NCBI GenBank assembly: GCA_021739635.1
Contig: JAIPBH010000002.1
Location: forward strand, 248,001 to 312,000
Length of the DNA stretch: 64,000 nt
From: Flavobacteriaceae bacterium
GTDB lineage: Bacteria > Bacteroidota > Bacteroidia > Flavobacteriales > Flavobacteriaceae
Reading direction: 5' to 3'
A program made the translations under genes and the position numbers. Positions 1-64,000 of the stretch are shown here, piece after piece; within the stretch, counting starts at the first letter, position 1; every line of letters begins with the position of its first letter. The notes beneath the pieces were generated by a model, which was not told where the DNA came from, made no database searches, and saw nothing but the letters and a program-made list of their open reading frames with translations.

Positions 1-344
1 CGTTACTGGAATATTCAGATTTGAATATCAATATGCTTTCTACCATGAGCTTGGATTTTATGTTATTTGATAAGCCTGTCATCAATCCTATTTTTGGAAA
101 TTCGAGTAATGGGTTGTATGACGATCAGCGCTTTTTAGGATATGCCCATATTCAGCATTTGGTGGACAGTAAAGCTTCAAAAATCGTAAAAGATCAAGCG
201 CAATTATTTCAGGCTATTTCAGACTATTTAAATAACAACATTGACTCAGAAAAACGCAAAAATTTTATAATACAACAAGTCGGTGTATCTTTAGAAGTTA
301 CTAATAAACAAGTCGTGCAAAGTTTAAAAGGATGGGCGAAATAA
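1..344 (+). CDS. glycosyltransferase-like protein, C-terminal part (5' end outside window)
   Basis: The frame is open from base 3 and closes with TAA at 342-344, so only about the last 113 residues are visible. The segment STMSLDFMLFDKPVI followed by a mostly helical tail resembles the donor-side half of GT-B enzymes and CDP-glycerol-type transferases. There, a serine-rich turn precedes a hydrophobic stretch. No catalytic residue can be assigned from this fragment. The stop overlaps the start of the next glycosyltransferase gene by 13 bases, so it belongs to the same polysaccharide operon. The family call is inference from context and one motif; an unrelated C-terminal domain is possible. Confidence 0.5.
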   Translation, partial: LLEYSDLNINMLSTMSLDFMLFDKPVINPIFGNSSNGLYDDQRFLGYAHIQHLVDSKASKIVKDQAQLFQAISDYLNNNIDSEKRKNFIIQQVGVSLEVTNKQVVQSLKGWAK

Positions 345-1420
345 GAAAACATATTGCTGTGATTTGCGATTACGAACTTCTTGAAGATCGGGTAGGTGGT
401 ATGGATTATTTTTTCTGGGCTTTTAATAAAGCTTGTATAGAACAGCAAATAACGATTGATTGGTTTTTTCCTAATACTACTTCACTTGGAGATTATCAAG
501 AGTTACATATCATTCCTGCTAATGATTTAAGTCTGGAACAAAAATTTATAGCACATTTACAAACACAAAAAGCTCAATATTCACATATCATCACCCATTT
601 TATTGAGTTGTGCACCCCTTTTTTTGCTGAAATTAAAAAATATCAAAAGGCAAAAATCATTGCGGTGGATCATAATCCAAGACCATTAAAAGGTTTTCCT
701 TTAAAAAAACGATTGAAAAAGAAATTAAAAGGGGTTTTATATTCTAAATACATCGATTTATTTATAGGCGTTTCAGACTATACAAGTCAGGCTATTTTAC
801 ACGATTTTGGAAGCTTTATAAAAACTAAAACTCAAACCATTTACAATGGTGTTTTAATTGATGATATTATCCCTAAAACTAGCGAAAGAACAAAAATAAA
901 CCCCAAATTTTTAGTGGTGTCTCATTTACGAGAATCCAAAGGGATTCAAGACTTAATTAGCGCGGTTGGTTTATTATCTGAAACGATGAAAGCTAATTTA
1001 AAGATTGATATTTATGGTGATGGCCCTTATAAAAGCGAATTACTTCATTTGGTTTCTGACCATCATTTAGAAACTAATTTTAATTTTAAAGGTAGTCAAT
1101 CCCATTTAAAAAGCTTATATCAACATTACGATTATTTGATTCAACCGACTCATATGGAATGTTTTAGTTTGTCTATTTTAGAAAGTTTAGCTGCCAACAT
1201 TCCTGTCATCACAACGCCAGTTGGAGGAAACACTGAAGTTATAACCCATAACAAAAATGGCTTTATATTTGAAACGAAGAACGTTAAAGCCTTGTCTGAA
1301 TTGCTTTCAGAAGTGATAGAAGGTAAACAATATATTGTTGGAACTACAAGGCCTCTAATTGAAAGCAAATTTTCAATGGATATGATGGTACAAAATCACA
1401 TGAAACTTTTAGATTTATGA
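332..1420 (+). CDS. glycosyltransferase family 4
   Basis: This 362-residue protein looks like a GT-B retaining glycosyltransferase that moves a sugar from a nucleotide-sugar to a growing surface glycan on the cytoplasmic face of the membrane. Residues about 190-350 form the donor-binding Glycos_transf_1 domain: a VVSHLRESKGI strand-turn, a YGDGP turn, the E-x7-E motif (ECFSLSILE), then VITTPVGGNTEVI. The N-terminal acceptor half has the glycine turn RVGGMDYFF. ATG at 332 lies inside the end of the previous gene (13-base overlap), indicating translational coupling. Donor and acceptor cannot be read from sequence. Confidence 0.88.
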   Translation: MGEIRKHIAVICDYELLEDRVGGMDYFFWAFNKACIEQQITIDWFFPNTTSLGDYQELHIIPANDLSLEQKFIAHLQTQKAQYSHIITHFIELCTPFFAEIKKYQKAKIIAVDHNPRPLKGFPLKKRLKKKLKGVLYSKYIDLFIGVSDYTSQAILHDFGSFIKTKTQTIYNGVLIDDIIPKTSERTKINPKFLVVSHLRESKGIQDLISAVGLLSETMKANLKIDIYGDGPYKSELLHLVSDHHLETNFNFKGSQSHLKSLYQHYDYLIQPTHMECFSLSILESLAANIPVITTPVGGNTEVITHNKNGFIFETKNVKALSELLSEVIEGKQYIVGTTRPLIESKFSMDMMVQNHMKLLDL

Positions 1421-1506
1421 AATGAGGCATAACAATTCGTGATGCAAACCAAGATGTTTAATAACGAATTACATCTGACCGATAAAAAACAGTAAAATTT
1501 AAACAG

Positions 1507-2649
1507 ATGAAAATAGCTTTCTTAACTCCAGAATATCCGCACCCTAAAACTGGAACCGCTGGTGGGATTGGCACTAGTATTTTAAATCTATCTAAAGCCT
1601 TGTATCATTTAGGACACGATATTAGCATTCTTGTTTACGCACAAGATCAAGACGATTATTTTATAGAAAACGGTATTCACTTTTATAAAATAAAAAACAT
1701 CAAAGTAAAGGGCTTATCACTCATCCTGACTCAAATAAAAGTAGAACGCTTGATCAATACCTTATATGATTCTGGAAAGATTGATATTTTAGAAGCTCCC
1801 GATTGGACGGGTTTTACAGCGTTTGTTAAGCCGAAATGCCCCTTGGTTATCCGGGAAAACGGCAGTGATACCTATTTTTGTTATTTGGATAACAGAAAGG
1901 TTAAGTTTAAAAATAAATTCTTAGAAAAACGAGCCCTTAAAAAAGCTGATGGATTGATTAGTGTTAGTGCCTTTACTGGACATTTAACCAATGAAATATT
2001 TGGGATTCATAGAAAATTTACGGTCATTCCAAACAGTATTGATGCTTCTTTATTTGAACGGAAGCCGGGTAAATCGAATACCTTAAGTATCCTTTATTTT
2101 GGTACCTTAATTCGAAAAAAAGGCCTTTTAGAATTGCCTGAAATCTTTAATTTAGTTTATAAAGAAAATACAAACGTGTCATTAATGCTTGTGGGGAAAG
2201 ATAGTGCCGATAAAAAAACAGGATCTTCTTCTACTTGGCAACTCATGCAACCGTTGTTTGATGCCTCTGCTATAAAAAAAGTAAGCTATATAGGAGCAGT
2301 TGACTATTCTAAAATTCAGGAGCTTATTAATAAGGCTACTATTTGCGTGTTCCCTACCTTTGCCGAAGCCTTACCCGTGTCGTGGTTAGAAGCCATGGCG
2401 ATGGAAAAAGCCATTGTAGCTTCTAATATTGGTTGGGCCAATGAGGTGATAGACGATGGAAACGATGGTTTTTTAGTGCATCCAACCCAACACAAACAGT
2501 ATGCCGAGCGTATTTTGGAATTGTTAGAAAACCCTGAAAAACAAAAGCTATTTGGTACTGCTGCCAGAGAAAAAGTTAAAGCAAATTTCAGTCACGATTT
2601 AGTCGCCAAACAATCGGTTGAATTTTATAAAACACTATTAAAACCTTGA
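1507..2649 (+). CDS. glycosyltransferase family 4
   Basis: A 380-residue GT-B glycosyltransferase. The N-terminus MKIAFLTPEYPHP is followed by a glycine-rich GTAGGIGTS turn typical of the acceptor domain of glycogen-synthase-like GT4 enzymes. The donor domain (about 200-360) has FGTLIRKKGLLELP, the E-x7-E motif EALPVSWLE and IVASNIGWANEVI. It starts 86 bases after the previous gene, the widest gap in this part of the cluster. Its TGA stop overlaps the TTG start of the next gene by four bases. The sugar specificity is unknown. Confidence 0.88.
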   Translation: MKIAFLTPEYPHPKTGTAGGIGTSILNLSKALYHLGHDISILVYAQDQDDYFIENGIHFYKIKNIKVKGLSLILTQIKVERLINTLYDSGKIDILEAPDWTGFTAFVKPKCPLVIRENGSDTYFCYLDNRKVKFKNKFLEKRALKKADGLISVSAFTGHLTNEIFGIHRKFTVIPNSIDASLFERKPGKSNTLSILYFGTLIRKKGLLELPEIFNLVYKENTNVSLMLVGKDSADKKTGSSSTWQLMQPLFDASAIKKVSYIGAVDYSKIQELINKATICVFPTFAEALPVSWLEAMAMEKAIVASNIGWANEVIDDGNDGFLVHPTQHKQYAERILELLENPEKQKLFGTAAREKVKANFSHDLVAKQSVEFYKTLLKP

Positions 2650-4184
2650 TAGATTTAAAAGAACATATCACCTCAAACGGAGCGATTTTATGGTATACAG
2701 GTACTCCAGATTTAAAAATGCTCGATGCATTGGCTTTGGGTGAAGGCGATATTTGGCATAGTAGTTTAGATCAGGGTTATAAAAATGTCTTTCCAGAAAT
2801 TGTATACCAAACCGTAGTTTATTTTTGGTATGCTAAGGATTTTGATCATTTAGATAAATCGGTAAGTTGGCGAATCAATCCGAATGCTTTTGTGATACGA
2901 AAAGACATTTGGGACACTTTTGGAGGTTTTGATTTTGAGTATGAAAATATTCAAACATCAGCATTGGATTTTGGTTTTAATACGCTACGCTATCAAGGTG
3001 TTATTGCTTTGTATGTAAAAGGGTTGTTTGAAGCCGTTGTTGAAGAAGTCAAAATTTCAGATAAAGACAGATACGCCTTCTATATTAAAAATTTTAAACG
3101 GTCTCATAGTGTTTATATGTTATTTAGGCGTGGTATTTGGAAATTTAAAGAATTATCAAGTTTTAGACTTGCTGCAAAAACGTTTAAGTTTAAAGATAAG
3201 TCAATCTTATTAAGACCTAGAAAATTGCAACCCATTCAAGGAACGCCAAAGGTAAGTTATATCATCCCTACCATGATGCGCCAGGATTTTACCTTAAATC
3301 TGTTATGCGATTTAGAGCATCAAACCTATAAGCCTTTTGAGGTGATTGTAGTGGATGCCACTCCTGAAGAAGTTCGTAACGAATCATTATATGATACAGG
3401 TAACTATTCTTTTAAAGTGGTTTTTAAATGGCAAACTACCAAAGGTAGTTGTAGAGCTAGAAATGAAGCGATTGATTTATGTACAGGCGATTATATTGTG
3501 TTTGGGGATGATGATATTCGCATACAGCCTCAATTTATAGAAAATCATATTAGATTATTGCAAACCTATCATGCCGAAGCGTGTAATGGTTTGGATATTC
3601 GGGCGGACCATCAGCAGCAAGATTTAAACGATTTAGAGGAGAAGTTAAAATCTTTAGGCGAATCACGATGGAAGGTTGGTGCTGCACAATCGTTTAGTAA
3701 TGCCAATTCCTGTGTGTCCAGACGGGTGGTCAATCTATTGGTTGGCAATGATATTAATTACGATGGCGGTTATGGTGAAGACAGCGATTTTGGACTTTCT
3801 ATTACCAAACTGGGGGCTACTGTTTTGCATAATCCGTTTTCGGTCAATTTACATTTAAAACCTCCTGTTGGCGGTTACCGCTTTTGGGGGCAACAAGCCG
3901 GTATTAAAGGAAAAAAAAGAAAGCAACAACCTTGGGAACTAGATACACCCGTAAAGTATATTGTTCCAAAACCTAGCCCAACTATCATGTATCAGTTGTT
4001 TAAGCATTTTGATGAACGACAACGACAAGAATATCGCATCAAGTATTTTGTATTTTATTTTACGAAGGCAAAACTTATGGCATTACCGCTAAGGATTTTG
4101 AAGTTTCCTATGCGGATTTTACAGTTTAACAGATCGGTTTTTTATGCCAAAAAATTGATAGCTTTAGGAAAACGAACACAATAA
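2646..4184 (+). CDS. glycosyltransferase family 2 with an extra N-terminal GT2-like segment
   Basis: This 512-residue protein has its complete GT2 (GT-A fold) domain only from about residue 203. It begins with a SYIIPTMMR strand, then VIVVDA, and the metal-binding acidic motif FGDDDIRI. Later NYDGGYGEDSDFGLSI matches the usual GGF-EDxDL acceptor region. The first 200 residues resemble just the second half of another GT2: NPNAFVIRKDIWDTFGGFDF, then ALDFGFNTLRYQG, with no nucleotide-binding half. The start is TTG at 2646, overlapping the preceding TGA (TTGA). No better in-frame start precedes the N-terminal segment. The N-terminal domain may be a degenerate, non-catalytic copy. Confidence 0.82.
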   Translation: MIDLKEHITSNGAILWYTGTPDLKMLDALALGEGDIWHSSLDQGYKNVFPEIVYQTVVYFWYAKDFDHLDKSVSWRINPNAFVIRKDIWDTFGGFDFEYENIQTSALDFGFNTLRYQGVIALYVKGLFEAVVEEVKISDKDRYAFYIKNFKRSHSVYMLFRRGIWKFKELSSFRLAAKTFKFKDKSILLRPRKLQPIQGTPKVSYIIPTMMRQDFTLNLLCDLEHQTYKPFEVIVVDATPEEVRNESLYDTGNYSFKVVFKWQTTKGSCRARNEAIDLCTGDYIVFGDDDIRIQPQFIENHIRLLQTYHAEACNGLDIRADHQQQDLNDLEEKLKSLGESRWKVGAAQSFSNANSCVSRRVVNLLVGNDINYDGGYGEDSDFGLSITKLGATVLHNPFSVNLHLKPPVGGYRFWGQQAGIKGKKRKQQPWELDTPVKYIVPKPSPTIMYQLFKHFDERQRQEYRIKYFVFYFTKAKLMALPLRILKFPMRILQFNRSVFYAKKLIALGKRTQ

Positions 4185-4186
4185 TT

Positions 4187-5182
4187 ATGAACTTTACATT
4201 AATAGTTTGCACTTACAAGCGTCCACAGTCTTTGTTATTTCTGTTGGAATCGGTTAAAAAGCAAACCGTATATCCTAATGACATTTTAATTATTGACGGT
4301 TCTACCAATGATGATACAGAAGTCATCTTAAAAGAAAACACCTTTCAAAATTTAAAATATTTTAGAGTTGATGATCTTGAAAGAGGTTTAACCAAACAAC
4401 GAAATTTTGGAATTAATCACGTTGGAGAACAATCGGATCTCATTTGTTTTTTAGATGATGATATTGTTTTGGATTCTTATTATTTCGAACACTTAATAAA
4501 AACTTATCAAGAAAAACCTGATGCTTTAGCGGTTGGTGGCTATATTACCAATGAAGCACGTTGGGCCAAGTCTGACGATAGAAATGACGCTTCAAAATAT
4601 TATTATGATGGTTGGATGCGAGATGAACCATCTCGATTTAAAATAAGACGACTTTTTGGATTAATGCCAGATGACCAACCTGGTTTTATGCCAAGCTTTT
4701 CCCATGGACGTTCCATTAGTTTTTTGCCACCTTCTGGAAGAATTTACGAAGTTGAACAGTTGATGGGTGGAGTTTCTTCTTATAAAAAAGAGGTTTTTGA
4801 TAAGATGACATTTTCCACCTATTTTGAAGGTTACGGATTGTATGAAGACGCCGATTTTTCTTTACGATTGGCAAAAACAGGAAAACTTTACATAAATACG
4901 AAAGCAGAGCTGGAACACCATCATGATGGTTCTGGAAGACCAAACCCATTCAAATATGGTAACATGGTTCTTAGAAACGGCTGGTATGTTTGGCGTGTAA
5001 AATATCCAAATCCATCCTTGAAAGCACGATTAAAATGGCATGCTACAGCTATATTATTAACTAAATTAAGATTACTTAATGTGATAACAACTTCAAAAAG
5101 AAAAGAAGCATTTACAGAAAGTATTGGACGTATTGTTGGCTGGTTTTCGCTTATCTTTAATGCTCCTAGAATAAAAAAATAA
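4187..5182 (+). CDS. glycosyltransferase family 2
   Basis: A 331-residue GT-A fold glycosyltransferase. It opens with NFTLIVCTYKRPQSLLFLL, followed by ILIIDGSTND (nucleotide binding) and the DxD-type metal site FLDDDIVLD near residues 90-98. The acceptor region has a GYGLYEDADFSLRL motif. It likely transfers a sugar to the lipid-linked glycan at the inner membrane. It begins two bases after the previous stop and ends seven bases before the next gene, consistent with one operon. Substrates cannot be told from sequence. Confidence 0.9.
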   Translation: MNFTLIVCTYKRPQSLLFLLESVKKQTVYPNDILIIDGSTNDDTEVILKENTFQNLKYFRVDDLERGLTKQRNFGINHVGEQSDLICFLDDDIVLDSYYFEHLIKTYQEKPDALAVGGYITNEARWAKSDDRNDASKYYYDGWMRDEPSRFKIRRLFGLMPDDQPGFMPSFSHGRSISFLPPSGRIYEVEQLMGGVSSYKKEVFDKMTFSTYFEGYGLYEDADFSLRLAKTGKLYINTKAELEHHHDGSGRPNPFKYGNMVLRNGWYVWRVKYPNPSLKARLKWHATAILLTKLRLLNVITTSKRKEAFTESIGRIVGWFSLIFNAPRIKK

Positions 5183-5191
5183 GACTAATTG

Positions 5192-6313
5192 ATGAAATTT
5201 TTAATTATCTCTCACGCTTTGCATAAAACTAAAGACGATGCTATATTTAGTTATGCACCATACGTTCGAGAGATGAATATTTGGTTAAAATATGTTGATA
5301 AGGTAGAAATTATTGCGCCATTAGTTTCTGATAATATTTCTGAAATTGATTTATGCTATCAGCATAATAATTTAAGTTTAACCCAAATCCCATCAATAGG
5401 GTTTACATCGATTCCTAAAATAATAAGGTCGTTATTTAAGTTGCCTGTTATTTTATATCAAATTTTTAAAGCCTGTAAAAAAGCAGATCACATTCATTTA
5501 CGTTGCCCAGGAAATATTGGCTTGTTGGGTTGTTTGGTGCAAATTTTTTTTCCATATAAAATAAAAACAGCTAAATATGCTGGTAATTGGGACCCAAACG
5601 CGAAGCAACCTCTAAGTTATAGATTCCAAAAGTGGATTTTAAGTAATACGTTTTTAACCAAAAATATGCAGGTTTTAGTCTATGGCGAATGGCACAATCA
5701 AACTAAAAATATCAAACCTTTTTTTACGGCAAGTTATTTTAATTCTGAAAAAGAGAAACCCTTAGAAAGAGATTATTCAGGTAGTTTAAAATTTGTTTTT
5801 GTGGGTAGTTTGGTTGCAGGCAAAAGGCCTTTATTAGCCATTCAAATTGCAGAAGCGTTGTATAAGCAAGGAAAATCTGTACATTTGGATATGTATGGTG
5901 ATGGTGCGTTAAAAGCGGATTTACAGGATTATATATCAAAAAGCAACCTTGAAACTATGGTTCGTATTCATGGTAATCAATCTAAAGAAGTCATTAAAGA
6001 AGCCATAAAGCAAGCCCATTTTTCTATATTAGCATCTAAATCCGAAGGCTGGCCTAAAGCAATTGCCGAAGCCATGTTTTTTGGCGTGATTTCTATTTCT
6101 ACTTCTGTGTCGTGTGTGCCTTATATGTTAGATTTTGGGAATCGTGGTATTTTGATTGAACCCGATTTAAACAAGGCATTGGAAGTTATTAATCATACGT
6201 TAGAGGATGAAATTGCTTTACGAAATATGTCTAATGCAGCTAGTAAATGGTCACAAGAATATACTCTGGATGTTTTTGAAAGCGACATCTCTAAATTGAT
6301 ACATGGTTTATGA
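5192..6313 (+). CDS. glycosyltransferase family 4
   Basis: A GT-B enzyme of about 373 residues. The donor domain (about 200-350) shows FVFVGSLVAGKRPLLA, MYGDGALKADL, the E-x7-E motif EGWPKAIAE and the SVPY-like end CVPYMLDFG. I take ATG 5192 as the start; a TTG lies one codon upstream. The gene ends in an ATGA overlap with the next gene, so translation is probably coupled. The N-terminal acceptor domain carries a short hydrophobic stretch near 90-100 that may touch the membrane. Specificity is unknown. Confidence 0.88.
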   Translation: MKFLIISHALHKTKDDAIFSYAPYVREMNIWLKYVDKVEIIAPLVSDNISEIDLCYQHNNLSLTQIPSIGFTSIPKIIRSLFKLPVILYQIFKACKKADHIHLRCPGNIGLLGCLVQIFFPYKIKTAKYAGNWDPNAKQPLSYRFQKWILSNTFLTKNMQVLVYGEWHNQTKNIKPFFTASYFNSEKEKPLERDYSGSLKFVFVGSLVAGKRPLLAIQIAEALYKQGKSVHLDMYGDGALKADLQDYISKSNLETMVRIHGNQSKEVIKEAIKQAHFSILASKSEGWPKAIAEAMFFGVISISTSVSCVPYMLDFGNRGILIEPDLNKALEVINHTLEDEIALRNMSNAASKWSQEYTLDVFESDISKLIHGL

Positions 6314-7383
6314 AAGTTTTACAGCTTATAGATTCTTTACATGCAGGTGGTGCAGAACGTGTAGCTGTAAATTATGCAAATGCTTTATCATCTCGAATAG
6401 AAACATCATTTTTGTGTGCTACACGGGAAGAAGGATTACTTAAAGACGGTTTATTAAAAAATGTTGACTATTTATTTTTAAATAAAAAATCAACTTTAGA
6501 TTTTAGAGCTATTTCAAAACTATATTGGTTTGTAAAAAAGCATCATATTACTATTGTTCATGCGCATTCATCCTCTTTTTTTATTGCAACCATTATTAAA
6601 ATCTTGCATCCAAAATTAGTACTTATTTGGCATGATCATTTTGGAAACAGTGAATTTTTAGATAAACGATCCACATGGATTTTAAAACTTTGTTCTCTAT
6701 TTTTTAATCACGTTTTATGTGTTAATACTAAATTAGAAATCTGGATAAAAAAGCAACTTAATTGTAAGAATGTGACTTATTTTCCAAATTTTGCAATTTT
6801 TAAATACGAAGAGGCAGAAAAAACTTTTCTAAAAGGAATTCATGGGAAACGTTTGGTTTGCTTAGCCAATTTAAGACCTCAAAAAGATCACATCAATCTT
6901 TTAAAGGCTTTTGAAAAAGTATTAAAAACGAATCCTGAATGGACACTGCACTTAGTTGGACAAGATTTTGAGGATGAGTATTCTAAAACTATAAAAGATT
7001 GTATTCAAAATGAGCCGTTTTCAAATCAAGTGTTTTTATATGGAAGTTGCTCCGATACGTTTCATATTTTAAAGCAAAGTACTATTGGCGTGTTATCATC
7101 CAAATCAGAAGGCTTGCCTTTAGCGCTGTTAGAATATGGGTTGGCTGGGTTACCCGTGATAGCTACCAATGTAGGCGATTGTCATCAAGTTATCTCTAGT
7201 GCCAATGAAGGTCTTTTAATAGCCCCTAAAAACCATGAAGCTTTAAAAGCTGCTTTATTAACTTTGATTAATGACTTAGATTTGAGGCATCAAGTAGCAG
7301 AAAACTTGCAACATAAAGTTTTGTCACAGTTTTCAGAATCATGTGCCATAGAATTGCTAATTAATATTTACAAAAGTTACTAA
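6310..7383 (+). CDS. glycosyltransferase family 4
   Basis: A 357-residue GT-B glycosyltransferase. It begins MKVLQLIDSLHAGGAERVAV, the classic GGAER acceptor-domain signature of GT4 enzymes in capsule and O-antigen clusters. The donor domain holds CLANLRPQKDHINLL, LVGQDFED, the E-x7-E motif EGLPLALLE and VIATNVGDCHQVI. The ATG overlaps the previous TGA by four bases. It is followed two bases later by the polymerase/ligase-like membrane gene, placing it late in assembly of the repeat unit, though gene order does not prove reaction order. Confidence 0.9.
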   Translation: MKVLQLIDSLHAGGAERVAVNYANALSSRIETSFLCATREEGLLKDGLLKNVDYLFLNKKSTLDFRAISKLYWFVKKHHITIVHAHSSSFFIATIIKILHPKLVLIWHDHFGNSEFLDKRSTWILKLCSLFFNHVLCVNTKLEIWIKKQLNCKNVTYFPNFAIFKYEEAEKTFLKGIHGKRLVCLANLRPQKDHINLLKAFEKVLKTNPEWTLHLVGQDFEDEYSKTIKDCIQNEPFSNQVFLYGSCSDTFHILKQSTIGVLSSKSEGLPLALLEYGLAGLPVIATNVGDCHQVISSANEGLLIAPKNHEALKAALLTLINDLDLRHQVAENLQHKVLSQFSESCAIELLINIYKSY

Positions 7384-7385
7384 AA

Positions 7386-8735
7386 ATGAAGTTGTCGCTA
7401 TACTATAAACTCCTTATTTTCCATGTTGTTTTGGCAATTGGTGTTTATTTGTTTAGGCCTTTAGCACTTGCTTACTTTTTATTGATTACTGTTTTTTTTA
7501 GTTACAAGATTTTAATGGCATCTAAAGCCTATAAATCTTTTTATGTACTCATTGCTTGTGCTTATATAGTAGGATCTGAAGTGTTTTTAAGAATGAATGG
7601 CGGTACTTTTTTTTATGAAGCCAGTAAATATTTAGTTATTGTTTTTGTCCTGATAGGTTTATTTAGTAATAGCTTTTCTAATAAATCCTTAATTTATTTA
7701 GTTTATATCTTATTGTTGATTCCAGGTATTTTTGTAGCTGTTTCTGATATGGGTTTTGAAACGAACATAAGAAAAGCCATTGCTTTTAATTTGAGTGGCC
7801 CTATATGTTTGGGAATTACTGCAGTTTTTTGCTATAAGCGTTCTATAAGTTTTAACCAAATAAAGATTATCTTATTAGCTCTATTATTGCCCTTGATAAG
7901 TATGACAGTATATTTGTTTTTATACACTCCCAATTTGCAAGAAGTTATTACTGGAACAGAGTCTAATTTTACAACGTCAGGAGGTTTTGGACCTAATCAG
8001 GTAGCGACTGTTTTAGGGATTGGTATATTTGTTTTAGCAACACGATTTTTTATTTCTAAAGAGGTTTTTATTCATAGATTATTTGATTTAGCCTTGTTAG
8101 GATTTTTAAGTTTTAGAGCCCTTATTACATTTAGTAGAGGTGGAGTTCTTACTGCCATTATAATGATTTTAATGTTTTTGGGGTTGTATTATTTAAAGGT
8201 TAATTTAAAAACCAAACTCCGGATTAAATTGTCGCTTTTAGTTTTTTTAATTATGATATTTTTTACTTTGTTGTATAGTTCCATAAAAACCAATGGGTTT
8301 ATTGAAAAACGCTATGCCAATCAAGATGCTGCAGGTCGAGTAAAAGAAGATGTTACTACTGGGCGTACTGATTTAGTTGCTTTTGAGTTTAATGAGTTTA
8401 TTGATAATCCTTTTTTAGGGATAGGAGTAGGTAAAGCGAAAGAAGTACGCTTAAATGAAACTGGGGTTGAAGCCGCTTCACATAACGAAATGAGCCGAAT
8501 TATAGCTGAACATGGGTTGTTAGGTGTTTTTGCCTTTTTAATTTTACTTATTACGCCTTTGATTTTTAGACTAAAAAATAAAACAAACTTGTTTTTTTAT
8601 TCTTTTTATATTTTTTGGTTGCTCACTATCAATCATTCTGCCATGCGAATTGCTGCTCCTGCCTTTATTTATGGATTATGCTTACTTAATATTACTTATG
8701 AAACTAGAAACAAGAAACTAGAAACAAGAAACTAG
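7386..8735 (+). CDS. O-antigen polymerase/ligase family membrane protein (Wzy/WaaL-like)
   Basis: A 449-residue integral membrane protein with about ten hydrophobic helices spread over residues 5-435. The largest extramembrane loop is around 295-370. It has an FSRGG motif near 255 and HNEMSRIIAEHGLLGV near 365-380, both usual in the Wzy_C/O-antigen ligase family. These enzymes either polymerise lipid-linked repeat units or ligate the polymer to its carrier in the periplasm. Sequence alone does not separate the two. The last eleven residues (ETRNKKLETRN) and the TAG stop are encoded by a 7-bp tandem repeat that begins at 8700, so the native C-terminus appears overwritten. Confidence 0.85.
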   Translation: MKLSLYYKLLIFHVVLAIGVYLFRPLALAYFLLITVFFSYKILMASKAYKSFYVLIACAYIVGSEVFLRMNGGTFFYEASKYLVIVFVLIGLFSNSFSNKSLIYLVYILLLIPGIFVAVSDMGFETNIRKAIAFNLSGPICLGITAVFCYKRSISFNQIKIILLALLLPLISMTVYLFLYTPNLQEVITGTESNFTTSGGFGPNQVATVLGIGIFVLATRFFISKEVFIHRLFDLALLGFLSFRALITFSRGGVLTAIIMILMFLGLYYLKVNLKTKLRIKLSLLVFLIMIFFTLLYSSIKTNGFIEKRYANQDAAGRVKEDVTTGRTDLVAFEFNEFIDNPFLGIGVGKAKEVRLNETGVEAASHNEMSRIIAEHGLLGVFAFLILLITPLIFRLKNKTNLFFYSFYIFWLLTINHSAMRIAAPAFIYGLCLLNITYETRNKKLETRN

Positions 8736-8792
8736 AAACAAGAAAATGAGAAGATAGAAAAGAGAAACTAGAAACAAGAAACAAGAAACTAG
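8700..8792. repeat. 7-bp tandem repeat array, consensus GAAACWA
   Basis: Six perfect heptamers alternate GAAACTA and GAAACAA from 8700 to 8741. A degenerate purine-rich stretch follows (8742-8763), then four more perfect units (8764-8791). Read as a 14-bp unit, the first block has three identical copies. The array enters the end of the upstream membrane-protein gene, supplies its stop at 8733-8735, and fills nearly the whole gap to the next gene at 8808. It shows no spacer structure and no dyad, so it is neither CRISPR nor a terminator. Confidence 0.95.
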
Positions 8793-8807
8793 ATAAGCGC
8801 TTGAGCA

Positions 8808-9818
8808 ATGAAAAATCTTTTATACATAGGAAACCAATTAAAGCCTCATCATGGAACTGTGACCACTATAGATGTTCTTGGGCCATTATTAGAAAAAGAA
8901 GGATATCAGTTGGTCTATGCTTCGTCTTTTAAAAATAAGGTTTTAAGATTTTTTCATATGATTTGTACAGTGTTTAAAAACAGAAAAAAAGCAGATTATG
9001 TTTTCATTGACACCTACAGCACCTTAAATTTTTACTACGCTTTTTTTGTGAGCCAGGTATGTAGAATTTTAAATTTAAAGTACATTCCTATTTTGCATGG
9101 CGGAAACCTTCCTAACAGATTAACGCAAAGCCCCATTTTAAGCAAGCTTATTTTTAAAAATGCTTATATAAATGTGTCACCTTCTAACTATATAAAGTCA
9201 GCATTTGAAAAGCTAGGATATTCTAATTTGATTGGTATCTCTAATTCCATAGAAATTAAGGACTATCCATTTCAAGTTAAAGATTTTAATACTGTTAGAT
9301 TACTTTGGGTTCGCTCTTTTTCCCAAATTTATAATCCTTTATTAGCAGTTAAAATTTTAAAGGCTTTATTAGACGAAAATATTTACGCAACGCTTTGTAT
9401 GGTCGGTCCCGATAAAGATGGTTCTTTAAACCAAACAAAAACTTACGCAAAAGAAATTGGTGTAGAAGTACTATTTACTGGAAAACTATCTAAAAAAGAC
9501 TGGATTAAATTATCAAAAGATTATAATATTTTTATAAACACAACCAATTTTGATAATATGCCGGTAAGTGTTATAGAAGCAATGGCTTTGGGTTTTCCCG
9601 TAGCGTCAACAGATGTTGGCGGTATGCCATTTTTAATAAAAGATGGTTTAAATGGCATGTTAGTCCATCCTAATAATGTTTCGGCTTTTGTTTCTGTTAT
9701 AAAAAAATTAATATTGAACACAGAAAAGACAACCCAAATGGCTTTTAATGCAAGGAAACAAGCCGAAATGTATGATTGGAATACAATCAAACATCAATGG
9801 TTTTCATTATTAAATTAA
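8808..9818 (+). CDS. glycosyltransferase family 4
   Basis: A 336-residue GT-B glycosyltransferase. The N-terminus GNQLKPHHGTVTTIDVLGPLL gives an acceptor-domain turn, and ILHGGNLPNRL near 95-105 is a conserved loop. The donor half contains LLWVRSFSQIYNPLLA, MVGPDKDG and NTTNFDNMPVSVIEAMALG, then VASTDVGGMPFLI. The first glutamate of the usual E-x7-E motif is aspartate here (D-NMPVSVI-E), a recurring variant in this subgroup as far as I recall. It is isolated from the upstream cluster by the heptamer array and followed after 59 bases by the initiating transferase. Confidence 0.87.
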   Translation: MKNLLYIGNQLKPHHGTVTTIDVLGPLLEKEGYQLVYASSFKNKVLRFFHMICTVFKNRKKADYVFIDTYSTLNFYYAFFVSQVCRILNLKYIPILHGGNLPNRLTQSPILSKLIFKNAYINVSPSNYIKSAFEKLGYSNLIGISNSIEIKDYPFQVKDFNTVRLLWVRSFSQIYNPLLAVKILKALLDENIYATLCMVGPDKDGSLNQTKTYAKEIGVEVLFTGKLSKKDWIKLSKDYNIFINTTNFDNMPVSVIEAMALGFPVASTDVGGMPFLIKDGLNGMLVHPNNVSAFVSVIKKLILNTEKTTQMAFNARKQAEMYDWNTIKHQWFSLLN

Positions 9819-9877
9819 TTATAGCCCTTTTAAAATTTACTTAGTATATTTATGCACTCTCAATTATACTAGACAAG

Positions 9878-11269
9878 ATGTCTTATACAGGTATACATTT
9901 TAATATTTCTGAACGAAAAGTACTGTTACGTGTTTTCGATATCATCTTTACGTTATCTATACTTTATGCACTAAGTAATATTTTTGATTTTGATTACTTT
10001 ACCATTACAAAAGAAAACTGGACGTGGGTTTTTGTATTGATCTTGTATTTGTCAATTTTTGCAACTGTTTTTGAACTTTACGATTTGCAAAAATCTAGTA
10101 AAATTGAAAAAATTATTCCCAATATTGTTTTAACTGTTTCAGTTACTGTTTTGTTTTATTTTTTAACACCATTTTACACACCAGTTTTACCCGATAACAG
10201 GCTACAAATTTTATATTTTTATTTTGCTATCCTGTTTGCTATTTTACTTTGGCGTTGGGCTTACATAACCTTTATTACGTCTCCAAGGTTTTTTAAAAAG
10301 GTATTGATTGTAGGTGAAACAACTAACATAGAAGTTATTGTTAATGCTTTTAAAGATTCAGATCCTAATTATAAAATTGTAGGTTTTATAAATTGCGAAG
10401 CTCAAGAAACAAAAAAAGACAAACATTTGGGTGTAAATGAATACGCTCCAAATAACATTCATAAAATTATTAAAGAAAAAAATATTTCAGAAATTGTTGT
10501 TGCAAGTTATAATTCTGAAAGCATAACGCCCGAAATTTATTTTGATTTGATTACTCTTTTAGAGTCTGGATTCTCCATTAAAGAATATACTCAAGTATAT
10601 GAAGATATGACCCAACGTGTCCCAGTTCAGTTTGTTGGTAAAGATTTTTATAAATATTTTCCCTTTAGCAGAAGTAATCAAAATAAGATGTACTTATTCT
10701 TTCACCGTTTTTTTGATTTGTTAATTTCAGTTACAGGACTTTTTATAGGAATTTTATTATTGCCTTTCATTCTTTTAGGAAATATTATTGCCAATAAGGG
10801 ACCATTATTATATGTTCAAGAACGAGTTGGTAAAAATGGAAAACCATTCAAGATGGTAAAATATAGAACCATGATTAAAAACGCAGAAAAAGATGGCGCT
10901 GTTTGGTCAAAAAAGAATGATATTAGAATAACCTCTTTTGGAAAATTTTTGCGGAATACCAGACTTGACGAAATACCGCAATTCATCAATATTTTAAAAG
11001 GAGATATGAGCCTTATTGGACCCAGACCAGAACGACCTGTTTTTGTTAAGGAACTTTCTCAAATGTTGCCTTTTTATGAAACACGTCATATTATTAAACC
11101 AGGACTCACAGGTTGGGCTCAAGTAAATACTCATTACGGAGCTTCTGTAGATGATAGCTTGCTTAAGTTGCAATATGATTTGTATTACATTAAGCACAGA
11201 GGATTTTTCTTAGATATTAATGTGCTTATTAAAACCTTAACGACTATGTTTTTCTTTAGAGGACAATGA
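9878..11269 (+). CDS. exopolysaccharide/undecaprenyl-phosphate glycosylphosphotransferase (WcaJ/WbaP-like)
   Basis: A 463-residue initiating enzyme that transfers a sugar-1-phosphate to undecaprenyl phosphate, the first step of a Wzy-type surface polysaccharide. Four N-terminal membrane helices (about 12-130) precede a Rossmann-like domain starting FFKKVLIVGE (about 140-245). A re-entrant hydrophobic segment follows near 275-300, then the bacterial sugar-transferase domain to the end. That domain has the basic-aromatic FHRFFDLL entry, VQERVGKNGKPF, MVKYRTM, RNTRLDEIPQFINILKGDMS and LIGPRPE. All hallmark residues are present. A TATATTTA box at 9849-9856 is a near-consensus promoter. The sugar (glucose, galactose or an N-acetylated form) cannot be told. 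Confidence 0.92.
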   Translation: MSYTGIHFNISERKVLLRVFDIIFTLSILYALSNIFDFDYFTITKENWTWVFVLILYLSIFATVFELYDLQKSSKIEKIIPNIVLTVSVTVLFYFLTPFYTPVLPDNRLQILYFYFAILFAILLWRWAYITFITSPRFFKKVLIVGETTNIEVIVNAFKDSDPNYKIVGFINCEAQETKKDKHLGVNEYAPNNIHKIIKEKNISEIVVASYNSESITPEIYFDLITLLESGFSIKEYTQVYEDMTQRVPVQFVGKDFYKYFPFSRSNQNKMYLFFHRFFDLLISVTGLFIGILLLPFILLGNIIANKGPLLYVQERVGKNGKPFKMVKYRTMIKNAEKDGAVWSKKNDIRITSFGKFLRNTRLDEIPQFINILKGDMSLIGPRPERPVFVKELSQMLPFYETRHIIKPGLTGWAQVNTHYGASVDDSLLKLQYDLYYIKHRGFFLDINVLIKTLTTMFFFRGQ

Positions 11270-11272
11270 TTT

Positions 11273-11335
11273 AGTGATCAGTAATCAGTGATCAGTAATC
11301 AGTGTTCAGTAGTCAGTGTTAAGTGATCAGTCATT
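11273..11335. repeat. 7-bp tandem repeat array, consensus AGTGATC
   Basis: Nine contiguous heptamers follow the stop codon of the glycosylphosphotransferase gene by three bases. In order they are AGTGATC, AGTAATC, AGTGATC, AGTAATC, AGTGTTC, AGTAGTC, AGTGTTA, AGTGATC and AGTCATT. The first four alternate two variants exactly, as the array at 8700 does; later units are degraded. No open frame or promoter is seen inside. Confidence 0.93.
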
Positions 11336-11338
11336 AAG

Positions 11339-11387
11339 TTTCAAGTTTCAAGTTTCAAGTTTCAAGTTTTAAGTTTTAAGTTTTAGG
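11339..11387. repeat. 7-bp tandem repeat array, TTTCAAG/TTTTAAG
   Basis: Four perfect TTTCAAG units are followed by two TTTTAAG units and one TTTTAGG. On the opposite strand this reads as GAAACTT repeats, the same GAAACNN family as the array at 8700-8792. The array overlaps the 3' end of the minus-strand DUF4105 gene. Its sixth unit supplies that gene's TAA stop (11376-11378) and the seventh encodes the last residues. Confidence 0.94.
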
Positions 11388-12569
11388 GTTTATAGATACT
11401 TTATTTTTAAAGAAGTATATTAAAAATACGTATCTTATACCTAAAGCTATTAAAAAAGGGATTAATCCTAAGGCAAAAACTTGAACACCAATTATCCAAT
11501 GCAATGTTAATAAGCTTAATAATATTACCAAAAACTTTAAGTATTTTATAAATCTGTTACTTACGTTGTTTTTAAAAAGCTGTTTAATGACCAGTAGATT
11601 TAAAGCACAAGCCCATAACAAGTTATAATTTTGATGAGTCGCTTTATGATCTGTCGCAAACCAAAGCAATAAAATAAAAACCCCGATAAGTCCTGTTAAA
11701 AAGAATAACATAATGTCTAGTGATTTTGTTCTTTGGTTACTTTTATAATCTTTATAAGTTATAAAAAGAATCAACAAACCAATAATTCCAAAAATGAACA
11801 ACGGACTTAAAAAGAAATAGTCTGATTTAGGTGTAGCATTTTCTTTATAAACGGTTTTTCTTTCTTTTACTAAAGGCGAATTTGTACCTTTAAAAGTAGC
11901 CACGTCAAAAAAAGTATGAATATAAGATGGTAAAAACATATGCTCTTTTGGCGTTGCTTTTTGATCTATTACAGAACCAAGAGCCACATCAATACCTAAG
12001 CTTCCCCAAGAATTACGATTGAGTTTGTTTTGTATTAATGTTCTAAATGTTTGAGCTTTAAAATCTTTAGGGTTGTTATATTTTATAGCATTATCAGTAG
12101 CTATATCTAGTACTTCTTTAATTTTAGTGGCACAATTGTCATAAAAAAAGTCATATAAATAATTCCTGTTTTCTGGCTTATAATTGTTTACCAAATAGTC
12201 GTAAAGCTTTTGTTTTTGTTGCTGATTTAAATTTAATTCTTGTTCTTCAACTGTTCTATTTTGCCATTGATAAAATTTTATAAAATCATAGTAGTTAACG
12301 GCTCCAATGGAATAATTTAATTTACCTCTCGCAAAATTTAAGTAAAAGTTTGGCGCTTCAAAATCAAACCTGCCATAATCAAAACAAACATCTAAATTAC
12401 TACTTGAATCTTTTATTCGTATAGCATTATGTCCAAAGGCATCGTTTAATGAATTGCCAGGACCAATGGTAAGGATACCAATTTCAGAATCAGGAGATAA
12501 CTTATAATTCTGAGAAAAAGCAAAGTTTAAACAGAAAAGGAATACTGTATAAAGTAAATTTTTTAACAT
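11376..12569 (-). CDS. DUF4105 domain membrane protein
   Basis: A 397-residue protein with a signal sequence (about 1-19, ending FAFSQ). A DUF4105 domain runs over roughly 25-200: ILTIGPGNSLNDAFGHNAIR, then YDFFYDNCATKIKEVLD with a conserved cysteine. Five hydrophobic helices fill 255-392. The family has no firmly known reaction; the soluble part should face the periplasm. It starts 13 bases after the PorV/PorQ-like gene and is probably co-transcribed with it. The final residues NPKT and the stop lie in a heptamer array, so the C-terminus may have been altered by repeat expansion. Confidence 0.8.
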   Translation of the reverse strand: MLKNLLYTVFLFCLNFAFSQNYKLSPDSEIGILTIGPGNSLNDAFGHNAIRIKDSSSNLDVCFDYGRFDFEAPNFYLNFARGKLNYSIGAVNYYDFIKFYQWQNRTVEEQELNLNQQQKQKLYDYLVNNYKPENRNYLYDFFYDNCATKIKEVLDIATDNAIKYNNPKDFKAQTFRTLIQNKLNRNSWGSLGIDVALGSVIDQKATPKEHMFLPSYIHTFFDVATFKGTNSPLVKERKTVYKENATPKSDYFFLSPLFIFGIIGLLILFITYKDYKSNQRTKSLDIMLFFLTGLIGVFILLLWFATDHKATHQNYNLLWACALNLLVIKQLFKNNVSNRFIKYLKFLVILLSLLTLHWIIGVQVFALGLIPFLIALGIRYVFLIYFFKNKVSINPKT

Positions 12570-12582
12570 AAGCTAAATGAAA

Positions 12583-13680
12583 TTATCTAAAGACACTAAA
12601 ATCTATTTTTAAAGAAAACACATTAGAGTAGAGAGCAACACTTTGATCACCTATATCTGTAAAAGCATAATCTATTTGTATGCCGTTATACTTAAAGCCA
12701 ACACCAAAACTAGGTTGAAAACTTAACTGTTCTGTGTTATCAATTTGTAATTCGTTTTGAAAATTCCCAACTCCAGTGCGTAAATAAATCATATCAACAT
12801 ATCCAAATTCAAAGCCTAAAGCAGGGTTTATACTTGCAAAAGACGATGAAAAAATATCATTGTTTTCTTCAAAACGAACATTTAAATTTAAAGCCGTTAC
12901 AAGGCTATAATCATAATTGAAAGTCATTTTTTTTGAGACACCAATTTGAAGCTTAGGAATGGTAATTTCGGTAGTTTCAGGCAATTCTTGGTTTTGTCCT
13001 TCAACGGCATTTTGAATTTTAGCAAATTCATCTTCATTGATATTCCACGCATTAAATGTGGTGGTAATATCTCTTGCCATCACACCAAATTTCCAATTAT
13101 TTTTACTTTCAAATTGAATGCCTACATCCAACCCAAATCCCCAAGACGATGCAAAATCACCAATAATTCGTCTAATTACTTTGGCATTCACGCCGTAATT
13201 AAGTCCTTCTATAGGTAACTTTCTGGCGTAAGAAAAGGTTAATCCATAATCAGCTGTTGAAAATAAACTAATTCTGTCGTAATTAATATTTCCCTGATCA
13301 TCAATAAGTTGTGTAGTATCTAAAATATCATCTACAGCAAATCTAATTAACGAAATACCTATAGTACTTTTGTTATCTAAGGGTTTTGCAAAAGCAACAT
13401 AATCATAGTTAGCAATGTTGGCAAAATAGCTAGAATGCATCAATGCTAGCTGATTATCTTCAAGATTTACTAATCCGGCCGGATTCCAGTATCCAGAATT
13501 TACATCGGCCGTTTGCGAGGTTACGGCACTACTCATACCCAAAGCAGCAGCATCTACGCCAATATTCATAAACTCATTGGAGTATTTTCTAGTGGTTTGA
13601 CTAAAAAGAGTCCAAGAGATTATAAAAAATAATGTGGTTATGTGAGACTTCAAACGCAATTTTTTTACAAATATGCACAT
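12583..13680 (-). CDS. PorV/PorQ family outer-membrane beta-barrel protein
   Basis: A 365-residue protein with an N-terminal export signal (hydrophobic 14-27, ending LFSQ). It has the family opening NIGVDAAALGMSSAVTSQTA and VNSGYWNPAGL, followed by alternating amphipathic strands to a terminal phenylalanine-containing strand (LKIDFSVFR), as in FadL/PorV-type barrels. PorV and PorQ take part in type IX secretion. This paralogue's role is unknown. ATG 13680 is used, but TTG seven codons in is an alternative because a GCATATTTG promoter-like box spans the first codons. It is divergent from pssA. Confidence 0.72.
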   Translation of the reverse strand: MCIFVKKLRLKSHITTLFFIISWTLFSQTTRKYSNEFMNIGVDAAALGMSSAVTSQTADVNSGYWNPAGLVNLEDNQLALMHSSYFANIANYDYVAFAKPLDNKSTIGISLIRFAVDDILDTTQLIDDQGNINYDRISLFSTADYGLTFSYARKLPIEGLNYGVNAKVIRRIIGDFASSWGFGLDVGIQFESKNNWKFGVMARDITTTFNAWNINEDEFAKIQNAVEGQNQELPETTEITIPKLQIGVSKKMTFNYDYSLVTALNLNVRFEENNDIFSSSFASINPALGFEFGYVDMIYLRTGVGNFQNELQIDNTEQLSFQPSFGVGFKYNGIQIDYAFTDIGDQSVALYSNVFSLKIDFSVFR

Positions 13681-13779
13681 AATTTATTAGCTATAAACTT
13701 GAAATATTAATAGATATTGTTTCTTAGTTATTTTAGACGAAAAATGTTTGTTATTTTTACAGCCTACAAATATCTGTAT

Positions 13780-14544
13780 ATGAAGAAATATATTCCTAAT
13801 GCACTTACCCTTTTAAATTTATTTTGTGGAAGTATCTCTGTTATTTTTGCGGTAAGTAATAATTTTATTGCCGCTTCAATTTTTGTTTTTTTAGGAATAT
13901 TTTTTGATTTTTTTGATGGGTTTTTTGCCAGAAAATTTAATGTTCAAGGGCCATTAGGAGTTCAATTAGACTCCTTAGCCGATATGGTTACAAGTGGTGT
14001 CGTTCCAGGTATTGTTATGTTTAAATTGTTATTGTTAACTATTGATAAACCAGAGTTTTCAACCATACAAGACGAATGGAACTCTGTTTTGCATTTTAGT
14101 GGCATTACCTTTTCTTTTATTCCATTTATTGGCCTGTTTATAACGTTGGCATCTGCATATAGGTTGGCAAAATTTAATCTTGATGAAGACCAACAAACTT
14201 ATTTTAAAGGCTTACCAACTCCAGCAAATACCTTGTTAATTATGTCTTTGCCATTAATTATGGAATTTCAAAATAGCGATGTAATGAATACTATAATTTT
14301 GAATACATGGTTTTTAATAGGTTTAACCTTGCTAAGTAGTTATCTTTTAAATTCAAACATTAAATTATTTGCACTAAAATTTAAAGAATGGGGATTTAAA
14401 GCCAATGCTTCTAGATATATTTTTATCATGTTATGCATTATTTTTTTAATTACACTACAATTTGCTGCCATTCCAGTTATTATATTACTTTATATAGGCA
14501 TGTCACTTTTAGATAATATTGTATTGAAACAAACACACAAATAA
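13780..14544 (+). CDS. pssA: CDP-diacylglycerol-serine O-phosphatidyltransferase
   Basis: A 254-residue membrane enzyme that makes phosphatidylserine from CDP-diacylglycerol and serine, the precursor of phosphatidylethanolamine. The CDP-alcohol phosphatidyltransferase signature is complete near residues 45-72: DFFDGFFARKF, then GPLGVQLDSLAD, giving the D-x2-DG-x2-AR-x8-G-x3-D-x3-D pattern. Six or so hydrophobic helices follow. I chose ATG 13780 (MKKYIPNALTLLNLFCG), the normal family N-terminus. Upstream in-frame codons would add a 21-residue extension that includes the promoter-like TTATTTTTA. The gene is divergent from the PorV/PorQ-like gene and 12 bases ahead of DUF808. Confidence 0.9.
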   Translation: MKKYIPNALTLLNLFCGSISVIFAVSNNFIAASIFVFLGIFFDFFDGFFARKFNVQGPLGVQLDSLADMVTSGVVPGIVMFKLLLLTIDKPEFSTIQDEWNSVLHFSGITFSFIPFIGLFITLASAYRLAKFNLDEDQQTYFKGLPTPANTLLIMSLPLIMEFQNSDVMNTIILNTWFLIGLTLLSSYLLNSNIKLFALKFKEWGFKANASRYIFIMLCIIFLITLQFAAIPVIILLYIGMSLLDNIVLKQTHK

Positions 14545-14556
14545 GAATAGAACAGT

Positions 14557-15438
14557 ATGGCTTCAGGTTTTTTTGCATTGTTAGATGATATAGCAGCACT
14601 GATGGATGATGTGGTGGTAATGAGTAAAATTACTACTAAAAAAACAGCAGGTATTTTAGGTGATGATTTGGCCGTTAACGCCGAAAAAGCAACTGGGTTT
14701 GTATCATCACGAGAATTGCCCGTTTTGTGGGCCATTACCAAAGGATCCTTTTTAAATAAGCTTATTATATTACCTATTGCATTTTTGTTAAGTTCTATTT
14801 TACCTTGGGCAGTAACCTTAATTTTGGTGTTAGGAGGTGTTTATTTAGCGTATGAAGGTGTTGAAAAAATAGTTGAATTTTTTATTCCTCACAAACATTT
14901 AGTTATAGAAAATAAAAACGATAGTCTTTCTGAAATTGATCCAATAATTGCTGAAAAAAAGAAAATAAAATCTGCAATAGTAACCGATTTTATTTTGTCT
15001 GTAGAGATAGTTATTATTGCTTTAGGAACCGTTTTAGGTAAGCCAATTTCAACTCAAATTCTTGTTGTTTCATTTGTTGCTTTTATTGCAACTATTGGAG
15101 TTTATGGTATTGTAGCACTTATTGTAAGAATGGACGATTTAGGTTTTAGACTCATTAAAACCAGTAAAAACCAAAAAGGAATTTTAGCAAAAACAGGAAC
15201 GTTTTTAGTCAAGGCGCTTCCTATAGTTATTAAAAGTTTATCGGTTATAGGCACTATAGCACTCATTTTAGTTGCCGGTGGCATATTTACTCATAATATA
15301 GAAGTCTTTCATCATATTATGGAAACCCTACCAGCTATGCTTAAAGATGCTATTTTTGGTTTATTAGTAGGTTTTTTGGCTTTTTTATGTGTTGAATTAT
15401 TTAAAAAAATTTTAAAAGTATTCAAACGAAAAGACTAA
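14557..15438 (+). CDS. DUF808 family membrane protein (YedI-like)
   Basis: A 293-residue integral membrane protein. The N-terminus [19 protein letters not shown] and [19 protein letters not shown] are the family hallmark. Hydrophobic helices lie at about 68-100, 146-185 and 228-285. The biochemical function is not known. The gene follows pssA by 12 bases and so may share its transcript. Its stop codon overlaps the stop of the convergent lptB gene by four bases, leaving no room for a terminator between them. Confidence 0.82.
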
Positions 15439-16175
15439 TCTCTGATTTTCTTTTTGCGAAGTTCGAAATTCTGACCTAAATACACTTTTCTAACCATTTC
15501 ATCATTAGCTAGTTCTTCTGGAATACCAGCTTTTAAGATACTTCCTTCAAACATTAAGTACGTTCTATCTGTAATAGCTAAAGTTTCTTGCACGTTATGG
15601 TCAGTAATTAAAATCCCAATATTTTTTTTGGTTAAATGCGCTACTATACGTTGAATGTCTTCAACCGCAACTGGGTCAACACCAGCAAAAGGTTCATCTA
15701 ATAATATAAAACTTGGGTCGGTAGCTAAAGCACGAGCAATTTCAGTACGTCTGCGTTCTCCACCAGATAATAAATCACCACGGTTTTTGCGAATATGACC
15801 TAAGCCAAACTCTTCAATAAGAGATTCCATTTTATACTGTTGTTCTTTTTTACTTAGTTTAGTAAGTTGTAAAACGCTTAATATATTATCTTCAATGCTG
15901 AGTTTTCTAAAAACTGATGCTTCTTGAGCCAAATATCCAATACCGTTTTGAGCACGTTTATACATGGGATATTTGGTGATTTCGGTATTATCAAGAAAAA
16001 TAGTACCTCCATTTGGTTTTATTAAACCTACAATCATGTAAAAACTGGTTGTTTTTCCCGCACCATTAGGACCTAATAAACCAACAATTTCTCCTTGGTT
16101 TACTTCCAGAGACACATCTTTTACAACTTTTCGTCCGTTGTAGGACTTCATTAAATTTTCGGCTCTTAAAATCAT
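15435..16175 (-). CDS. lptB: LPS export ABC transporter ATP-binding protein LptB
   Basis: A 246-residue ATPase that powers the LptBFG complex extracting lipopolysaccharide from the inner membrane. Walker [10 protein letters not shown] is at 35-43, the Q-loop near 82-85, signature LSGGERRR at 136-143, Walker [14 protein letters not shown] at 156-168 and the switch histidine in ITDHNVQE. The D-loop [14 protein letters not shown] and [12 protein letters not shown] are characteristic of LptB rather than other ABC subunits. It is the last gene of a minus-strand group with kdsD, tatC and a decarboxylase-like gene, 60 bases after the latter. Its partners LptF, LptG and LptC are not in the window. 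Confidence 0.93.
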
Positions 16176-16235
16176 AGGCTCATTAATAACGCTAAAAATA
16201 GTAAAATCATATTACTATTATAGCAGCAAAGGTAT

Positions 16236-16592
16236 TTATATTGGTTTATCTTGTTCTTCTAAAGCATCCCAAAATTCATAGGCACGACGTAAATGAGGAA
16301 TTACAATAGTGCCACCAACTAAGGTTGCAATACTTAATGCTTCAACCACTTGGTTTTTAGTTAACCCTAGTTTATAACTGGTTTCTAAATGGTATTTTAT
16401 GCAGTCGTCACAACGTAAAACAGCAGAAGCTACCAATCCTAAAAGTTCTTTGGTTTTAACATCTAGAGCACCATCGGTATATGCATTGGTGTCTAAATTA
16501 AAGATGCGTTTGATAATTTTATTGTTATCAGACAATATTTTATCATTCATTTTTGAACGATACTCATTAAATTCCGTAACTATATTAGGCAT
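16236..16592 (-). CDS. carboxymuconolactone decarboxylase family protein (AhpD-like fold)
   Basis: A 118-residue protein with the family core: LLGLVASAVLRCDDCIKYHL (Cys-x2-Cys near 58-61 with the following histidine), then GLTKNQVVEALSIATLVGG. AhpD-like members use the CxxC pair as a redox or hydroperoxidase site. A true decarboxylase role is unlikely without partner genes. I chose ATG 16592 because a purine-rich AAGAAGAGAAAAAAG stretch precedes it. The longer frame begins with TTG at 16628 and would overlap tatC by 44 bases, against 8 for this start. It is coupled to tatC upstream. Confidence 0.85.
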   Translation of the reverse strand: MPNIVTEFNEYRSKMNDKILSDNNKIIKRIFNLDTNAYTDGALDVKTKELLGLVASAVLRCDDCIKYHLETSYKLGLTKNQVVEALSIATLVGGTIVIPHLRRAYEFWDALEEQDKPI

Positions 16593-17409
16593 GTCTTTTT
16601 TCTCTTCTTTTTTGATTTCTGATAACAATTTTTGAAATAAAAATACTTACTTCATAAAGTATAAGAATAGGAATGGCTACAATAACTTGACTTGCAATAT
16701 CTGGAGGCGTAATAATAGCTGAGATTATTAAAACCAAAACAAGCGCATATTTTCTGTATTTTCTTAAAAATTCTGGAGTTACTATCCCAACTTTAGTTAA
16801 AAAATAAATGACAATAGGTAATTCAAACACCAAACCTGAAGCTAAAACAGATGATCTGATAAGGCTGATATAACTACTTAAATCAAAATCATTATGTACT
16901 TGTTCACTAACTTGATAGGTTCCTAAAAAATTGATAGATAATGGGCAAATTACATAATATCCAAATAACACACCCATAAAAAATAATAGGGAAGAAATAA
17001 AGATGAAACCTCTGGAATGTTTACGTTCTCTTTCATGTAATCCGGGACTTATAAATTTCCATAACTGATATAGTACATAAGGAAACGCAATTACAAAACC
17101 TGCGGTTATGGCTGTCCATATATGTGCTGAAAATTGACCAGACATGGTTCTACTTTGAATTCTAAAAGGTAGCTCTGTAAAACAAAAGCTTTCCATACCT
17201 AAATAATTTGAAGCTTTACATAATAATTGGTAAGTAATAAAGCTAGCTTTTGAAGGACCAAAGATGAGGACGTCAAAAATAAATCCTTTGGCTAAAAATG
17301 CAGCTGTAGCTGTTATAAATATTGCAGCAACCGACTTAATTAAATGCCATCTTAATTCTTCAAGATGATCTAAAAAAGACATCTCATTTACATTCTTTTT
17401 TTTTGCCAT
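16585..17409 (-). CDS. tatC: Sec-independent protein translocase TatC
   Basis: A 274-residue polytopic inner-membrane protein that recognises twin-arginine signal peptides and forms the Tat export site with TatA. The hallmark N-terminus SFLDHLEELRWHLIKS is at about 10-25. Six transmembrane helices follow, with the P-x-LYQLWKFISPGLHERERK loop near 115-135. A lysine/arginine-rich tail closes the protein. The insertion around residues 45-100 (between helices 1 and 2) is longer than in E. coli TatC; this is common in Bacteroidota. It overlaps kdsD by one base and the downstream gene by 8 bases. No tatA gene is visible here. Confidence 0.95.
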   Translation of the reverse strand: MAKKKNVNEMSFLDHLEELRWHLIKSVAAIFITATAAFLAKGFIFDVLIFGPSKASFITYQLLCKASNYLGMESFCFTELPFRIQSRTMSGQFSAHIWTAITAGFVIAFPYVLYQLWKFISPGLHERERKHSRGFIFISSLLFFMGVLFGYYVICPLSINFLGTYQVSEQVHNDFDLSSYISLIRSSVLASGLVFELPIVIYFLTKVGIVTPEFLRKYRKYALVLVLIISAIITPPDIASQVIVAIPILILYEVSIFISKIVIRNQKRREKRHA

Positions 17410-18374
17410 TATATGATACCTTCTTTTATTAAATCATGGATGTGAACAACACCTGCGTAATTACCGTTTTCTTCAACTAAAAGTTGTGATATCCCATACG
17501 ATTCCATAACATCCATAGCATCTATAGCCATAGCATCACTATTGATTCTTTTTGGGTTTTTGCTCATAATATCTTTAGCTGTAAGCGTTGAAATATTATC
17601 TACTTTACTGAGCATTCTACGTAAATCACCATCTGTTATAATACCTATTATTTTATTGTTTTCAATAACAGCGGTTACGCCTAACATTTTTTCTGTAATT
17701 TCAATAATAACATCTTTTACAGACGTTTCTAGAGCTACTTGTGGTTTTTGATTTATAGATGATAAATCTTGAACTCTTAAGTATAATTTTTTTCCTAAAG
17801 CACCACCAGGATGATATTTAGCAAAATCGTTACTTGAAAAACCTCTGAGTTCTAGCAAACAAACAGCAAGGGCATCTCCAATGACTAATTGAGCTGTTGT
17901 ACTTGTAGTTGGCGCTAAATTATTTGGGCAAGCTTCTTTTTCAACATACGCATTTAAAACGTAATCTACTTGCTGACCTAAAAAGGAGTCTTTATTACCG
18001 GTAATAGCTATCATTTTATTTTTTGCACTCTTAATAAATGGCACAAGTACTTTAATTTCAGGTGTGTTTCCGCTTTTTGAAATAAAAATTACCACATCAT
18101 CATCTAGTATTAAACCTAAATCACCATGTATAGCATCTGCAGCATGCATAAATATAGAAGGTGTACCTGTTGAATTTAAAGTTGCAACAATTTTAGTAGC
18201 AATGATGGCACTTTTTCCTATTCCAGTTATGATTACTCGCCCTTTAGATTTGTGAATAAGATTTACAGCTTCAGCAAAATCATCATCTACTAATTTAGAT
18301 AAATGCAAAATAGCTTGACTTTCAAGTTCTATGGTCTTTACAGCGGTATTTATAATAGACTTTTTATTACTCAA
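17409..18374 (-). CDS. kdsD: arabinose-5-phosphate isomerase (KpsF/GutQ family)
   Basis: A 321-residue SIS-domain isomerase that converts ribulose-5-phosphate to arabinose-5-phosphate, the first step toward KDO for the LPS core. The SIS domain (about 30-185) has VIITGIGKSA, HAADAIHGDLG and FISKSGNTPEI. Two CBS repeats fill about 200-321. The start is TTG at 18374, since no in-frame ATG occurs until well inside the SIS domain. The stop overlaps the tatC ATG by one base. Sharing an operon with lptB supports an LPS role. Confidence 0.9.
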   Translation of the reverse strand: MSNKKSIINTAVKTIELESQAILHLSKLVDDDFAEAVNLIHKSKGRVIITGIGKSAIIATKIVATLNSTGTPSIFMHAADAIHGDLGLILDDDVVIFISKSGNTPEIKVLVPFIKSAKNKMIAITGNKDSFLGQQVDYVLNAYVEKEACPNNLAPTTSTTAQLVIGDALAVCLLELRGFSSNDFAKYHPGGALGKKLYLRVQDLSSINQKPQVALETSVKDVIIEITEKMLGVTAVIENNKIIGIITDGDLRRMLSKVDNISTLTAKDIMSKNPKRINSDAMAIDAMDVMESYGISQLLVEENGNYAGVVHIHDLIKEGII

Positions 18375-18579
18375 AATTTATATAATTTTTAATTGATGCT
18401 TTTAAAGAAATTACTATCTTTAATAGTTGTTCAAATTAAAATTAGTTTATAATTTTAATTTCGATTACAAAACTAACGAAAAAAAGAGGGTTCTCTAAAT
18501 TCACTACTAAATTAATTATTAATAACGTTTTAAAATTTAGTGTGTTTTTATTTGTAAAATTTAATTTTTAATAAATTTC
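18375..18579. other. divergent intergenic region between kdsD and recQ
   Basis: This 205-base AT-rich gap separates two divergent genes and must hold both promoters. On the + strand TTTATTTG at 18547-18554 matches the TAnnTTTG box at seven of eight positions and lies 26 bases before recQ. No full-consensus box is seen for kdsD. I see no small gene, RNA gene or repeat in it. Confidence 0.5.
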
Positions 18580-20784
18580 ATGACAATAACAAATAGTGAC
18601 TTGCATGCAGCACTAAAAAAATTTTTTGGATTCAATAAATTTATGGGTCTTCAAGAAGGTGTTGTAGAAAGTATTTTATCAGGTACACATACTTTTGTAA
18701 TTATGCCTACAGGTGGAGGTAAATCTCTTTGCTACCAGTTACCTGCTTTAATGCAAGAAGGAACAGCCATAGTAGTTTCTCCATTAATAGCTTTAATGAA
18801 AAATCAGGTAGATGCTATACGAGGTATTTCAAATGAAGAAGGTGTTGCCCATGTTTTAAATTCTTCTCTTAATAAAACAGAAATTAAAAAGGTAAAAGAA
18901 GATATTGTAAATGGCATTACAAAACTATTATACGTTGCACCAGAATCACTAACCAAAGAAGAAAATGTTGAATTTTTGCGTTCTGTAAAAGTATCCTTTA
19001 TGGCTATTGATGAAGCGCATTGTATTAGTGAATGGGGTCATGATTTTAGGCCAGAATACCGTAATTTAAAGCAAATTATTTCACGCATAGGAGATAATAT
19101 TCCAATTATAGCTTTAACAGCCACTGCTACTCCAAAAGTGCAAGAGGATGTTATTAAAAATTTAGCCATTATTGGTGCTAAAACATTTAAAGCGTCTTTT
19201 AACAGACCTAATTTATACTATGAAGTACGACCAAAAAGCAAAAATGTTGATGCTGATATTATTCGTTTTATAAAGCAAAATAACGGAAAGTCGGGTATAG
19301 TATATTGTTTGAGTAGAAAGCGTGTTGAAGAATTAGCACAAGTTTTACAGGTTAATGGCATAAAAGCAGTGCCATATCATGCTGGATTAGATGCCAAAAC
19401 CAGAACAAGTCATCAGGATAAATTTCTTATGGAAGATGTAGATGTGGTGGTTGCCACCATTGCCTTTGGTATGGGAATAGACAAGCCAGATGTGCGTTTT
19501 GTAATTCATCATGATATTCCAAAAAGTATTGAAAGTTATTACCAAGAAACAGGTAGAGCAGGACGTGATGGAGGAGAAGGACATTGTTTAGCCTTTTATT
19601 CATATAAGGATATTGAAAAATTAGAAAAATTTATGGCTGGCAAACCTGTTGCTGAACAAGAAATAGGGCAAGCTTTATTACAAGAAGTTGTTGCGTTTGC
19701 AGAAACTTCTATTTCTAGACGGAAATTTATACTTCATTATTTTGGAGAAGAATTTGATAACGAAACTGGTGAAGGCGGTGATATGGATGACAATGTACGT
19801 TTTCCCAAAACACAGCATGAAGCAAAAGATGAAGCTAAACTGGTTATGCAAACCATTCAAAGTACCAACGAAAAGTATAAGTCAAAAGATTTAGTAAACG
19901 TCATTACAGGTAAAGAAAATGCCTTAATTAAATCCCATAAAACAGACGAACAACCATTTTTTGGAAAAGGACATTCTCGTGATAGTAAATATTGGATGGC
20001 ATTATTAAGACAAGCTCTTGTTGCTGGATATCTTAAAAAAGATATTGAAACTTATGGCGTCATTAAATTAAATGATTCTGGCAAGGAATTTATAAAAAAT
20101 CCTAAGTCTTTTATGATGACAGAAGACCATGTGTATGATACTGATCAAGAAGACCCCAATGTTATAACATCAGCAAAAGGTGGAGGCGCTTCAGCCGATG
20201 AAGTTCTTATGAGTATGCTTAAAGATTTACGCAGAGTCAATGCCAAAAAACTAGGTGTTCCTCCATTTGTTGTATTTCAAGATCCATCATTAGAGGATAT
20301 GGCTTTAAAATACCCAATAACGCTAACTGAATTAGGAAACATTCATGGTGTTGGTGATGGAAAGGCTAAAAAATATGGAAAAGATTTTATTGAATTAATA
20401 GCAAATTATGTTGAAGAAAATGACATCATTCGTCCAGATGATTTAGTTGTAAAATCAACAGGAACCAATTCAGCAATCAAATTATATATCATTCAGAATA
20501 TTGATAGAAAGTTACCTCTTGATGATATAGCATCATCAAAAGGAATGCCAATGAGTGACTTTATAAAAGAGATGGAAGCCATAGTATATTCTGGAACCAA
20601 ATTGAATATTAATTATTGGATTGATGAGATTTTAGACGAAGATCAACAAGAAGAAATTCATGATTATTTTATGGAATCTAAAACTGATAATATTGAAACA
20701 GCAATCAAAGAATTTGATGGTGATTATGATGATGAAGAACTTCGGTTATATAGAATAAAATTTATCAGCGAAGTTGCTAACTAG
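18580..20784 (+). CDS. recQ: ATP-dependent DNA helicase RecQ
   Basis: A 734-residue 3'-5' helicase acting in recombination and replication repair. Helicase motif 0 is in FGFNKFMGLQEGVV, Walker A in PTGGGKSLCYQLP (about 43-55), DEAH in AIDEAHCISEWGHDFRPEYR (about 142-161), motif III in ALTATATP, and motif VI in QETGRAGRDG. An RQC winged-helix follows, then an HRDC domain (about 540-620, PFVVFQDPSLEDMALKYP). About 100 further residues follow the HRDC, giving a protein longer than E. coli RecQ. Where the RQC zinc site should be (about 377-405), the four cysteines are absent. It is divergent from kdsD. Confidence 0.95.
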   Translation: MTITNSDLHAALKKFFGFNKFMGLQEGVVESILSGTHTFVIMPTGGGKSLCYQLPALMQEGTAIVVSPLIALMKNQVDAIRGISNEEGVAHVLNSSLNKTEIKKVKEDIVNGITKLLYVAPESLTKEENVEFLRSVKVSFMAIDEAHCISEWGHDFRPEYRNLKQIISRIGDNIPIIALTATATPKVQEDVIKNLAIIGAKTFKASFNRPNLYYEVRPKSKNVDADIIRFIKQNNGKSGIVYCLSRKRVEELAQVLQVNGIKAVPYHAGLDAKTRTSHQDKFLMEDVDVVVATIAFGMGIDKPDVRFVIHHDIPKSIESYYQETGRAGRDGGEGHCLAFYSYKDIEKLEKFMAGKPVAEQEIGQALLQEVVAFAETSISRRKFILHYFGEEFDNETGEGGDMDDNVRFPKTQHEAKDEAKLVMQTIQSTNEKYKSKDLVNVITGKENALIKSHKTDEQPFFGKGHSRDSKYWMALLRQALVAGYLKKDIETYGVIKLNDSGKEFIKNPKSFMMTEDHVYDTDQEDPNVITSAKGGGASADEVLMSMLKDLRRVNAKKLGVPPFVVFQDPSLEDMALKYPITLTELGNIHGVGDGKAKKYGKDFIELIANYVEENDIIRPDDLVVKSTGTNSAIKLYIIQNIDRKLPLDDIASSKGMPMSDFIKEMEAIVYSGTKLNINYWIDEILDEDQQEEIHDYFMESKTDNIETAIKEFDGDYDDEELRLYRIKFISEVAN

Positions 20785-20873
20785 ATTGTTAGAATGCTTA
20801 GATTTTTAGATTTGCAACTTTTTAACTGTTATCAAAAACAATACTTCTTTAACAACAATCGTTAATCATTTTA

Positions 20874-20881
20874 TATATTTG
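20874..20881 (+). promoter_or_regulatory. -7 promoter box TATATTTG for the prolyl isomerase gene
   Basis: Exact match to the Bacteroidota TAnnTTTG consensus, 24 bases before the ATG at 20905. I see no clear -33 TTTG at the usual spacing. It would free this gene from dependence on recQ transcription. Confidence 0.7.
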
Positions 20882-20904
20882 CACCTTCATAAAAAACGAA
20901 AAGC

Positions 20905-21837
20905 ATGCAAGACGGATTATACGCAAAATTTAACACAACAAAAGGCGAAATTTTAGTGGCTTTAGAATACAAAAAAACACCTGGAACCGTAGGTAATTTT
21001 GTGTCTTTAGCCGAAGGAAATTTAGAAAATGCCATAAAACCTCAAGGAACTCCTTATTACAATGGATTAAAATTCCATAGAGTTATTCCAGATTTTATGA
21101 TTCAAGGTGGATGCCCACAAGGCACAGGTTCAGGAAATCCTGGTTATAAGTTTGATGACGAGTTTCACCCAGAATTAAAGCATAATGCTCCTGGTATTTT
21201 ATCAATGGCTAATGCTGGACCAGGAACCAATGGAAGCCAATTTTTTATTACCCATGTAGCTACACCTTGGTTAGATAATAATCACACTGTTTTTGGTAAG
21301 GTTGTTGAAGGTCAAGATGTTGTTGATACCATTGCACAAGGAGATAAAATAGAAACTTTAGAAATCATAAGAGTAGGAGCAGAAGCAGAAGCTTTTAATT
21401 CTGTTGAAGCATTCAGAACGTTTGAAGGTTCTAGAGAACAAAAAATTGCTGAAGCCAGAAAGGCTGCTCAAGCTGAATTAGATAAGTTAGCAAAAGGTTT
21501 TAATGAAACCAAAACCGGATTGCGTTATCAAATCATTCAAAAAGGCTCTGGTAAAAAAGCAGAAAAAGGCAAGATGGTTTCGGTACACTACAAAGGGCAA
21601 TTAGCTGATGGAACTGTATTTGATTCTTCATATAAAAGAAATGAACCTATTGATTTTCAAGTTGGTGTAGGGCAAGTTATTTCTGGTTGGGACGAAGGTA
21701 TTTTACTATTACAAGTTGGTGATAAAGCTCGTTTTGTAATACCAAGTGATTTAGGTTATGGAAGTCAAGGAGCAGGAGGAGTTATTCCACCAAATGCTAC
21801 ACTAATTTTTGATGTAGAATTAATGGATGCTAAATAG
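20905..21837 (+). CDS. peptidyl-prolyl isomerase, cyclophilin-FKBP fusion
   Basis: A 310-residue protein with two unrelated prolyl-isomerase domains. Residues about 5-150 are a cyclophilin: [13 protein letters not shown] with the catalytic arginine, [13 protein letters not shown] and the [12 protein letters not shown] strand. A charged helical linker (about 165-205) leads to an FKBP domain (about 215-310). This holds [35 protein letters not shown] and the [22 protein letters not shown] end. No signal peptide is visible, so it should act in the cytoplasm on nascent or misfolded proteins. A -7 box precedes it and a hairpin terminator follows, so it is a single-gene unit. Confidence 0.93.
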
Positions 21838-21870
21838 TATTTTTTAATTATACAGTAACAATAATTTTAA

Positions 21871-21900
21871 AAAAGCGTCTCATTTAAATGAGATGCTTTT
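21871..21900 (+). terminator. Rho-independent terminator after the prolyl isomerase gene
   Basis: AAAAGC-G-TCTCATTT pairs with AAATGAGA-T-GCTTTT (15-base arms, one G-T pair). The T-rich tail runs to 21904. It begins 33 bases after the stop codon. Confidence 0.85.
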
Positions 21901-21941
21901 TTATTTGGTATTTTTAAACTTCTAATTTAAATTCTTTAAAA

Positions 21942-22646
21942 ATGAACACTAAAGCAGTAGTATTGACTTTATTTTTTATCATGATTGTTTCAAGTTGTTC
22001 AAAGAATATTGACTATTCTGCCGAATTTATAAAGCAAACTTCTGGACGTTATTTATTTAACCAAGATGCGGTTATCGATGTGTTTTACGACAATAACACC
22101 TTGTTTTTAAAATGGAAAGGTGCTGAAAAAATCAAGCCCATAGTTTTAGATAGCAATACTTTTTTTGTAGCAGACCTATATAAAAAACTCCAATTTGTTC
22201 AGCATCCCAAAACAAAAGCATGGTATTTATCTGAAATATCCAATAATCATGAAAACACCATTTCTTATGATTATTTAAAAGTAGCCGACTCCTTTAAAAC
22301 GCCGAGTATGTACTTAAAAGACAAGGAATATAATAAAGCACTTTTAGGTTATTTAGACATTCAAAAACAAGACTCTACAAGTGTTTTTATAAATGAAAGT
22401 GATTTTAACAGACTTGGTTATGATTTTTTAAGAGAAAATAAATATCAAGATGCCATACATGTGTTTAAAATAAATGTGGCACTATATCCAGAAAGCGATA
22501 ATGTTTATGATAGTTTAGCCGATGCTTATGTAAGAAGTGGTGATAGTTTGCAAGCTTTTGTTAATTATAGTAAAGCTTTAGAATACAATTCAGGAAACCA
22601 AAGAGCAAAAAACTATGTAGAACTTTATAATAAAAAAAGTAAATAG
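21942..22646 (+). CDS. TPR-containing lipoprotein
   Basis: A 234-residue protein with a lipoprotein signal (hydrophobic stretch then VSSC, lipidation cysteine about residue 19). It should be anchored to a membrane on the periplasmic side or outside. The middle part (about 25-110) resembles the small C-terminal beta domain found after beta-lactamase-like domains in Bacteroidota. At least two TPR motifs follow at about 150-230 (YDFLRENKYQDAIHVFKINV, then DNVYDSLADAYVRSGDSLQA). The ligand is unknown. It lies alone between the terminator above and the toxin-antitoxin pair. Confidence 0.75.
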   Translation: MNTKAVVLTLFFIMIVSSCSKNIDYSAEFIKQTSGRYLFNQDAVIDVFYDNNTLFLKWKGAEKIKPIVLDSNTFFVADLYKKLQFVQHPKTKAWYLSEISNNHENTISYDYLKVADSFKTPSMYLKDKEYNKALLGYLDIQKQDSTSVFINESDFNRLGYDFLRENKYQDAIHVFKINVALYPESDNVYDSLADAYVRSGDSLQAFVNYSKALEYNSGNQRAKNYVELYNKKSK

Positions 22647-22706
22647 GCTATATGTATTTAAGTTGGGCTTCATCCTAAAAACTGACCGAACGAATGATAT
22701 TTTTCG

Positions 22707-22714
22707 TAAATTTG
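22707..22714 (+). promoter_or_regulatory. -7 promoter box TAAATTTG for the toxin-antitoxin pair
   Basis: Exact TAnnTTTG match, 18 bases before the antitoxin ATG at 22732. It lies inside the longer frame that would begin with TTG at 22663, so it argues for the shorter antitoxin. Confidence 0.65.
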
Positions 22715-22731
22715 TTAATAAAGATTTTAAA

Positions 22732-22950
22732 ATGGACATTCAAACAACAAAACTAGAATTACTTAAAACTATTTTGGAAAATGAAAATTCCGAATTTATC
22801 CAACGTGTCGCTGATTTCGTAAAGAAAGAAAAAACTGATTTTTGGAATGAATTAAGTTTGTCTGAACAAAAAGAAATAAAAAAAGGAATTGAAGATTTAG
22901 ACAATGGAAAAAGAGTTTCTTATGAATCTTTTTTAAAGAAAATTTTGTAG
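22732..22950 (+). CDS. antitoxin of a ParE/RelE-type toxin-antitoxin module
   Basis: A 72-residue, highly charged helical protein (MDIQTTKLELLKTILENENS, ending GKRVSYESFLKKIL). Its form is typical of Bacteroidota addiction-module antitoxins that sit directly before a RelE/ParE toxin. The acidic centre with a FWNELSLSEQKEIKKGIEDL helix would bind the toxin. ATG 22732 is preferred because a -7 box lies just upstream. Three bases separate it from the toxin gene, the usual arrangement. The antitoxin frame is intact although the toxin frame is broken. Confidence 0.72.
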   Translation: MDIQTTKLELLKTILENENSEFIQRVADFVKKEKTDFWNELSLSEQKEIKKGIEDLDNGKRVSYESFLKKIL

Positions 22951-22953
22951 TAA

Positions 22954-23259
22954 ATGAAAGTATTTTTATCTGTACTTGCAGAAACAAAACTTTTAAAACT
23001 TACCGAATACTTGCTTGAAAATTGGAGTTTAAGTACAAGAGATAAATTCATTTCAAAACTGACTGAAAAAATTAAGCAAATATCTATTCAACCCGATAGT
23101 TGCCCAAAATCATCGGAATTTGAAAATCTTTACAAATGTGTTGTAACCAAACAAACGACATTCTATTAAAGAATTAACTCTAATAAAAATGAAATCGAGA
23201 TAATTACGATTTTTGACACTAGACAAAATCCTGATAAATTAAAAAAGGGCATTAATTAA
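22954..23259 (+). pseudogene. ParE/RelE-family toxin interrupted by an in-frame TAA
   Basis: The frame starts at ATG 22954 (MKVFLSVLAETKLLKLTEYL) and runs 71 codons to TAA at 23167-23169, after ...CVVTKQTTFY. Past that stop the same frame continues for 29 further sense codons (RINSNKNEIEIITIFDTRQN, then PDKLKKGIN) to TAA at 23257-23259. That continuation is the expected C-terminal beta-strand part of a toxin of about 101 residues. The family usually has a second tyrosine where the stop sits (FYYRI), so a one-base change from TAT or TAC explains it. Without the C-terminal strands and their active-site residues the 71-residue product is probably inactive. A sequencing error is the alternative. 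Confidence 0.78.
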
Positions 23260-23399
23260 AAAAGTACAAGACCGCCTATTGTTCAATGTTTATTAGTTTT
23301 TTTGAAGAAAAAAGACAAATATGAATAATTTGTGTTTATTTACTAAATTTATTGTTTAACCAACGCAGCAAGCCATAGCCAAAAACGTTCACATCGTCT

Positions 23400-23407
23400 T
23401 ATATTTG
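23400..23407 (+). promoter_or_regulatory. -7 promoter box TATATTTG abutting a start codon
   Basis: Exact TAnnTTTG match ending only four bases before the ATG at 23412. If used, the transcript would begin at or next to the start codon, giving a leaderless or near-leaderless mRNA. Confidence 0.55.
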
Positions 23408-23411
23408 TTTT

Positions 23412-23957
23412 ATGACAACAGATGCATTATACCAACTTCAATATCCTATTGGAACATTTGAAATTCCTACTACAATAACGCAAAATCATATTGAAAGTTG
23501 GATTTCTATTTTAGAGCATTTTCCAAATAGATTGGAGCATTTAGTTAAACATTTAACTGAAAATCAACTTGATACGCCTTACAGACCCAATGGTTGGACA
23601 GTTAGACAAGTAGTGCATCACGTTTCTGATAGTCACCATCATAGTTATTCAAGATTTAAATGGGCCTTAACAGAAGATAAACCCATTATAAAAGCTTATT
23701 ATGAAGACAAATGGGCAGAATTAATAGATTCTAAAACAGCACCCATTAACATGTCTATTCAGCATCTTAAAGCCATTCATTTTAAACTTGTTTATTTGTT
23801 GAAGCGTTTAACTGAAAATGATTTAAATAAATCATTTATTCATCCAGAAACTAAAAAAGAAGTTTTTTTAAAACAAAATATAGGCATTTACGCTTGGCAT
23901 AGTAATCATCATTATGCGCATATAGAAAACTTGTTAAAAAAAAATCATTGGATTTAA
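23412..23957 (+). CDS. YfiT/DinB-family putative metal-dependent transferase
   Basis: A 181-residue four-helix-bundle protein of the DinB superfamily, closest in form to B. subtilis YfiT. It begins with a YPIGTFEIP strand, then has PYRPNGWTVRQVVHHVSDSH with metal ligand candidates H69/H70. The pattern WHSNHHYAHI near the C-terminus gives H163 and H167. The three histidines match the family metal site. Relatives include thiol-dependent S-transferases, but the substrate here is unknown. No in-frame alternative start exists before residue 41, so ATG 23412 stands despite the very close promoter box. It is followed four bases later by an acetyltransferase gene. Confidence 0.82.
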   Translation: MTTDALYQLQYPIGTFEIPTTITQNHIESWISILEHFPNRLEHLVKHLTENQLDTPYRPNGWTVRQVVHHVSDSHHHSYSRFKWALTEDKPIIKAYYEDKWAELIDSKTAPINMSIQHLKAIHFKLVYLLKRLTENDLNKSFIHPETKKEVFLKQNIGIYAWHSNHHYAHIENLLKKNHWI

Positions 23958-23961
23958 TTTT

Positions 23962-24444
23962 ATGATTAGAAACGTTCATATTAATGATGCAAAGCAACTT
24001 CTTGATATTTACAATTATTATGTTATAAATACCGTTGTTACATTTGATCTTGAAGCTTTAACATTAGAAATGTTTAAAGATAAAATTACCACTATCACTT
24101 CTGATTATCCTTTTATAGTGTATGAAGAAAATCATGAAATTTTAGGCTATGCTTATGGTAGTAAGTTTAGACCCAAATCAGCTTATAATCATACCATTGA
24201 ATCTACAGTTTACTTAAAACATGGCGAACAAGGAAAACAAATTGGCAGTAAATTATATAGCGAATTGCTTAGGTTATTGAAATTACAACAGGCGCATGTT
24301 GTTTTGGGTGTTTTAACATTACCAAATGACGCTAGTGTGAAACTTCACGAAAAATTTGGGTTTAAACAAGTGGCATATTTAAAAGAAGTAGGTTTAAAAT
24401 TTGGTAATTGGCAAGATGTAGGCTTTTGGCAATTAACAATGTAG
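23962..24444 (+). CDS. GNAT family N-acetyltransferase (phosphinothricin acetyltransferase-like)
   Basis: A 160-residue acetyl-CoA-dependent N-acetyltransferase. It opens with MIRNVHINDAKQLLDIYNYY, has EILGYAYGSKFRPKSAYNHTIES, the GEQGKQIGSKLYSELLRLL acetyl-CoA pyrophosphate loop and LPNDASVKLHEKFGFKQV. This is the typical PAT/YwnH-type layout. The amine substrate is not evident; relatives act on phosphinothricin, methionine sulfone or similar amino acids. It probably shares a transcript with the YfiT-like gene. Its stop abuts the stop of the convergent thioredoxin-fold gene. Confidence 0.87.
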   Translation: MIRNVHINDAKQLLDIYNYYVINTVVTFDLEALTLEMFKDKITTITSDYPFIVYEENHEILGYAYGSKFRPKSAYNHTIESTVYLKHGEQGKQIGSKLYSELLRLLKLQQAHVVLGVLTLPNDASVKLHEKFGFKQVAYLKEVGLKFGNWQDVGFWQLTM

Positions 24445-25002
24445 TTACGGTTTCCATTTAATACTGCAACCAATACTTGGTTTTTGAATTCTTAAATTAG
24501 TTTTATCTAAAAGTAAGCAATCTAAAGCATTGCGTAAATCATCACCAGTAACAGTGATGCTGTTTCCAGGGCGAGAATCATCTAATTGGCCTCTATAAAT
24601 TAATTTTAAATCAGCATCAAACACATATAAGTCTGGTGTGCAAGCCGCATTATAAGCTTTGGCAACTTCTTGTGATTTATCATATAAATAAGGAAAAGGG
24701 TAGTGTTCATGTTTTGCATGAATCTTCATGTTTTCTGGACCATCTTGCGGATATTTTATAACATCATTGCTTGAAATAGCTATAAAACCTATACCTTTTT
24801 TAGAATAGTTATTGGCAATTTTAACCAATTCAACATTAACATGAATCACAAACGGACAATGGTTGCAAATAAACATGATGACAGTTCCTTTTCCGCCTTT
24901 TAAACTGTTTAAGGCTAAATAATTTCCAGAAATGGTGTCAAAAAGTGAAAATTCTGGAGCTTTCGTTCCTAAAGGAAGCATATTTGAAGGCGTTTGTGCC
25001 AT
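24445..25002 (-). CDS. thioredoxin-fold redoxin (AhpC/TSA-like)
   Basis: A 185-residue cytoplasmic protein. The peroxiredoxin/thioredoxin fold is seen in GTKAPEFSLFDTISGNYLAL, FICNHCPFVIHV with a CxxC pair at C46 and C49, GFIAISSNDV and a late YVFDADLKLIYRGQLDDS strand. The CNHCP active site suggests thiol-disulfide exchange rather than one-cysteine peroxidase action. No signal peptide is present. It is divergent from csaA with a 48-base gap and convergent with the acetyltransferase gene, whose stop directly adjoins its own. Confidence 0.83.
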   Translation of the reverse strand: MAQTPSNMLPLGTKAPEFSLFDTISGNYLALNSLKGGKGTVIMFICNHCPFVIHVNVELVKIANNYSKKGIGFIAISSNDVIKYPQDGPENMKIHAKHEHYPFPYLYDKSQEVAKAYNAACTPDLYVFDADLKLIYRGQLDDSRPGNSITVTGDDLRNALDCLLLDKTNLRIQKPSIGCSIKWKP

Positions 25003-25050
25003 TGTTTAAAAGTTTTATGCTAAGTTCGTGATAATTTGTATTTTTAAAAA

Positions 25051-25386
25051 ATGACTAAGACTATAACCTTTGAAGATTTTTCTAAAGTAGATTTACGTGT
25101 TGGGACTATTATTGAAGTAAATAATTTTCCTGAAGCAAAAAATCCTGCCTACCAACTTACTATTGATTTTGGTGAATTAGGAATTAAAATATCGTCAGCT
25201 CAAATAACAACCTTGTATAAAAAAGATGATTTATTGAACAAGCAGATTGTGGCGGTTGTTAATTTTACGAGTAAGCAAATTGCTAAATTTATGAGTGAAT
25301 GTTTAGTACTTGGAGCCGTTAATGGAAAAGATGTCATTCTTTTAAATCCAGAACATAAAGTAAAAAATGGTTCAACTGTATTATAA
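25051..25386 (+). CDS. csaA: tRNA-binding protein CsaA
   Basis: A 111-residue OB-fold protein, full length for CsaA. The motif FSKVDLRVGTIIEVNNFPEA is the start of the tRNA-binding OB fold, also found at the C-terminus of methionyl-tRNA synthetase. IKISSAQITTLYKKDDLLNK and VVNFTSKQIAKFMSECLVLG complete it. CsaA dimers bind tRNA and were first noted for suppressing secretion defects. The physiological role is not settled. It is divergent from the thioredoxin-fold gene and seven bases ahead of the transporter gene. Confidence 0.92.
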   Translation: MTKTITFEDFSKVDLRVGTIIEVNNFPEAKNPAYQLTIDFGELGIKISSAQITTLYKKDDLLNKQIVAVVNFTSKQIAKFMSECLVLGAVNGKDVILLNPEHKVKNGSTVL

Positions 25387-25392
25387 GATTAT

Positions 25393-26304
25393 ATGAATGA
25401 ACTAGATAGCATTCAAATACATTTTGACACAAATAGTCTTTGGATTTTAAATATTTCTTTGGCCATCGTTATGTTTGGCGTGTCTTTAGGTATTTCTTTA
25501 AATGATTTTAAACGCTTATTACTACAGCCAAAATTAGTTTTAATAGGTATTTTATCTCAATTTATATTATTACCTTTTTTTACATATGTACTTATTCTAT
25601 TTATAAAACCACAACCTAGTATTGCTTTAGGAATGATTATGGTTGCTGCTTGTCCTGGAGGCAATATTTCTAATTTTATGACACATTTGGCTAAAGGCAA
25701 TACCGCTTTATCAGTAAGTTTAACAGCTTTTGCAACCTTTTTGGCTATGTTTATGACACCATTTAATTTTGAGTTTTATGGCCATTTATATAAACCCACT
25801 TCAGAAATTTTAAAGCATGTAGAATTAAACCCTTTTGAACTTGTAAAGCTGGTATTATTAATATTAGGCGTGCCTTTATTTTTAGGAATGTTTTTAAGAA
25901 GTAAAAATGAATTTTTAGCAAATAAGCTTTCAAAAATGCTTAAGCCATTTTCTATTTTATTGTTTGTAGCTATTGTTATTATAGCCTTTACTAACAATTT
26001 AGATGTGTTTAAAAACTACATTCATCATGTTTTAATTTTAGGAATTAGTCATAATACCTTAGCTATTTTGCTTGGTTTTTTTGTTGCAAAAGGCTTTGGG
26101 TTATCATTTATAAATCAAAAAACGATAGCCATAGAAACAGGAATCCAAAATTCCGGATTAGGATTATTATTAATTTTCACTTTTTTTAATGGGTTAGGCG
26201 GCATGGCCATTATGGCGGCATTTTGGGGAATTTGGCACATTATTTCTGGGTTATTACTCGCTTTTTATTGGTCAAAAAAATCTAAAAAACTCATAACGTG
26301 TTAA
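25393..26304 (+). CDS. bile acid:sodium symporter family transporter (SBF-like)
   Basis: A 303-residue inner-membrane protein with about nine hydrophobic helices. Family features are FGVSLGISLNDFKRLLLQPK near the first helices, MVAACPGGNISNFMTHLAKG with the sodium-site loop (about 78-100), and AIETGIQNSGLGLLL near 255. These crossover motifs match the BASS/ASBT group, which moves bile acids, keto acids or other organic anions with sodium. The natural substrate in marine-type bacteria is unknown. It overlaps the next acyltransferase gene by seven bases. Confidence 0.87.
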   Translation: MNELDSIQIHFDTNSLWILNISLAIVMFGVSLGISLNDFKRLLLQPKLVLIGILSQFILLPFFTYVLILFIKPQPSIALGMIMVAACPGGNISNFMTHLAKGNTALSVSLTAFATFLAMFMTPFNFEFYGHLYKPTSEILKHVELNPFELVKLVLLILGVPLFLGMFLRSKNEFLANKLSKMLKPFSILLFVAIVIIAFTNNLDVFKNYIHHVLILGISHNTLAILLGFFVAKGFGLSFINQKTIAIETGIQNSGLGLLLIFTFFNGLGGMAIMAAFWGIWHIISGLLLAFYWSKKSKKLITC

Positions 26305-27332
26305 AGCAAATGTGGCTATATACCGTGCGAGCTTATATTAGTTTAGGCTTATTCTTTTATTTTAAAAAAATACATATAGTTGGTCTTGATAATGTTCCTA
26401 ATGAAAAACCTATATTAATTCTTGCCAATCATCAAAATGCCCTTTTAGATGCGCTTATTATTGCCACAAAATGCAAACGTTTATCATATTTTTTAACTCG
26501 AGCTTCAGTTTTTAATACTCCTTTTATTTCTAAAGTTTTAGAAAGCTTAAGAATGTTTCCTGTTTATAGAATGAGAGATGGCATTCAAACGATTACTAAA
26601 AACAATGCCGTTTTTAATACGTGCTCACAATTACTTAATAAAAATAATTCTATTGTTATTTTTCCTGAAGGCAATCATAATTTAAAACGTACCGTAAGGC
26701 CTTTAAGTAAAGGTTTTACAAGACTTGTTTTTGATACTTTAGAATCATATCCTAATATTGATTTGCAATTAATTCCTGTAGGTTTTAATTATAAAAAACC
26801 TGAATGTTTTGCTGATGAAGTTGCTTTATTTGTTGGAAAACCTTTAATGGCTAACGATTATATTTCATATGAAAGAAATCAAGCTGTATTAAAATTAAAA
26901 GAAGATGTACAAAACTTTATATCTAAACTTACAACACATATTCCTATTGAGAATTATGAAGATTCTTTAAAAAAACTAGACGCTTTGCATGTTGATTTTT
27001 TAAACCCAGAATCGGTTAATGCCTGTATTTTAAATGATTTTAAAAATTGTAAAACTCAAAGCTTAAGAAAATCCTTATTTGTAAAGCAGTTTTTGAAAGG
27101 GTTTCTTATTTTAAATTTATTGCTTCCTTATTTCATTTGGAAAAAGTCTGTTTTGCCAAAAATTAAAGAAATTGAGTTTGTGTCAACCTTTAGGTTTGCT
27201 ATTTCAATAACACTTGTGCCTTTTTACTTATTGCTTATTACCATCTTTTTAATGCTAATTTTTGGCTGGTTTTTAGCACTTACCTATTTAATAACTGTAT
27301 TATTGATTGCATTAGTCGCTGTGAAATATTAA
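26298..27332 (+). CDS. 1-acyl-sn-glycerol-3-phosphate acyltransferase-like (PlsC family)
   Basis: A 344-residue membrane acyltransferase. The catalytic NHx4D motif is in ILANHQNALLDAL (about 50-62), the glycerol-phosphate-binding motif in VIFPEGNHNL (about 116-125) and the proline motif in QLIPVGFNY. It acylates lysophosphatidic acid or a related lysolipid. Compared with plain PlsC (about 240 residues) it carries a C-terminal extension with a linker and two or three hydrophobic helices (about 255-340). The start is GTG at 26298, overlapping the transporter gene; ATG 26310 is an alternative. A bidirectional terminator follows. Confidence 0.83.
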   Translation: MLKQMWLYTVRAYISLGLFFYFKKIHIVGLDNVPNEKPILILANHQNALLDALIIATKCKRLSYFLTRASVFNTPFISKVLESLRMFPVYRMRDGIQTITKNNAVFNTCSQLLNKNNSIVIFPEGNHNLKRTVRPLSKGFTRLVFDTLESYPNIDLQLIPVGFNYKKPECFADEVALFVGKPLMANDYISYERNQAVLKLKEDVQNFISKLTTHIPIENYEDSLKKLDALHVDFLNPESVNACILNDFKNCKTQSLRKSLFVKQFLKGFLILNLLLPYFIWKKSVLPKIKEIEFVSTFRFAISITLVPFYLLLITIFLMLIFGWFLALTYLITVLLIALVAVKY

Positions 27333-27339
27333 AATAAAA

Positions 27340-27363
27340 AAACCGCTATTAACGTAGCGGTTT
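27340..27363. terminator. bidirectional hairpin between the PlsC-like and DUF3276 genes
   Basis: A perfect 9-base stem AAACCGCTA / TAGCGGTTT with a 6-base loop, flanked by A-rich sequence on the left and T-rich on the right. It can terminate both convergent transcripts. Confidence 0.85.
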
Positions 27364-27389
27364 GATAATTTTTGAGATGAGTTTACAGA

Positions 27390-27776
27390 TTAAATATCGT
27401 CAAAATCAATATCAGTAAAACTTCCAGTAGGTTTAATGTCATCTTCTTCTACTTCTTCAGAATCTGTATCATATTCCTTTTTAAAGTCTTTTTGATGACG
27501 CTCACTAATCACTTCATCACCTTTTTCATTAATGATATAATCTGTCATTTCATTTAAAATATCTTTAAACTCAGAAAAATCTTCTTTGTAAATGTATATT
27601 TTATGTTTTTTATAGTGAAAAGAACCATCATCGTTAGTGAACTTTTTGCTTTCTGTGATGGTAAGATAATAATCATCAGCTTTTGTTGATCTTACATCAA
27701 AGAAATACGTGCGTCTTCCGGCTCTTAATACTTTAGAAAAAATATCCTCTTTCTCCATCATGTCATTTGTATTCAT
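27390..27776 (-). CDS. DUF3276 family protein (PUR-like single-strand nucleic-acid-binding fold)
   Basis: A 128-residue protein widely found in Bacteroidota. The core KVLRAGRRTYFFDVRSTKAD, YYLTITESKKF and HKIYIYKEDFSEFKDIL forms one PUR repeat (beta strands plus helix, about 12-90). The tail is very acidic (DSEEVEEDDIKP). PUR-alpha-like proteins bind purine-rich single-stranded nucleic acid; the role in bacteria is not known. ATG 27776 is used, but M6 or M7 are possible starts. It is monocistronic, with the terminator hairpin just past its stop. Confidence 0.85.
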   Translation of the reverse strand: MNTNDMMEKEDIFSKVLRAGRRTYFFDVRSTKADDYYLTITESKKFTNDDGSFHYKKHKIYIYKEDFSEFKDILNEMTDYIINEKGDEVISERHQKDFKKEYDTDSEEVEEDDIKPTGSFTDIDFDDI

Positions 27777-27937
27777 AGTTGTATTAAAATTTATAGGATT
27801 ATAATTATATCTATCAAAAATCTAAAAAAAACTGATACGAAACAACAATTTATTAAGATTCTTTTAATAACAATTTTATTTAATTGATGCTCAAGTTGTA
27901 AATGTAATTTTTTATAAAAGACATGACATTGCGTGAT

Positions 27938-29704
27938 TTAATTATTTGAACTTGAAGTTTCGCTTAACTGTTTTAAATAGAGATGTTTGTAATAACCATC
28001 TACATTAACTAGGGTTTCATGGGTACCTTCTTGAACAATTTTTCCGTTATCTAGTACAATAATTTTATCAGCATTTTTAGCAGAAGAAACTCTGTGCCCA
28101 ACAATAATACTTGTTTTTCCTTTAGAAGCTTTATTTAGGTTTTTTAATATTTTTTCTTCTGTTTCTGTATCAACTGCTGAAAGACAATCATCAAATAATA
28201 AAATTTCTGGATTTTTTATTAGGGCTCTGGCTATTGAAATCCGTTGCTTTTGTCCGCCAGAAAGTGTGATACCTCGTTCACCAAGTATGGTTTCATAGCC
28301 ATTGCCAAACTTGACTATATTTTTATGAACATGTGCCAGTTTTGCAGCTTCAAAAACGTCTTCATCTGTAGCTTCTTCTTTTCCAAATTTAATATTGTTT
28401 TTAATAGTGTCTGAAAACAAAAAGGCATCTTGTGGTACGTAACCAATACTGTTTCTCAAATCTGTTAAATTGTGCTGAGCTATTTCAATAGCATTCACTT
28501 TAATTGAGCCTTCTTTAACATCATAAAGTCTTCCTATTAAATCTAAAATAGTTGATTTTCCTGAGCCTGTTTTTCCTAATATGGCAAGTGTTTGTCCTTG
28601 TTTAATGTTAAAACTAATGCCTTTTAACGCATTAATATTGGTGTCATCATAAGTAAATGCAACGTTATTAAAAACAATATCACCAGTTACTTTTGTATGT
28701 TCATGAACCGTATTTTTAATTTCGGGTTCTGTTTTTAAAAACTCATTGATTCTTTTTTGAGACGCTTCAGCTTGTTGAACAATAGAAGTAACCCAGCCAA
28801 CCGTAGCAACCGGCCAAGTTAGCATATTAACATAAATAATAAACTCTGCAATGGTTCCTAAACTTTCAATTTTGCCATCAATGTATTGCAATCCACCTAT
28901 ATAAATAACTACTAAATTGCTTACACCTATAAGTAAAATCATCATTGGAAAAAAAAAGGCTTCTACTTTTACTAAATTAAGTTGGTTTTGTTTGCTTGTT
29001 GTAGAAAGTTCATCAAAATTTGTAGCCGTTTGTGGTTCAATAGCATAGGCTTTAATAACCGAAATACCACTAAATGCTTCTTGAGTAAATGCTGATAATT
29101 TTGATAAATACTCTTGCACAATGGTCGTGCGTTTATGTATTTCTTTACTCAATTTATAAATAGCAATAGATAATATAGGTAAGGGAATAATGGTATAAAG
29201 TGTTAAAGTAGGCGCTTCATTATACATGTAAATTATGGCAATAATAAAAAGTGTTATGGTATTAATGCTGTACATAATAGCTGGCCCAACGTACATTCTA
29301 ACTTTACCAACATCTTCACTAATACGATTCATCAAATCACCAGTTCTATTTTTTTTGTAAAAATTCAAAGACAGTTTCTGGTAATGCGCATACACCTCGT
29401 TTTTTAAATCATATTCAATGTATCTGGAAACATTAATTATGGTTTGACGCATAAAAAAACTTAAAATACCCGCTATAATGGCGGCTCCAATTATATAAAA
29501 GATGATAAGAGCAAGTTCTGCTTGCAGTGTGCTTTCACCAGATTGTAATCCGTTTTTATACGTTTCTACAACAGCAAAAATTTCTCTTACGTATCGTGGT
29601 GTAAAAAGTAAAAATATTCTTGCTATAATGGTTATGATAATACCAATAACAAGATGCCATTTATATTTAAAAAAGTATTTATTTATATGCTGTAATTCTT
29701 TCAT
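27938..29704 (-). CDS. ABC transporter, fused permease and ATPase (exporter type)
   Basis: A 588-residue half-transporter of the MsbA/MdlB type. Six transmembrane helices span about 18-310, followed by a nucleotide-binding domain (about 340-580). Walker A is in ILGKTGSGKST, the Q-loop in YVPQDAFLF, signature LSGGQKQR, Walker B in ILLFDDCLSAVDTE and the H-loop in IIVGHRVSS. The glutamate after Walker B is replaced: the usual DEP/DEA reads DDC, so the general base is aspartate in this protein. It probably works as a homodimer or with a partner encoded elsewhere; the cargo (lipid or drug) is unknown. A good -7 box lies upstream. Confidence 0.9.
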   Translation of the reverse strand: MKELQHINKYFFKYKWHLVIGIIITIIARIFLLFTPRYVREIFAVVETYKNGLQSGESTLQAELALIIFYIIGAAIIAGILSFFMRQTIINVSRYIEYDLKNEVYAHYQKLSLNFYKKNRTGDLMNRISEDVGKVRMYVGPAIMYSINTITLFIIAIIYMYNEAPTLTLYTIIPLPILSIAIYKLSKEIHKRTTIVQEYLSKLSAFTQEAFSGISVIKAYAIEPQTATNFDELSTTSKQNQLNLVKVEAFFFPMMILLIGVSNLVVIYIGGLQYIDGKIESLGTIAEFIIYVNMLTWPVATVGWVTSIVQQAEASQKRINEFLKTEPEIKNTVHEHTKVTGDIVFNNVAFTYDDTNINALKGISFNIKQGQTLAILGKTGSGKSTILDLIGRLYDVKEGSIKVNAIEIAQHNLTDLRNSIGYVPQDAFLFSDTIKNNIKFGKEEATDEDVFEAAKLAHVHKNIVKFGNGYETILGERGITLSGGQKQRISIARALIKNPEILLFDDCLSAVDTETEEKILKNLNKASKGKTSIIVGHRVSSAKNADKIIVLDNGKIVQEGTHETLVNVDGYYKHLYLKQLSETSSSNN

Positions 29705-29754
29705 TTACAGATTTATGTTTTCTTGATTTTGACACTTAAATCAAAGTGCAGCCG

Positions 29755-29762
29755 CAAAGATA
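29755..29762 (-). promoter_or_regulatory. -7 promoter box TATCTTTG for the ABC exporter gene
   Basis: Exact TAnnTTTG match on the minus strand, about 50 bases upstream of the ATG at 29704. No clear -33 element is seen at the expected spacing. Confidence 0.7.
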
Positions 29763-29877
29763 CAGCAATAAAAACAATTAAATAGTTGTAAGACTACTAT
29801 CTGGTTGTTAAAAATTACTTAAACTAAATTTGATATAATAAAAATAAAATAAGGCAGTATTCTTTTTAAAATAGTAT

Positions 29878-29885
29878 TATTTTTG
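29878..29885 (+). promoter_or_regulatory. -7 promoter box TATTTTTG for nusB-DUF1573-yajC
   Basis: Exact TAnnTTTG match, 58 bases before the nusB ATG at 29943. It lies inside a longer frame that would begin with TTG at 29883, so it supports the downstream start. It is divergent from the box at 29755-29762. Confidence 0.65.
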
Positions 29886-29942
29886 CCATTCAAAAGAAAT
29901 GATTCTTTTACCTTTTTAATAAAAATTAAGTTCTTTGTAAAT

Positions 29943-30887
29943 ATGCTAAACAGAAGACATATTCGTGTAAAAGTGATGCAAACCATTTATGCGTTTAAAG
30001 GAAGTGAAAGTGATGATTTAAGTAAAAATCAAAAATTTTTACTATTCAGTATTGATAATATGTACAATCTGTATTTGTTATTAATATCATTATTACTTGA
30101 AGTTCAAAAAAGAGCTGAAGATGATTTAAGTAAAAAACAAAAAAAGCATTTAGCTACGCAAGAAGACAAAGATCCAAACCGGAAGTTTGTAAACAATGAG
30201 CTGTTACAACTCATTAAAGAAAATACTCAACTTAAAAATCAATTAGAAACACTTAAAGTGGCCGATTGGGAATTAGATAGCGAATATGTTGACGTTATTT
30301 TTAAAGCCATTATTTCTAGTGATTTGTATAAAGAATACATGAAAACCAGAGTTTCTGATTTTAAAGAAGATAAAGAATTTATGGTTGATATTTTTAAAGA
30401 TATTATCGCGCCAAACGAAAAACTTTATGAATATATTGAAGATAAAAACCTTACTTGGCTTGATGATCTTCCAACAGTAAATACTACCATTTTAAAGCTA
30501 TTGCGCAAAGCTAAACCAACATCATCAGATACTTATTTTACGCCAAAACTTTATAAAGATCAAGATGATAAACAATATGCTATTGATTTGTTTAAAAAAA
30601 CAATTTTAAATCAAACAGCATTAAACAAAGAAATTGAACTTAAAACCCAAAATTGGGATTCTGATAGAATTGCTAACGTAGATTTTGTGTTGTTACAAAT
30701 GGCCATTTGTGAACTTCAAAACTTTTCTTCAATTCCTGTAAAAGTTACCATCAATGAATATTTAGAAATAGCTAAAGAATACTCCACACCAAAAAGTAGC
30801 ATCTTTATAAATGGTATTTTAGATAAGTTGGTAAAGGAATATGAAATAGATGGAAAGCTTAAAAAAATAGGCAGAGGATTGATGTAA
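29943..30887 (+). CDS. nusB: transcription antitermination protein NusB
   Basis: A 314-residue protein, the long NusB form of Bacteroidota (E. coli NusB is about 139). MLNRRHIRVKVMQTIYAF is the start of the NusB fold. A long insertion and helices follow, and the C-terminal NusB core is ANVDFVLLQMAICELQNFSS, KVTINEYLEIAKEYSTPKSS and IFINGILDKLV. NusB binds BoxA RNA with ribosomal protein S10 to promote antitermination of rRNA transcription. ATG 29943 matches the family start, and an upstream extension from TTG 29883 would cover the promoter box. It heads the nusB-DUF1573-yajC unit. Confidence 0.92.
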   Translation: MLNRRHIRVKVMQTIYAFKGSESDDLSKNQKFLLFSIDNMYNLYLLLISLLLEVQKRAEDDLSKKQKKHLATQEDKDPNRKFVNNELLQLIKENTQLKNQLETLKVADWELDSEYVDVIFKAIISSDLYKEYMKTRVSDFKEDKEFMVDIFKDIIAPNEKLYEYIEDKNLTWLDDLPTVNTTILKLLRKAKPTSSDTYFTPKLYKDQDDKQYAIDLFKKTILNQTALNKEIELKTQNWDSDRIANVDFVLLQMAICELQNFSSIPVKVTINEYLEIAKEYSTPKSSIFINGILDKLVKEYEIDGKLKKIGRGLM

Positions 30888-30971
30888 TTTTCTGTTAAGA
30901 AAGGACTAAAAAATTTTTAATAGATTAAATAATTGTTACTTTTACAAACCAATTAAAAAACTATATATATT

Positions 30972-31460
30972 ATGAAAAAAGTTGTATTAGGTTTAGTTGC
31001 TTTAAGTATATTATCTTTTACGTCTTGTAAAGAAGATGCTACCAAAAAAATTATTGAAAATAATGTTGTGGTTGCTGCTGAAAGAGATGCTAATTCATCT
31101 AAATTTCCTGTTATTACATTTGATAAAACAGAACATGATTTTGGCGAAATTGAAGCAAATACAGCAGTTGAAACAGAGTTTAATTATACCAATACAGGTG
31201 ATGCGCCACTAGTAATCACTGATATTAAAAGTTCTTGCGGTTGTACCGTACCAAAAGATTGGAGTAGAGAACCATTAGCTCCAGGAACGTCTGGTAAATT
31301 TTCTGTAAAGTTTAATGGTAGTGGTGCCAATAAAATAACAAAAACAATTACTGTAACAGCCAATACAGAAAAAGGTTCTGAAGTTGTAAAAATTACAGCG
31401 TTTGTTAAACCAGATCCAAATAAAACAATTCAAGGGCAAGGACCTTTAAGAACTAACTAA
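30972..31460 (+). CDS. DUF1573 domain lipoprotein
   Basis: A 162-residue exported protein. The lipoprotein signal ends with SFTSC (lipid cysteine about residue 19). One DUF1573 immunoglobulin-like domain lies at about 48-150: FDKTEHDFGEIEANTAVETE, NTGDAPLVITDIKSSCGCT and PLAPGTSGKFSVKFN. The function is not known, though such domains are common in Bacteroidota envelope proteins. TACTTTTA at 30936-30943 is a seven-of-eight -7 box, so it may have its own promoter besides read-through from nusB. yajC follows after 20 bases. Confidence 0.88.
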   Translation: MKKVVLGLVALSILSFTSCKEDATKKIIENNVVVAAERDANSSKFPVITFDKTEHDFGEIEANTAVETEFNYTNTGDAPLVITDIKSSCGCTVPKDWSREPLAPGTSGKFSVKFNGSGANKITKTITVTANTEKGSEVVKITAFVKPDPNKTIQGQGPLRTN

Positions 31461-31480
31461 ATAAATAATAAAATAATTAT

Positions 31481-31777
31481 ATGAAAGATTTATTATCCGG
31501 ACAATTTCCCTTTTTTATACTAATGTTTGTAGTGGTGTATTTCTTTATGATTGCGCCTCAAATGAAACGTGCTAAAAAAGAAAAGAAATTTGCCGCCGAA
31601 TTGAAAAAAGGCGACAAAATTGTTACTAAAAGCGGTTTACATGGAAAAATACTTGAGATAGGTGATAAAGATAATACATGTATTATTGAAACCATGTCTG
31701 GTAAAGTAAAGTTTGAGCGTTCTGCTATTTCAATGGAATTAAGTGCCGCTGTAAATGCGCCAGCAAAAACAGCTTAA
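31481..31777 (+). CDS. yajC: preprotein translocase subunit YajC
   Basis: A 98-residue single-span inner-membrane protein, a member of the SecDF-YajC accessory complex of the Sec translocon. One transmembrane helix (about 8-28, FPFFILMFVVVYFFMI) precedes APQMKRAKKEKKFAAELKKG and the conserved GDKIVTKSGLHGKILEIGDK. The start ATG 31481 fits the usual short N-terminus. secDF is not in the window. A strong hairpin terminator ends the nusB-DUF1573-yajC unit 18 bases after the stop. Confidence 0.94.
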   Translation: MKDLLSGQFPFFILMFVVVYFFMIAPQMKRAKKEKKFAAELKKGDKIVTKSGLHGKILEIGDKDNTCIIETMSGKVKFERSAISMELSAAVNAPAKTA

Positions 31778-31794
31778 TTTTAAAAGTATATTAT

Positions 31795-31827
31795 AAAAAA
31801 AGCTTCCATTTATTGGAAGCTTTTTTT
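31795..31827 (+). terminator. Rho-independent terminator after yajC
   Basis: A-rich arm plus AGCTTCCA pairs with TGGAAGCT plus a run of seven T, with loop TTTAT. The fully paired stem is about 14 bases. Confidence 0.88.
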
Positions 31828-31829
31828 AT

Positions 31830-32015
31830 TTAACAATTTTTGTATTTATCATTGAGTCCAACCCTTTTTAAAATCATGGGTTTTATTTTCTCAATCCGAT
31901 ATTCTATGGTTGTTTCACGTTTAGCAGTTGCTATATACTCAGAGTATTCTTTTTGTTTGTATGGCGTTAATGTCTCATTAAAATGAGTATGTTCTTCAAT
32001 GAAATTAGGTTTTCT
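31830..32015 (-). pseudogene. C-terminal relic of a YdeI/OmpD-associated family protein
   Basis: On the minus strand an open frame without a start codon runs from 32015 to a TAA at 31830-31832. A TAA lies immediately before it, at 32016-32018. It reads KPNFIEEHTHFNETLTPYKQ, then KEYSEYIATAKRETTIEYRI, then EKIKPMILKRVGLNDKYKNC. The middle and end match the conserved C-terminus of YdeI-like (bacteriocin-protection) proteins as I recall them. Only about 61 of roughly 190 residues remain; pepT begins just upstream. It looks like the tail of a gene lost by deletion. Confidence 0.55.
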
Positions 32016-32036
32016 TTATAATATATTATTGATAGT

Positions 32037-33278
32037 TTAATTTGATAAACAAGCTTTTTTAGCCGTCAGTTCAGCAATTTTACAAATCACTTCCGTGGCT
32101 TTTACCATGCTTTCAACAGGGACATATTCATATCGCCCATGAAAGTTATGGCCGCCGGCAAAAATATTGGGGCAAGGTAATCCCATGTAACTTAATTGAG
32201 AGCCATCGGTGCCACCACGAATGGCTTTTATTAAAGGTTTAATATGTAGTTGTTTCATGGCTTCTTCAGCAATATCAACAATATGCATCACGGGTTCTAC
32301 CTTTTCTTTCATATTGTAATATTGGTCTTTAATGGTTATTTCAATAACGTCTCTTTCGTATTGCTCATTAATATCATTAGCTAATTTTTGCATGACTTCT
32401 TTTCTGGCTTCAAAATGACGTCTGTTATGGTCTCTTATAATATATTCTAAAACCGTTTCTTCTACTTCACCTTTTATGGAACACAAATGAAAAAAGCCTT
32501 CATAACCTTCGGTATGTTCTGGAGTTTCTAAGCGAGGCAAGGAGTTTATAAATTCTTGTGCAATGTACATGGAGTTTATCATTTTACCTTTGGCATAGCC
32601 AGGATGCACAATTTTTCCTTTTACTTTAACCACTGCACCTGCAGCATTAAAGTTTTCATATTCTAACTCACCAATCTGGCTGCCATCCATGGTATAAGCC
32701 CAATTGGCTCCAAATTTTTTAACATCAAACTTATGTGCGCCACGGCCAATTTCTTCATCGGGTGTAAATCCAACACGAATTTTACCATGTTTTATTTCAG
32801 GATGATTAATTAAATATTCCATGGCCGATACAATTTCACAAATACCAGCTTTATCATCAGCACCAAGAAGCGTAGTGCCATCTGTAGTTATTAATGTTTG
32901 TCCTTTGTATAAAAGTAAATCTTCAAAATAGTTAGGCGATAATATGATGTCTTGTTCTGCATTTAAAATAATATCTTTCCCATCATAATGTTCAATTATT
33001 CTTGGTTTAACATTCGTTCCTGTAAAATCTGGAGACGTGTCAAAATGAGAAATAAAACCAATGGTAGGAACTTGATAATCAACATTACTTGGCAACGTAG
33101 CCATGATATAAGCATTATCATCAATAGTAACTTCTTTCATACCAATAGATTTAAGCTCGTCAACCAGTTTATTTGCTAAATTCCATTGCTTTTTTGTGCT
33201 TGGTGTGGTTTCTGAATTAGGGTCTGATTGTGTATCAATAGTTATATAGCTAATAAATCTATCTATAATGTGTTGCAT
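32037..33278 (-). CDS. pepT: peptidase T (tripeptide aminopeptidase)
   Basis: A 413-residue cytoplasmic M20-family zinc aminopeptidase that releases the N-terminal residue of tripeptides. Metal ligands are in [10 protein letters not shown] (H78, D80), [11 protein letters not shown] (D141) and the general base pair PDEEIGRG (E175/E176). Further ligands are in [10 protein letters not shown] and [12 protein letters not shown], with the last histidine in [10 protein letters not shown]. Length and motifs fit PepT rather than other M20 enzymes. A -7 box lies 21 bases upstream and it is divergent from pyrD. Confidence 0.94.
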
Positions 33279-33298
33279 GATGTGTTTTTTTGTTCTAT

Positions 33299-33306
33299 CA
33301 AAAATA
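33299..33306 (-). promoter_or_regulatory. -7 promoter box TATTTTTG for pepT
   Basis: Exact TAnnTTTG match on the minus strand, 21 bases before the pepT ATG at 33278. It is 45 bases from the divergent pyrD box, so the two promoters lie back to back. Confidence 0.65.
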
Positions 33307-33351
33307 CTAATTTTTAAAATGCTTAATAGGTGTTTTTTGAAAAATGAATCC

Positions 33352-33359
33352 TATTTTTG
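33352..33359 (+). promoter_or_regulatory. -7 promoter box TATTTTTG for pyrD
   Basis: Exact TAnnTTTG match, 18 bases before the pyrD ATG at 33378. It supports this ATG over an upstream in-frame TTG at 33357, which lies within the box. Confidence 0.68.
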
Positions 33360-33377
33360 CACAGCAATTCAACCGCT

Positions 33378-34412
33378 ATGTACAAATCAATTATTCGTCC
33401 TATTTTATTTTGGTTTGATCCTGAGCAAGTTCATCATTTTACATTTTCTCTTATTAGAATTTTGAATAAAATTCCTTTAGTATCTCAATTAATAAAAAAA
33501 CTTTACACCGTTGAAGATGCTAAATTAGTGAGAAAGGTATTTGGACTTACTTTTAAAAATCCTGTTGGATTGGCGGCAGGTTTTGATAAAAATGCGGTTT
33601 TATATAATGAGTTAGCCAATTTTGGATTTGGTTTTATTGAAATTGGTACCGTAACTCCAAAAGGGCAAGCAGGAAATCCTAAAAAACGATTATTTAGGCT
33701 AAAAGACGACCAAGGCATTATTAATAGAATGGGATTTAATAATGATGGTTTGGAAGCTGCAATAACCAATCTTAAGAATAATAAAGGGCATGTAATTATA
33801 GGTGGAAATATAGGTAAAAACACCCATACTAAGCCAGAAAATTATACCCAAGATTATTTAGATTGTTTTAAAGCATTGCATGCGTATGTTGACTATTTTG
33901 TGCTTAATGTAAGTTGCCCTAATGTGAGCAGTCATGCCAAATTAAATGATAAGGCATATTTAGAAGAGCTAATTATTGCTGTTCAACAAGCCAATAAAAG
34001 TTTTGAAAAACAAAAGCCCATTGTTTTAAAAATTGCTCCAGATTTGAATAATAATCAGTTAGATGAAATTATAGATTTGGTGATTTCTACAAAGTTAGAT
34101 GGTGTTATTGCAAGCAATACATCTATTGATAGAAGCGGATTAAAAGCTTCGCATGAACGTTTAGAGCATATTGGAAACGGCGGTTTAAGTGGACAACCAA
34201 TTAAAAACAAAAGTACTCGTGTTATTAAGTATCTTTCAGAAAAGAGCCATAAAGCATTTCCTATAATAGGTGTTGGTGGGATACATTCTGCTCAAGATGC
34301 TTTAGAAAAATTGGATGCTGGCGCAGATTTAATTCAAATATATACAGGTTTTATTTATGAAGGCCCAAAACTTATTAAATCAATTAATAAAGCTTTATTG
34401 AAAAGAGGATAA
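33378..34412 (+). CDS. pyrD: dihydroorotate dehydrogenase (class 2, quinone-linked)
   Basis: A 344-residue flavoenzyme that oxidises dihydroorotate to orotate in pyrimidine synthesis, passing electrons to membrane quinone. The N-terminal helical hairpin ([13 protein letters not shown], about 10-25) is the class 2 membrane and quinone contact. The FMN barrel has [43 protein letters not shown] and [20 protein letters not shown]. At the catalytic position (LNVSCPNV, residue 180) there is cysteine, as in class 1 enzymes, where class 2 enzymes normally have serine. It converges on the metalloprotease gene, whose stop is five bases away. Confidence 0.93.
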
Positions 34413-34416
34413 CGTA

Positions 34417-35607
34417 TTACTTAATAATTCTTTTTATAATTTTAGAATCATTATTTTTAATAGTCATTAAATAAGTTCCAGAAGCTAAGTGATCTACGTA
34501 AATAGGTTGGTTTGAAATTGTTCCAGACTCAAACACTTGTCCCATTAAATTTGAAATTTCAAAAATATAAGTTTCTGTTTTATTACTGGGTTTAACATAA
34601 ATAATATCTCCTGAAATAGGATTTGGGTAGATTTTGAAATCTAAAGCATCTGAAGTATTTGATTCTTCAGCAATATCATCAATATCTGATGAATCTCCAC
34701 AAGTCAAATAATTTTTAGTAGTTATGAAATAGGCATACATTCTGGCAAGTTGTTGTTCAGAAAAATGAGAGCGACAACCTTTCATAGAATATGACATAAT
34801 ATTACTAGTGTCAGGTGTATATAAATCACCATTAGCATCCGTTTCTGTTCCAATATATCTACAAAAATTATTGATATTTTGATTGGTTAATTTTGGGTCA
34901 GCAGGTGTATCACATATTTGATCACCAGTACTGCTGCAATTATTTCCGTTTACTAATTCTTTTGTAACACCTTTATTGTCAGCTCCATGCGTATGAATTA
35001 ATGAGAAAAAATGACCTATTTCATGCGCCAATGAAGAATCATTGGTTGCACAACCATTTTGCATGAAAATAACATCATAATTTGGTTTATTATAGGTATA
35101 ACCACAAATACTTTCATCAGATGAATTTTCAATATAATCTGCAAAATAAATATTAATAACATTTAAAACATTATTAGCTTCAACTAATGATTTTTCTTTA
35201 CTAGTTTTAAATTTGTAAAAGTCATCATTATCAATAAAATTAATACCATTACACAAAAAGAATTCTAAATATGCAGCAGAAAACATAATGTTTAGGTTTT
35301 GTATAGTGTTTTCTATATCATGCTCACTAATACCACCTGTTCCATTTGATGTTCTAATAACATGTACCTTAATAGGAATGTAATTTTTTGCTATGGTATT
35401 AGATTTGCTTGTAGTAGTTTTTGAACTCAAAAAAAGAGATTGATAGGTTTCAATAGCAGGTTTTATTTCTTTAAATAATTCAAGATTTTCATTAGTAGTA
35501 ATAGTGCCACAAATAGGCTCAGATTTATTTTGTGAAAATAAAGCGAACGATATTAAATGGAAAAAAGCAAATAGAAAAAAGGTTGAATAATGGTTAAAAG
35601 TCTTCAT
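34417..35607 (-). CDS. secreted zinc metalloprotease (M43-like) with T9SS type A sorting domain
   Basis: A 396-residue exported protease. After a signal peptide (about 1-26) comes a catalytic domain with the metzincin zinc motif HEIGHFFSLIH (about 195-205) and a Met-turn in SNIMSYSMKG, as in pappalysin-like M43 enzymes. Many cysteines suggest disulfides. Residues about 315-396 are a T9SS sorting domain: KIYPNPISGDIIYV, then ISNLMGQVFESG, then LASGTYLMTI and a basic end IIKRIIK. It should be secreted through the type IX system. ATG 35607 is chosen since TTG at 35628 would sit in the promoter box. Confidence 0.88.
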   Translation of the reverse strand: MKTFNHYSTFFLFAFFHLISFALFSQNKSEPICGTITTNENLELFKEIKPAIETYQSLFLSSKTTTSKSNTIAKNYIPIKVHVIRTSNGTGGISEHDIENTIQNLNIMFSAAYLEFFLCNGINFIDNDDFYKFKTSKEKSLVEANNVLNVINIYFADYIENSSDESICGYTYNKPNYDVIFMQNGCATNDSSLAHEIGHFFSLIHTHGADNKGVTKELVNGNNCSSTGDQICDTPADPKLTNQNINNFCRYIGTETDANGDLYTPDTSNIMSYSMKGCRSHFSEQQLARMYAYFITTKNYLTCGDSSDIDDIAEESNTSDALDFKIYPNPISGDIIYVKPSNKTETYIFEISNLMGQVFESGTISNQPIYVDHLASGTYLMTIKNNDSKIIKRIIK

Positions 35608-35625
35608 TAGGGCGAAACATTTAAT

Positions 35626-35633
35626 CAAATGTA
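35626..35633 (-). promoter_or_regulatory. -7 promoter box TACATTTG for the metalloprotease gene
   Basis: Exact TAnnTTTG match on the minus strand, 19 bases before the ATG at 35607. It covers the alternative TTG start at 35628 and so rules against it. Confidence 0.65.
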
Positions 35634-35815
35634 AAAGCTATAAAGACCTATTAATAAAATAAACGTTAATATGCTATTTTATTCGTTTTAATCAAGTTAA
35701 AAAGCAAGTTTAAGACAATATAAGACTGAAATGAAACTAAAAATTTAATAAATCATTAGATTTTGTGTTTTCTTAATCAATAATATTATTTTTATCGTGT
35801 CTATTTAAATTATAA

Positions 35816-36679
35816 ATGTCTAGTAAAATTAAGATTATAGAATGTCCAAGAGATGCCATGCAAGGCATTAAAAACTTTATACCTACAAAGCGTAAAGTGC
35901 AATACATTCAATCTTTATTGCGAGTAGGTTTTGATACTATTGATGTGGGTAGTTTTGTATCACCAAAAGCAATTCCTCAAATGTCTGATACAGCTGAAGT
36001 ATTATCTCAACTAGATTTAAGTAAAACCATTAGTAAGTTGCTAGCTATTGTAGCAAATGAAAGAGGAGCAGAGGATGCTTCAAAGTTAGAACAGATTAAT
36101 TATTTAGGATATCCGTTTTCAATTTCTGAAAACTTTCAAATGAGAAATACCCATAAAACCATTGCGCAGTCAGTCTTTACTTTAGAAAGCATTTTAAATA
36201 TTGCAGATAAGTCAAATAAACAAGTTGTTGTTTATATTTCTATGGGATTTGGTAATCCATATGGAGATCCTTGGAATGTTGATATAGTTGGAAAATGGAC
36301 TGAAAAATTAAATAAAATGGGAGTAAAAATAGTTTCTTTAAGCGATACCATTGGTAGTTCAAATGCTGAAAACATACAGTATCTTTTTTTAAATTTAATT
36401 CCACTTTATCCTAACATTGAATTTGGAGCCCATTTGCATACAACACCAAATTCATGGTTTGAAAAAATAGATGCTGCTTATAACTCGGGTTGTAAACGTT
36501 TTGATGGTGCTATTCAGGGTTTTGGTGGTTGCCCAATGGCTAAAGATGAGCTTACAGGAAATATGCCTACAGAAAAATTACTTTCATATTTTACTTCTAA
36601 AAAGCTTAATAATTTGGATGCTTTAAGTTTTGAAAGTGCTTATAACGAAGCTACCAAGATTTTTTCTGTTTTTCATTAA
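35816..36679 (+). CDS. hydroxymethylglutaryl-CoA lyase
   Basis: A 287-residue HMGL-like TIM barrel enzyme that splits 3-hydroxy-3-methylglutaryl-CoA into acetoacetate and acetyl-CoA, the last step of leucine breakdown. The N-terminal IIECPRDAMQGIKNFIPT carries the catalytic Arg-Asp (usually GPRDGLQ). FDTIDVGSFVSPKAIPQMSD follows, then metal ligands in EFGAHLHTTPNSW (HxH) and the signature GFGGCPMAKDELTGN with its cysteine. The GPRDG loop is changed to CPRDA. No other leucine-degradation gene is nearby. Homocitrate-synthase-type activity is less likely given the length and signature. Confidence 0.87.
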   Translation: MSSKIKIIECPRDAMQGIKNFIPTKRKVQYIQSLLRVGFDTIDVGSFVSPKAIPQMSDTAEVLSQLDLSKTISKLLAIVANERGAEDASKLEQINYLGYPFSISENFQMRNTHKTIAQSVFTLESILNIADKSNKQVVVYISMGFGNPYGDPWNVDIVGKWTEKLNKMGVKIVSLSDTIGSSNAENIQYLFLNLIPLYPNIEFGAHLHTTPNSWFEKIDAAYNSGCKRFDGAIQGFGGCPMAKDELTGNMPTEKLLSYFTSKKLNNLDALSFESAYNEATKIFSVFH

Positions 36680-36707
36680 TAATTATTTAAAATAATTCTA
36701 AATAAGC

Positions 36708-36738
36708 TTTGTGAATTTAATTTTCAGTGTTATATTTG
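36708..36738 (+). promoter_or_regulatory. full -33/-7 promoter for the porin gene
   Basis: -33 TTTG at 36708-36711 and -7 TATATTTG at 36731-36738 with a 19-base spacer: the complete Bacteroidota sigma-ABfr consensus. The porin ATG is 46 bases further on. Confidence 0.8.
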
Positions 36739-36783
36739 TAGTCGAAATTTTAATCTATTTATAATTAGTCTAAATAAAAACAA

Positions 36784-37962
36784 ATGAAAACGACTACTAC
36801 AATTTTAGCAATTTTTATAAGTGCATTCACGTTTGCACAAACAACTCAGGATTCTATCACATTTAATCCTCAAAAACAGTTAAATGCTGCACAGAGAATT
36901 CTTTCAGGCAACTATGGTCAATCGGTAACAGTTGGTGCCTATGGAGAATTAACCTATAATCAGCCAGAAGGTAAAAACGGAGAATTAGATGTTCAGCGCT
37001 TGGTACTCCTTTTTGGGTATAAATTTAATGACAAAACACAGTTTGTTACCGAAGTTGAATTTGAACACGTTCAAGAAGTTTATATAGAACAAGCTTTTGT
37101 AAATTATAATGTGGGTTCTAATGTTAGTTTACGTGGTGGTTTAATGTTAGTGCCTTTTGGTATTATTAATGAATTTCACGAGCCAACAACCTTTAACGGC
37201 GTTGAACGACCAGAACTAGATAATGTTATTGTACCAACCACATGGAGAGAATTAGGGTTTGGTGTTGCTGGTAGATTTAATGAACTTTCATTGGGCTATC
37301 AAGCTTATGTGTTTAATGGTTTTAAATCTACTAGTTTTGATGGTTCTGGAGGAGTTAATGGCGTATTAAATGGGTCAAATGCTTTAAGAGGCGGAAGACA
37401 AAAAGGGGTACAATCTACTATAGATAGCCCAACATTATCTCTTAAGTTTGATTATTATGGATTGCCAGGCCTTAGGTTAGGTTTATCAGGATATTTTGGT
37501 GACACACAAGCCCAAGATGATGTAGAAGAAATTGACGGTGCTAATATTGGTATTACTATGTTAGGATTAGATGCTCGTTATGCCTTTCAAAGATTCACAG
37601 CTAGAGGTCAATACGTATATGGTTCTTTATCTGGTACAGAAGCTTATAATAATTTAACAGGTAACGATTTAGGAAGTGCTTTGCAAGGCTGGTATTTAGA
37701 AGGCGCTTATAATTTACTATCTCAATCAAAGGAACAACGATTATTTGCATTTTTAAGATATGAACAGTATGATACACATGCAAATACAGATGGCGCTTTA
37801 TTAAGAAATGATGCCTATAACAGAAATGACATGACACTTGGTTTAAGTTACCACATAGCTCCTGGAGTTGTCTTTAAAGGAGATTATCAATTTAGAGATA
37901 ATGCATTGGCTGGTTCAAGTGTAGATAACAGACTTAATTTCGGATTAGGTGTTTGGTTTTAA
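36784..37962 (+). CDS. outer-membrane porin-like beta-barrel protein
   Basis: A 392-residue exported protein with a signal peptide (MKTTTTILAIFISAFTFAQ). Its alternating hydrophobic/polar strands start at VTVGAYGELTYNQ and end in NRLNFGLGVWF, with the terminal aromatic residue typical of outer-membrane barrels. Features such as DVQRLVLLFGYKFNDKTQF, VSLRGGLMLVPFGIINEFHE and LGYQAYVFNGF match the phosphate-selective porin O/P-like group of Bacteroidota. The solute is not known. It has a strong promoter and is followed by a hairpin, then by an FMN-binding protein gene 80 bases after its stop. Confidence 0.8.
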   Translation: MKTTTTILAIFISAFTFAQTTQDSITFNPQKQLNAAQRILSGNYGQSVTVGAYGELTYNQPEGKNGELDVQRLVLLFGYKFNDKTQFVTEVEFEHVQEVYIEQAFVNYNVGSNVSLRGGLMLVPFGIINEFHEPTTFNGVERPELDNVIVPTTWRELGFGVAGRFNELSLGYQAYVFNGFKSTSFDGSGGVNGVLNGSNALRGGRQKGVQSTIDSPTLSLKFDYYGLPGLRLGLSGYFGDTQAQDDVEEIDGANIGITMLGLDARYAFQRFTARGQYVYGSLSGTEAYNNLTGNDLGSALQGWYLEGAYNLLSQSKEQRLFAFLRYEQYDTHANTDGALLRNDAYNRNDMTLGLSYHIAPGVVFKGDYQFRDNALAGSSVDNRLNFGLGVWF

Positions 37963-37978
37963 AATCAACAAAAAAACA

Positions 37979-38014
37979 AGCATGATAAGGATTTTTTTAA
38001 GTCCTTATCATGCT
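37979..38014 (+). terminator. hairpin between the porin and FMN-binding genes
   Basis: A perfect 13-base stem AGCATGATAAGGA / TCCTTATCATGCT with a 10-base T-rich loop. The downstream tail (ATTTAAAA) is a weak T run, so it may attenuate rather than stop transcription into the next two genes. Confidence 0.7.
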
Positions 38015-38042
38015 ATTTAAAATTAATAGTTAATTTTAACTT

Positions 38043-38570
38043 ATGAGATTTAAATATATTATATTATTACTTTTTGGCTTTTCGTTACTTTCTTTTGGGT
38101 TGCCAAAAAGCCTAGAAAAAAAAGTTAACAATGAAATTGCTGAAACATTCAATTTAGAAAATTTTGAGTTAACAAGTATTAAAATCCCTGATGATATAGA
38201 AAAAACTTTGCCTTCAAGATTTGGAGAAGACAATATTTTTAAAATTGAATCAAACAAGCAGTTTATTGCCTATGCCTATGTTTCTCAAGCTTCAAGTAAA
38301 ACAGCACTTTTTGATTACTTGGTTTTATTAGATTCAGAATTAGTAGTTATAAAAACTAAAGTTTTAATTTATAGAGAGGAGTATGGTGGTGAAATTGGAA
38401 GTAAGCGTTGGTTAAAACAATTTATAGGAAAAACTCAAAACGATATTTTAAAATATAACGAAAATATTATAGCAATTTCTGGCGCTACTATTTCTGTAAG
38501 ATCATTTACTGACGCCATAAATAATGTTTTAAAATCATTAAAAATTCTTCATTCTAAAAATATTTTATAG
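38043..38570 (+). CDS. exported FMN-binding domain protein
   Basis: A 175-residue protein with a signal peptide (about 1-19, LLLFGFSLLSFG). A C-terminal FMN-binding domain (about 85-170) includes EEYGGEIGSKRWLKQFIGKT and the flavinylation motif SGATIS (about 153-158). There the threonine receives covalent FMN from ApbE, as in RnfG/NqrC-type proteins. It should carry electrons on the periplasmic side. No ApbE or Rnf genes are in the window. Its TAG is directly followed by the ATG of a membrane protein gene, so the two are coupled. The porin lies upstream across a hairpin. Confidence 0.82.
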   Translation: MRFKYIILLLFGFSLLSFGLPKSLEKKVNNEIAETFNLENFELTSIKIPDDIEKTLPSRFGEDNIFKIESNKQFIAYAYVSQASSKTALFDYLVLLDSELVVIKTKVLIYREEYGGEIGSKRWLKQFIGKTQNDILKYNENIIAISGATISVRSFTDAINNVLKSLKILHSKNIL

Positions 38571-39062
38571 ATGCAACTAAACGGATATATATTTTTATTA
38601 CCTAAGGAAATAAAATTGTTAATTGGGGTTTTTATTATTGTTTTAAGTTTAGGTTTTTTTTCTGGATTGTTATTTGTTGAAAAAACCTCATCAGTCAATC
38701 CCAAAGGAATTGAAGAGCAATATATTGGCAATGAAAATGATGATGAAGCCGAAGTTATGAAGTTTAAAAAAAGTGATCAAGAAATGCTATCCATAGTACA
38801 TTCACATATTTTATCTATGTCCATTATTTTCTTCCTGCTTGCACTTATTGTTTCTATAACAAAACTAAAAAAGCAATTTAAAACATTTTTAATGATAGAA
38901 CCATTGGTGTCTGTTATCATAACTTTTGGTGGGCTATATTTTCTTTGGACAGGATTAATCTGGATGAAATATATAGTAATGGTTTCTGGAACTTTAATGA
39001 CACTTTCTTTTATTCTTTCAGTTGTAATTATTTTGAATCAATTATTTCAAAAAAAAGCATAA
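38571..39062 (+). CDS. small membrane protein of unknown function, coupled to the FMN-binding protein
   Basis: A 163-residue protein I do not recognise with certainty. Hydrophobic helices are at about 14-34, 79-97, 107-125 and 131-157. A polar, acidic loop (about 38-75: GIEEQYIGNENDDEAEVMKF) lies between the first two. The pattern SIVHSHILSMS (H77, H79) at the start of helix 2 could ligate heme or contact quinone. The ATG directly follows the TAG of the FMN-binding gene, so it is very likely a partner. I infer a membrane electron-transfer role from context only. Confidence 0.7.
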   Translation: MQLNGYIFLLPKEIKLLIGVFIIVLSLGFFSGLLFVEKTSSVNPKGIEEQYIGNENDDEAEVMKFKKSDQEMLSIVHSHILSMSIIFFLLALIVSITKLKKQFKTFLMIEPLVSVIITFGGLYFLWTGLIWMKYIVMVSGTLMTLSFILSVVIILNQLFQKKA

Positions 39063-39148
39063 ACTTATAGATATCAATATTTTCCAATTGGCTTAATAAT
39101 TATATTAACAACACTTTAATTTTAAAAGAGAGTTATTAGATAATATTG

Positions 39149-39156
39149 TATATTTG
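39149..39156 (+). promoter_or_regulatory. -7 promoter box TATATTTG for guaB
   Basis: Exact TAnnTTTG match followed by CA, 26 bases before the guaB ATG. The -33 position is A-rich without a TTTG. Confidence 0.72.
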
Positions 39157-39181
39157 CACGCAATTATAACATAATTGCACC

Positions 39182-40654
39182 ATGATTTCACATCAAAACA
39201 AAATAGTAGGAGAAGGATTAACCTACGATGACGTCCTTTTAGTACCAGCATTTTCAGAAGTACTTCCTCGCGAAGTTAATATTCAAACAAAATTTACTAG
39301 AAATATCACCATTAATGTTCCTATCATTTCGGCTGCTATGGATACAGTCACTGAAAGCAAAATGGCAATAGCTATGGCGCAAGAAGGGGGTATTGGTGTG
39401 TTGCACAAAAATATGACCATAGAGGCACAAGCTTTAAAAGTTAGAAAAGTAAAGCGAGCTGAAAGTGGAATGATTATAGATCCAGTTACTTTACCGTTAA
39501 CTTCTACTGTCAATGACGCCAAAAAAAGCATGGCCGAGCACGGTATTGGTGGTATTCCAATTGTTGATGAAAATGGTACTTTAAAAGGCATTGTAACCAA
39601 TCGTGATTTGCGTTTTGAGCATGATAACAAACGTCCTATTATTGAGGTAATGACCAGCAAAAATTTGGTCACAGCATCTGTTGGAACCTCATTAAAAGAT
39701 GCAGAAAAAATTCTACAACAATTTAAAATTGAAAAACTCCTGATTGTTGACGAACATTATAAACTTTCTGGATTAATTACCTTTAGAGATATTACTAAAC
39801 TAAAACTAAAACCAATGGCAAATAAAGATGCCTATGGTCGTTTGCGAGTTGCTGCTGCAATTGGGGTAACTGCAGATGCTTTTCAAAGAGCTGAAGCTTT
39901 AGTAAATGCAGGTGTAGATGCTGTTGTAATAGATACTGCCCATGGACACACAAAAGGCGTGGTTACAGTTTTAAAAGAAATTAAATCAAAATTTCCTAAT
40001 CTGGATGTCATTGTTGGAAATATAGCAACTGGTGCCGCTGCTAAATATTTAGTTGAAGCTGGTGCAGATGCTGTTAAAGTAGGTATTGGTCCTGGGTCTA
40101 TTTGTACAACTCGTGTTGTTGCAGGTGTTGGATTTCCTCAATTTTCAGCTGTATTAGAAGTAGCTGCAGCCATTAAAGGTAGTGGCGTTCCAGTCATTGC
40201 AGATGGAGGTATTCGTTACACAGGTGACATTCCTAAAGCGATTGCAGCTGGCGCAGATTGTGTTATGTTGGGCTCTCTTTTGGCTGGTACTAAAGAATCA
40301 CCAGGTGAAACTATTATTTATGAAGGCAGAAAATTTAAGTCGTATCGTGGTATGGGTTCTGTAGAAGCCATGAAACATGGTAGCAAAGACCGTTATTTTC
40401 AAGATGTTGAAGATGATATTAAAAAATTAGTTCCTGAAGGAATTGTTGGTCGTGTACCATACAAAGGTGATTTATTTGAAAGTATTCATCAGTTTGTAGG
40501 TGGTTTACGTGCTGGTATGGGATATTGTGGTGCAAAAGATATTGAGACCTTAAAGGAAAAGGGACAATTTGTAAAAATTACAGCAAGTGGTATTAATGAA
40601 AGTCATCCACATGATGTAACGATTACTAATGAATCTCCTAATTATTCTAGGTAA
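39182..40654 (+). CDS. guaB: inosine-5'-monophosphate dehydrogenase
   Basis: A 490-residue enzyme that oxidises IMP to XMP with NAD, the committed step of GMP synthesis. It opens with [20 protein letters not shown] and has two CBS domains at about 95-205. The barrel carries the catalytic cysteine loop [15 protein letters not shown], then [51 protein letters not shown] and a C-terminal [19 protein letters not shown]. Length and order match GuaB. It stands alone with its own promoter; no guaA is in the window. Confidence 0.97.
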
Positions 40655-40750
40655 CTTTCAGTTTTTATTTTTTTTATTAAACTTTTTAAGATTTTTAATA
40701 GCCGTATTTATTTAAGTTTATATTTTTTTTATGTTTTATATGAAACTTAA

Positions 40751-40987
40751 TCATTCAGTATAAACCTGACCACGGTGAGGCTTTAAAGCATCTCTTATTG
40801 GCTTCATATTATTTTCATTAACAACCAAAAAAGCAATAGCATGTATGTCATTTAAAGTTTCAACACCAGTTAAAGTGATTTCAAACTTTTCTAACGCAAT
40901 ATATTGTTTTAAGTGAATTTCATGATGTTCTGCTATTTTATGAGCATCAGGACCATGAAAATCCCAAATAAGTTTTAATTTTCTCAC
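40751..40987 (-). CDS. small conserved hypothetical protein
   Basis: A 78-residue protein with no family I can name. It reads RKLKLIWDFHGPDAHKIAEH, then HEIHLKQYIALEKFEITLTG, and ends with MKPIRDALKPHRGQVYTE. The pattern looks like a small ferredoxin-like alpha/beta fold and is rich in histidine (seven of 78). The start is GTG at 40987, since there is no ATG before residue 61. TATCTTTA upstream on the minus strand is a seven-of-eight -7 box. It converges on guaB across about 95 AT-rich bases. Coding status is supported by composition and a sensible fold pattern. Confidence 0.6.
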   Translation of the reverse strand: MRKLKLIWDFHGPDAHKIAEHHEIHLKQYIALEKFEITLTGVETLNDIHAIAFLVVNENNMKPIRDALKPHRGQVYTE

Positions 40988-41057
40988 TTGATATTTTTTA
41001 AAAATTTATAAAGATTAAAGATACTAAAGTAATCTTTAAACCGTTTGTTAAAGCAAC

Positions 41058-41087
41058 TTGTAATATAGCTTTATATTGCTATTTTTG
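41058..41087 (+). promoter_or_regulatory. -33/-7 promoter for the foldase operon
   Basis: TTG at 41058-41060, a 19-base spacer and TATTTTTG at 41080-41087. The first foldase ATG is 25 bases downstream at 41112. Confidence 0.75.
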
Positions 41088-41111
41088 TAATCCTATTTTA
41101 AATTTTTTTAA

Positions 41112-43067
41112 ATGATATTAAAATATTTCCAAACGGTATTATTCATTTTATTAGTATCTATTGTAAAAGGTCAAACAGCTTCAGATGAGGTGCTTTTTAC
41201 TATTGATAATGAACCTGTTTACTCTTCAGAATTTATTAGAGTGTACAATAAAAACCTAGATCTTGTTCAAGATGAATCTCAAAAAAATGTAGATGAATAT
41301 CTAAATCTGTTCACTAATTATAAACTTAAGATAAAAGAAGCAAATTCATTAGAACTTCAAAAAAAGCAATCTTACATCAGTGAACTAGATAGTTATAAAA
41401 AGCAATTAGCTAAAAATTTTATGACAGACACTAAGGTTACTGAAGCTTTAGTTGAAGAAGCCTATGATAGAATTTCTTTTGAAGTTAAAGCAAATCATAT
41501 ATTGGTGCGTTTAGATGAAAACGCAAGTCCACAAGATACCTTGGTTGCTTATAATAATATTGTAAAGATTAGAGAACGTACTTTAAATGAAGGTTTTGAA
41601 AAGCTAATGAAAGAAGTGCATAATGGTCAAACACTTTTTGGTGAAGAATTAGGTTATTTTTCTGGTTTTAGAATGGTTTATGCATTTGAAAACGCAGCTT
41701 TTAACACCAATGTTGGAGAAATATCTCAACCTTTTAGAACACGTTTTGGCTATCATATTGTAAAAGTATATGATAAAAGAAAATCAAGAGGCGAAGTTAC
41801 CATTGCTCACATCATGGTAAAAACAAAACCACAAGATTCTATTTCTGATTCTGCTGAAATAAGAATTAATGATATTTATAAAAAAATAAAACAAGGCGAA
41901 GATTTTGAATCACTTGCCAAACAATTTTCTGAAGATGGAAGCACATCAAACAAAGGAGGTATGTTAGCGCCTTTTTCTGCGGGTCAATTAAGTGCTCAAG
42001 TATTTGAAGATGCTGCTTTTGGTTTACAGCAAATTGGTGATGTTTCAAAACCAATAAAAACACAATATGGCTGGCATATTTTAAAATTATATGATAAAAA
42101 ACCAGTACAACCTTTTCTAGATTTGAAGCCAGAATTAGAAATGAAAGTAAAACGTGATGAACGCTCTCGTTTAATAGATAATGCTTTAATTAATAAACTA
42201 AAAGAACATTATCATGTAAGTAGTGAACAACCGGCTTTAAATTATTTTTCGTCAATTTTAAATGCTGATTATTTTAAACACTCTTGGGTTTTACCAGCAG
42301 ATTTTAAAGGTGAAAAACCTTTAGTTAGCATAGAAGATAAACAACTTACATATCAAGATTTTGGAGATTTTTTAATAAAAAATCAGCGTAGTGTGCAAGG
42401 AAAATTATCTTTTAATAAAATTGTTTCTGCACAATACGAAGCCTTTTTAGGAATTAATTTAACTCAATATCAAGAAGAACATTTAGAAGAAGAAAATAAA
42501 GATTATGCAAACATAGTCCAAGAATATAGAGATGGATTGCTATTATTTGATTTGATGGAAACAACCATTTGGAATGCTTCTAGAACAGATTCAGTAGCTA
42601 TACAAAACTATTATGATGAGCATAAGAGCAGTTATATGTGGACAGAAAGAGTACATGCCGTTGTAGTATCTTCATCAAATGAAAGTGTATTAAAAAAGGT
42701 ATCTAAATTACTGGAGAAAGGAACAGATCCAGAAGACATAAAAACCATGTTTAATATAAACAATCAAGTTAATGTTATCTTTACTTCAGGTCTTATGAAT
42801 ACTCAAGACCAAGCATTACCTTCAGAGTTTGAATTTAAAAAAGGACTTTCAAAAATTTATAAACACAACAATAGTTTTGTGGTTGTTCAAGTTAAAGATA
42901 TATATCCAATAACACAAAAGTCACTTGATGAGGCAAAAGGCAATGTAATTGCTGATTATCAATTGTATAAAGAAAGTATTTGGATTCAAGAATTAAAAGA
43001 TAAATACAAGGTTAGTTTAAATCAAGAGGCTTTAAATCATGTAAAGACTTTAATTAATAATCAATAG
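41112..43067 (+). CDS. periplasmic peptidyl-prolyl isomerase with two parvulin domains (SurA/PrsA-like)
   Basis: A 651-residue exported foldase. The signal peptide ends near residue 20 (SIVKGQ). Parvulin domain 1 spans about 126-222 (KANHILVRLDENA, then RTRFGYHIVKVYD). Domain 2 spans about 229-330 (TIAHIMVKTKPQ, GSTSNKGGMLAPF, then KTQYGWHILKLYD). A roughly 320-residue helical chaperone-like tail follows. It likely helps outer-membrane or exported proteins fold. It is the first of three consecutive foldase-type genes; the next begins directly after its TAG with a GTG start. Confidence 0.9.
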   Translation: MILKYFQTVLFILLVSIVKGQTASDEVLFTIDNEPVYSSEFIRVYNKNLDLVQDESQKNVDEYLNLFTNYKLKIKEANSLELQKKQSYISELDSYKKQLAKNFMTDTKVTEALVEEAYDRISFEVKANHILVRLDENASPQDTLVAYNNIVKIRERTLNEGFEKLMKEVHNGQTLFGEELGYFSGFRMVYAFENAAFNTNVGEISQPFRTRFGYHIVKVYDKRKSRGEVTIAHIMVKTKPQDSISDSAEIRINDIYKKIKQGEDFESLAKQFSEDGSTSNKGGMLAPFSAGQLSAQVFEDAAFGLQQIGDVSKPIKTQYGWHILKLYDKKPVQPFLDLKPELEMKVKRDERSRLIDNALINKLKEHYHVSSEQPALNYFSSILNADYFKHSWVLPADFKGEKPLVSIEDKQLTYQDFGDFLIKNQRSVQGKLSFNKIVSAQYEAFLGINLTQYQEEHLEEENKDYANIVQEYRDGLLLFDLMETTIWNASRTDSVAIQNYYDEHKSSYMWTERVHAVVVSSSNESVLKKVSKLLEKGTDPEDIKTMFNINNQVNVIFTSGLMNTQDQALPSEFEFKKGLSKIYKHNNSFVVVQVKDIYPITQKSLDEAKGNVIADYQLYKESIWIQELKDKYKVSLNQEALNHVKTLINNQ

Positions 43068-43922
43068 GTGCAAAACAAAATATACATACTCCTTTTTATT
43101 TCAACCTTAACTTCATGTACCTTTTTTTTTAAAGAAACAGACGATAAAGTTAAGGTCGCTAGAGTTAATGACACCTATTTGTATTATGATGATATTAAAG
43201 ATTTAGTTTCAGAAGGTACCACTAAAGAAGATAGTATTTTATTAGTCCAAAATTTTATTAATAGATGGGCAACACAACAATTATTTGTTGATGGTGCTAT
43301 GATAAATTTAAGCGAATCTCAACAAGAAACATTTAATAAATTGGTAAATCAATACAAAAATGATTTATACACCAAAGCTTATATAGAAGCCTTAGTAAAA
43401 AGAAGCATTGATACAACTGTTACTAATGAAGAAGCTAAAGAGTTTTATCAAGACAATCAAGAAATTTTTAAACTAAACGAAGATCTTATAAAATTTAGGT
43501 ATATACATGTTGATGAAAACATGATAGATTTTAAAAAAATTCAAGAAAAATTTATGCGCTTTAATAAAAAGGATAAAAAATTGTTAGACTCTATATCTAT
43601 TCAGTTTAAATCGTATTCATTAAATGACACCATTTGGATAAAAGTTAGTCAAGTAATTGATAAAATTTCAATTATAACTCCAGAAAATAAAAATGAACTG
43701 TTAAAAAAATCTAATTTTGTACAACTCAAAGATTCATTAGGAGTATATTTGATGCAGATTAATGATGTGTTGTTGCGAAGTGATACGGCTCCATTAGAGT
43801 ATGTAAAACCAACTATAGACCAAATAGTCATTAACAAAAGAAAACTCGAACTTATTAAAGAATTAGAAAAAGATATCACCAAGGATGCCATTAAAAACAA
43901 ACAATTTGAAGTTTACAATTAA
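43068..43922 (+). CDS. SurA-like chaperone lipoprotein lacking a recognisable parvulin domain
   Basis: A 284-residue protein with a lipoprotein signal ending LTSC (C17). Residues about 28-130 resemble the N-terminal chaperone helices of SurA (VKVARVNDTYLYYDDIKDLV, then INRWATQQLFVDGA). After DNQEIF, the part that should be a parvulin domain (DLIKFRYIHVDENMIDFKKI) lacks the GGxL and FGxHI signatures. It is therefore probably a holdase. The start is GTG at 43068, adjoining the previous TAG, and it is co-transcribed with the two flanking isomerase genes. Confidence 0.75.
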   Translation: MQNKIYILLFISTLTSCTFFFKETDDKVKVARVNDTYLYYDDIKDLVSEGTTKEDSILLVQNFINRWATQQLFVDGAMINLSESQQETFNKLVNQYKNDLYTKAYIEALVKRSIDTTVTNEEAKEFYQDNQEIFKLNEDLIKFRYIHVDENMIDFKKIQEKFMRFNKKDKKLLDSISIQFKSYSLNDTIWIKVSQVIDKISIITPENKNELLKKSNFVQLKDSLGVYLMQINDVLLRSDTAPLEYVKPTIDQIVINKRKLELIKELEKDITKDAIKNKQFEVYN

Positions 43923-45372
43923 TTTGAAACACATACTAGCTTTATCTCTTACATTTATAACCATAAATTTTATATCTGCCCAAGAAATTATTCAAGAGGC
44001 GTCGGTTAATGATAGCATTAAAGCTATTGATGACATCAAAACTGTACAAACAGCAACTATAGATACAACCAAAACATTTGTTGCAAAAAAGGTTGATGGT
44101 GTAGCTGCGGTTGTAGGAGATTATATTCTTTTAGATTCTGATGTAGACAAATCATATTTACAATTACAAGCACAAGGTGTTAATACTTCCGATATTCCTC
44201 GTTGCCAGTTATTTGGAAAATTATTAGAAGATAAGCTATATGCTCATCACGCCATTCAAGATAGTTTACCAGTTTCTGATACCGAAATTCGTCAAAACAT
44301 TGATTACCAAATCCAACAGTTTCTTCAGTCAACAAATGGCTCTATGGATAAACTTTTAGAAATCTATAAAAAAGATGACGAAAAAAGCCTAAGAGAAGAA
44401 ATGTTTGAAATCAACAAAAGCAACGAATTAGCAAGAAAAATGCAAGCTAAAATTGTTGAAGATGTAGAGGTTACTCCAGAAGAAGTAAGAGATTTTTTTA
44501 ATAAAATACCTAAAGAAGATAGACCAACTTTTGGAACAGAACTTAAAGTAGCTCAAATAGTTGTTGAACCCAAAGTTGCACAAGAAGAAAAACAACGCAT
44601 TATAGATCAATTAAAACAATTTAGAGCAGATGTTTTAGAAAACGGTGCTAGTTTCCGTTCAAAAGTAGTGCTATATGGCGAAGATCCAGGCTTAAAACAA
44701 TCGGGTTATAAATACACTTTAAATAGAAAGAAACCTAGAATGGTTAAAGAATTCAGGCAAGCTGCTTTTTCGCTCCAAGAAGGAGAGATTTCTGAGCCTT
44801 TTGAAACAGAATTTGGTTTTCATATAGTGTATTGTGAAAAAATTAGAGGTCAAGAATATGATGTAAGCCATATTCTTTTAATTCCAAAAGTATCAACAGA
44901 TGCTATTAAAGAAGCTAAAGAACGCATTGATAAAATTAGAAAACGTATTGTTGATGGCGATATTTCATTTGCCGATGCAGCTAAAGAATCAAGTGATGAA
45001 AAAGAAACCAGAAATGATGGTGGACAACTTATAAATCCTGAAACTCAAGATTATAATTTTGAATTAACCAGAATGGATCCTGAATTATATGCTCAAATTC
45101 AAAACTTAAAAGATGGAGAAGTGAGTTTAGTTCAAACTGAAAAAGATAGAACAGATAAAATTAAATTTAAAATTCTTACTGTTACTGATAGAGTAGATGA
45201 GCATGAAGCTGATTATGCACGAGATTATTTAAAGATTAAGAATCAGGCTCTTAATGAAAAAAAGTTAAAGGCTATTGAAACTTGGCAAAACGAAAAAATA
45301 AAAGATACTTATATAAAAATAAGTGGTTCTAATAGAGATTGTGATTTTGCTAGCAATTGGTTAAAAAAATAA
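43885..45372 (+). CDS. periplasmic peptidyl-prolyl isomerase SurA-like
   Basis: A protein of up to 495 residues. A signal peptide (LKHILALSLTFITINFISAQ) precedes a SurA N-domain (about 68-205, VDGVAAVVGDYILLDSDVDK). Two parvulin domains follow at about 217-320 (ELKVAQIVVEPK, then FETEFGFHIVYCEKI) and 325-430 (YDVSHILLIPK, GGQLINPETQ). This is the standard SurA layout for outer-membrane protein assembly. ATG 43885 overlaps the previous gene by 38 bases. TTG 43924, two bases after the previous stop and right at the signal peptide, is an equally good start. Confidence 0.9.
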   Translation: MPLKTNNLKFTINLKHILALSLTFITINFISAQEIIQEASVNDSIKAIDDIKTVQTATIDTTKTFVAKKVDGVAAVVGDYILLDSDVDKSYLQLQAQGVNTSDIPRCQLFGKLLEDKLYAHHAIQDSLPVSDTEIRQNIDYQIQQFLQSTNGSMDKLLEIYKKDDEKSLREEMFEINKSNELARKMQAKIVEDVEVTPEEVRDFFNKIPKEDRPTFGTELKVAQIVVEPKVAQEEKQRIIDQLKQFRADVLENGASFRSKVVLYGEDPGLKQSGYKYTLNRKKPRMVKEFRQAAFSLQEGEISEPFETEFGFHIVYCEKIRGQEYDVSHILLIPKVSTDAIKEAKERIDKIRKRIVDGDISFADAAKESSDEKETRNDGGQLINPETQDYNFELTRMDPELYAQIQNLKDGEVSLVQTEKDRTDKIKFKILTVTDRVDEHEADYARDYLKIKNQALNEKKLKAIETWQNEKIKDTYIKISGSNRDCDFASNWLKK

Positions 45373-45376
45373 AAAT

Positions 45377-46330
45377 ATGTCAGATGTAGCTGCCGTAGAA
45401 CAATTTGTAAAACAATATAAAGATTTAAAATCTGAAATAGCCAAAGTAATTGTTGGACAAGATGAGGTTGTAAATCAAATCTTAATTTCAATTTTTTCTG
45501 GCGGTCATGCCTTACTTATTGGTGTTCCTGGCTTAGCAAAAACATTAATGGTTAATACCATTGCTCAAGCCTTAGGGTTAGATTTTAAACGTATTCAATT
45601 CACACCAGATTTAATGCCTAGTGATATTTTAGGAAGCGAAATATTAGATGAAAACAGGCATTTCCATTTTGTTAAAGGCCCAATTTTTGCAAATATCATA
45701 CTAGCTGATGAAATTAACAGAACACCACCAAAAACTCAAGCAGCTTTACTAGAAGCCATGCAAGAGCGTTCAGTTACTGTTGCAGGACATCATTATGACT
45801 TAAGTTTACCATATTTTGTATTGGCTACTCAAAATCCAATCGAACAAGAAGGAACTTACCCATTACCAGAAGCTCAATTAGATAGGTTTATGTTTGCTGT
45901 TAACTTAGACTATCCTTCTTTTGAGGAAGAAGTGCAAGTAGTTAAATCAACAACGAATGACAATAAAGAAAAAGTAAATCCACTTTTTACAGCACAACAA
46001 ATTGTAGATATTCAGCATCTTATTCGCCGAATTCCAGTAACCGACAATGTTATTGAATATGCTGTAACTATGGTTGGCAAAACGCGTCCAAATGGTAAAT
46101 CAGCAAGCGATTTGGTTAAAAATTATTTAGATTGGGGAGCAGGACCAAGAGCTTCACAAAATTTAATCTTGGCAGCCAAAACACATGCGGTCATTCATGG
46201 TAAATTTTCACCTGATATAGAAAATGTTCAAGCGGTTGCAAGTAGTATTTTAAGACATAGAATCATAAAAAATTATAAAGCAGAAGCTGAAGGAATTACA
46301 GATGATTTTATTATTAAAAGCTTGTTTTAA
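45377..46330 (+). CDS. MoxR family AAA ATPase
   Basis: A 317-residue AAA+ ATPase. Walker A is GVPGLAKT at 49-56, Walker B is in IILADEINRTPPKTQAALLE, and sensor and arginine-finger regions are in LATQNPIEQEGTYPLPEAQLDRF. A C-terminal lid (about 230-317) follows. MoxR proteins are chaperone-like and usually sit beside DUF58 and von Willebrand A-domain genes that they help mature. None of those is adjacent here. The gene follows the SurA-like gene by four bases, so it is likely co-transcribed with the foldase set. Its client is unknown. Confidence 0.92.
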   Translation: MSDVAAVEQFVKQYKDLKSEIAKVIVGQDEVVNQILISIFSGGHALLIGVPGLAKTLMVNTIAQALGLDFKRIQFTPDLMPSDILGSEILDENRHFHFVKGPIFANIILADEINRTPPKTQAALLEAMQERSVTVAGHHYDLSLPYFVLATQNPIEQEGTYPLPEAQLDRFMFAVNLDYPSFEEEVQVVKSTTNDNKEKVNPLFTAQQIVDIQHLIRRIPVTDNVIEYAVTMVGKTRPNGKSASDLVKNYLDWGAGPRASQNLILAAKTHAVIHGKFSPDIENVQAVASSILRHRIIKNYKAEAEGITDDFIIKSLF

Positions 46331-46353
46331 ACATAAAACCACTGTAAAACTCT

Positions 46354-47493
46354 ATGTATATTGATTATAAACATAGAATTTTTGGTTTAGATGTAATACG
46401 AGCTATAGCAATTCTTTTAGTTTTAATTTCACATTCTACATTTTTACTTTTTCCAACACAAAATAATTTAGTACTAACTCTTATTCGATTTTTTGGCACT
46501 ATTGGAGTAGATTTATTTTTTGTTTTAAGTGGTTTTTTAATAGGAAGAATAATACTAAAACAACTTCAAAAAGAGAAAATATCTTTCAATGAATTATTGT
46601 ATTTTTGGATAAGACGCTGGTTTAGAACTTTACCAAATTATTTCTTTGTACTAATATTAAATATCATTTTGTTTTTCATTTTATATGGAGAAGTAATACA
46701 AGGTATAGGATATTATTTTGTTTTTCTTCAAAATTTTGCAAGTGAACAACCAGATTTTTTTACTGAATCATGGAGTTTGTCAATTGAAGAATATGCATAC
46801 GTCATTGGTCCTTTATTATTGTATGTTTTTCTTTTTCTGTTTAAAAAGGTTTCTAAAAAAAAATTATTTCTTATTGTAACATTACTTGTTATATTATTAA
46901 TAACTTTTTTAAGATATAAATTTCATCTGCATCAAATAATATTAACAGACCATGAATGGAGTCAACAGTTAAGAAAAGTTGTTATCTATAGAATGGATAG
47001 CATTTATTATGGCTTTATTGGGGCCTATATTTCTATGAATTATAATTCATTTTGGTTAAAATTTAAAAATTGGAGTTTAATTTCTAGTATCCTTTTATTT
47101 TTTGGAATGCACTTATTTATTTTTTGGTTTAAGTTGCTTCCTAATAATACTGGTTTATTTTATAATGTGTTTTATTTACCTTTAATATCAATAAGTTTGC
47201 TTATGGTTTTTCCTGTTTTTTCAAGTTGGGTAAGTGGACATTTGTTAAAAAAAACTATGACATCAATAAGTATTTTGTCTTATGCAATCTATTTAATTAA
47301 TTACTCAATTGTTTTATTAACAATTCAATATTTTTTTAATTTAGACGATGCTTCTAACATCTTTAAATTTTTAGTTTTAATATTATTTTGGTTTTTAACA
47401 TTCAGTTTGTCTTACCTTCTTTATTTGTTTTTTGAAAAGCCAACTACAGATTTTAGAAATTTGCCAATTATTAAACAGAAATTTACTAATTAA
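46354..47493 (+). CDS. acyltransferase family 3 membrane protein (OafA/YrhL-like)
   Basis: A 379-residue integral membrane acyltransferase with about ten helices. The family signature FGLDVIRAIAILLVLISHS holds the catalytic histidine (H27). FFGTIGVDLFFVLSGFLIGR and YFWIRRWFRTLPNYF follow. Such enzymes O-acylate polysaccharides, LPS or other envelope molecules. It follows moxR by 23 bases but has no evident functional tie to it or to aconitase. It may decorate the surface polysaccharide made by the cluster at the left of the window, which is inference. Confidence 0.88.
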   Translation: MYIDYKHRIFGLDVIRAIAILLVLISHSTFLLFPTQNNLVLTLIRFFGTIGVDLFFVLSGFLIGRIILKQLQKEKISFNELLYFWIRRWFRTLPNYFFVLILNIILFFILYGEVIQGIGYYFVFLQNFASEQPDFFTESWSLSIEEYAYVIGPLLLYVFLFLFKKVSKKKLFLIVTLLVILLITFLRYKFHLHQIILTDHEWSQQLRKVVIYRMDSIYYGFIGAYISMNYNSFWLKFKNWSLISSILLFFGMHLFIFWFKLLPNNTGLFYNVFYLPLISISLLMVFPVFSSWVSGHLLKKTMTSISILSYAIYLINYSIVLLTIQYFFNLDDASNIFKFLVLILFWFLTFSLSYLLYLFFEKPTTDFRNLPIIKQKFTN

Positions 47494-47676
47494 ATTGATG
47501 ATTATACAATTTTTAATATCCATAATTGTTAAAATATCAATGATATAATTATTTTATATAACTATAATAAATTACCATAAATCATTACTGTATTACTGGT
47601 TTTATTTTTTAAACTTTATATAAATTTCGTAATTTGCATTACTTTTTATTAATACAAATTAAAACAAAACAAACTC

Positions 47677-49947
47677 ATGGCATTTGACATTGATATGATT
47701 AAAGGTGTTTACACCAAAATGGTTGAACGCGTTGATAAAGCACGTAATATTGTAGGTAGACCATTAACACTTTCTGAAAAGATTTTATATTCTCATCTTT
47801 GGGATGGAAACCCTACTAAAGCATTTGAAAGAGGAAAAGATTATGTGGATTTTGCACCAGACCGTATTGCGTGTCAAGATGCAACGGCTCAAATGGCTTT
47901 GTTACAATTTATGCAAGCAGGAAAATCTAAAGTTGCAGTACCTACAACAGTTCATTGTGACCACTTAATTCAGGCTAAAGAAGGAGCTGCTATTGATTTA
48001 AAACATGCTAATTCTGTAAGTAGTGAAGTATTTAACTTTTTAGAGTCTGTTTCAAATAAATATGGTATTGGTTTCTGGAAACCAGGAGCTGGTATTATTC
48101 ATCAAGTAGTTTTAGAAAATTATGCGTTTCCTGGAGGAATGATGATTGGGACTGATTCGCACACAGTAAATGCAGGAGGTTTAGGAATGATTGCTATTGG
48201 TGTTGGTGGAGCTGATGCTGTTGATGTAATGGCTGGTATGGCTTGGGAATTAAAGTTTCCTAAATTGATAGGTGTTAAGTTAACAGGTAAATTATCTGGT
48301 TGGACAGCTCCAAAGGATGTTATTTTAAAAGTAGCAGAGATTCTTACAGTAAAAGGAGGAACTGGAGCAGTTGTTGAATACTTTGGACCAGGTGCTATAG
48401 CTATGTCTTGTACCGGTAAAGGAACCATTTGTAATATGGGTGCTGAAATAGGAGCAACCACATCTACTTTTGGGTATGATGAGTCCATGGAGCGTTATTT
48501 ACGTTCTACAAACAGAGCCGATGTTGCTGATGCGGCAAACGCTGTTAAAGGATATCTTACTGCTGATGCTGAAGTTTATGCAAGTCCAGAAAAATATTTC
48601 GACCAAGTTATTGAAATCAATTTATCAGAATTAGGCCCCTTATTAAACGGACCTTTCACACCAGATTTATCAACAACAGTTGGTAAAGAAATGTCTGAAA
48701 AAGCAAAAGCTAATGATTGGCCAATGGCAGTTGAATGGGGATTAATTGGTTCTTGTACCAACTCTTCTTACGAAGATTTATCTCGTGCTTCATCCATTGC
48801 ACAACAAGCTTTAGATAAAGGAGTTAAAATGAAAGCAGAATTAGGTATTAATCCAGGTTCTGAGCAAGTTAGGTACACTGCAGAAAGAGATGGCATTCTT
48901 CAAATTTTCGAAAAATTAGATGCTAAAATATTTACCAATGCATGTGGACCATGTATTGGTCAATGGGCACGTTATAGCGATCCTAAAAATGCACCAAAAA
49001 ACAGTATAGTACATTCTTTTAACAGAAACTTTGCTAAGAGAGCAGATGGTAATCCAAATACGCATGCTTTTGTGGCTTCACCAGAAATTACGGCAGCCAT
49101 TGCAATTGCAGGTCGATTAGATTTTAATCCAATGACTGATAAGTTAATTAACGAAAAAGGAGAAGAAGTGATGTTTGATGAACCAACTGGATGGGAATTA
49201 CCTCCAAAAGGTTTTGATGTAAAAGACAATGGATATTTGGCTCCTGAAGCAGATGGTAGTCATGTTCAAGTTAAAGTTGCAGAAGATTCTGAGCGTTTAC
49301 AACTATTAGAGCCTTTTCAACCTATTGGAAATTCTATAAATGGCGCTAAATTATTAATTAAAGCTTTTGGAAAATGTACCACAGATCATATTAGTATGGC
49401 TGGACCTTGGTTACGTTTCCGTGGACATTTAGATAATATTTCTAACAACTGTTTAATTGGTGCTGTAAATGCATACAATCAACAAACAAATTTTGTAAAA
49501 AACCAATTAACAGGTGAATATGGTGGTGTACCAGATGTACAACGTCAATATAAAGCTAAAGGTATTAAAACTATTGTTGTGGGTGATCATAACTATGGTG
49601 AAGGTTCTTCAAGAGAGCATGCAGCCATGGAACCAAGATTTTTAGGTGTTGCTGCAGTTATTGTAAAATCGTTTGCTCGTATTCATGAAACAAACCTTAA
49701 AAAACAAGGTATGTTAGGTTTAACATTTGCTAATGAAGCTGATTACGATTTAATTCAAGAAGATGATACTTTCAACTTTATTGATTTAAATGCATTTGCT
49801 CCAGGTAAACAATTAACACTTGAAGCAGTTCATACAGATGGAAGTAAAAATCTTATAAAATTAAATCACACTTATAATCAATCACAAATTGATTGGTATA
49901 ATGCAGGTTCTGCTTTAAACTTAATTAAAAGACAAAATGCATCTTAA
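47677..49947 (+). CDS. acn: aconitate hydratase
   Basis: A 756-residue TCA-cycle enzyme that isomerises citrate to isocitrate through aconitate with a [4Fe-4S] cluster. The cluster cysteines are in [11 protein letters not shown] and in [12 protein letters not shown]. Other hallmarks are [35 protein letters not shown] and the swivelling domain [21 protein letters not shown] (quoted in part as [12 protein letters not shown]). The length and motifs fit the mitochondrial-type AcnA of Bacteroidota. GTAATTTG near 47629 is a one-mismatch -7 box. A terminator follows, so it is monocistronic. Confidence 0.96.
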
Positions 49948-49967
49948 TTAAAGATGATTATGAATAT

Positions 49968-49994
49968 AAAAATCCAGCTTATTGCTGGATTTTT
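49968..49994 (+). terminator. Rho-independent terminator after aconitase gene
   Basis: 11-base stem AAAAATCCAGC / GCTGGATTTTT, loop TTATT, with T-rich continuation. It starts 21 bases after the stop. Confidence 0.88.
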
Positions 49995-50056
49995 TGTTTT
50001 CAAGGCTTTTAAATAAAATCATATATAATTGTACTTTTACAAAAACACTTTTTAAA

Positions 50057-50830
50057 ATGAATACTCGCGAAAATCAACTGAAAGCTTTTGATAGATTATT
50101 AACCATCATGGACGAATTACGTGAAGGTTGTCCTTGGGATAAAAAACAAACTATGGAAAGTTTACGTCATTTAACTATTGAAGAAACCTATGAGTTGGGT
50201 GACGCTATTTTAGACAATGATTTAGAAGAAGTAAAAAAAGAATTAGGTGATGTTTTACTGCATATTGTGTTTTATTCTAGAATTGGAAGTGAAACTAATG
50301 ATTTTGACATTGCTGATGTTTGTAATAGTATTTGTGAAAAGTTAATAAGCAGACATCCACATATTTATGGAGATGTAAAAGTTGAAAACGAAGACGATGT
50401 AAAACGAAATTGGGAGAACCTGAAACTGAAAGAAGGAAAGAAAAGTGTTTTAGAAGGAGTTCCAAACAGTTTACCAGCATTAGTAAAGGCGAACAGAATT
50501 CAAGAAAAAGTAGCAGGCGTGGGTTTTGATTGGGAAGAACCAAATCAGGTTTGGGAAAAAGTAGAAGAGGAACTTCAGGAGTTCAAGATTGAAGTCGATA
50601 AAGGTAATCAAGATGCTATAGAGAGTGAATTTGGTGATGTACTTTTCTCAATGGTAAATTATGCTAGATTTTTAAATATTAATCCCGAAAATGCTTTAGA
50701 GCGTACCAATAAAAAATTTTCAAAACGCTTTCAATACCTTGAAGAAAAGGCAAAATCTATAAACAAGTCGTTAAAGGATATGACACTTTCTGAAATGGAT
50801 GTGTTTTGGGAGGAAGGAAAAAAAATCTAA
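50057..50830 (+). CDS. mazG: nucleoside triphosphate pyrophosphohydrolase MazG
   Basis: A 257-residue enzyme that hydrolyses (d)NTPs to NMPs and pyrophosphate, cleaning the pool and affecting ppGpp levels. Two MazG repeats are present. The first has REGCPWDKKQTMESLRHL, TIEETYELGDAI (ExxE metal motif) and KELGDVLLHIVFYSR. The second has EELQEFKIEV and ESEFGDVLFSMVNYARFL. ATG 50057 gives the family N-terminus; a longer in-frame extension would run into the terminator region. The large T9SS protein gene starts six bases later. Confidence 0.93.
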   Translation: MNTRENQLKAFDRLLTIMDELREGCPWDKKQTMESLRHLTIEETYELGDAILDNDLEEVKKELGDVLLHIVFYSRIGSETNDFDIADVCNSICEKLISRHPHIYGDVKVENEDDVKRNWENLKLKEGKKSVLEGVPNSLPALVKANRIQEKVAGVGFDWEEPNQVWEKVEEELQEFKIEVDKGNQDAIESEFGDVLFSMVNYARFLNINPENALERTNKKFSKRFQYLEEKAKSINKSLKDMTLSEMDVFWEEGKKI

Positions 50831-50836
50831 TTGAAA

Positions 50837-53800
50837 ATGATAATTAAATTGCATAAAATAGGATCTCTTTTTTTGTTTTTAAGCTTGTATTCACAATTTA
50901 GCTTAGCTCAACCAAAATTGACTGCAGAAGGAGATCAGTCTTATTGTCCGTTGAGTGAAATTAATGTTGTAACCGATTTTGATATTTTAAATTCAGGTGG
51001 TGAAAATATTCAATCAGTATATATACAAATATCAACGGGATATGATTTTGGATATGATTTGTTGACTCTAGCTGGAAATCACCCAAGCATTATAACTTCT
51101 TGGAGCGCTACTGAAGGAAAGCTAACCTTAACAGCATCATCTACAGCAACAGCTCTAAACGATTTAATTACAGCAGTAAAAAATGTTGTTTTTAAAAGTA
51201 CAAGCAATAATCCAACTAATAAATTTTTCTCATTTACCATAGGAGATGCTAATTATTTACCAAAAACGCGTCATTATTATCAATATGTGCCTGATTTAGG
51301 GATTACATGGTCTGATGCTAAAGTAGCTGCAGAATCAAAAAATTATTATGGTTTACAAGGATATTTAGCAACTATTTTATATCCTGAGGAGGCGCAATTA
51401 GCAGGAGAGCAAGCTGCTGGAGCTGGTTGGATTGGTGGTAGTGATGCACAAACTGAAGGCGTTTGGAAATGGGTTACTGGACCAGAAGGACTAGCAAATA
51501 ATGGAGCAGGAACTATTTTTTGGAATGGAGTCAGCAATGGTTCTACACCAAATTATGCTAATTGGAATTCTGGCGAACCCAATAATTTAGGTAATGAAGA
51601 TTATGCTCATGTAACCTACAATGTAGGAATTAAAGGTTCTTGGAATGATTTGTCTAATACAGGTGATTTAAATCCAGGCAATTATCAACCAAAAGGGTAT
51701 ATTGTTGAATATGGTGGAATGCCAGGAGAGACAGCTTTAAATATTTCAGCTAGTACTCAAATTAGTGTTACTAAAATTTCATCTACTATACCTAATTCAA
51801 GTTGTGGAGCAGGAAGTGTTGTTTTGGAAGCTTTTGCTTCAACACCAACAGCCACTATTTTATGGTATGAAAATGTAACAGGAGAAATTTTTATAGGAAG
51901 TGGTAATCAGTTGACCACACCTGTTATAAATATTTCAACAACTTATTATGCTTTAGCCTCTGAAAATGGTTGTTTGACTGGGGTTAGAACTCCAGTTTTA
52001 GCAACTATAAATACTATTCCAATTATATCTTCTGCAACTGATAAAATTGTATGTGAATCAGGTTCTGGAACTCTAACAGCTACAGCGTCTGCTGGGGTTG
52101 TTAATTGGTATAATAGTCCATCAGGAGGAAGTTTGGTCGGTACAGGTAATTCGTATACTACTCCAATTTTAAATACTACTACGGTTTATTATGTAGATGC
52201 TACTTCCAATGGTTGTACAACACCAACAAGAGTTCCTGTTACTTTAACTGTTCAAAAAACACCACTACCAACAGCTAATGTAACGCAAACTTTTTGCGAT
52301 ATTCAAAATGCTAAAATTTCTGATTTATCAGTATCTGGTTTAAATATTTTGTGGTATATAAATAGTTCTGGTGGCTCTCCTTTAAATACTTCAGAGCTAT
52401 TATCAAACAATATTTATTATGCTACACAAACAATTAACACATGTGAAAGTCCAACTCGATTACCTGTTTCAGTTATAATTTACGAAACTGTTGTTCCAAT
52501 TACTTCTTCTAATATTCCTAATTTAGAGGTTTGTGATTCTATGTTAGATGGAGACGATACAAATGGTTTTGAAATTTTTGATTTAACCCTAAACGAGTCT
52601 GTTTTACTTAATGGAAAATCAGCATCAGATTATACGTTTTCTTATTTTACAGATGCTTCTTATAGTATTCCAATACCAAATCCTTCAACTTTTGTTAATA
52701 CACTACAGTCTGGTCAAACTATTTATGTTAAAATTGAAAATAATTTAAATACAACGTGTTTTACAGAAGCTTCTTTTAATATTGTTATAAATAAATTACC
52801 AATCATTCAATCCAATATTATTTTTAAAAATTGTGATGAAGATGGTTCTCCTGATGGGTTTACCAATTATAATTTAAATGAAGCCAATGATGTTATTTCT
52901 TATAATAACGCTGTAAACTTAACTTTTTCATATTATGCTACATGGAATGATGCCGTTACAGGTTTGAATCCTTTAAATGCATCGTTTTACAACAACATCA
53001 ATGGAAATACAGTTTATGCTCGTGTAGAAAATGTACATGGTTGTTATAGAATTAGCATTGTAAATTTACAGGTCTCTACAACGTCTTTTCCTCTAGGATA
53101 CATTCAAGAATTAGAAAATTGTGATGATGATACAGTTATTGACGGATTTCGTGAATTTAATTTAAGTAATGCTTCTATATCACTTCTATCAAATTTTCCG
53201 TTGGGACAAAATTTAAGTGTTCATTATTTTAGAAATTTGAATGATGCGCAATTAGAACAAAATGAAATTTTAAATCAGACTTCTTATGTAAACGAAACTG
53301 CTTTTTCTCAAGTATTGTATGTAAGAGTTGAAAGTGATGATAATGGTGAATGTTTCGGGCTTGGACCTCATGTATTATTAACAGTACATCCACGACCTGA
53401 GTTTGAAGTAGATAATTCTGCCATTTACTGTTTAGATAATAACCCAATAACTTTAACTACATTTAATCCTAAAGGAAATTATACGTATGAATGGATTGAT
53501 GGTAATGGGCAAATTGTAAGTAATTCATCTTTTGCTACTGTAGTTTCTGGTGGAAGTTACACAGTAATGGCTACTTCAAGTTTTGGCTGCGAGTCTTTTC
53601 CTTTATCTTTTACTGTTGTAGAATCTGCCATTGCAAGTATAAGTTTAGATGATGTTAGCATTGTTGAGTTATCAGACAACAATAGTATTACTATTAATAA
53701 TGACAATAATAACTTGGGAATTGGAGATTATGAATTTGCATTAGACAATTTTAATGGACCCTATCAAGATCAACTCTATTTTGATAGAGTAGGAGCTGGT

Positions 53801-54139
53801 GCTCATACTATTTATGTTAAAGATAAAAACCTTTGTGGTATAGTACAATTAGATGTTTTTATACTTGGTTTTCCTAAATTTTTTACGCCTAATAATGATG
53901 GAAGGAATGATACTTGGCATGTTAAAGGTTTAGGAAATGATTTTTCAAACGCCTCTATTGTTAGTGTATTTGATCGTTATGGCAAGTTAATTAAACAGTT
54001 AAATGCTAAAAACGGATATTGGGATGGCACTTTTAATGGGCAAGAATTAGCAAATTCAGATTATTGGTTTGTTGCAGAACTTATCGAAGCAACAGGAAAT
54101 GTTAGAACATTTCGTGGTCATTTTACTTTGAAAAGATAA
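50837..54139 (+). CDS. secreted lectin-domain protein with gliding-motility-type (T9SS type B) C-terminal domain
   Basis: A surface or secreted protein of 1,100 residues. A signal peptide (about 1-25, ending FSLAQ) precedes a C-type lectin-like domain near 140-295. This has GLQGYLATILYPEEAQL, the sugar-binding EPN triplet in NWNSGEPNNLGNEDY and the WND motif in GSWNDLSN. Several Ig-like modules follow (about 310-550). Three repeats of about 100 residues come next, each opening with a CD-rich acidic turn (CDSMLDGDDTNGF, NCDEDGSPDGF, NCDDDTVIDGF). Residues about 1,010-1,100 are the CHU_C domain (FPKFFTPNNDGRNDTWHVKG, then NSDYWFVAEL). TTG 50831 is an alternative start. It may follow mazG on one mRNA. 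Confidence 0.9.
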   Translation: MIIKLHKIGSLFLFLSLYSQFSLAQPKLTAEGDQSYCPLSEINVVTDFDILNSGGENIQSVYIQISTGYDFGYDLLTLAGNHPSIITSWSATEGKLTLTASSTATALNDLITAVKNVVFKSTSNNPTNKFFSFTIGDANYLPKTRHYYQYVPDLGITWSDAKVAAESKNYYGLQGYLATILYPEEAQLAGEQAAGAGWIGGSDAQTEGVWKWVTGPEGLANNGAGTIFWNGVSNGSTPNYANWNSGEPNNLGNEDYAHVTYNVGIKGSWNDLSNTGDLNPGNYQPKGYIVEYGGMPGETALNISASTQISVTKISSTIPNSSCGAGSVVLEAFASTPTATILWYENVTGEIFIGSGNQLTTPVINISTTYYALASENGCLTGVRTPVLATINTIPIISSATDKIVCESGSGTLTATASAGVVNWYNSPSGGSLVGTGNSYTTPILNTTTVYYVDATSNGCTTPTRVPVTLTVQKTPLPTANVTQTFCDIQNAKISDLSVSGLNILWYINSSGGSPLNTSELLSNNIYYATQTINTCESPTRLPVSVIIYETVVPITSSNIPNLEVCDSMLDGDDTNGFEIFDLTLNESVLLNGKSASDYTFSYFTDASYSIPIPNPSTFVNTLQSGQTIYVKIENNLNTTCFTEASFNIVINKLPIIQSNIIFKNCDEDGSPDGFTNYNLNEANDVISYNNAVNLTFSYYATWNDAVTGLNPLNASFYNNINGNTVYARVENVHGCYRISIVNLQVSTTSFPLGYIQELENCDDDTVIDGFREFNLSNASISLLSNFPLGQNLSVHYFRNLNDAQLEQNEILNQTSYVNETAFSQVLYVRVESDDNGECFGLGPHVLLTVHPRPEFEVDNSAIYCLDNNPITLTTFNPKGNYTYEWIDGNGQIVSNSSFATVVSGGSYTVMATSSFGCESFPLSFTVVESAIASISLDDVSIVELSDNNSITINNDNNNLGIGDYEFALDNFNGPYQDQLYFDRVGAGAHTIYVKDKNLCGIVQLDVFILGFPKFFTPNNDGRNDTWHVKGLGNDFSNASIVSVFDRYGKLIKQLNAKNGYWDGTFNGQELANSDYWFVAELIEATGNVRTFRGHFTLKR

Positions 54140-54943
54140 CTAAACAAGCTCACCTAAAATTTTTGCAACACCATCATTTTTGTTGGTGTCTGTAACTCTT
54201 TTAGCTATTTTTAAAACCTCTGTATTGGCATTTTCAACAGCAACACCTAAGCCTACTGCTTTAAGCATTTCAATATCATTATAATTGTCGCCAAAGGCAA
54301 TAACGTCGTTCATGGCAATATTTGGGTAGCTATGATTTATTAGAGTTTCAATAGCTGTTTTTTTAGAAATAGCACGATGTGAAATTTCAATGTAAGTTGA
54401 TTTAGATCGATACAACATAATCTCATTACAATGTTCTGCTTCTAAACTTTTATATAATACATCAATTTCTTGTTCATCACCCATGCACATAATTTTATGT
54501 GCGCCTTTGTTGTCTTTTTTCCAGTTTTGTAAAACTTCTAAATTAGATTTGACTTCGGGTAAAACTTTTGTGTTATTAATTTCTCTATTTGCCCAAAAAT
54601 CTAATGAAGGAACAAACCATTCATCGGCATGATATAAACTAATGTGAATGGATGTATTGATGCTTTTATTTATAATAGATTCAAGAACATCATTATGTAT
54701 TTCTGTTGAATGAATGATACCATTTTGTGTTAAAATTAATCCACCATTATAAGCTATAATTGGTGCATTAGTATTACCCAATGTTTGTTGTAAATGCCTC
54801 ATGGCTTTTGGCATTCTTGATGAAATTAAAATAAATGGGATGTGTGATAAACGTTTAATTTCTCTAATTGTGGCTGTTGATAATTCTCGGTCTTTATTAA
54901 GCAAAGTACCATCTATATCACTACAAATTAATTTATAGTTCAT
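54140..54943 (-). CDS. Cof-type HAD-IIB phosphatase
   Basis: A 267-residue haloacid-dehalogenase phosphatase. Motif I KLICSDIDGTLLNKD is at the N-terminus, motif II in FILISSRMP, the lysine motif III in ISKKTAIETLI and motif IV in VIAFGDNYNDIEMLKAVG. The large cap insertion (about 85-190) defines subclass IIB. Relatives dephosphorylate sugar phosphates or flavin precursors; the substrate here is unknown. ATG 54943 matches the family start, and upstream in-frame codons run into a terminator. Its stop directly abuts that of the lectin-domain gene. Confidence 0.9.
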   Translation of the reverse strand: MNYKLICSDIDGTLLNKDRELSTATIREIKRLSHIPFILISSRMPKAMRHLQQTLGNTNAPIIAYNGGLILTQNGIIHSTEIHNDVLESIINKSINTSIHISLYHADEWFVPSLDFWANREINNTKVLPEVKSNLEVLQNWKKDNKGAHKIMCMGDEQEIDVLYKSLEAEHCNEIMLYRSKSTYIEISHRAISKKTAIETLINHSYPNIAMNDVIAFGDNYNDIEMLKAVGLGVAVENANTEVLKIAKRVTDTNKNDGVAKILGELV

Positions 54944-54977
54944 AAAAAATTGGAATACTGATATACGTTGTAAAATT

Positions 54978-55018
54978 AAAATCTTGCCTGTACTTAAAAT
55001 TTCAACAAGCAAGATTTT
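54978..55018 (-). terminator. terminator after the DUF349 gene
   Basis: 10-base stem AAAATCTTGC / GCAAGATTTT with a 21-base loop, followed on the minus strand by a T-rich tail. It lies ten bases past the stop of the DUF349 gene. Confidence 0.7.
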
Positions 55019-55027
55019 TATTATTGG

Positions 55028-57034
55028 CTAGTAAAGCTCTTTGATTTTGCTAAGCTTGGTTTTCCAAAGCTTTAAGGATTCTTTATGAGCTTTAATATTA
55101 TTATGTACATCTTTAACTAAAGGATTATCATCATTTACATTAGTAAAGAACTGTAAATTATTTTCTAATTGATTGATTTGACTTTTAAGTTCATCTATTT
55201 TTTTTCGAATAAATGTTCGTTCATTATCAAGGTTTTGGTTATCGTCTTCATTGCTTAGAACTTCTAACTTATTTTCAAATTTAATGAGTTCAATATCGTT
55301 CTTACCCATTTTTAATTTAGAAAATAATTCATCTAAAGATTTATTAAATTTTCCTTCTATAAAACGTTTATCATTTGGAACTCTACCAAAATTTTTCCAA
55401 TCTGTGATAAGATTTTTTATAACGGTTAAGTCTTTTTCTTTATCACCAATTAATTTCAAAGTTTTCAAAGAATCTAAAAGTGTATTCTTTTGGTTATAAG
55501 CATCCATTTCAACTTTGTTGGCTGCATTTCTTGTAGCGTGAATTTTGTCAAAAAATTGATTACAAGCAGTTTTAAATTGTTTCCAAATTTTATCACTGTC
55601 TTTTCTAGGAACGTGACCAATCTTTTTCCAATCATTTTGAATTTTCTTCATCAATGCTGTAGTTGTTGCAATGTCTTCATTGTCTTTATTGTCTTCAGCA
55701 ATTTTGATAAGCTCTAATTTTTTTTGAAGGTTTGTGTATTGTTCCTTTTTTAAACCTTTATAAAATGAGTTTTTCTTCTTGTTAAAATTTCTAACTGCTT
55801 CTTTAAATTTTGTCCAAGTTTCTTCATTTACTTTTGATGGAACTTTGCCTGCATTAAAAAAGGCATCACGCAGATTTTCAATATCCTTAATATGCTTTTG
55901 CCAAATACTGTGTGAGCTTACATTTTCAGCATTTATAACATTTATAGAAGCAATTATTTCAAGTTTTTTTTCAAGGTTTTTTTCGTAAACTTTATCAATT
56001 TCTTGGTAGTACTTTTGGCGTTTATCGTTTATTATTCTTGTTGAATTTTTAAACCTATTCCAGATATCTTCTCTGTGTTCTCTATCTACTGGTCCTAGTT
56101 CTTCCTTCCACATTTTGTGAAGTTCTTGTAATTCTCTAAAAGCGTGTAGTACATCATCATCTTTAGCTAATTCTTCAGCTCTTTCAATAATTTTTAATTT
56201 TTTATCTAAATTGTGTTTAAAATCTAAATCTCTTAAATCTCTATTCAAGTGAAGAAAATCATAAAACATTTCAACATGGTGGTGATAGCTATTCCATGCA
56301 TTATTGTATTTGTCTCTTGGAATAGGACCTGTATTTCTCCAGCGTTCTTGTAATTCTTTAAAATGCTTGTAGGTGGTATTTATGTTTTCTTCAACATTAA
56401 TTAAGCCTTTTAACTCTTCAATAATTTCAAGTTTGTCTGCTAAATTTTGTTTTAAATTTTGCTCAAAACTTTTATAGTGTTCATGAAGCTTTGTTTTGTA
56501 ATTTTTATAGGTTTCTTTAAATTGTTTTTGAATTGGACTTGAATAATAAAAATCGATTTCATTGCCTCCGTCTGATAAAAATTCTTCTTTTTTCTCATCA
56601 AGTAATGCCTGAAATTTTGTTTTAAATTCAGCATTTATTTGTTCAACATGATTTTTTATAGCTTGAACTTTTTCGTTTTTTACCAATCTTTCTAATTCTA
56701 TGGTAAGTGCATCAAGCGACATGCTGTCATAATCTTTTACTTCTATAGTATGTCTGTCTTTATGTCCATCATCTTCAGCGTCTTCAGCATTAGAATCATC
56801 AATTTCATTTAAAACTTCATCATTTTCTTCTTCAGAAATTACTTTTGCTTCTTTTGTTTGAATTTTTGTTTCTTTAATAGGTTCAGCTAATTCTTCAGTA
56901 ATAATATTTTCAATAGGCAATTCGGAATTCTCTAATGAGACATCACTAGAAATTTCTTTTTTAATTTTATTACTTTTTGAAGTTTTAATTTCGTTTTTTC
57001 CTTCTGCTTCTTGCAGGTTATCTAGCTCAGACAT
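55028..57034 (-). CDS. DUF349 domain protein, coiled and highly charged
   Basis: A 668-residue cytoplasmic protein. An acidic low-complexity N-terminus (about 1-105, many E and D) precedes at least six DUF349 repeats of about 70 residues. Each carries a W-K-x2-G-x-V/I-P pattern: ELQERWRNTGPIPRDKYNNA, RDAFFNAGKVPSKVNEETWT, IQNDWKKIGHVPRKDSDKIW and ITDWKNFGRVPNDKRF are four of them. A C-terminal coiled coil ends in LKLWKTKLSKIKELY. The family has no established function; some relatives act as regulators or scaffolds. A promoter lies upstream and a terminator downstream, so it is a single-gene unit. Confidence 0.87.
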   Translation of the reverse strand: MSELDNLQEAEGKNEIKTSKSNKIKKEISSDVSLENSELPIENIITEELAEPIKETKIQTKEAKVISEEENDEVLNEIDDSNAEDAEDDGHKDRHTIEVKDYDSMSLDALTIELERLVKNEKVQAIKNHVEQINAEFKTKFQALLDEKKEEFLSDGGNEIDFYYSSPIQKQFKETYKNYKTKLHEHYKSFEQNLKQNLADKLEIIEELKGLINVEENINTTYKHFKELQERWRNTGPIPRDKYNNAWNSYHHHVEMFYDFLHLNRDLRDLDFKHNLDKKLKIIERAEELAKDDDVLHAFRELQELHKMWKEELGPVDREHREDIWNRFKNSTRIINDKRQKYYQEIDKVYEKNLEKKLEIIASINVINAENVSSHSIWQKHIKDIENLRDAFFNAGKVPSKVNEETWTKFKEAVRNFNKKKNSFYKGLKKEQYTNLQKKLELIKIAEDNKDNEDIATTTALMKKIQNDWKKIGHVPRKDSDKIWKQFKTACNQFFDKIHATRNAANKVEMDAYNQKNTLLDSLKTLKLIGDKEKDLTVIKNLITDWKNFGRVPNDKRFIEGKFNKSLDELFSKLKMGKNDIELIKFENKLEVLSNEDDNQNLDNERTFIRKKIDELKSQINQLENNLQFFTNVNDDNPLVKDVHNNIKAHKESLKLWKTKLSKIKELY

Positions 57035-57072
57035 TTTATAAATGTTTAGGTTCAGTAATTTACTTTATTGCT

Positions 57073-57103
57073 TAAATATAGTAACAACTAAAGTAATTAC
57101 AAA
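57073..57103 (-). promoter_or_regulatory. -33/-7 promoter for the DUF349 gene
   Basis: On the minus strand TTTG (57100-57103), a 19-base spacer and TATATTTA (57073-57080), one mismatch from TAnnTTTG. The ATG at 57034 is 39 bases on. Confidence 0.68.
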
Positions 57104-57138
57104 AAGGTAAGGGGTTTTTAATGCTTTAAAGTTGGTTT

Positions 57139-57879
57139 TTAACTTAAATTCCAGATAGACCATGCTTTTTCTGCTTGCAATTTTAACATTTCTAAGCCAT
57201 TTATAGTAATGGCTCCTTTTTGTTTACCAAGCCTTAAAAAAGTAGTTTCTTCAGGATTATAGATTAAATCATAGAGAATATGGTCACTAGTTATTCCTTT
57301 ATATGGAATATTTGGTAACGCATTTAAATTTGGAAATGTGCCAACTGGTGAACAGTTTATTATGATTTGGTGTTGTTTTATAATTTCTTCTGTTAAGGAA
57401 TCATAAGTATAATCCATACTATTTTTTGCCGTTCTTGATACAAATTGATGTTTAATATGTAATTGTTTTAAGCTAAATGCTACGGCTTTACTTGCACCAC
57501 CAGTACCTAATATTAGTGCATTTTTGTGGTGAGGCTTTAAAAAAGGTTGCAATGATTTTATAAAACCATAATAGTCTGTATTGTAACCTATTAGTTTATT
57601 GTTTTTATCAATTTTAATAGTGTTTACTGCACCAATTTTTTTAGCATTATCATCGAGTTTATCAAGAAAAGGTAGTATTTCTTCTTTATAAGGAATGGTT
57701 ACATTAAACCCTTTTAAATTAGAGGTATTATTAATTAATTCGGGTAATAAGTTAATAGTTTCAATATCAAAATTTTCGTAGGATACATCGTCTATGTTTT
57801 CATCTTCAAATTTCTTTTTAAAATATGCTCTTGAAAATGAATATGAAATGTTTCTTCCTAACAAGCCTAATTTACGCAT
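57139..57879 (-). CDS. aroE: shikimate dehydrogenase
   Basis: A 246-residue NADP-linked enzyme reducing 3-dehydroshikimate to shikimate in aromatic amino acid synthesis. Substrate-binding residues are in LGRNISYSFSRAYF, KGFNVTIPYKEEILPFLD with the catalytic lysine, and GAVNTIK. The cofactor fold is in ALILGTGGASKAVAF, NCSPVGTFPN and DLIYNPEETTFL. It is slightly shorter than E. coli AroE (272). ATG 57879 overlaps the end of the upstream DUF368 gene by eight bases. The N-terminal SxS reads SYSFS, a usual variant. Confidence 0.93.
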   Translation of the reverse strand: MRKLGLLGRNISYSFSRAYFKKKFEDENIDDVSYENFDIETINLLPELINNTSNLKGFNVTIPYKEEILPFLDKLDDNAKKIGAVNTIKIDKNNKLIGYNTDYYGFIKSLQPFLKPHHKNALILGTGGASKAVAFSLKQLHIKHQFVSRTAKNSMDYTYDSLTEEIIKQHQIIINCSPVGTFPNLNALPNIPYKGITSDHILYDLIYNPEETTFLRLGKQKGAITINGLEMLKLQAEKAWSIWNLS

Positions 57880-58891
57880 GCTGTTTTCTTGTTTTTTGAC
57901 CATAAATTTCTAGTGCCAAAACTATAGCAATTCCAATAAAAATGAAAGCTATAGCATAATATGTTTCATTGGTTAATTCTGGTATATATCTTTTATAGTT
58001 TTCAACAACTTTTTCTCCTCTTGAATCAAAAAGAAAATCACCCGTTTCATTAAGTTTATAAATTGTTTTTTTCCATGGCCAAACAACGCCTAATGAGCCA
58101 ATAATAAACCCGATTATAGCAGAAATGGTGATGCTTTTATAATGCTTTAAAATATAACTTAATAGGTTTGAAAATGTGATTAAACCTGTTAATGAGCCTA
58201 AGGTAAATATAACAAGTACTTTAAGCATTCTTATACGCTCAAAATTTGATGCAAAACTAAAATCACCTTTTATAATATCAAAAAAAGTATCGTACAATGC
58301 ATTTACAGATTCTACTAAAAGCAGCACATAATTTCCTAAAATCATTAAAATAAATGAACCAGAAAAACCAGGAAGCGCCATTCCTGATACGCTAATAATA
58401 CCACAAAAAAACACAAACCATAAGTTGTCATTTTCTTTTGCAGGATTTAAAAAACTAACTCCAACACCTAAAATAATTCCAATAAAAAGTGTTAAATATG
58501 TTTTGTAATTCCAATCGTTAAAATCTTTATTGATGTAGTAAATAGAGCCTATAATCATCCCAAAAAATACACTCCAAACATATAATTCATAGTATTTTAT
58601 AAGATAGTCTAAAACTTTAGATATGCTAAAATAGCTAACAATCATTCCAAAGAAAAGTAGGCTTAAAAACCTACCATTAATATAATTGTAAAAGCTTTTA
58701 AAACGACCATTGATAAGTAATTTAAAAGCTTTGGCATTTATTTTTCTAAGCGAATAAATAAATTCTTCATAAAAACCGGCCACAAATGCAACAACGCCTC
58801 CAGAAACACCAGGAACTTTGTTTGCTGCTCCCATTCCTAATCCTTTTAAGATTAAAAATAATTTATCTCGAAATGTTCTTGTGCTTTCCAT
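57872..58891 (-). CDS. DUF368 membrane protein (PopT-like polyprenyl-phosphate translocase)
   Basis: A 339-residue inner-membrane protein with about nine helices. The family's two related motifs are present: GAANKVPGVSGGVVAFVAGF (about 21-40) and SGMALPGFSGSFILMILGNY in the middle. Together they suggest an inverted internal repeat. DUF368 proteins such as PopT have been reported to flip undecaprenyl phosphate back to the cytoplasmic face for reuse. It forms a tandem pair with the DUF368 gene upstream (one-base overlap) and overlaps aroE by eight bases. Residues about 280-310 form a charged loop. Confidence 0.87.
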   Translation of the reverse strand: MESTRTFRDKLFLILKGLGMGAANKVPGVSGGVVAFVAGFYEEFIYSLRKINAKAFKLLINGRFKSFYNYINGRFLSLLFFGMIVSYFSISKVLDYLIKYYELYVWSVFFGMIIGSIYYINKDFNDWNYKTYLTLFIGIILGVGVSFLNPAKENDNLWFVFFCGIISVSGMALPGFSGSFILMILGNYVLLLVESVNALYDTFFDIIKGDFSFASNFERIRMLKVLVIFTLGSLTGLITFSNLLSYILKHYKSITISAIIGFIIGSLGVVWPWKKTIYKLNETGDFLFDSRGEKVVENYKRYIPELTNETYYAIAFIFIGIAIVLALEIYGQKTRKQHA

Positions 58892-59811
58892 TAGTCTTTT
58901 TTTGAACCTACTTTTTCAAGAATAAAAATAGTTAAAAAACCAACGATTATTAATAGAATGGCAAATACAATATGATTATCTCCATTAAACGAAAAAGGGG
59001 AGATGCTTTTTTCTAAAAGAGGAGATTTTACTCCTTTTGAATTAACATGCCAAGTCAATGGTTCTTTCCATGGCCAAACTTTATTTAATGAACCAAAAAT
59101 AAATCCAGTAAGAATAGCTAAAGTTAAATTATGATAATGTTTAAAAAGCCATTTTAATAAATGACTAAAACTTAAAAGGCCAATAAGAGCGCCAGTTGCA
59201 AAAACTATTATTTTTTTAAAATCAAAATCATGAAGCGCATCACTTAATGTTTTGTAGGCTCCTAAAATAACTAGAATAAATGAGCCAGAAATACCAGGTA
59301 ATATCATAGCGCAAATAGCTAAAGCTCCTGCAAAAAATAAAAAAAGAGGGCTTTCATTGGTTGCTAATGAAGGCAATGTGCTTATGTAATAGGCAGAAAA
59401 TGTTCCAAAAATCAACCCTATAATTACAGTAAGGTTCCATTTATTTATTTGTTTTCCAACAAAATATATACTGGCAATTATAAGTCCAAAAAAGAACGAC
59501 CAGATGAGTATAGGTTCATTTTCTATTAAATAGTTAGCTAATCTCATAAAAGAGACGTAACTCACAATAATACCTGATAATAATGCTAGAAGAAAGTTAC
59601 CATTAAGCTGTGTCCAAAATGCTTTTAAACCTTTTTGGAATAATGTTTTGAAAAGAGATGCGTTTACATTGCTTATTGTGGATATTAACTCTTCATAAAT
59701 ACCAGATATAAAAGCAATAGTTCCACCAGAAACACCAGGAACAGCATCGGCAGCGCCCATAGCTATACCCTTTAAGGAAATCTGTAAATAATCAGTAAAA
59801 CGTCTTTGCAT
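58891..59811 (-). CDS. DUF368 membrane protein (PopT-like polyprenyl-phosphate translocase)
   Basis: A 306-residue paralogue of the next gene, with the same layout. MGAADAVPGVSGGTIAFISG is at about 17-36 and CAMILPGISGSFILVILGAY near 166-185, in about nine hydrophobic helices. The expected role is recycling of undecaprenyl phosphate for peptidoglycan, LPS and capsule synthesis; this is inference from the family. TACCTTTA upstream is a seven-of-eight -7 box. Its stop overlaps the start of the second copy by one base, so both are made from one mRNA with aroE. Confidence 0.88.
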   Translation of the reverse strand: MQRRFTDYLQISLKGIAMGAADAVPGVSGGTIAFISGIYEELISTISNVNASLFKTLFQKGLKAFWTQLNGNFLLALLSGIIVSYVSFMRLANYLIENEPILIWSFFFGLIIASIYFVGKQINKWNLTVIIGLIFGTFSAYYISTLPSLATNESPLFLFFAGALAICAMILPGISGSFILVILGAYKTLSDALHDFDFKKIIVFATGALIGLLSFSHLLKWLFKHYHNLTLAILTGFIFGSLNKVWPWKEPLTWHVNSKGVKSPLLEKSISPFSFNGDNHIVFAILLIIVGFLTIFILEKVGSKKD

Positions 59812-59864
59812 ATTGTAGATTTTAATAAAAACCTAAAGGTATACAAATTTTTTAAAGCTAATTA

Positions 59865-61253
59865 TTAAGATTTTGGATTTAGAATGTTTTTTACTTGTAC
59901 TTTATTGATAACTTCTGGAAAAAGTTCGTCAATTATAAATGAATAATCAGGATTTAAATCTAAACCGTTTTTTAAATGAAAAGCGCCTTTTTCGGTTTCG
60001 TTAAGTAAAAAAAATGAACCAGCTAAACGGTATTCAAGTTCGGCATTTTCAGGATAAAATTCTATAGCTTGCTCAAAATTGTAAATTGCAGCTTCTGGCT
60101 CACCTAATTTAATTAGTAAATCACCACGCGAGAGCCAAGTAGAAAGTTCATAATTTCCTAATTCTAAAGTCTTTTTAAAACCGCGTTCAGCTTCTTCGTA
60201 TAATTTTAATCTTAAATTTATTTGAGAATATAACTTCCAGTAAATAACATTTTCGCTATCTATATTAATAGCTTTGTTTATGTAATATAACGCTTTTTGG
60301 TAGTTTCTTTTTCTGTTATAAAATCTAGTGATGGCAATCCATCCTTTGTCTAATAAAGGATCTTCATGCACCGTTTTATAATAGTATTGCACTGCTAAAT
60401 CATCCTTTTTTAATTTTTCATAACAATTACCTATTCTTAATAACGCAAACGAAGTTGGATCATCTAATTTTAGTGTGAAACTATAAAATTCAATGGCTTC
60501 TTCAAAACGTTTTAATTTTTCAAGAACTTTACCTTTTTCAAGGTAGGCACCAACAAAAGTATCGTCTGAAATGATAGCAAAATCATAAGCAGCCAATGCT
60601 TTTTTATAGTCTTTTAAGGTATAATATTGCTTTCCTAATTGATGCCATGCTACTTCACAATATGGATTTTTATCTAAAAATGAATTTAAATATTCAATAG
60701 CTTCATTGTTTTGGTCAAGAAAATCAAAACAGTAAATTATATTATATAAAGCTGAATAGTCTTCAATATCTTCTTCAAGACACTTAATAAAATAAGTTTT
60801 GGCATCTTCAAATTGATCTAAGAATAAATATTCCATTCCAATTAAAGAATAAAGATCTACAACATCATCTGTTAATTCTAAAGCTTTTTTTAAAACCTCA
60901 ATAGCTTGAAGATGTTCATCTTTTTTAGATAAAATATTGGCTTTTTGAATGTAAATTTCTTCATTTAGTGGTTCTAAACGATACAATTCATTCAATAAGG
61001 CATCTGCTTGAACAAGTTTGTTTTCAAACACGTAAATTTCAACTTTAAACAGTTTTAAATTGATTGAAGTTGGATGTTGTTCTAAACCTAATTTAATGGC
61101 TTTTTTAGCTAAAGACATTTTACCTTGGTTAAGGTAATGATGGATAATATTCTCAAACTCCTCTGAATCAAAAAACAAAACATTGTTTGTTTTTAGCATG
61201 GATTCAAATTTTAAAAGCGGTAAACTATCGTTGTCGTTAGAGCTATACTCCAT
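59865..61253 (-). CDS. tetratricopeptide-repeat protein
   Basis: A 462-residue protein made almost wholly of TPR helices. About twelve 34-residue repeats are visible from residue 38 to 450, for example AWHQLGKQYYTLKDYKKALAA, shown here only in part as LGKQYYTLKDYKKALAAYD, and GNCYEKLKKDDLAVQYYYK. There is no signal peptide, so it should be a cytoplasmic scaffold or adaptor. Partners are unknown. The gap upstream (61254-61405) has near-consensus promoter boxes on the minus strand. It stands 54 bases before the DUF368 pair. Confidence 0.85.
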   Translation of the reverse strand: MEYSSNDNDSLPLLKFESMLKTNNVLFFDSEEFENIIHHYLNQGKMSLAKKAIKLGLEQHPTSINLKLFKVEIYVFENKLVQADALLNELYRLEPLNEEIYIQKANILSKKDEHLQAIEVLKKALELTDDVVDLYSLIGMEYLFLDQFEDAKTYFIKCLEEDIEDYSALYNIIYCFDFLDQNNEAIEYLNSFLDKNPYCEVAWHQLGKQYYTLKDYKKALAAYDFAIISDDTFVGAYLEKGKVLEKLKRFEEAIEFYSFTLKLDDPTSFALLRIGNCYEKLKKDDLAVQYYYKTVHEDPLLDKGWIAITRFYNRKRNYQKALYYINKAINIDSENVIYWKLYSQINLRLKLYEEAERGFKKTLELGNYELSTWLSRGDLLIKLGEPEAAIYNFEQAIEFYPENAELEYRLAGSFFLLNETEKGAFHLKNGLDLNPDYSFIIDELFPEVINKVQVKNILNPKS

Positions 61254-61405
61254 AAGTATGTTTGTATGATTCTACATCAATAAATTTAAGGTTCTAATTG
61301 TTTTTTTTAAGAAGATACTTCAAATGTTTTTAACAAAGTAATGAACATGTAAACTATTTGTGTAGAATAGAGTGTTTATTTTATTGATTTTTAATAAGTT
61401 GAATT

Positions 61406-62593
61406 TTAATTTTTTTTATGAATTGAATTCAAAATATTAATAATAATGGAGCATCCTTTGATGATTTCCTCATTAGAAATGGTTAATGGAGGAGTAATTC
61501 TTACAGCTTTAACTTCAAATAATAGCCAAAAAAGAATTAATCCTTGCTCATGACACGATAGAATGAGTTTATTTGTTATGTCTTGCGAAGGCATTATAAG
61601 GGCAAGCATTAAGCCTTTTCCCCTAATTTCAGTTATTAACGGATGCACTAAAAGTTGTCTAAAAAGTTTTTCTTTCTCTAATGTTTGAGGCATTAAATCA
61701 CTTTCAATAATTTCGGTTAAAGTTGCTAGCGCAGAAGCTGCAATAACTGGATGCCCACCAAAAGTAGTGATGTGCCCTAGTTTAGGTTTGTCTTGTAGCA
61801 AATTCATCAATTTTGTTGATGATGTAAATGCGCCAATGGGCATGCCACCACCAAGTCCTTTTCCGGTTACTAAAATATCAGGTATACAATTATAATGTTC
61901 AAATCCAAAAAGTTTTCCAGTTCTTCCAACGCCAGGTTGTATTTCATCTAAAATAAGTAACGCCCCAACAGCATCACATTTAGCTCTTACTTTTGTTAAA
62001 TAATTATTTTTAGGTTCAATAAAGCCAGCACCACCTTGAATAGTTTCTAAAATGACACAAGCCGTTTTATTTGTAATAAATTCTAAGTCTGTTTCACTAT
62101 TAAAAGTTATAAATCTTACATCTGGTAATAACGGTCTATATGCTTGTTTGCGTTCTTCAAAACCCATAACACTCATAGAACCCATAGTACAGCCATGATA
62201 GGCATGGTTTGCAGCTATAATTTCGCTTCGTCCTGTAGCGCGTTTTGCAAGTTTTAAAGCACCTTCAATAGCTTCGGTTCCTGAGTTAGTTAAATAGGTT
62301 GTTTCTAAGGGATATGGTAAGTTTTTGGCCAATAATTTGGTGAGTTCTACTGCTGGTTTTTGAATGTATTCGCCATAAACCATGACATGAAGATATTTAT
62401 CAACTTGATTTTTTATTGCCGTAATTACCTTTGGATGATTGTGCCCTAATGGCGTTGCAGATACGCCAGCAACAAAATCGAGGTATGCCTTTTGATTGGT
62501 ATCATAGATATATGAGCCATCTGCATGTGAGATTTCTAAAGCTAATGGATGTGGAGATGTTTGTGCTTGAAATTTAAAGAAGTCTAACTTCAT
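61406..62593 (-). CDS. class III PLP-dependent aminotransferase (acetylornithine/4-aminobutyrate type)
   Basis: A 395-residue fold-type I aminotransferase. VSATPLGHNHPKVITAI, YLTNSGTEAIEGALKLAKRA, the HAYHG loop and LILDEIQPGVGRTGKLFGFEH lead to the PLP lysine in ILVTGKGLGGGMPIGAF. FGGHPVIAASALATL follows. The class covers acetylornithine, ornithine and GABA aminotransferases, and the substrate cannot be chosen here. No arginine-synthesis gene is adjacent. It starts six bases after the stop of the OstA-like gene and is probably in the same transcription unit. Confidence 0.88.
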   Translation of the reverse strand: MKLDFFKFQAQTSPHPLALEISHADGSYIYDTNQKAYLDFVAGVSATPLGHNHPKVITAIKNQVDKYLHVMVYGEYIQKPAVELTKLLAKNLPYPLETTYLTNSGTEAIEGALKLAKRATGRSEIIAANHAYHGCTMGSMSVMGFEERKQAYRPLLPDVRFITFNSETDLEFITNKTACVILETIQGGAGFIEPKNNYLTKVRAKCDAVGALLILDEIQPGVGRTGKLFGFEHYNCIPDILVTGKGLGGGMPIGAFTSSTKLMNLLQDKPKLGHITTFGGHPVIAASALATLTEIIESDLMPQTLEKEKLFRQLLVHPLITEIRGKGLMLALIMPSQDITNKLILSCHEQGLILFWLLFEVKAVRITPPLTISNEEIIKGCSIIINILNSIHKKN

Positions 62594-62599
62594 AAAAAA

Positions 62600-64000
62600 T
62601 TACTGCTTTTTAGGCTTTATTAAACTATTCTTGTCCTTAATATTTTTAGGTAAGTATCTTGATGCTTTAGATTCTTCCGTATTGGTTTTGCCTAATTCTT
62701 TGTCAACTTTATCAACTCTGTTTAGCATAGCGTCATCAAAAAAATCTTCCATTGGAACATAATCTTCCAACCCTTTAATAATAGGTAACACAAGTGGTGG
62801 ATCGTCTTTAAATAAGTCTTCAATACTTTTTAACTGTTCATCTTCTCTCCAATCAAAGCCTTTTAATATTTTTTCGTTTTCAGGGAATGTGGACTCTGGA
62901 TAAATTTTTCCATCTATTTGGTTAATTTTTCTAACTTCTTCAATTTCTTTTTTATCCAAAAATATTTTGATACTTCCAGATTTTGCTTTGTCAATACCTA
63001 CTAATTCGTTTTCATCATTTCTAAAATAATAGATAGACTCTGCGTTTTTAATGATATCAACTGTTTTTAACTCATTGTCTTCATTAAATAATCCAACTAA
63101 GCGCTGGCCTGCAATTTGATTAAAACCAGCGTCAAGAGTGTCTTTACTTATTAAAAAAGCATTTTTAAAAACAAGTAGCGAATCAAGTTTTTCTGTTTCA
63201 GGATTTGAAATAAGGTGAATAGTATCTCCTGTCATTTGGTTGCCAAGATTCCATAAAATGGGACGTCGTTTCGTGGCAAAGGCATCAGTACTGGAAAGTT
63301 TCGAAATATTTATGAGCTGTGTTAATCCTTTTGCATGATCTACATGAACAGAATCTGCCTTACCACTCATATCAGATTTATAAAGGCGTACATTTCTAAA
63401 AGCTCGGGTAATTCTTTTTTCTGGTATTCCTGTAACCATCAAGGTATCAGCGTGCATGTATATAGAATCTTTTTCCTGAACCGTAATTGCTAAGGCTTTT
63501 TTTGTAATAAATACAGAATCTTTAGCTTTAAATACTTCGGCATAGTGTCCTTTTACAATGCTATGATTTAAAGTGTCTGTAACTTTTATATTATTGGTTG
63601 CCGAGGCAAAACTTCGGTTATTATCAAAATATAAGCTATCACCTTCTATAATTCTGTTATCGTAATTAATTCTAGATTTTTTTAAGGCATAACCTATTTT
63701 TGCTTTGGTATCATAATAGCCTTTTTCGCAATATGTAACACTTTCTTCTGTTGTTATGGTTGAAGGTCCAAATAAATAGGCTTGACCAGTATCAGAATAA
63801 AAGTCGAAGTAATTAGATTTTATAGTAACTTCAGGATTTACTAATACCACATCGGTTACAAATTGGTACTTTTTAAGGCTCATATAATAAATCCCAATTT
63901 TGCTGGTTATTGTACCTGAGGTATCCTTTACAACAGTTCCACCATTTCTATAAAATGCTTGTTGTTTTTCTCTATTAAAATAAAGCGTATCTGTTGTAAT
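62600..64000 (-). CDS. OstA/LptA-like protein (5' end outside window)
   Basis: The frame stays open to base 64,000, so the N-terminus is missing. An internal ATG at 63883 is not the true start. About 467 residues are visible. The protein is rich in short beta repeats with the pattern of OstA/LptA domains: DTLYFNREKQQAFYRNGG, NYDNRIIEGDSLYFDN, YMHADTLMVTG and GKADSVHVDHAKGL. These build the periplasmic LPS bridge or the LptD N-domain. A lysine-rich tail (SLIKPKKQ) follows. It may work with the lptB gene at 15,435-16,175. The aminotransferase gene follows six bases after its stop. Confidence 0.82.
   Translation of the reverse strand: MTTDTLYFNREKQQAFYRNGGTVVKDTSGTITSKIGIYYMSLKKYQFVTDVVLVNPEVTIKSNYFDFYSDTGQAYLFGPSTITTEESVTYCEKGYYDTKAKIGYALKKSRINYDNRIIEGDSLYFDNNRSFASATNNIKVTDTLNHSIVKGHYAEVFKAKDSVFITKKALAITVQEKDSIYMHADTLMVTGIPEKRITRAFRNVRLYKSDMSGKADSVHVDHAKGLTQLINISKLSSTDAFATKRRPILWNLGNQMTGDTIHLISNPETEKLDSLLVFKNAFLISKDTLDAGFNQIAGQRLVGLFNEDNELKTVDIIKNAESIYYFRNDENELVGIDKAKSGSIKIFLDKKEIEEVRKINQIDGKIYPESTFPENEKILKGFDWREDEQLKSIEDLFKDDPPLVLPIIKGLEDYVPMEDFFDDAMLNRVDKVDKELGKTNTEESKASRYLPKNIKDKNSLIKPKKQ

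Follow-up and report, generated by a model that had tools for sequence, protein, structure and literature searches.

Tandem heptamers have been described from several groups of bacteria. In the text available, MacGregor (2015, PMC4679880) describes TAACTGA direct repeats in Beggiatoaceae, Cyanobacteria and five Bacteroidetes; forward repeats of this unit supply stops in all three frames, for which reason they are found at the ends of ORFs, and close relatives of the Gramella and Aequorivita strains show no obvious repeats in the same gene neighbourhood. The available part of a second report (PMC4692102) presents the GGGAATC heptameric repeats of Xanthomonas, which are heterogeneous, and the GGGGA(T/C)T repeats of Nostoc. 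Both papers cite the work of Mrazek et al. (2007) on long simple sequence repeats, which noted an excess of heptanucleotides, and the idea of Mrazek that 7 nt relates to the contact length of the polymerase.

The array described here lies in a window of 64,000 nucleotides (the whole stretch of DNA that was analysed) from a marine Flavobacteriaceae bacterium, genome G000, between a Wzy_C family gene and a glycosyltransferase gene. A comparison of sequences makes it fairly likely that this array is a lineage-specific heptanucleotide microsatellite, grown by replication slippage, which now lies between two genes whose counterparts overlap in many relatives.

Organization of the array

The features at this junction are the following:

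7386-8735, forward strand: Wzy_C (O-antigen ligase/polymerase) family gene, assigned by translation and by Pfam PF04932 (E 4.9e-16)
8700-8741, forward strand: array block 1, six perfect GAAACWA units with alternating CTA and CAA ends, encoding ETRNKKLETRN and the stop TAG at 8733-8735
8742-8763, forward strand: degenerate middle of the array, 22 nt, which shifts the phase by 1 nt between the six-unit and four-unit blocks
8764-8793, forward strand: array block 2, four perfect units (CTA, CAA, CAA, CTA), then GA
8808-9818, forward strand: glycosyltransferase gene (Glycos_transf_1), downstream of the array, with its start MKNLLYIGN intact

The sequence-only reading that preceded this analysis had described ten perfect heptamers in a single run. 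The array is real, and all ten perfect GAAACWA units were located in the window, with starts at 8700, 8707, 8714, 8721, 8728, 8735, 8764, 8771, 8778 and 8785, but they do not form one run, as the degenerate middle splits six from four. The pairing of units into 14-bp steps holds in the same partial way: the TAGs at 8705, 8719 and 8733 fall in three different frames and the third is the stop of the Wzy_C gene, but the strict CTA/CAA alternation is confined to block 1 and breaks in block 2. The window contains 8 occurrences of the 14-mer GAAACWAGAAACWA, the two-unit pattern, where chance predicts 0.02; the genome has 11 copies, these 8 and 3 more at a single other place (C11:47717-47744). TRF places the repeat at 8700-8793 with a period of 7/14.

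The Wzy_C gene has 449 codons and enters the array at codon 439; its final 11 codons (439-449, the ETRNKKLETRN tail) and its stop lie inside. Stops occur in every frame across the array because the period is not divisible by 3 and a stop lies within the unit, and both the translation and the stop positions bear out the earlier claim that the array supplies the tail and ends every frame. The further claim that loss or gain of units changes the tail and never abolishes the stop is also supported. In nine simulated changes, in which units 1-6 were deleted one at a time or one, two or three GAAACAA units were inserted after unit 2, all nine frames terminate; the core of the protein is unaltered and the tail ranges from 4 to 18 residues. 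Genome G004, described below, provides a natural case. What does not stand is the view of this stop property as special: it follows from the arithmetic of the period, about half of random heptamers qualify, and it has been published for TAACTGA.

A gap of 14 nt separates the end of the array from the downstream glycosyltransferase start, which lies outside the array. No RNA structure was found for the GAAACWA array (z -0.55), no terminator-like site (a GC-rich hairpin followed by a T run) occurs at the array, and an Rfam search of the array gave no match. A promoter reading of the array was set aside, with one promoter-like match against 1.6 in shuffles.

The Wzy-glycosyltransferase junction in relatives

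At an E threshold of 1e-10, the Wzy protein has matches in five of the seven genomes of the genus, Yeosuana in the delimitation of the genome collection (the window's own G000, and G001, G002, G003 and G004); G005 and G006 gave none at E 1e-10. Identity to the window's protein is 75-82% in G001, G002 and G004 and 45% in G003, a partial match, and proteins of some other genera are no more distant than that of G004 (G139, 83%; G116, 81%). In the family search, 190 of 397 genomes matched Wzy at E 1e-60 or better, and the best 30 of the 190 were taken as loci. The comparison covers 34 distinct junctions (L012-L015, L017-L043, L050, L052 and L053); L016, which is partial, was left out, as were L044-L049, L051 and L054, whose junctions are identical to ones already counted.

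Across these 34 loci, conservation of Wzy reaches an LNITYE-like segment (such as LCLLNITYE), and the tails beyond it are of several unrelated kinds. In 15 loci (14 by pattern search, with L052 added by eye), the Wzy frame overlaps the next gene and the tail, for example KPPLHRKQIIKKR, is the MKNLLYIGN start read out of frame. Another 15 have other array-free tails, mostly with a spacer; among them are 4-nt overlaps at L034 and L040, and L041, which showed no glycosyltransferase start. GAAACWA arrays occupy the junction in two of the 34 (the window and G004), and AGA-type heptamer arrays in two others, L021 (AGACAAT) and L050 (AGACCGA). The GAAACWA array is absent from the junction in the congeners G001, Yeosuana aromativorans, and G002, Yeosuana marina; the latter has a spacer without an array.

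In the comparison that the sequence-only reading had called for, the tail ETRNKKLETRN is encoded at none of the 30 array-free junctions. The same reading held that the array has overwritten the C-terminus of the protein, and this stands in that the array now forms the tail. Loss of a functional C-terminus is not supported because the tails past the LNITYE-like segment are of unrelated kinds, and in 15 of the 34 loci the tail is itself the neighbour's start out of frame.

In a tree of the 34 Wzy proteins, well-supported branches require at least seven changes of overlap state, so this gene border is labile. In the window's lineage the likely direction is from overlap to separation; the counter-points to overlap first are the array-free spacer of Yeosuana marina and the similar right flank ahead of the ATG in G004, L021 and L050.

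G004, a Flavobacteriaceae metagenome-assembled genome, carries eight GAAACWA units against the ten perfect ones of the window, and they end CTA, CAA, CAA, CAA, CAA, CTA, CTA, CTA, an order that differs from the window's. The coding part of its Wzy tail, ETRNKKQETRNKKLETRN, is 21 bp (7 residues) longer than the window's despite the fewer units. Because the Wzy tree does not join G000 and G004 as sisters though the array is common to both, shared descent of the array is not certain, and the two genomes may have it by descent, transfer or parallel origin.

Heptamer arrays across the genome and its relatives

The sample of G000, 817,712 bases comprising the window and 40 stretches, contains 10 heptamer-array loci. 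Repeat rows in this sample number 12 at period 7, 10 at its multiple 14 and at most two at each of the remaining periods between 4 and 15, so that tandem 7-bp units exceed both chance and other periods. Set against mechanically called ORFs of at least 80 aa, which make up 90% of the sample and miss shorter genes, two loci cross the 3' end of a gene, one lies wholly within an ORF and seven lie outside ORFs. At an equal threshold, G004 has one array in 237,178 bases, G002 one in 200,000 and G003 none in 192,667, and none was found in 200,000 bases each of G001, G127, G067 and G131. The units vary among the G000 arrays (GAAACWA, GTTAAAA, AATTGAC, ACTGANN), and ACTGATT-type units are among them. 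Two of these arrays lie further along the window:

11273-11335, forward strand: second heptamer array (AGTNATC type), beginning 4 nt past the stop of the Bac_transf gene
11336-11392, reverse strand: third heptamer array (GAAACTT on the minus strand), covering the stop, 11376-11378, of the converging Lnb-type gene

The gap between the converging genes (11273-11392) is filled by the AGTNATC and then the AAGTTTC array, and the latter gives the Lnb-type gene its stop; two of the three window arrays sit between converging genes. Among 10 junctions compared at this site, the window's included, the two named Yeosuana species have no array and Marixanthotalea marina (L047) has a TTGGCTA array.

Three other array sites of G000 were read across the genus, and the arrays are long in G000 and short, degenerate or absent elsewhere. 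The gene names rplT, rpmI, ffh, folD and der are presumptive, being assigned from the sequences. Upstream of the rplT-like gene (L069:3226-3271), an AGTTAAA-unit array is present in G000 alone among six genomes read; in five congeners without the array the spacer is otherwise conserved, with a short, AT-rich and degenerate stretch in G004. Of the six genomes read after der, only G000 has a long array; G003 shows a short run of a different heptamer there, and the sequence in G004 is degenerate. The ffh-folD interval holds an array in G000 and a shorter form of it in G004; the remaining five of the seven genomes lack one. Copy number differs between related species both here (G000 and G004) and at the Wzy junction (the window and G004). 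Such comparisons indicate that arrays are gained, altered and lost within short spans of evolution, often with another unit.

The proposal that arrays hug stop codons as a rule was set aside, the sites being few: the rplT array lies about 50 nt from the upstream stop, and the L059 array lies 8 nt from a start. G004 has a TGGTGAG heptamer array of 189 bp, or about 27 units, at L182:5016-5204. At L060:12551-12682 and onwards, two different heptamer arrays adjoin, and the second extends further as degenerate units around an almost invariant ACT core.

Heptamers also occur within an open frame. The reading frame at L135:982-4314, on the minus strand, encodes a GatB-AspS fusion of 1110 residues whose linker holds a stop-free heptamer array. 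This linker array, at L065:19825-19853, has the unit GGTCTTG. Yeosuana marina (G002) has the same GatB-AspS linker with a different heptamer array, and the G004 linker has no array. In a period-7 test of five linkers, that of G008 not among them, the signal is strong in G000 and G002, weak in G023 (0.006) and not present in G012 (0.27) or G004 (0.88). That the array made a new gatB-aspS fusion was rejected, as six of 40 genomes searched, G000 included, match a fusion-spanning query in one open frame.

Origin and persistence of the array

The array at the Wzy junction is probably slippage-born, harmless and nearly neutral. Its seed was perhaps a terminal GAAA(C) of the Wzy gene, which slippage would then have expanded; loops of 7 bases largely escape mismatch repair. 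Growth would be tolerated because the site consists of a dispensable tail and a spacer. The array could persist where the tail past the last conserved segment appears to tolerate change, the glycosyltransferase retains its own start, and a stop-bearing 7-bp unit would end the frame at any copy number. No function of the array itself is needed. The passage from overlap to spacer may change the translational coupling of the Wzy and glycosyltransferase genes.

One counter-point is that several arrays show variation restricted to some positions, with a 3-nt core constant in each 7 nt, which plain drift does not predict. In a constant-core test of 8 chosen stretches, the best-3 p value is below 0.05 in four of the eight and 1.0 at L090; the variants are not independent, and duplicated variants make the test too lenient, so that its outcome is suggestive only. 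It is conceivable, if rather doubtful, that Flavobacteriaceae arrays generally have a constant 3-nt core (AGA, AGT, AAT, ACT) with up to four variable bases per step, and that they recur at the same junctions and remodel gene architecture. If true, the wzy-glycosyltransferase border would have passed from overlap to separation with a stop-bearing unit and gatB-aspS would have an open-frame linker with a stop-free one, and a specific 7-nt-stepped slippage or re-priming process would be indicated.

The retained core could also mark where a protein binds the RNA or DNA (one of the S1, Csp or Csr type, which the available text of PMC4679880 proposes for TAACTGA) and regulates the downstream gene. 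The position of the array end, 14 nt upstream of the glycosyltransferase start, and its unstructured RNA agree with such a role, but the unit differs among arrays of one genome, the long arrays at three other sites are missing from most congeners and two of the three window arrays lie between converging genes. Regulation of this kind is therefore improbable.

A further reading takes the array as a selected all-frame stop, a fail-safe translation terminator that shields the glycosyltransferase gene from frameshifted or read-through ribosomes. The G000 array does stop all three frames and terminates after every simulated change, and 14 of 19 listed array units bear a stop on the strand as written. 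This last figure stands against a null of 0.50, but the 19 units were hand-picked and are partly redundant, and for this reason no stop enrichment among array units is claimed. The property is cheap because a stop on a given strand is present in about half of all random AT-rich heptamers (0.50; the window's 7-mers give 0.48). Moreover, the stop-free arrays AGACCGA (L050) and GGTCTTG (gatB-aspS linker) exist, and relatives get by with overlapping genes and no array. Selection for an all-frame stop is not supported, and we regard it as very unlikely.

Surface-polysaccharide genes are classical phase-variable genes, and G000 and G004 differ in how many units they have and in what order. A contingency locus, at which changes in copy number would phase-vary the polysaccharide polymerase or the gene after it, is nonetheless highly improbable here, as none of the nine simulated changes would switch the gene on or off, only the tail being altered, and the downstream gene keeps a start of its own that the array does not reach.

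Comparison with known systems

The slippage-grown microsatellite favoured here shares most with the TAACTGA repeats as they appear in the available text of PMC4679880. Both are 7-bp direct repeats, mostly intergenic, some lying over the stop of the upstream gene, with stops in three frames, and the window array itself has three-frame stops and overlaps the stop of the gene upstream. Unlike those repeats, the unit here is GAAACWA, the genome's arrays have many units, and the array-free junction is a two-gene overlap in many relatives. The heptamers of Xanthomonas and Nostoc, in the portion of PMC4692102 drawn on, are also intergenic and heterogeneous, with constant and variable positions, and vary extensively in length between close species; they are G-rich potential quadruplex formers, whereas the arrays here are mostly AT-rich and the RNA of the window array is unstructured. 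As in the repeats of Mrazek et al. (2007; cited in PMC4679880 and PMC4692102), period 7 exceeds other periods, although the richest genomes named there, according to these citations, belong to other phyla. The tandem repeats of Borg elements, in the accessible part of PMC9879509, resemble these arrays in rapid evolution, recent formation and independent origins; Borgs are archaeal extrachromosomal elements, unlike the setting of the window array.

Among the literature matches listed, no title or abstract opening describes an array that replaces an overlap. This kind of array is already described in bacteria, and the comparative record here is unusually clear: one homologous border shows overlapping genes, plain spacers and unrelated heptamer arrays, a case of a microsatellite altering a gene border. 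Annotators are warned that such C-terminal tails are encoded by the repeat and are not conserved. The long-noted, unexplained excess of heptamers in bacteria becomes testable in a genus with cultured members.
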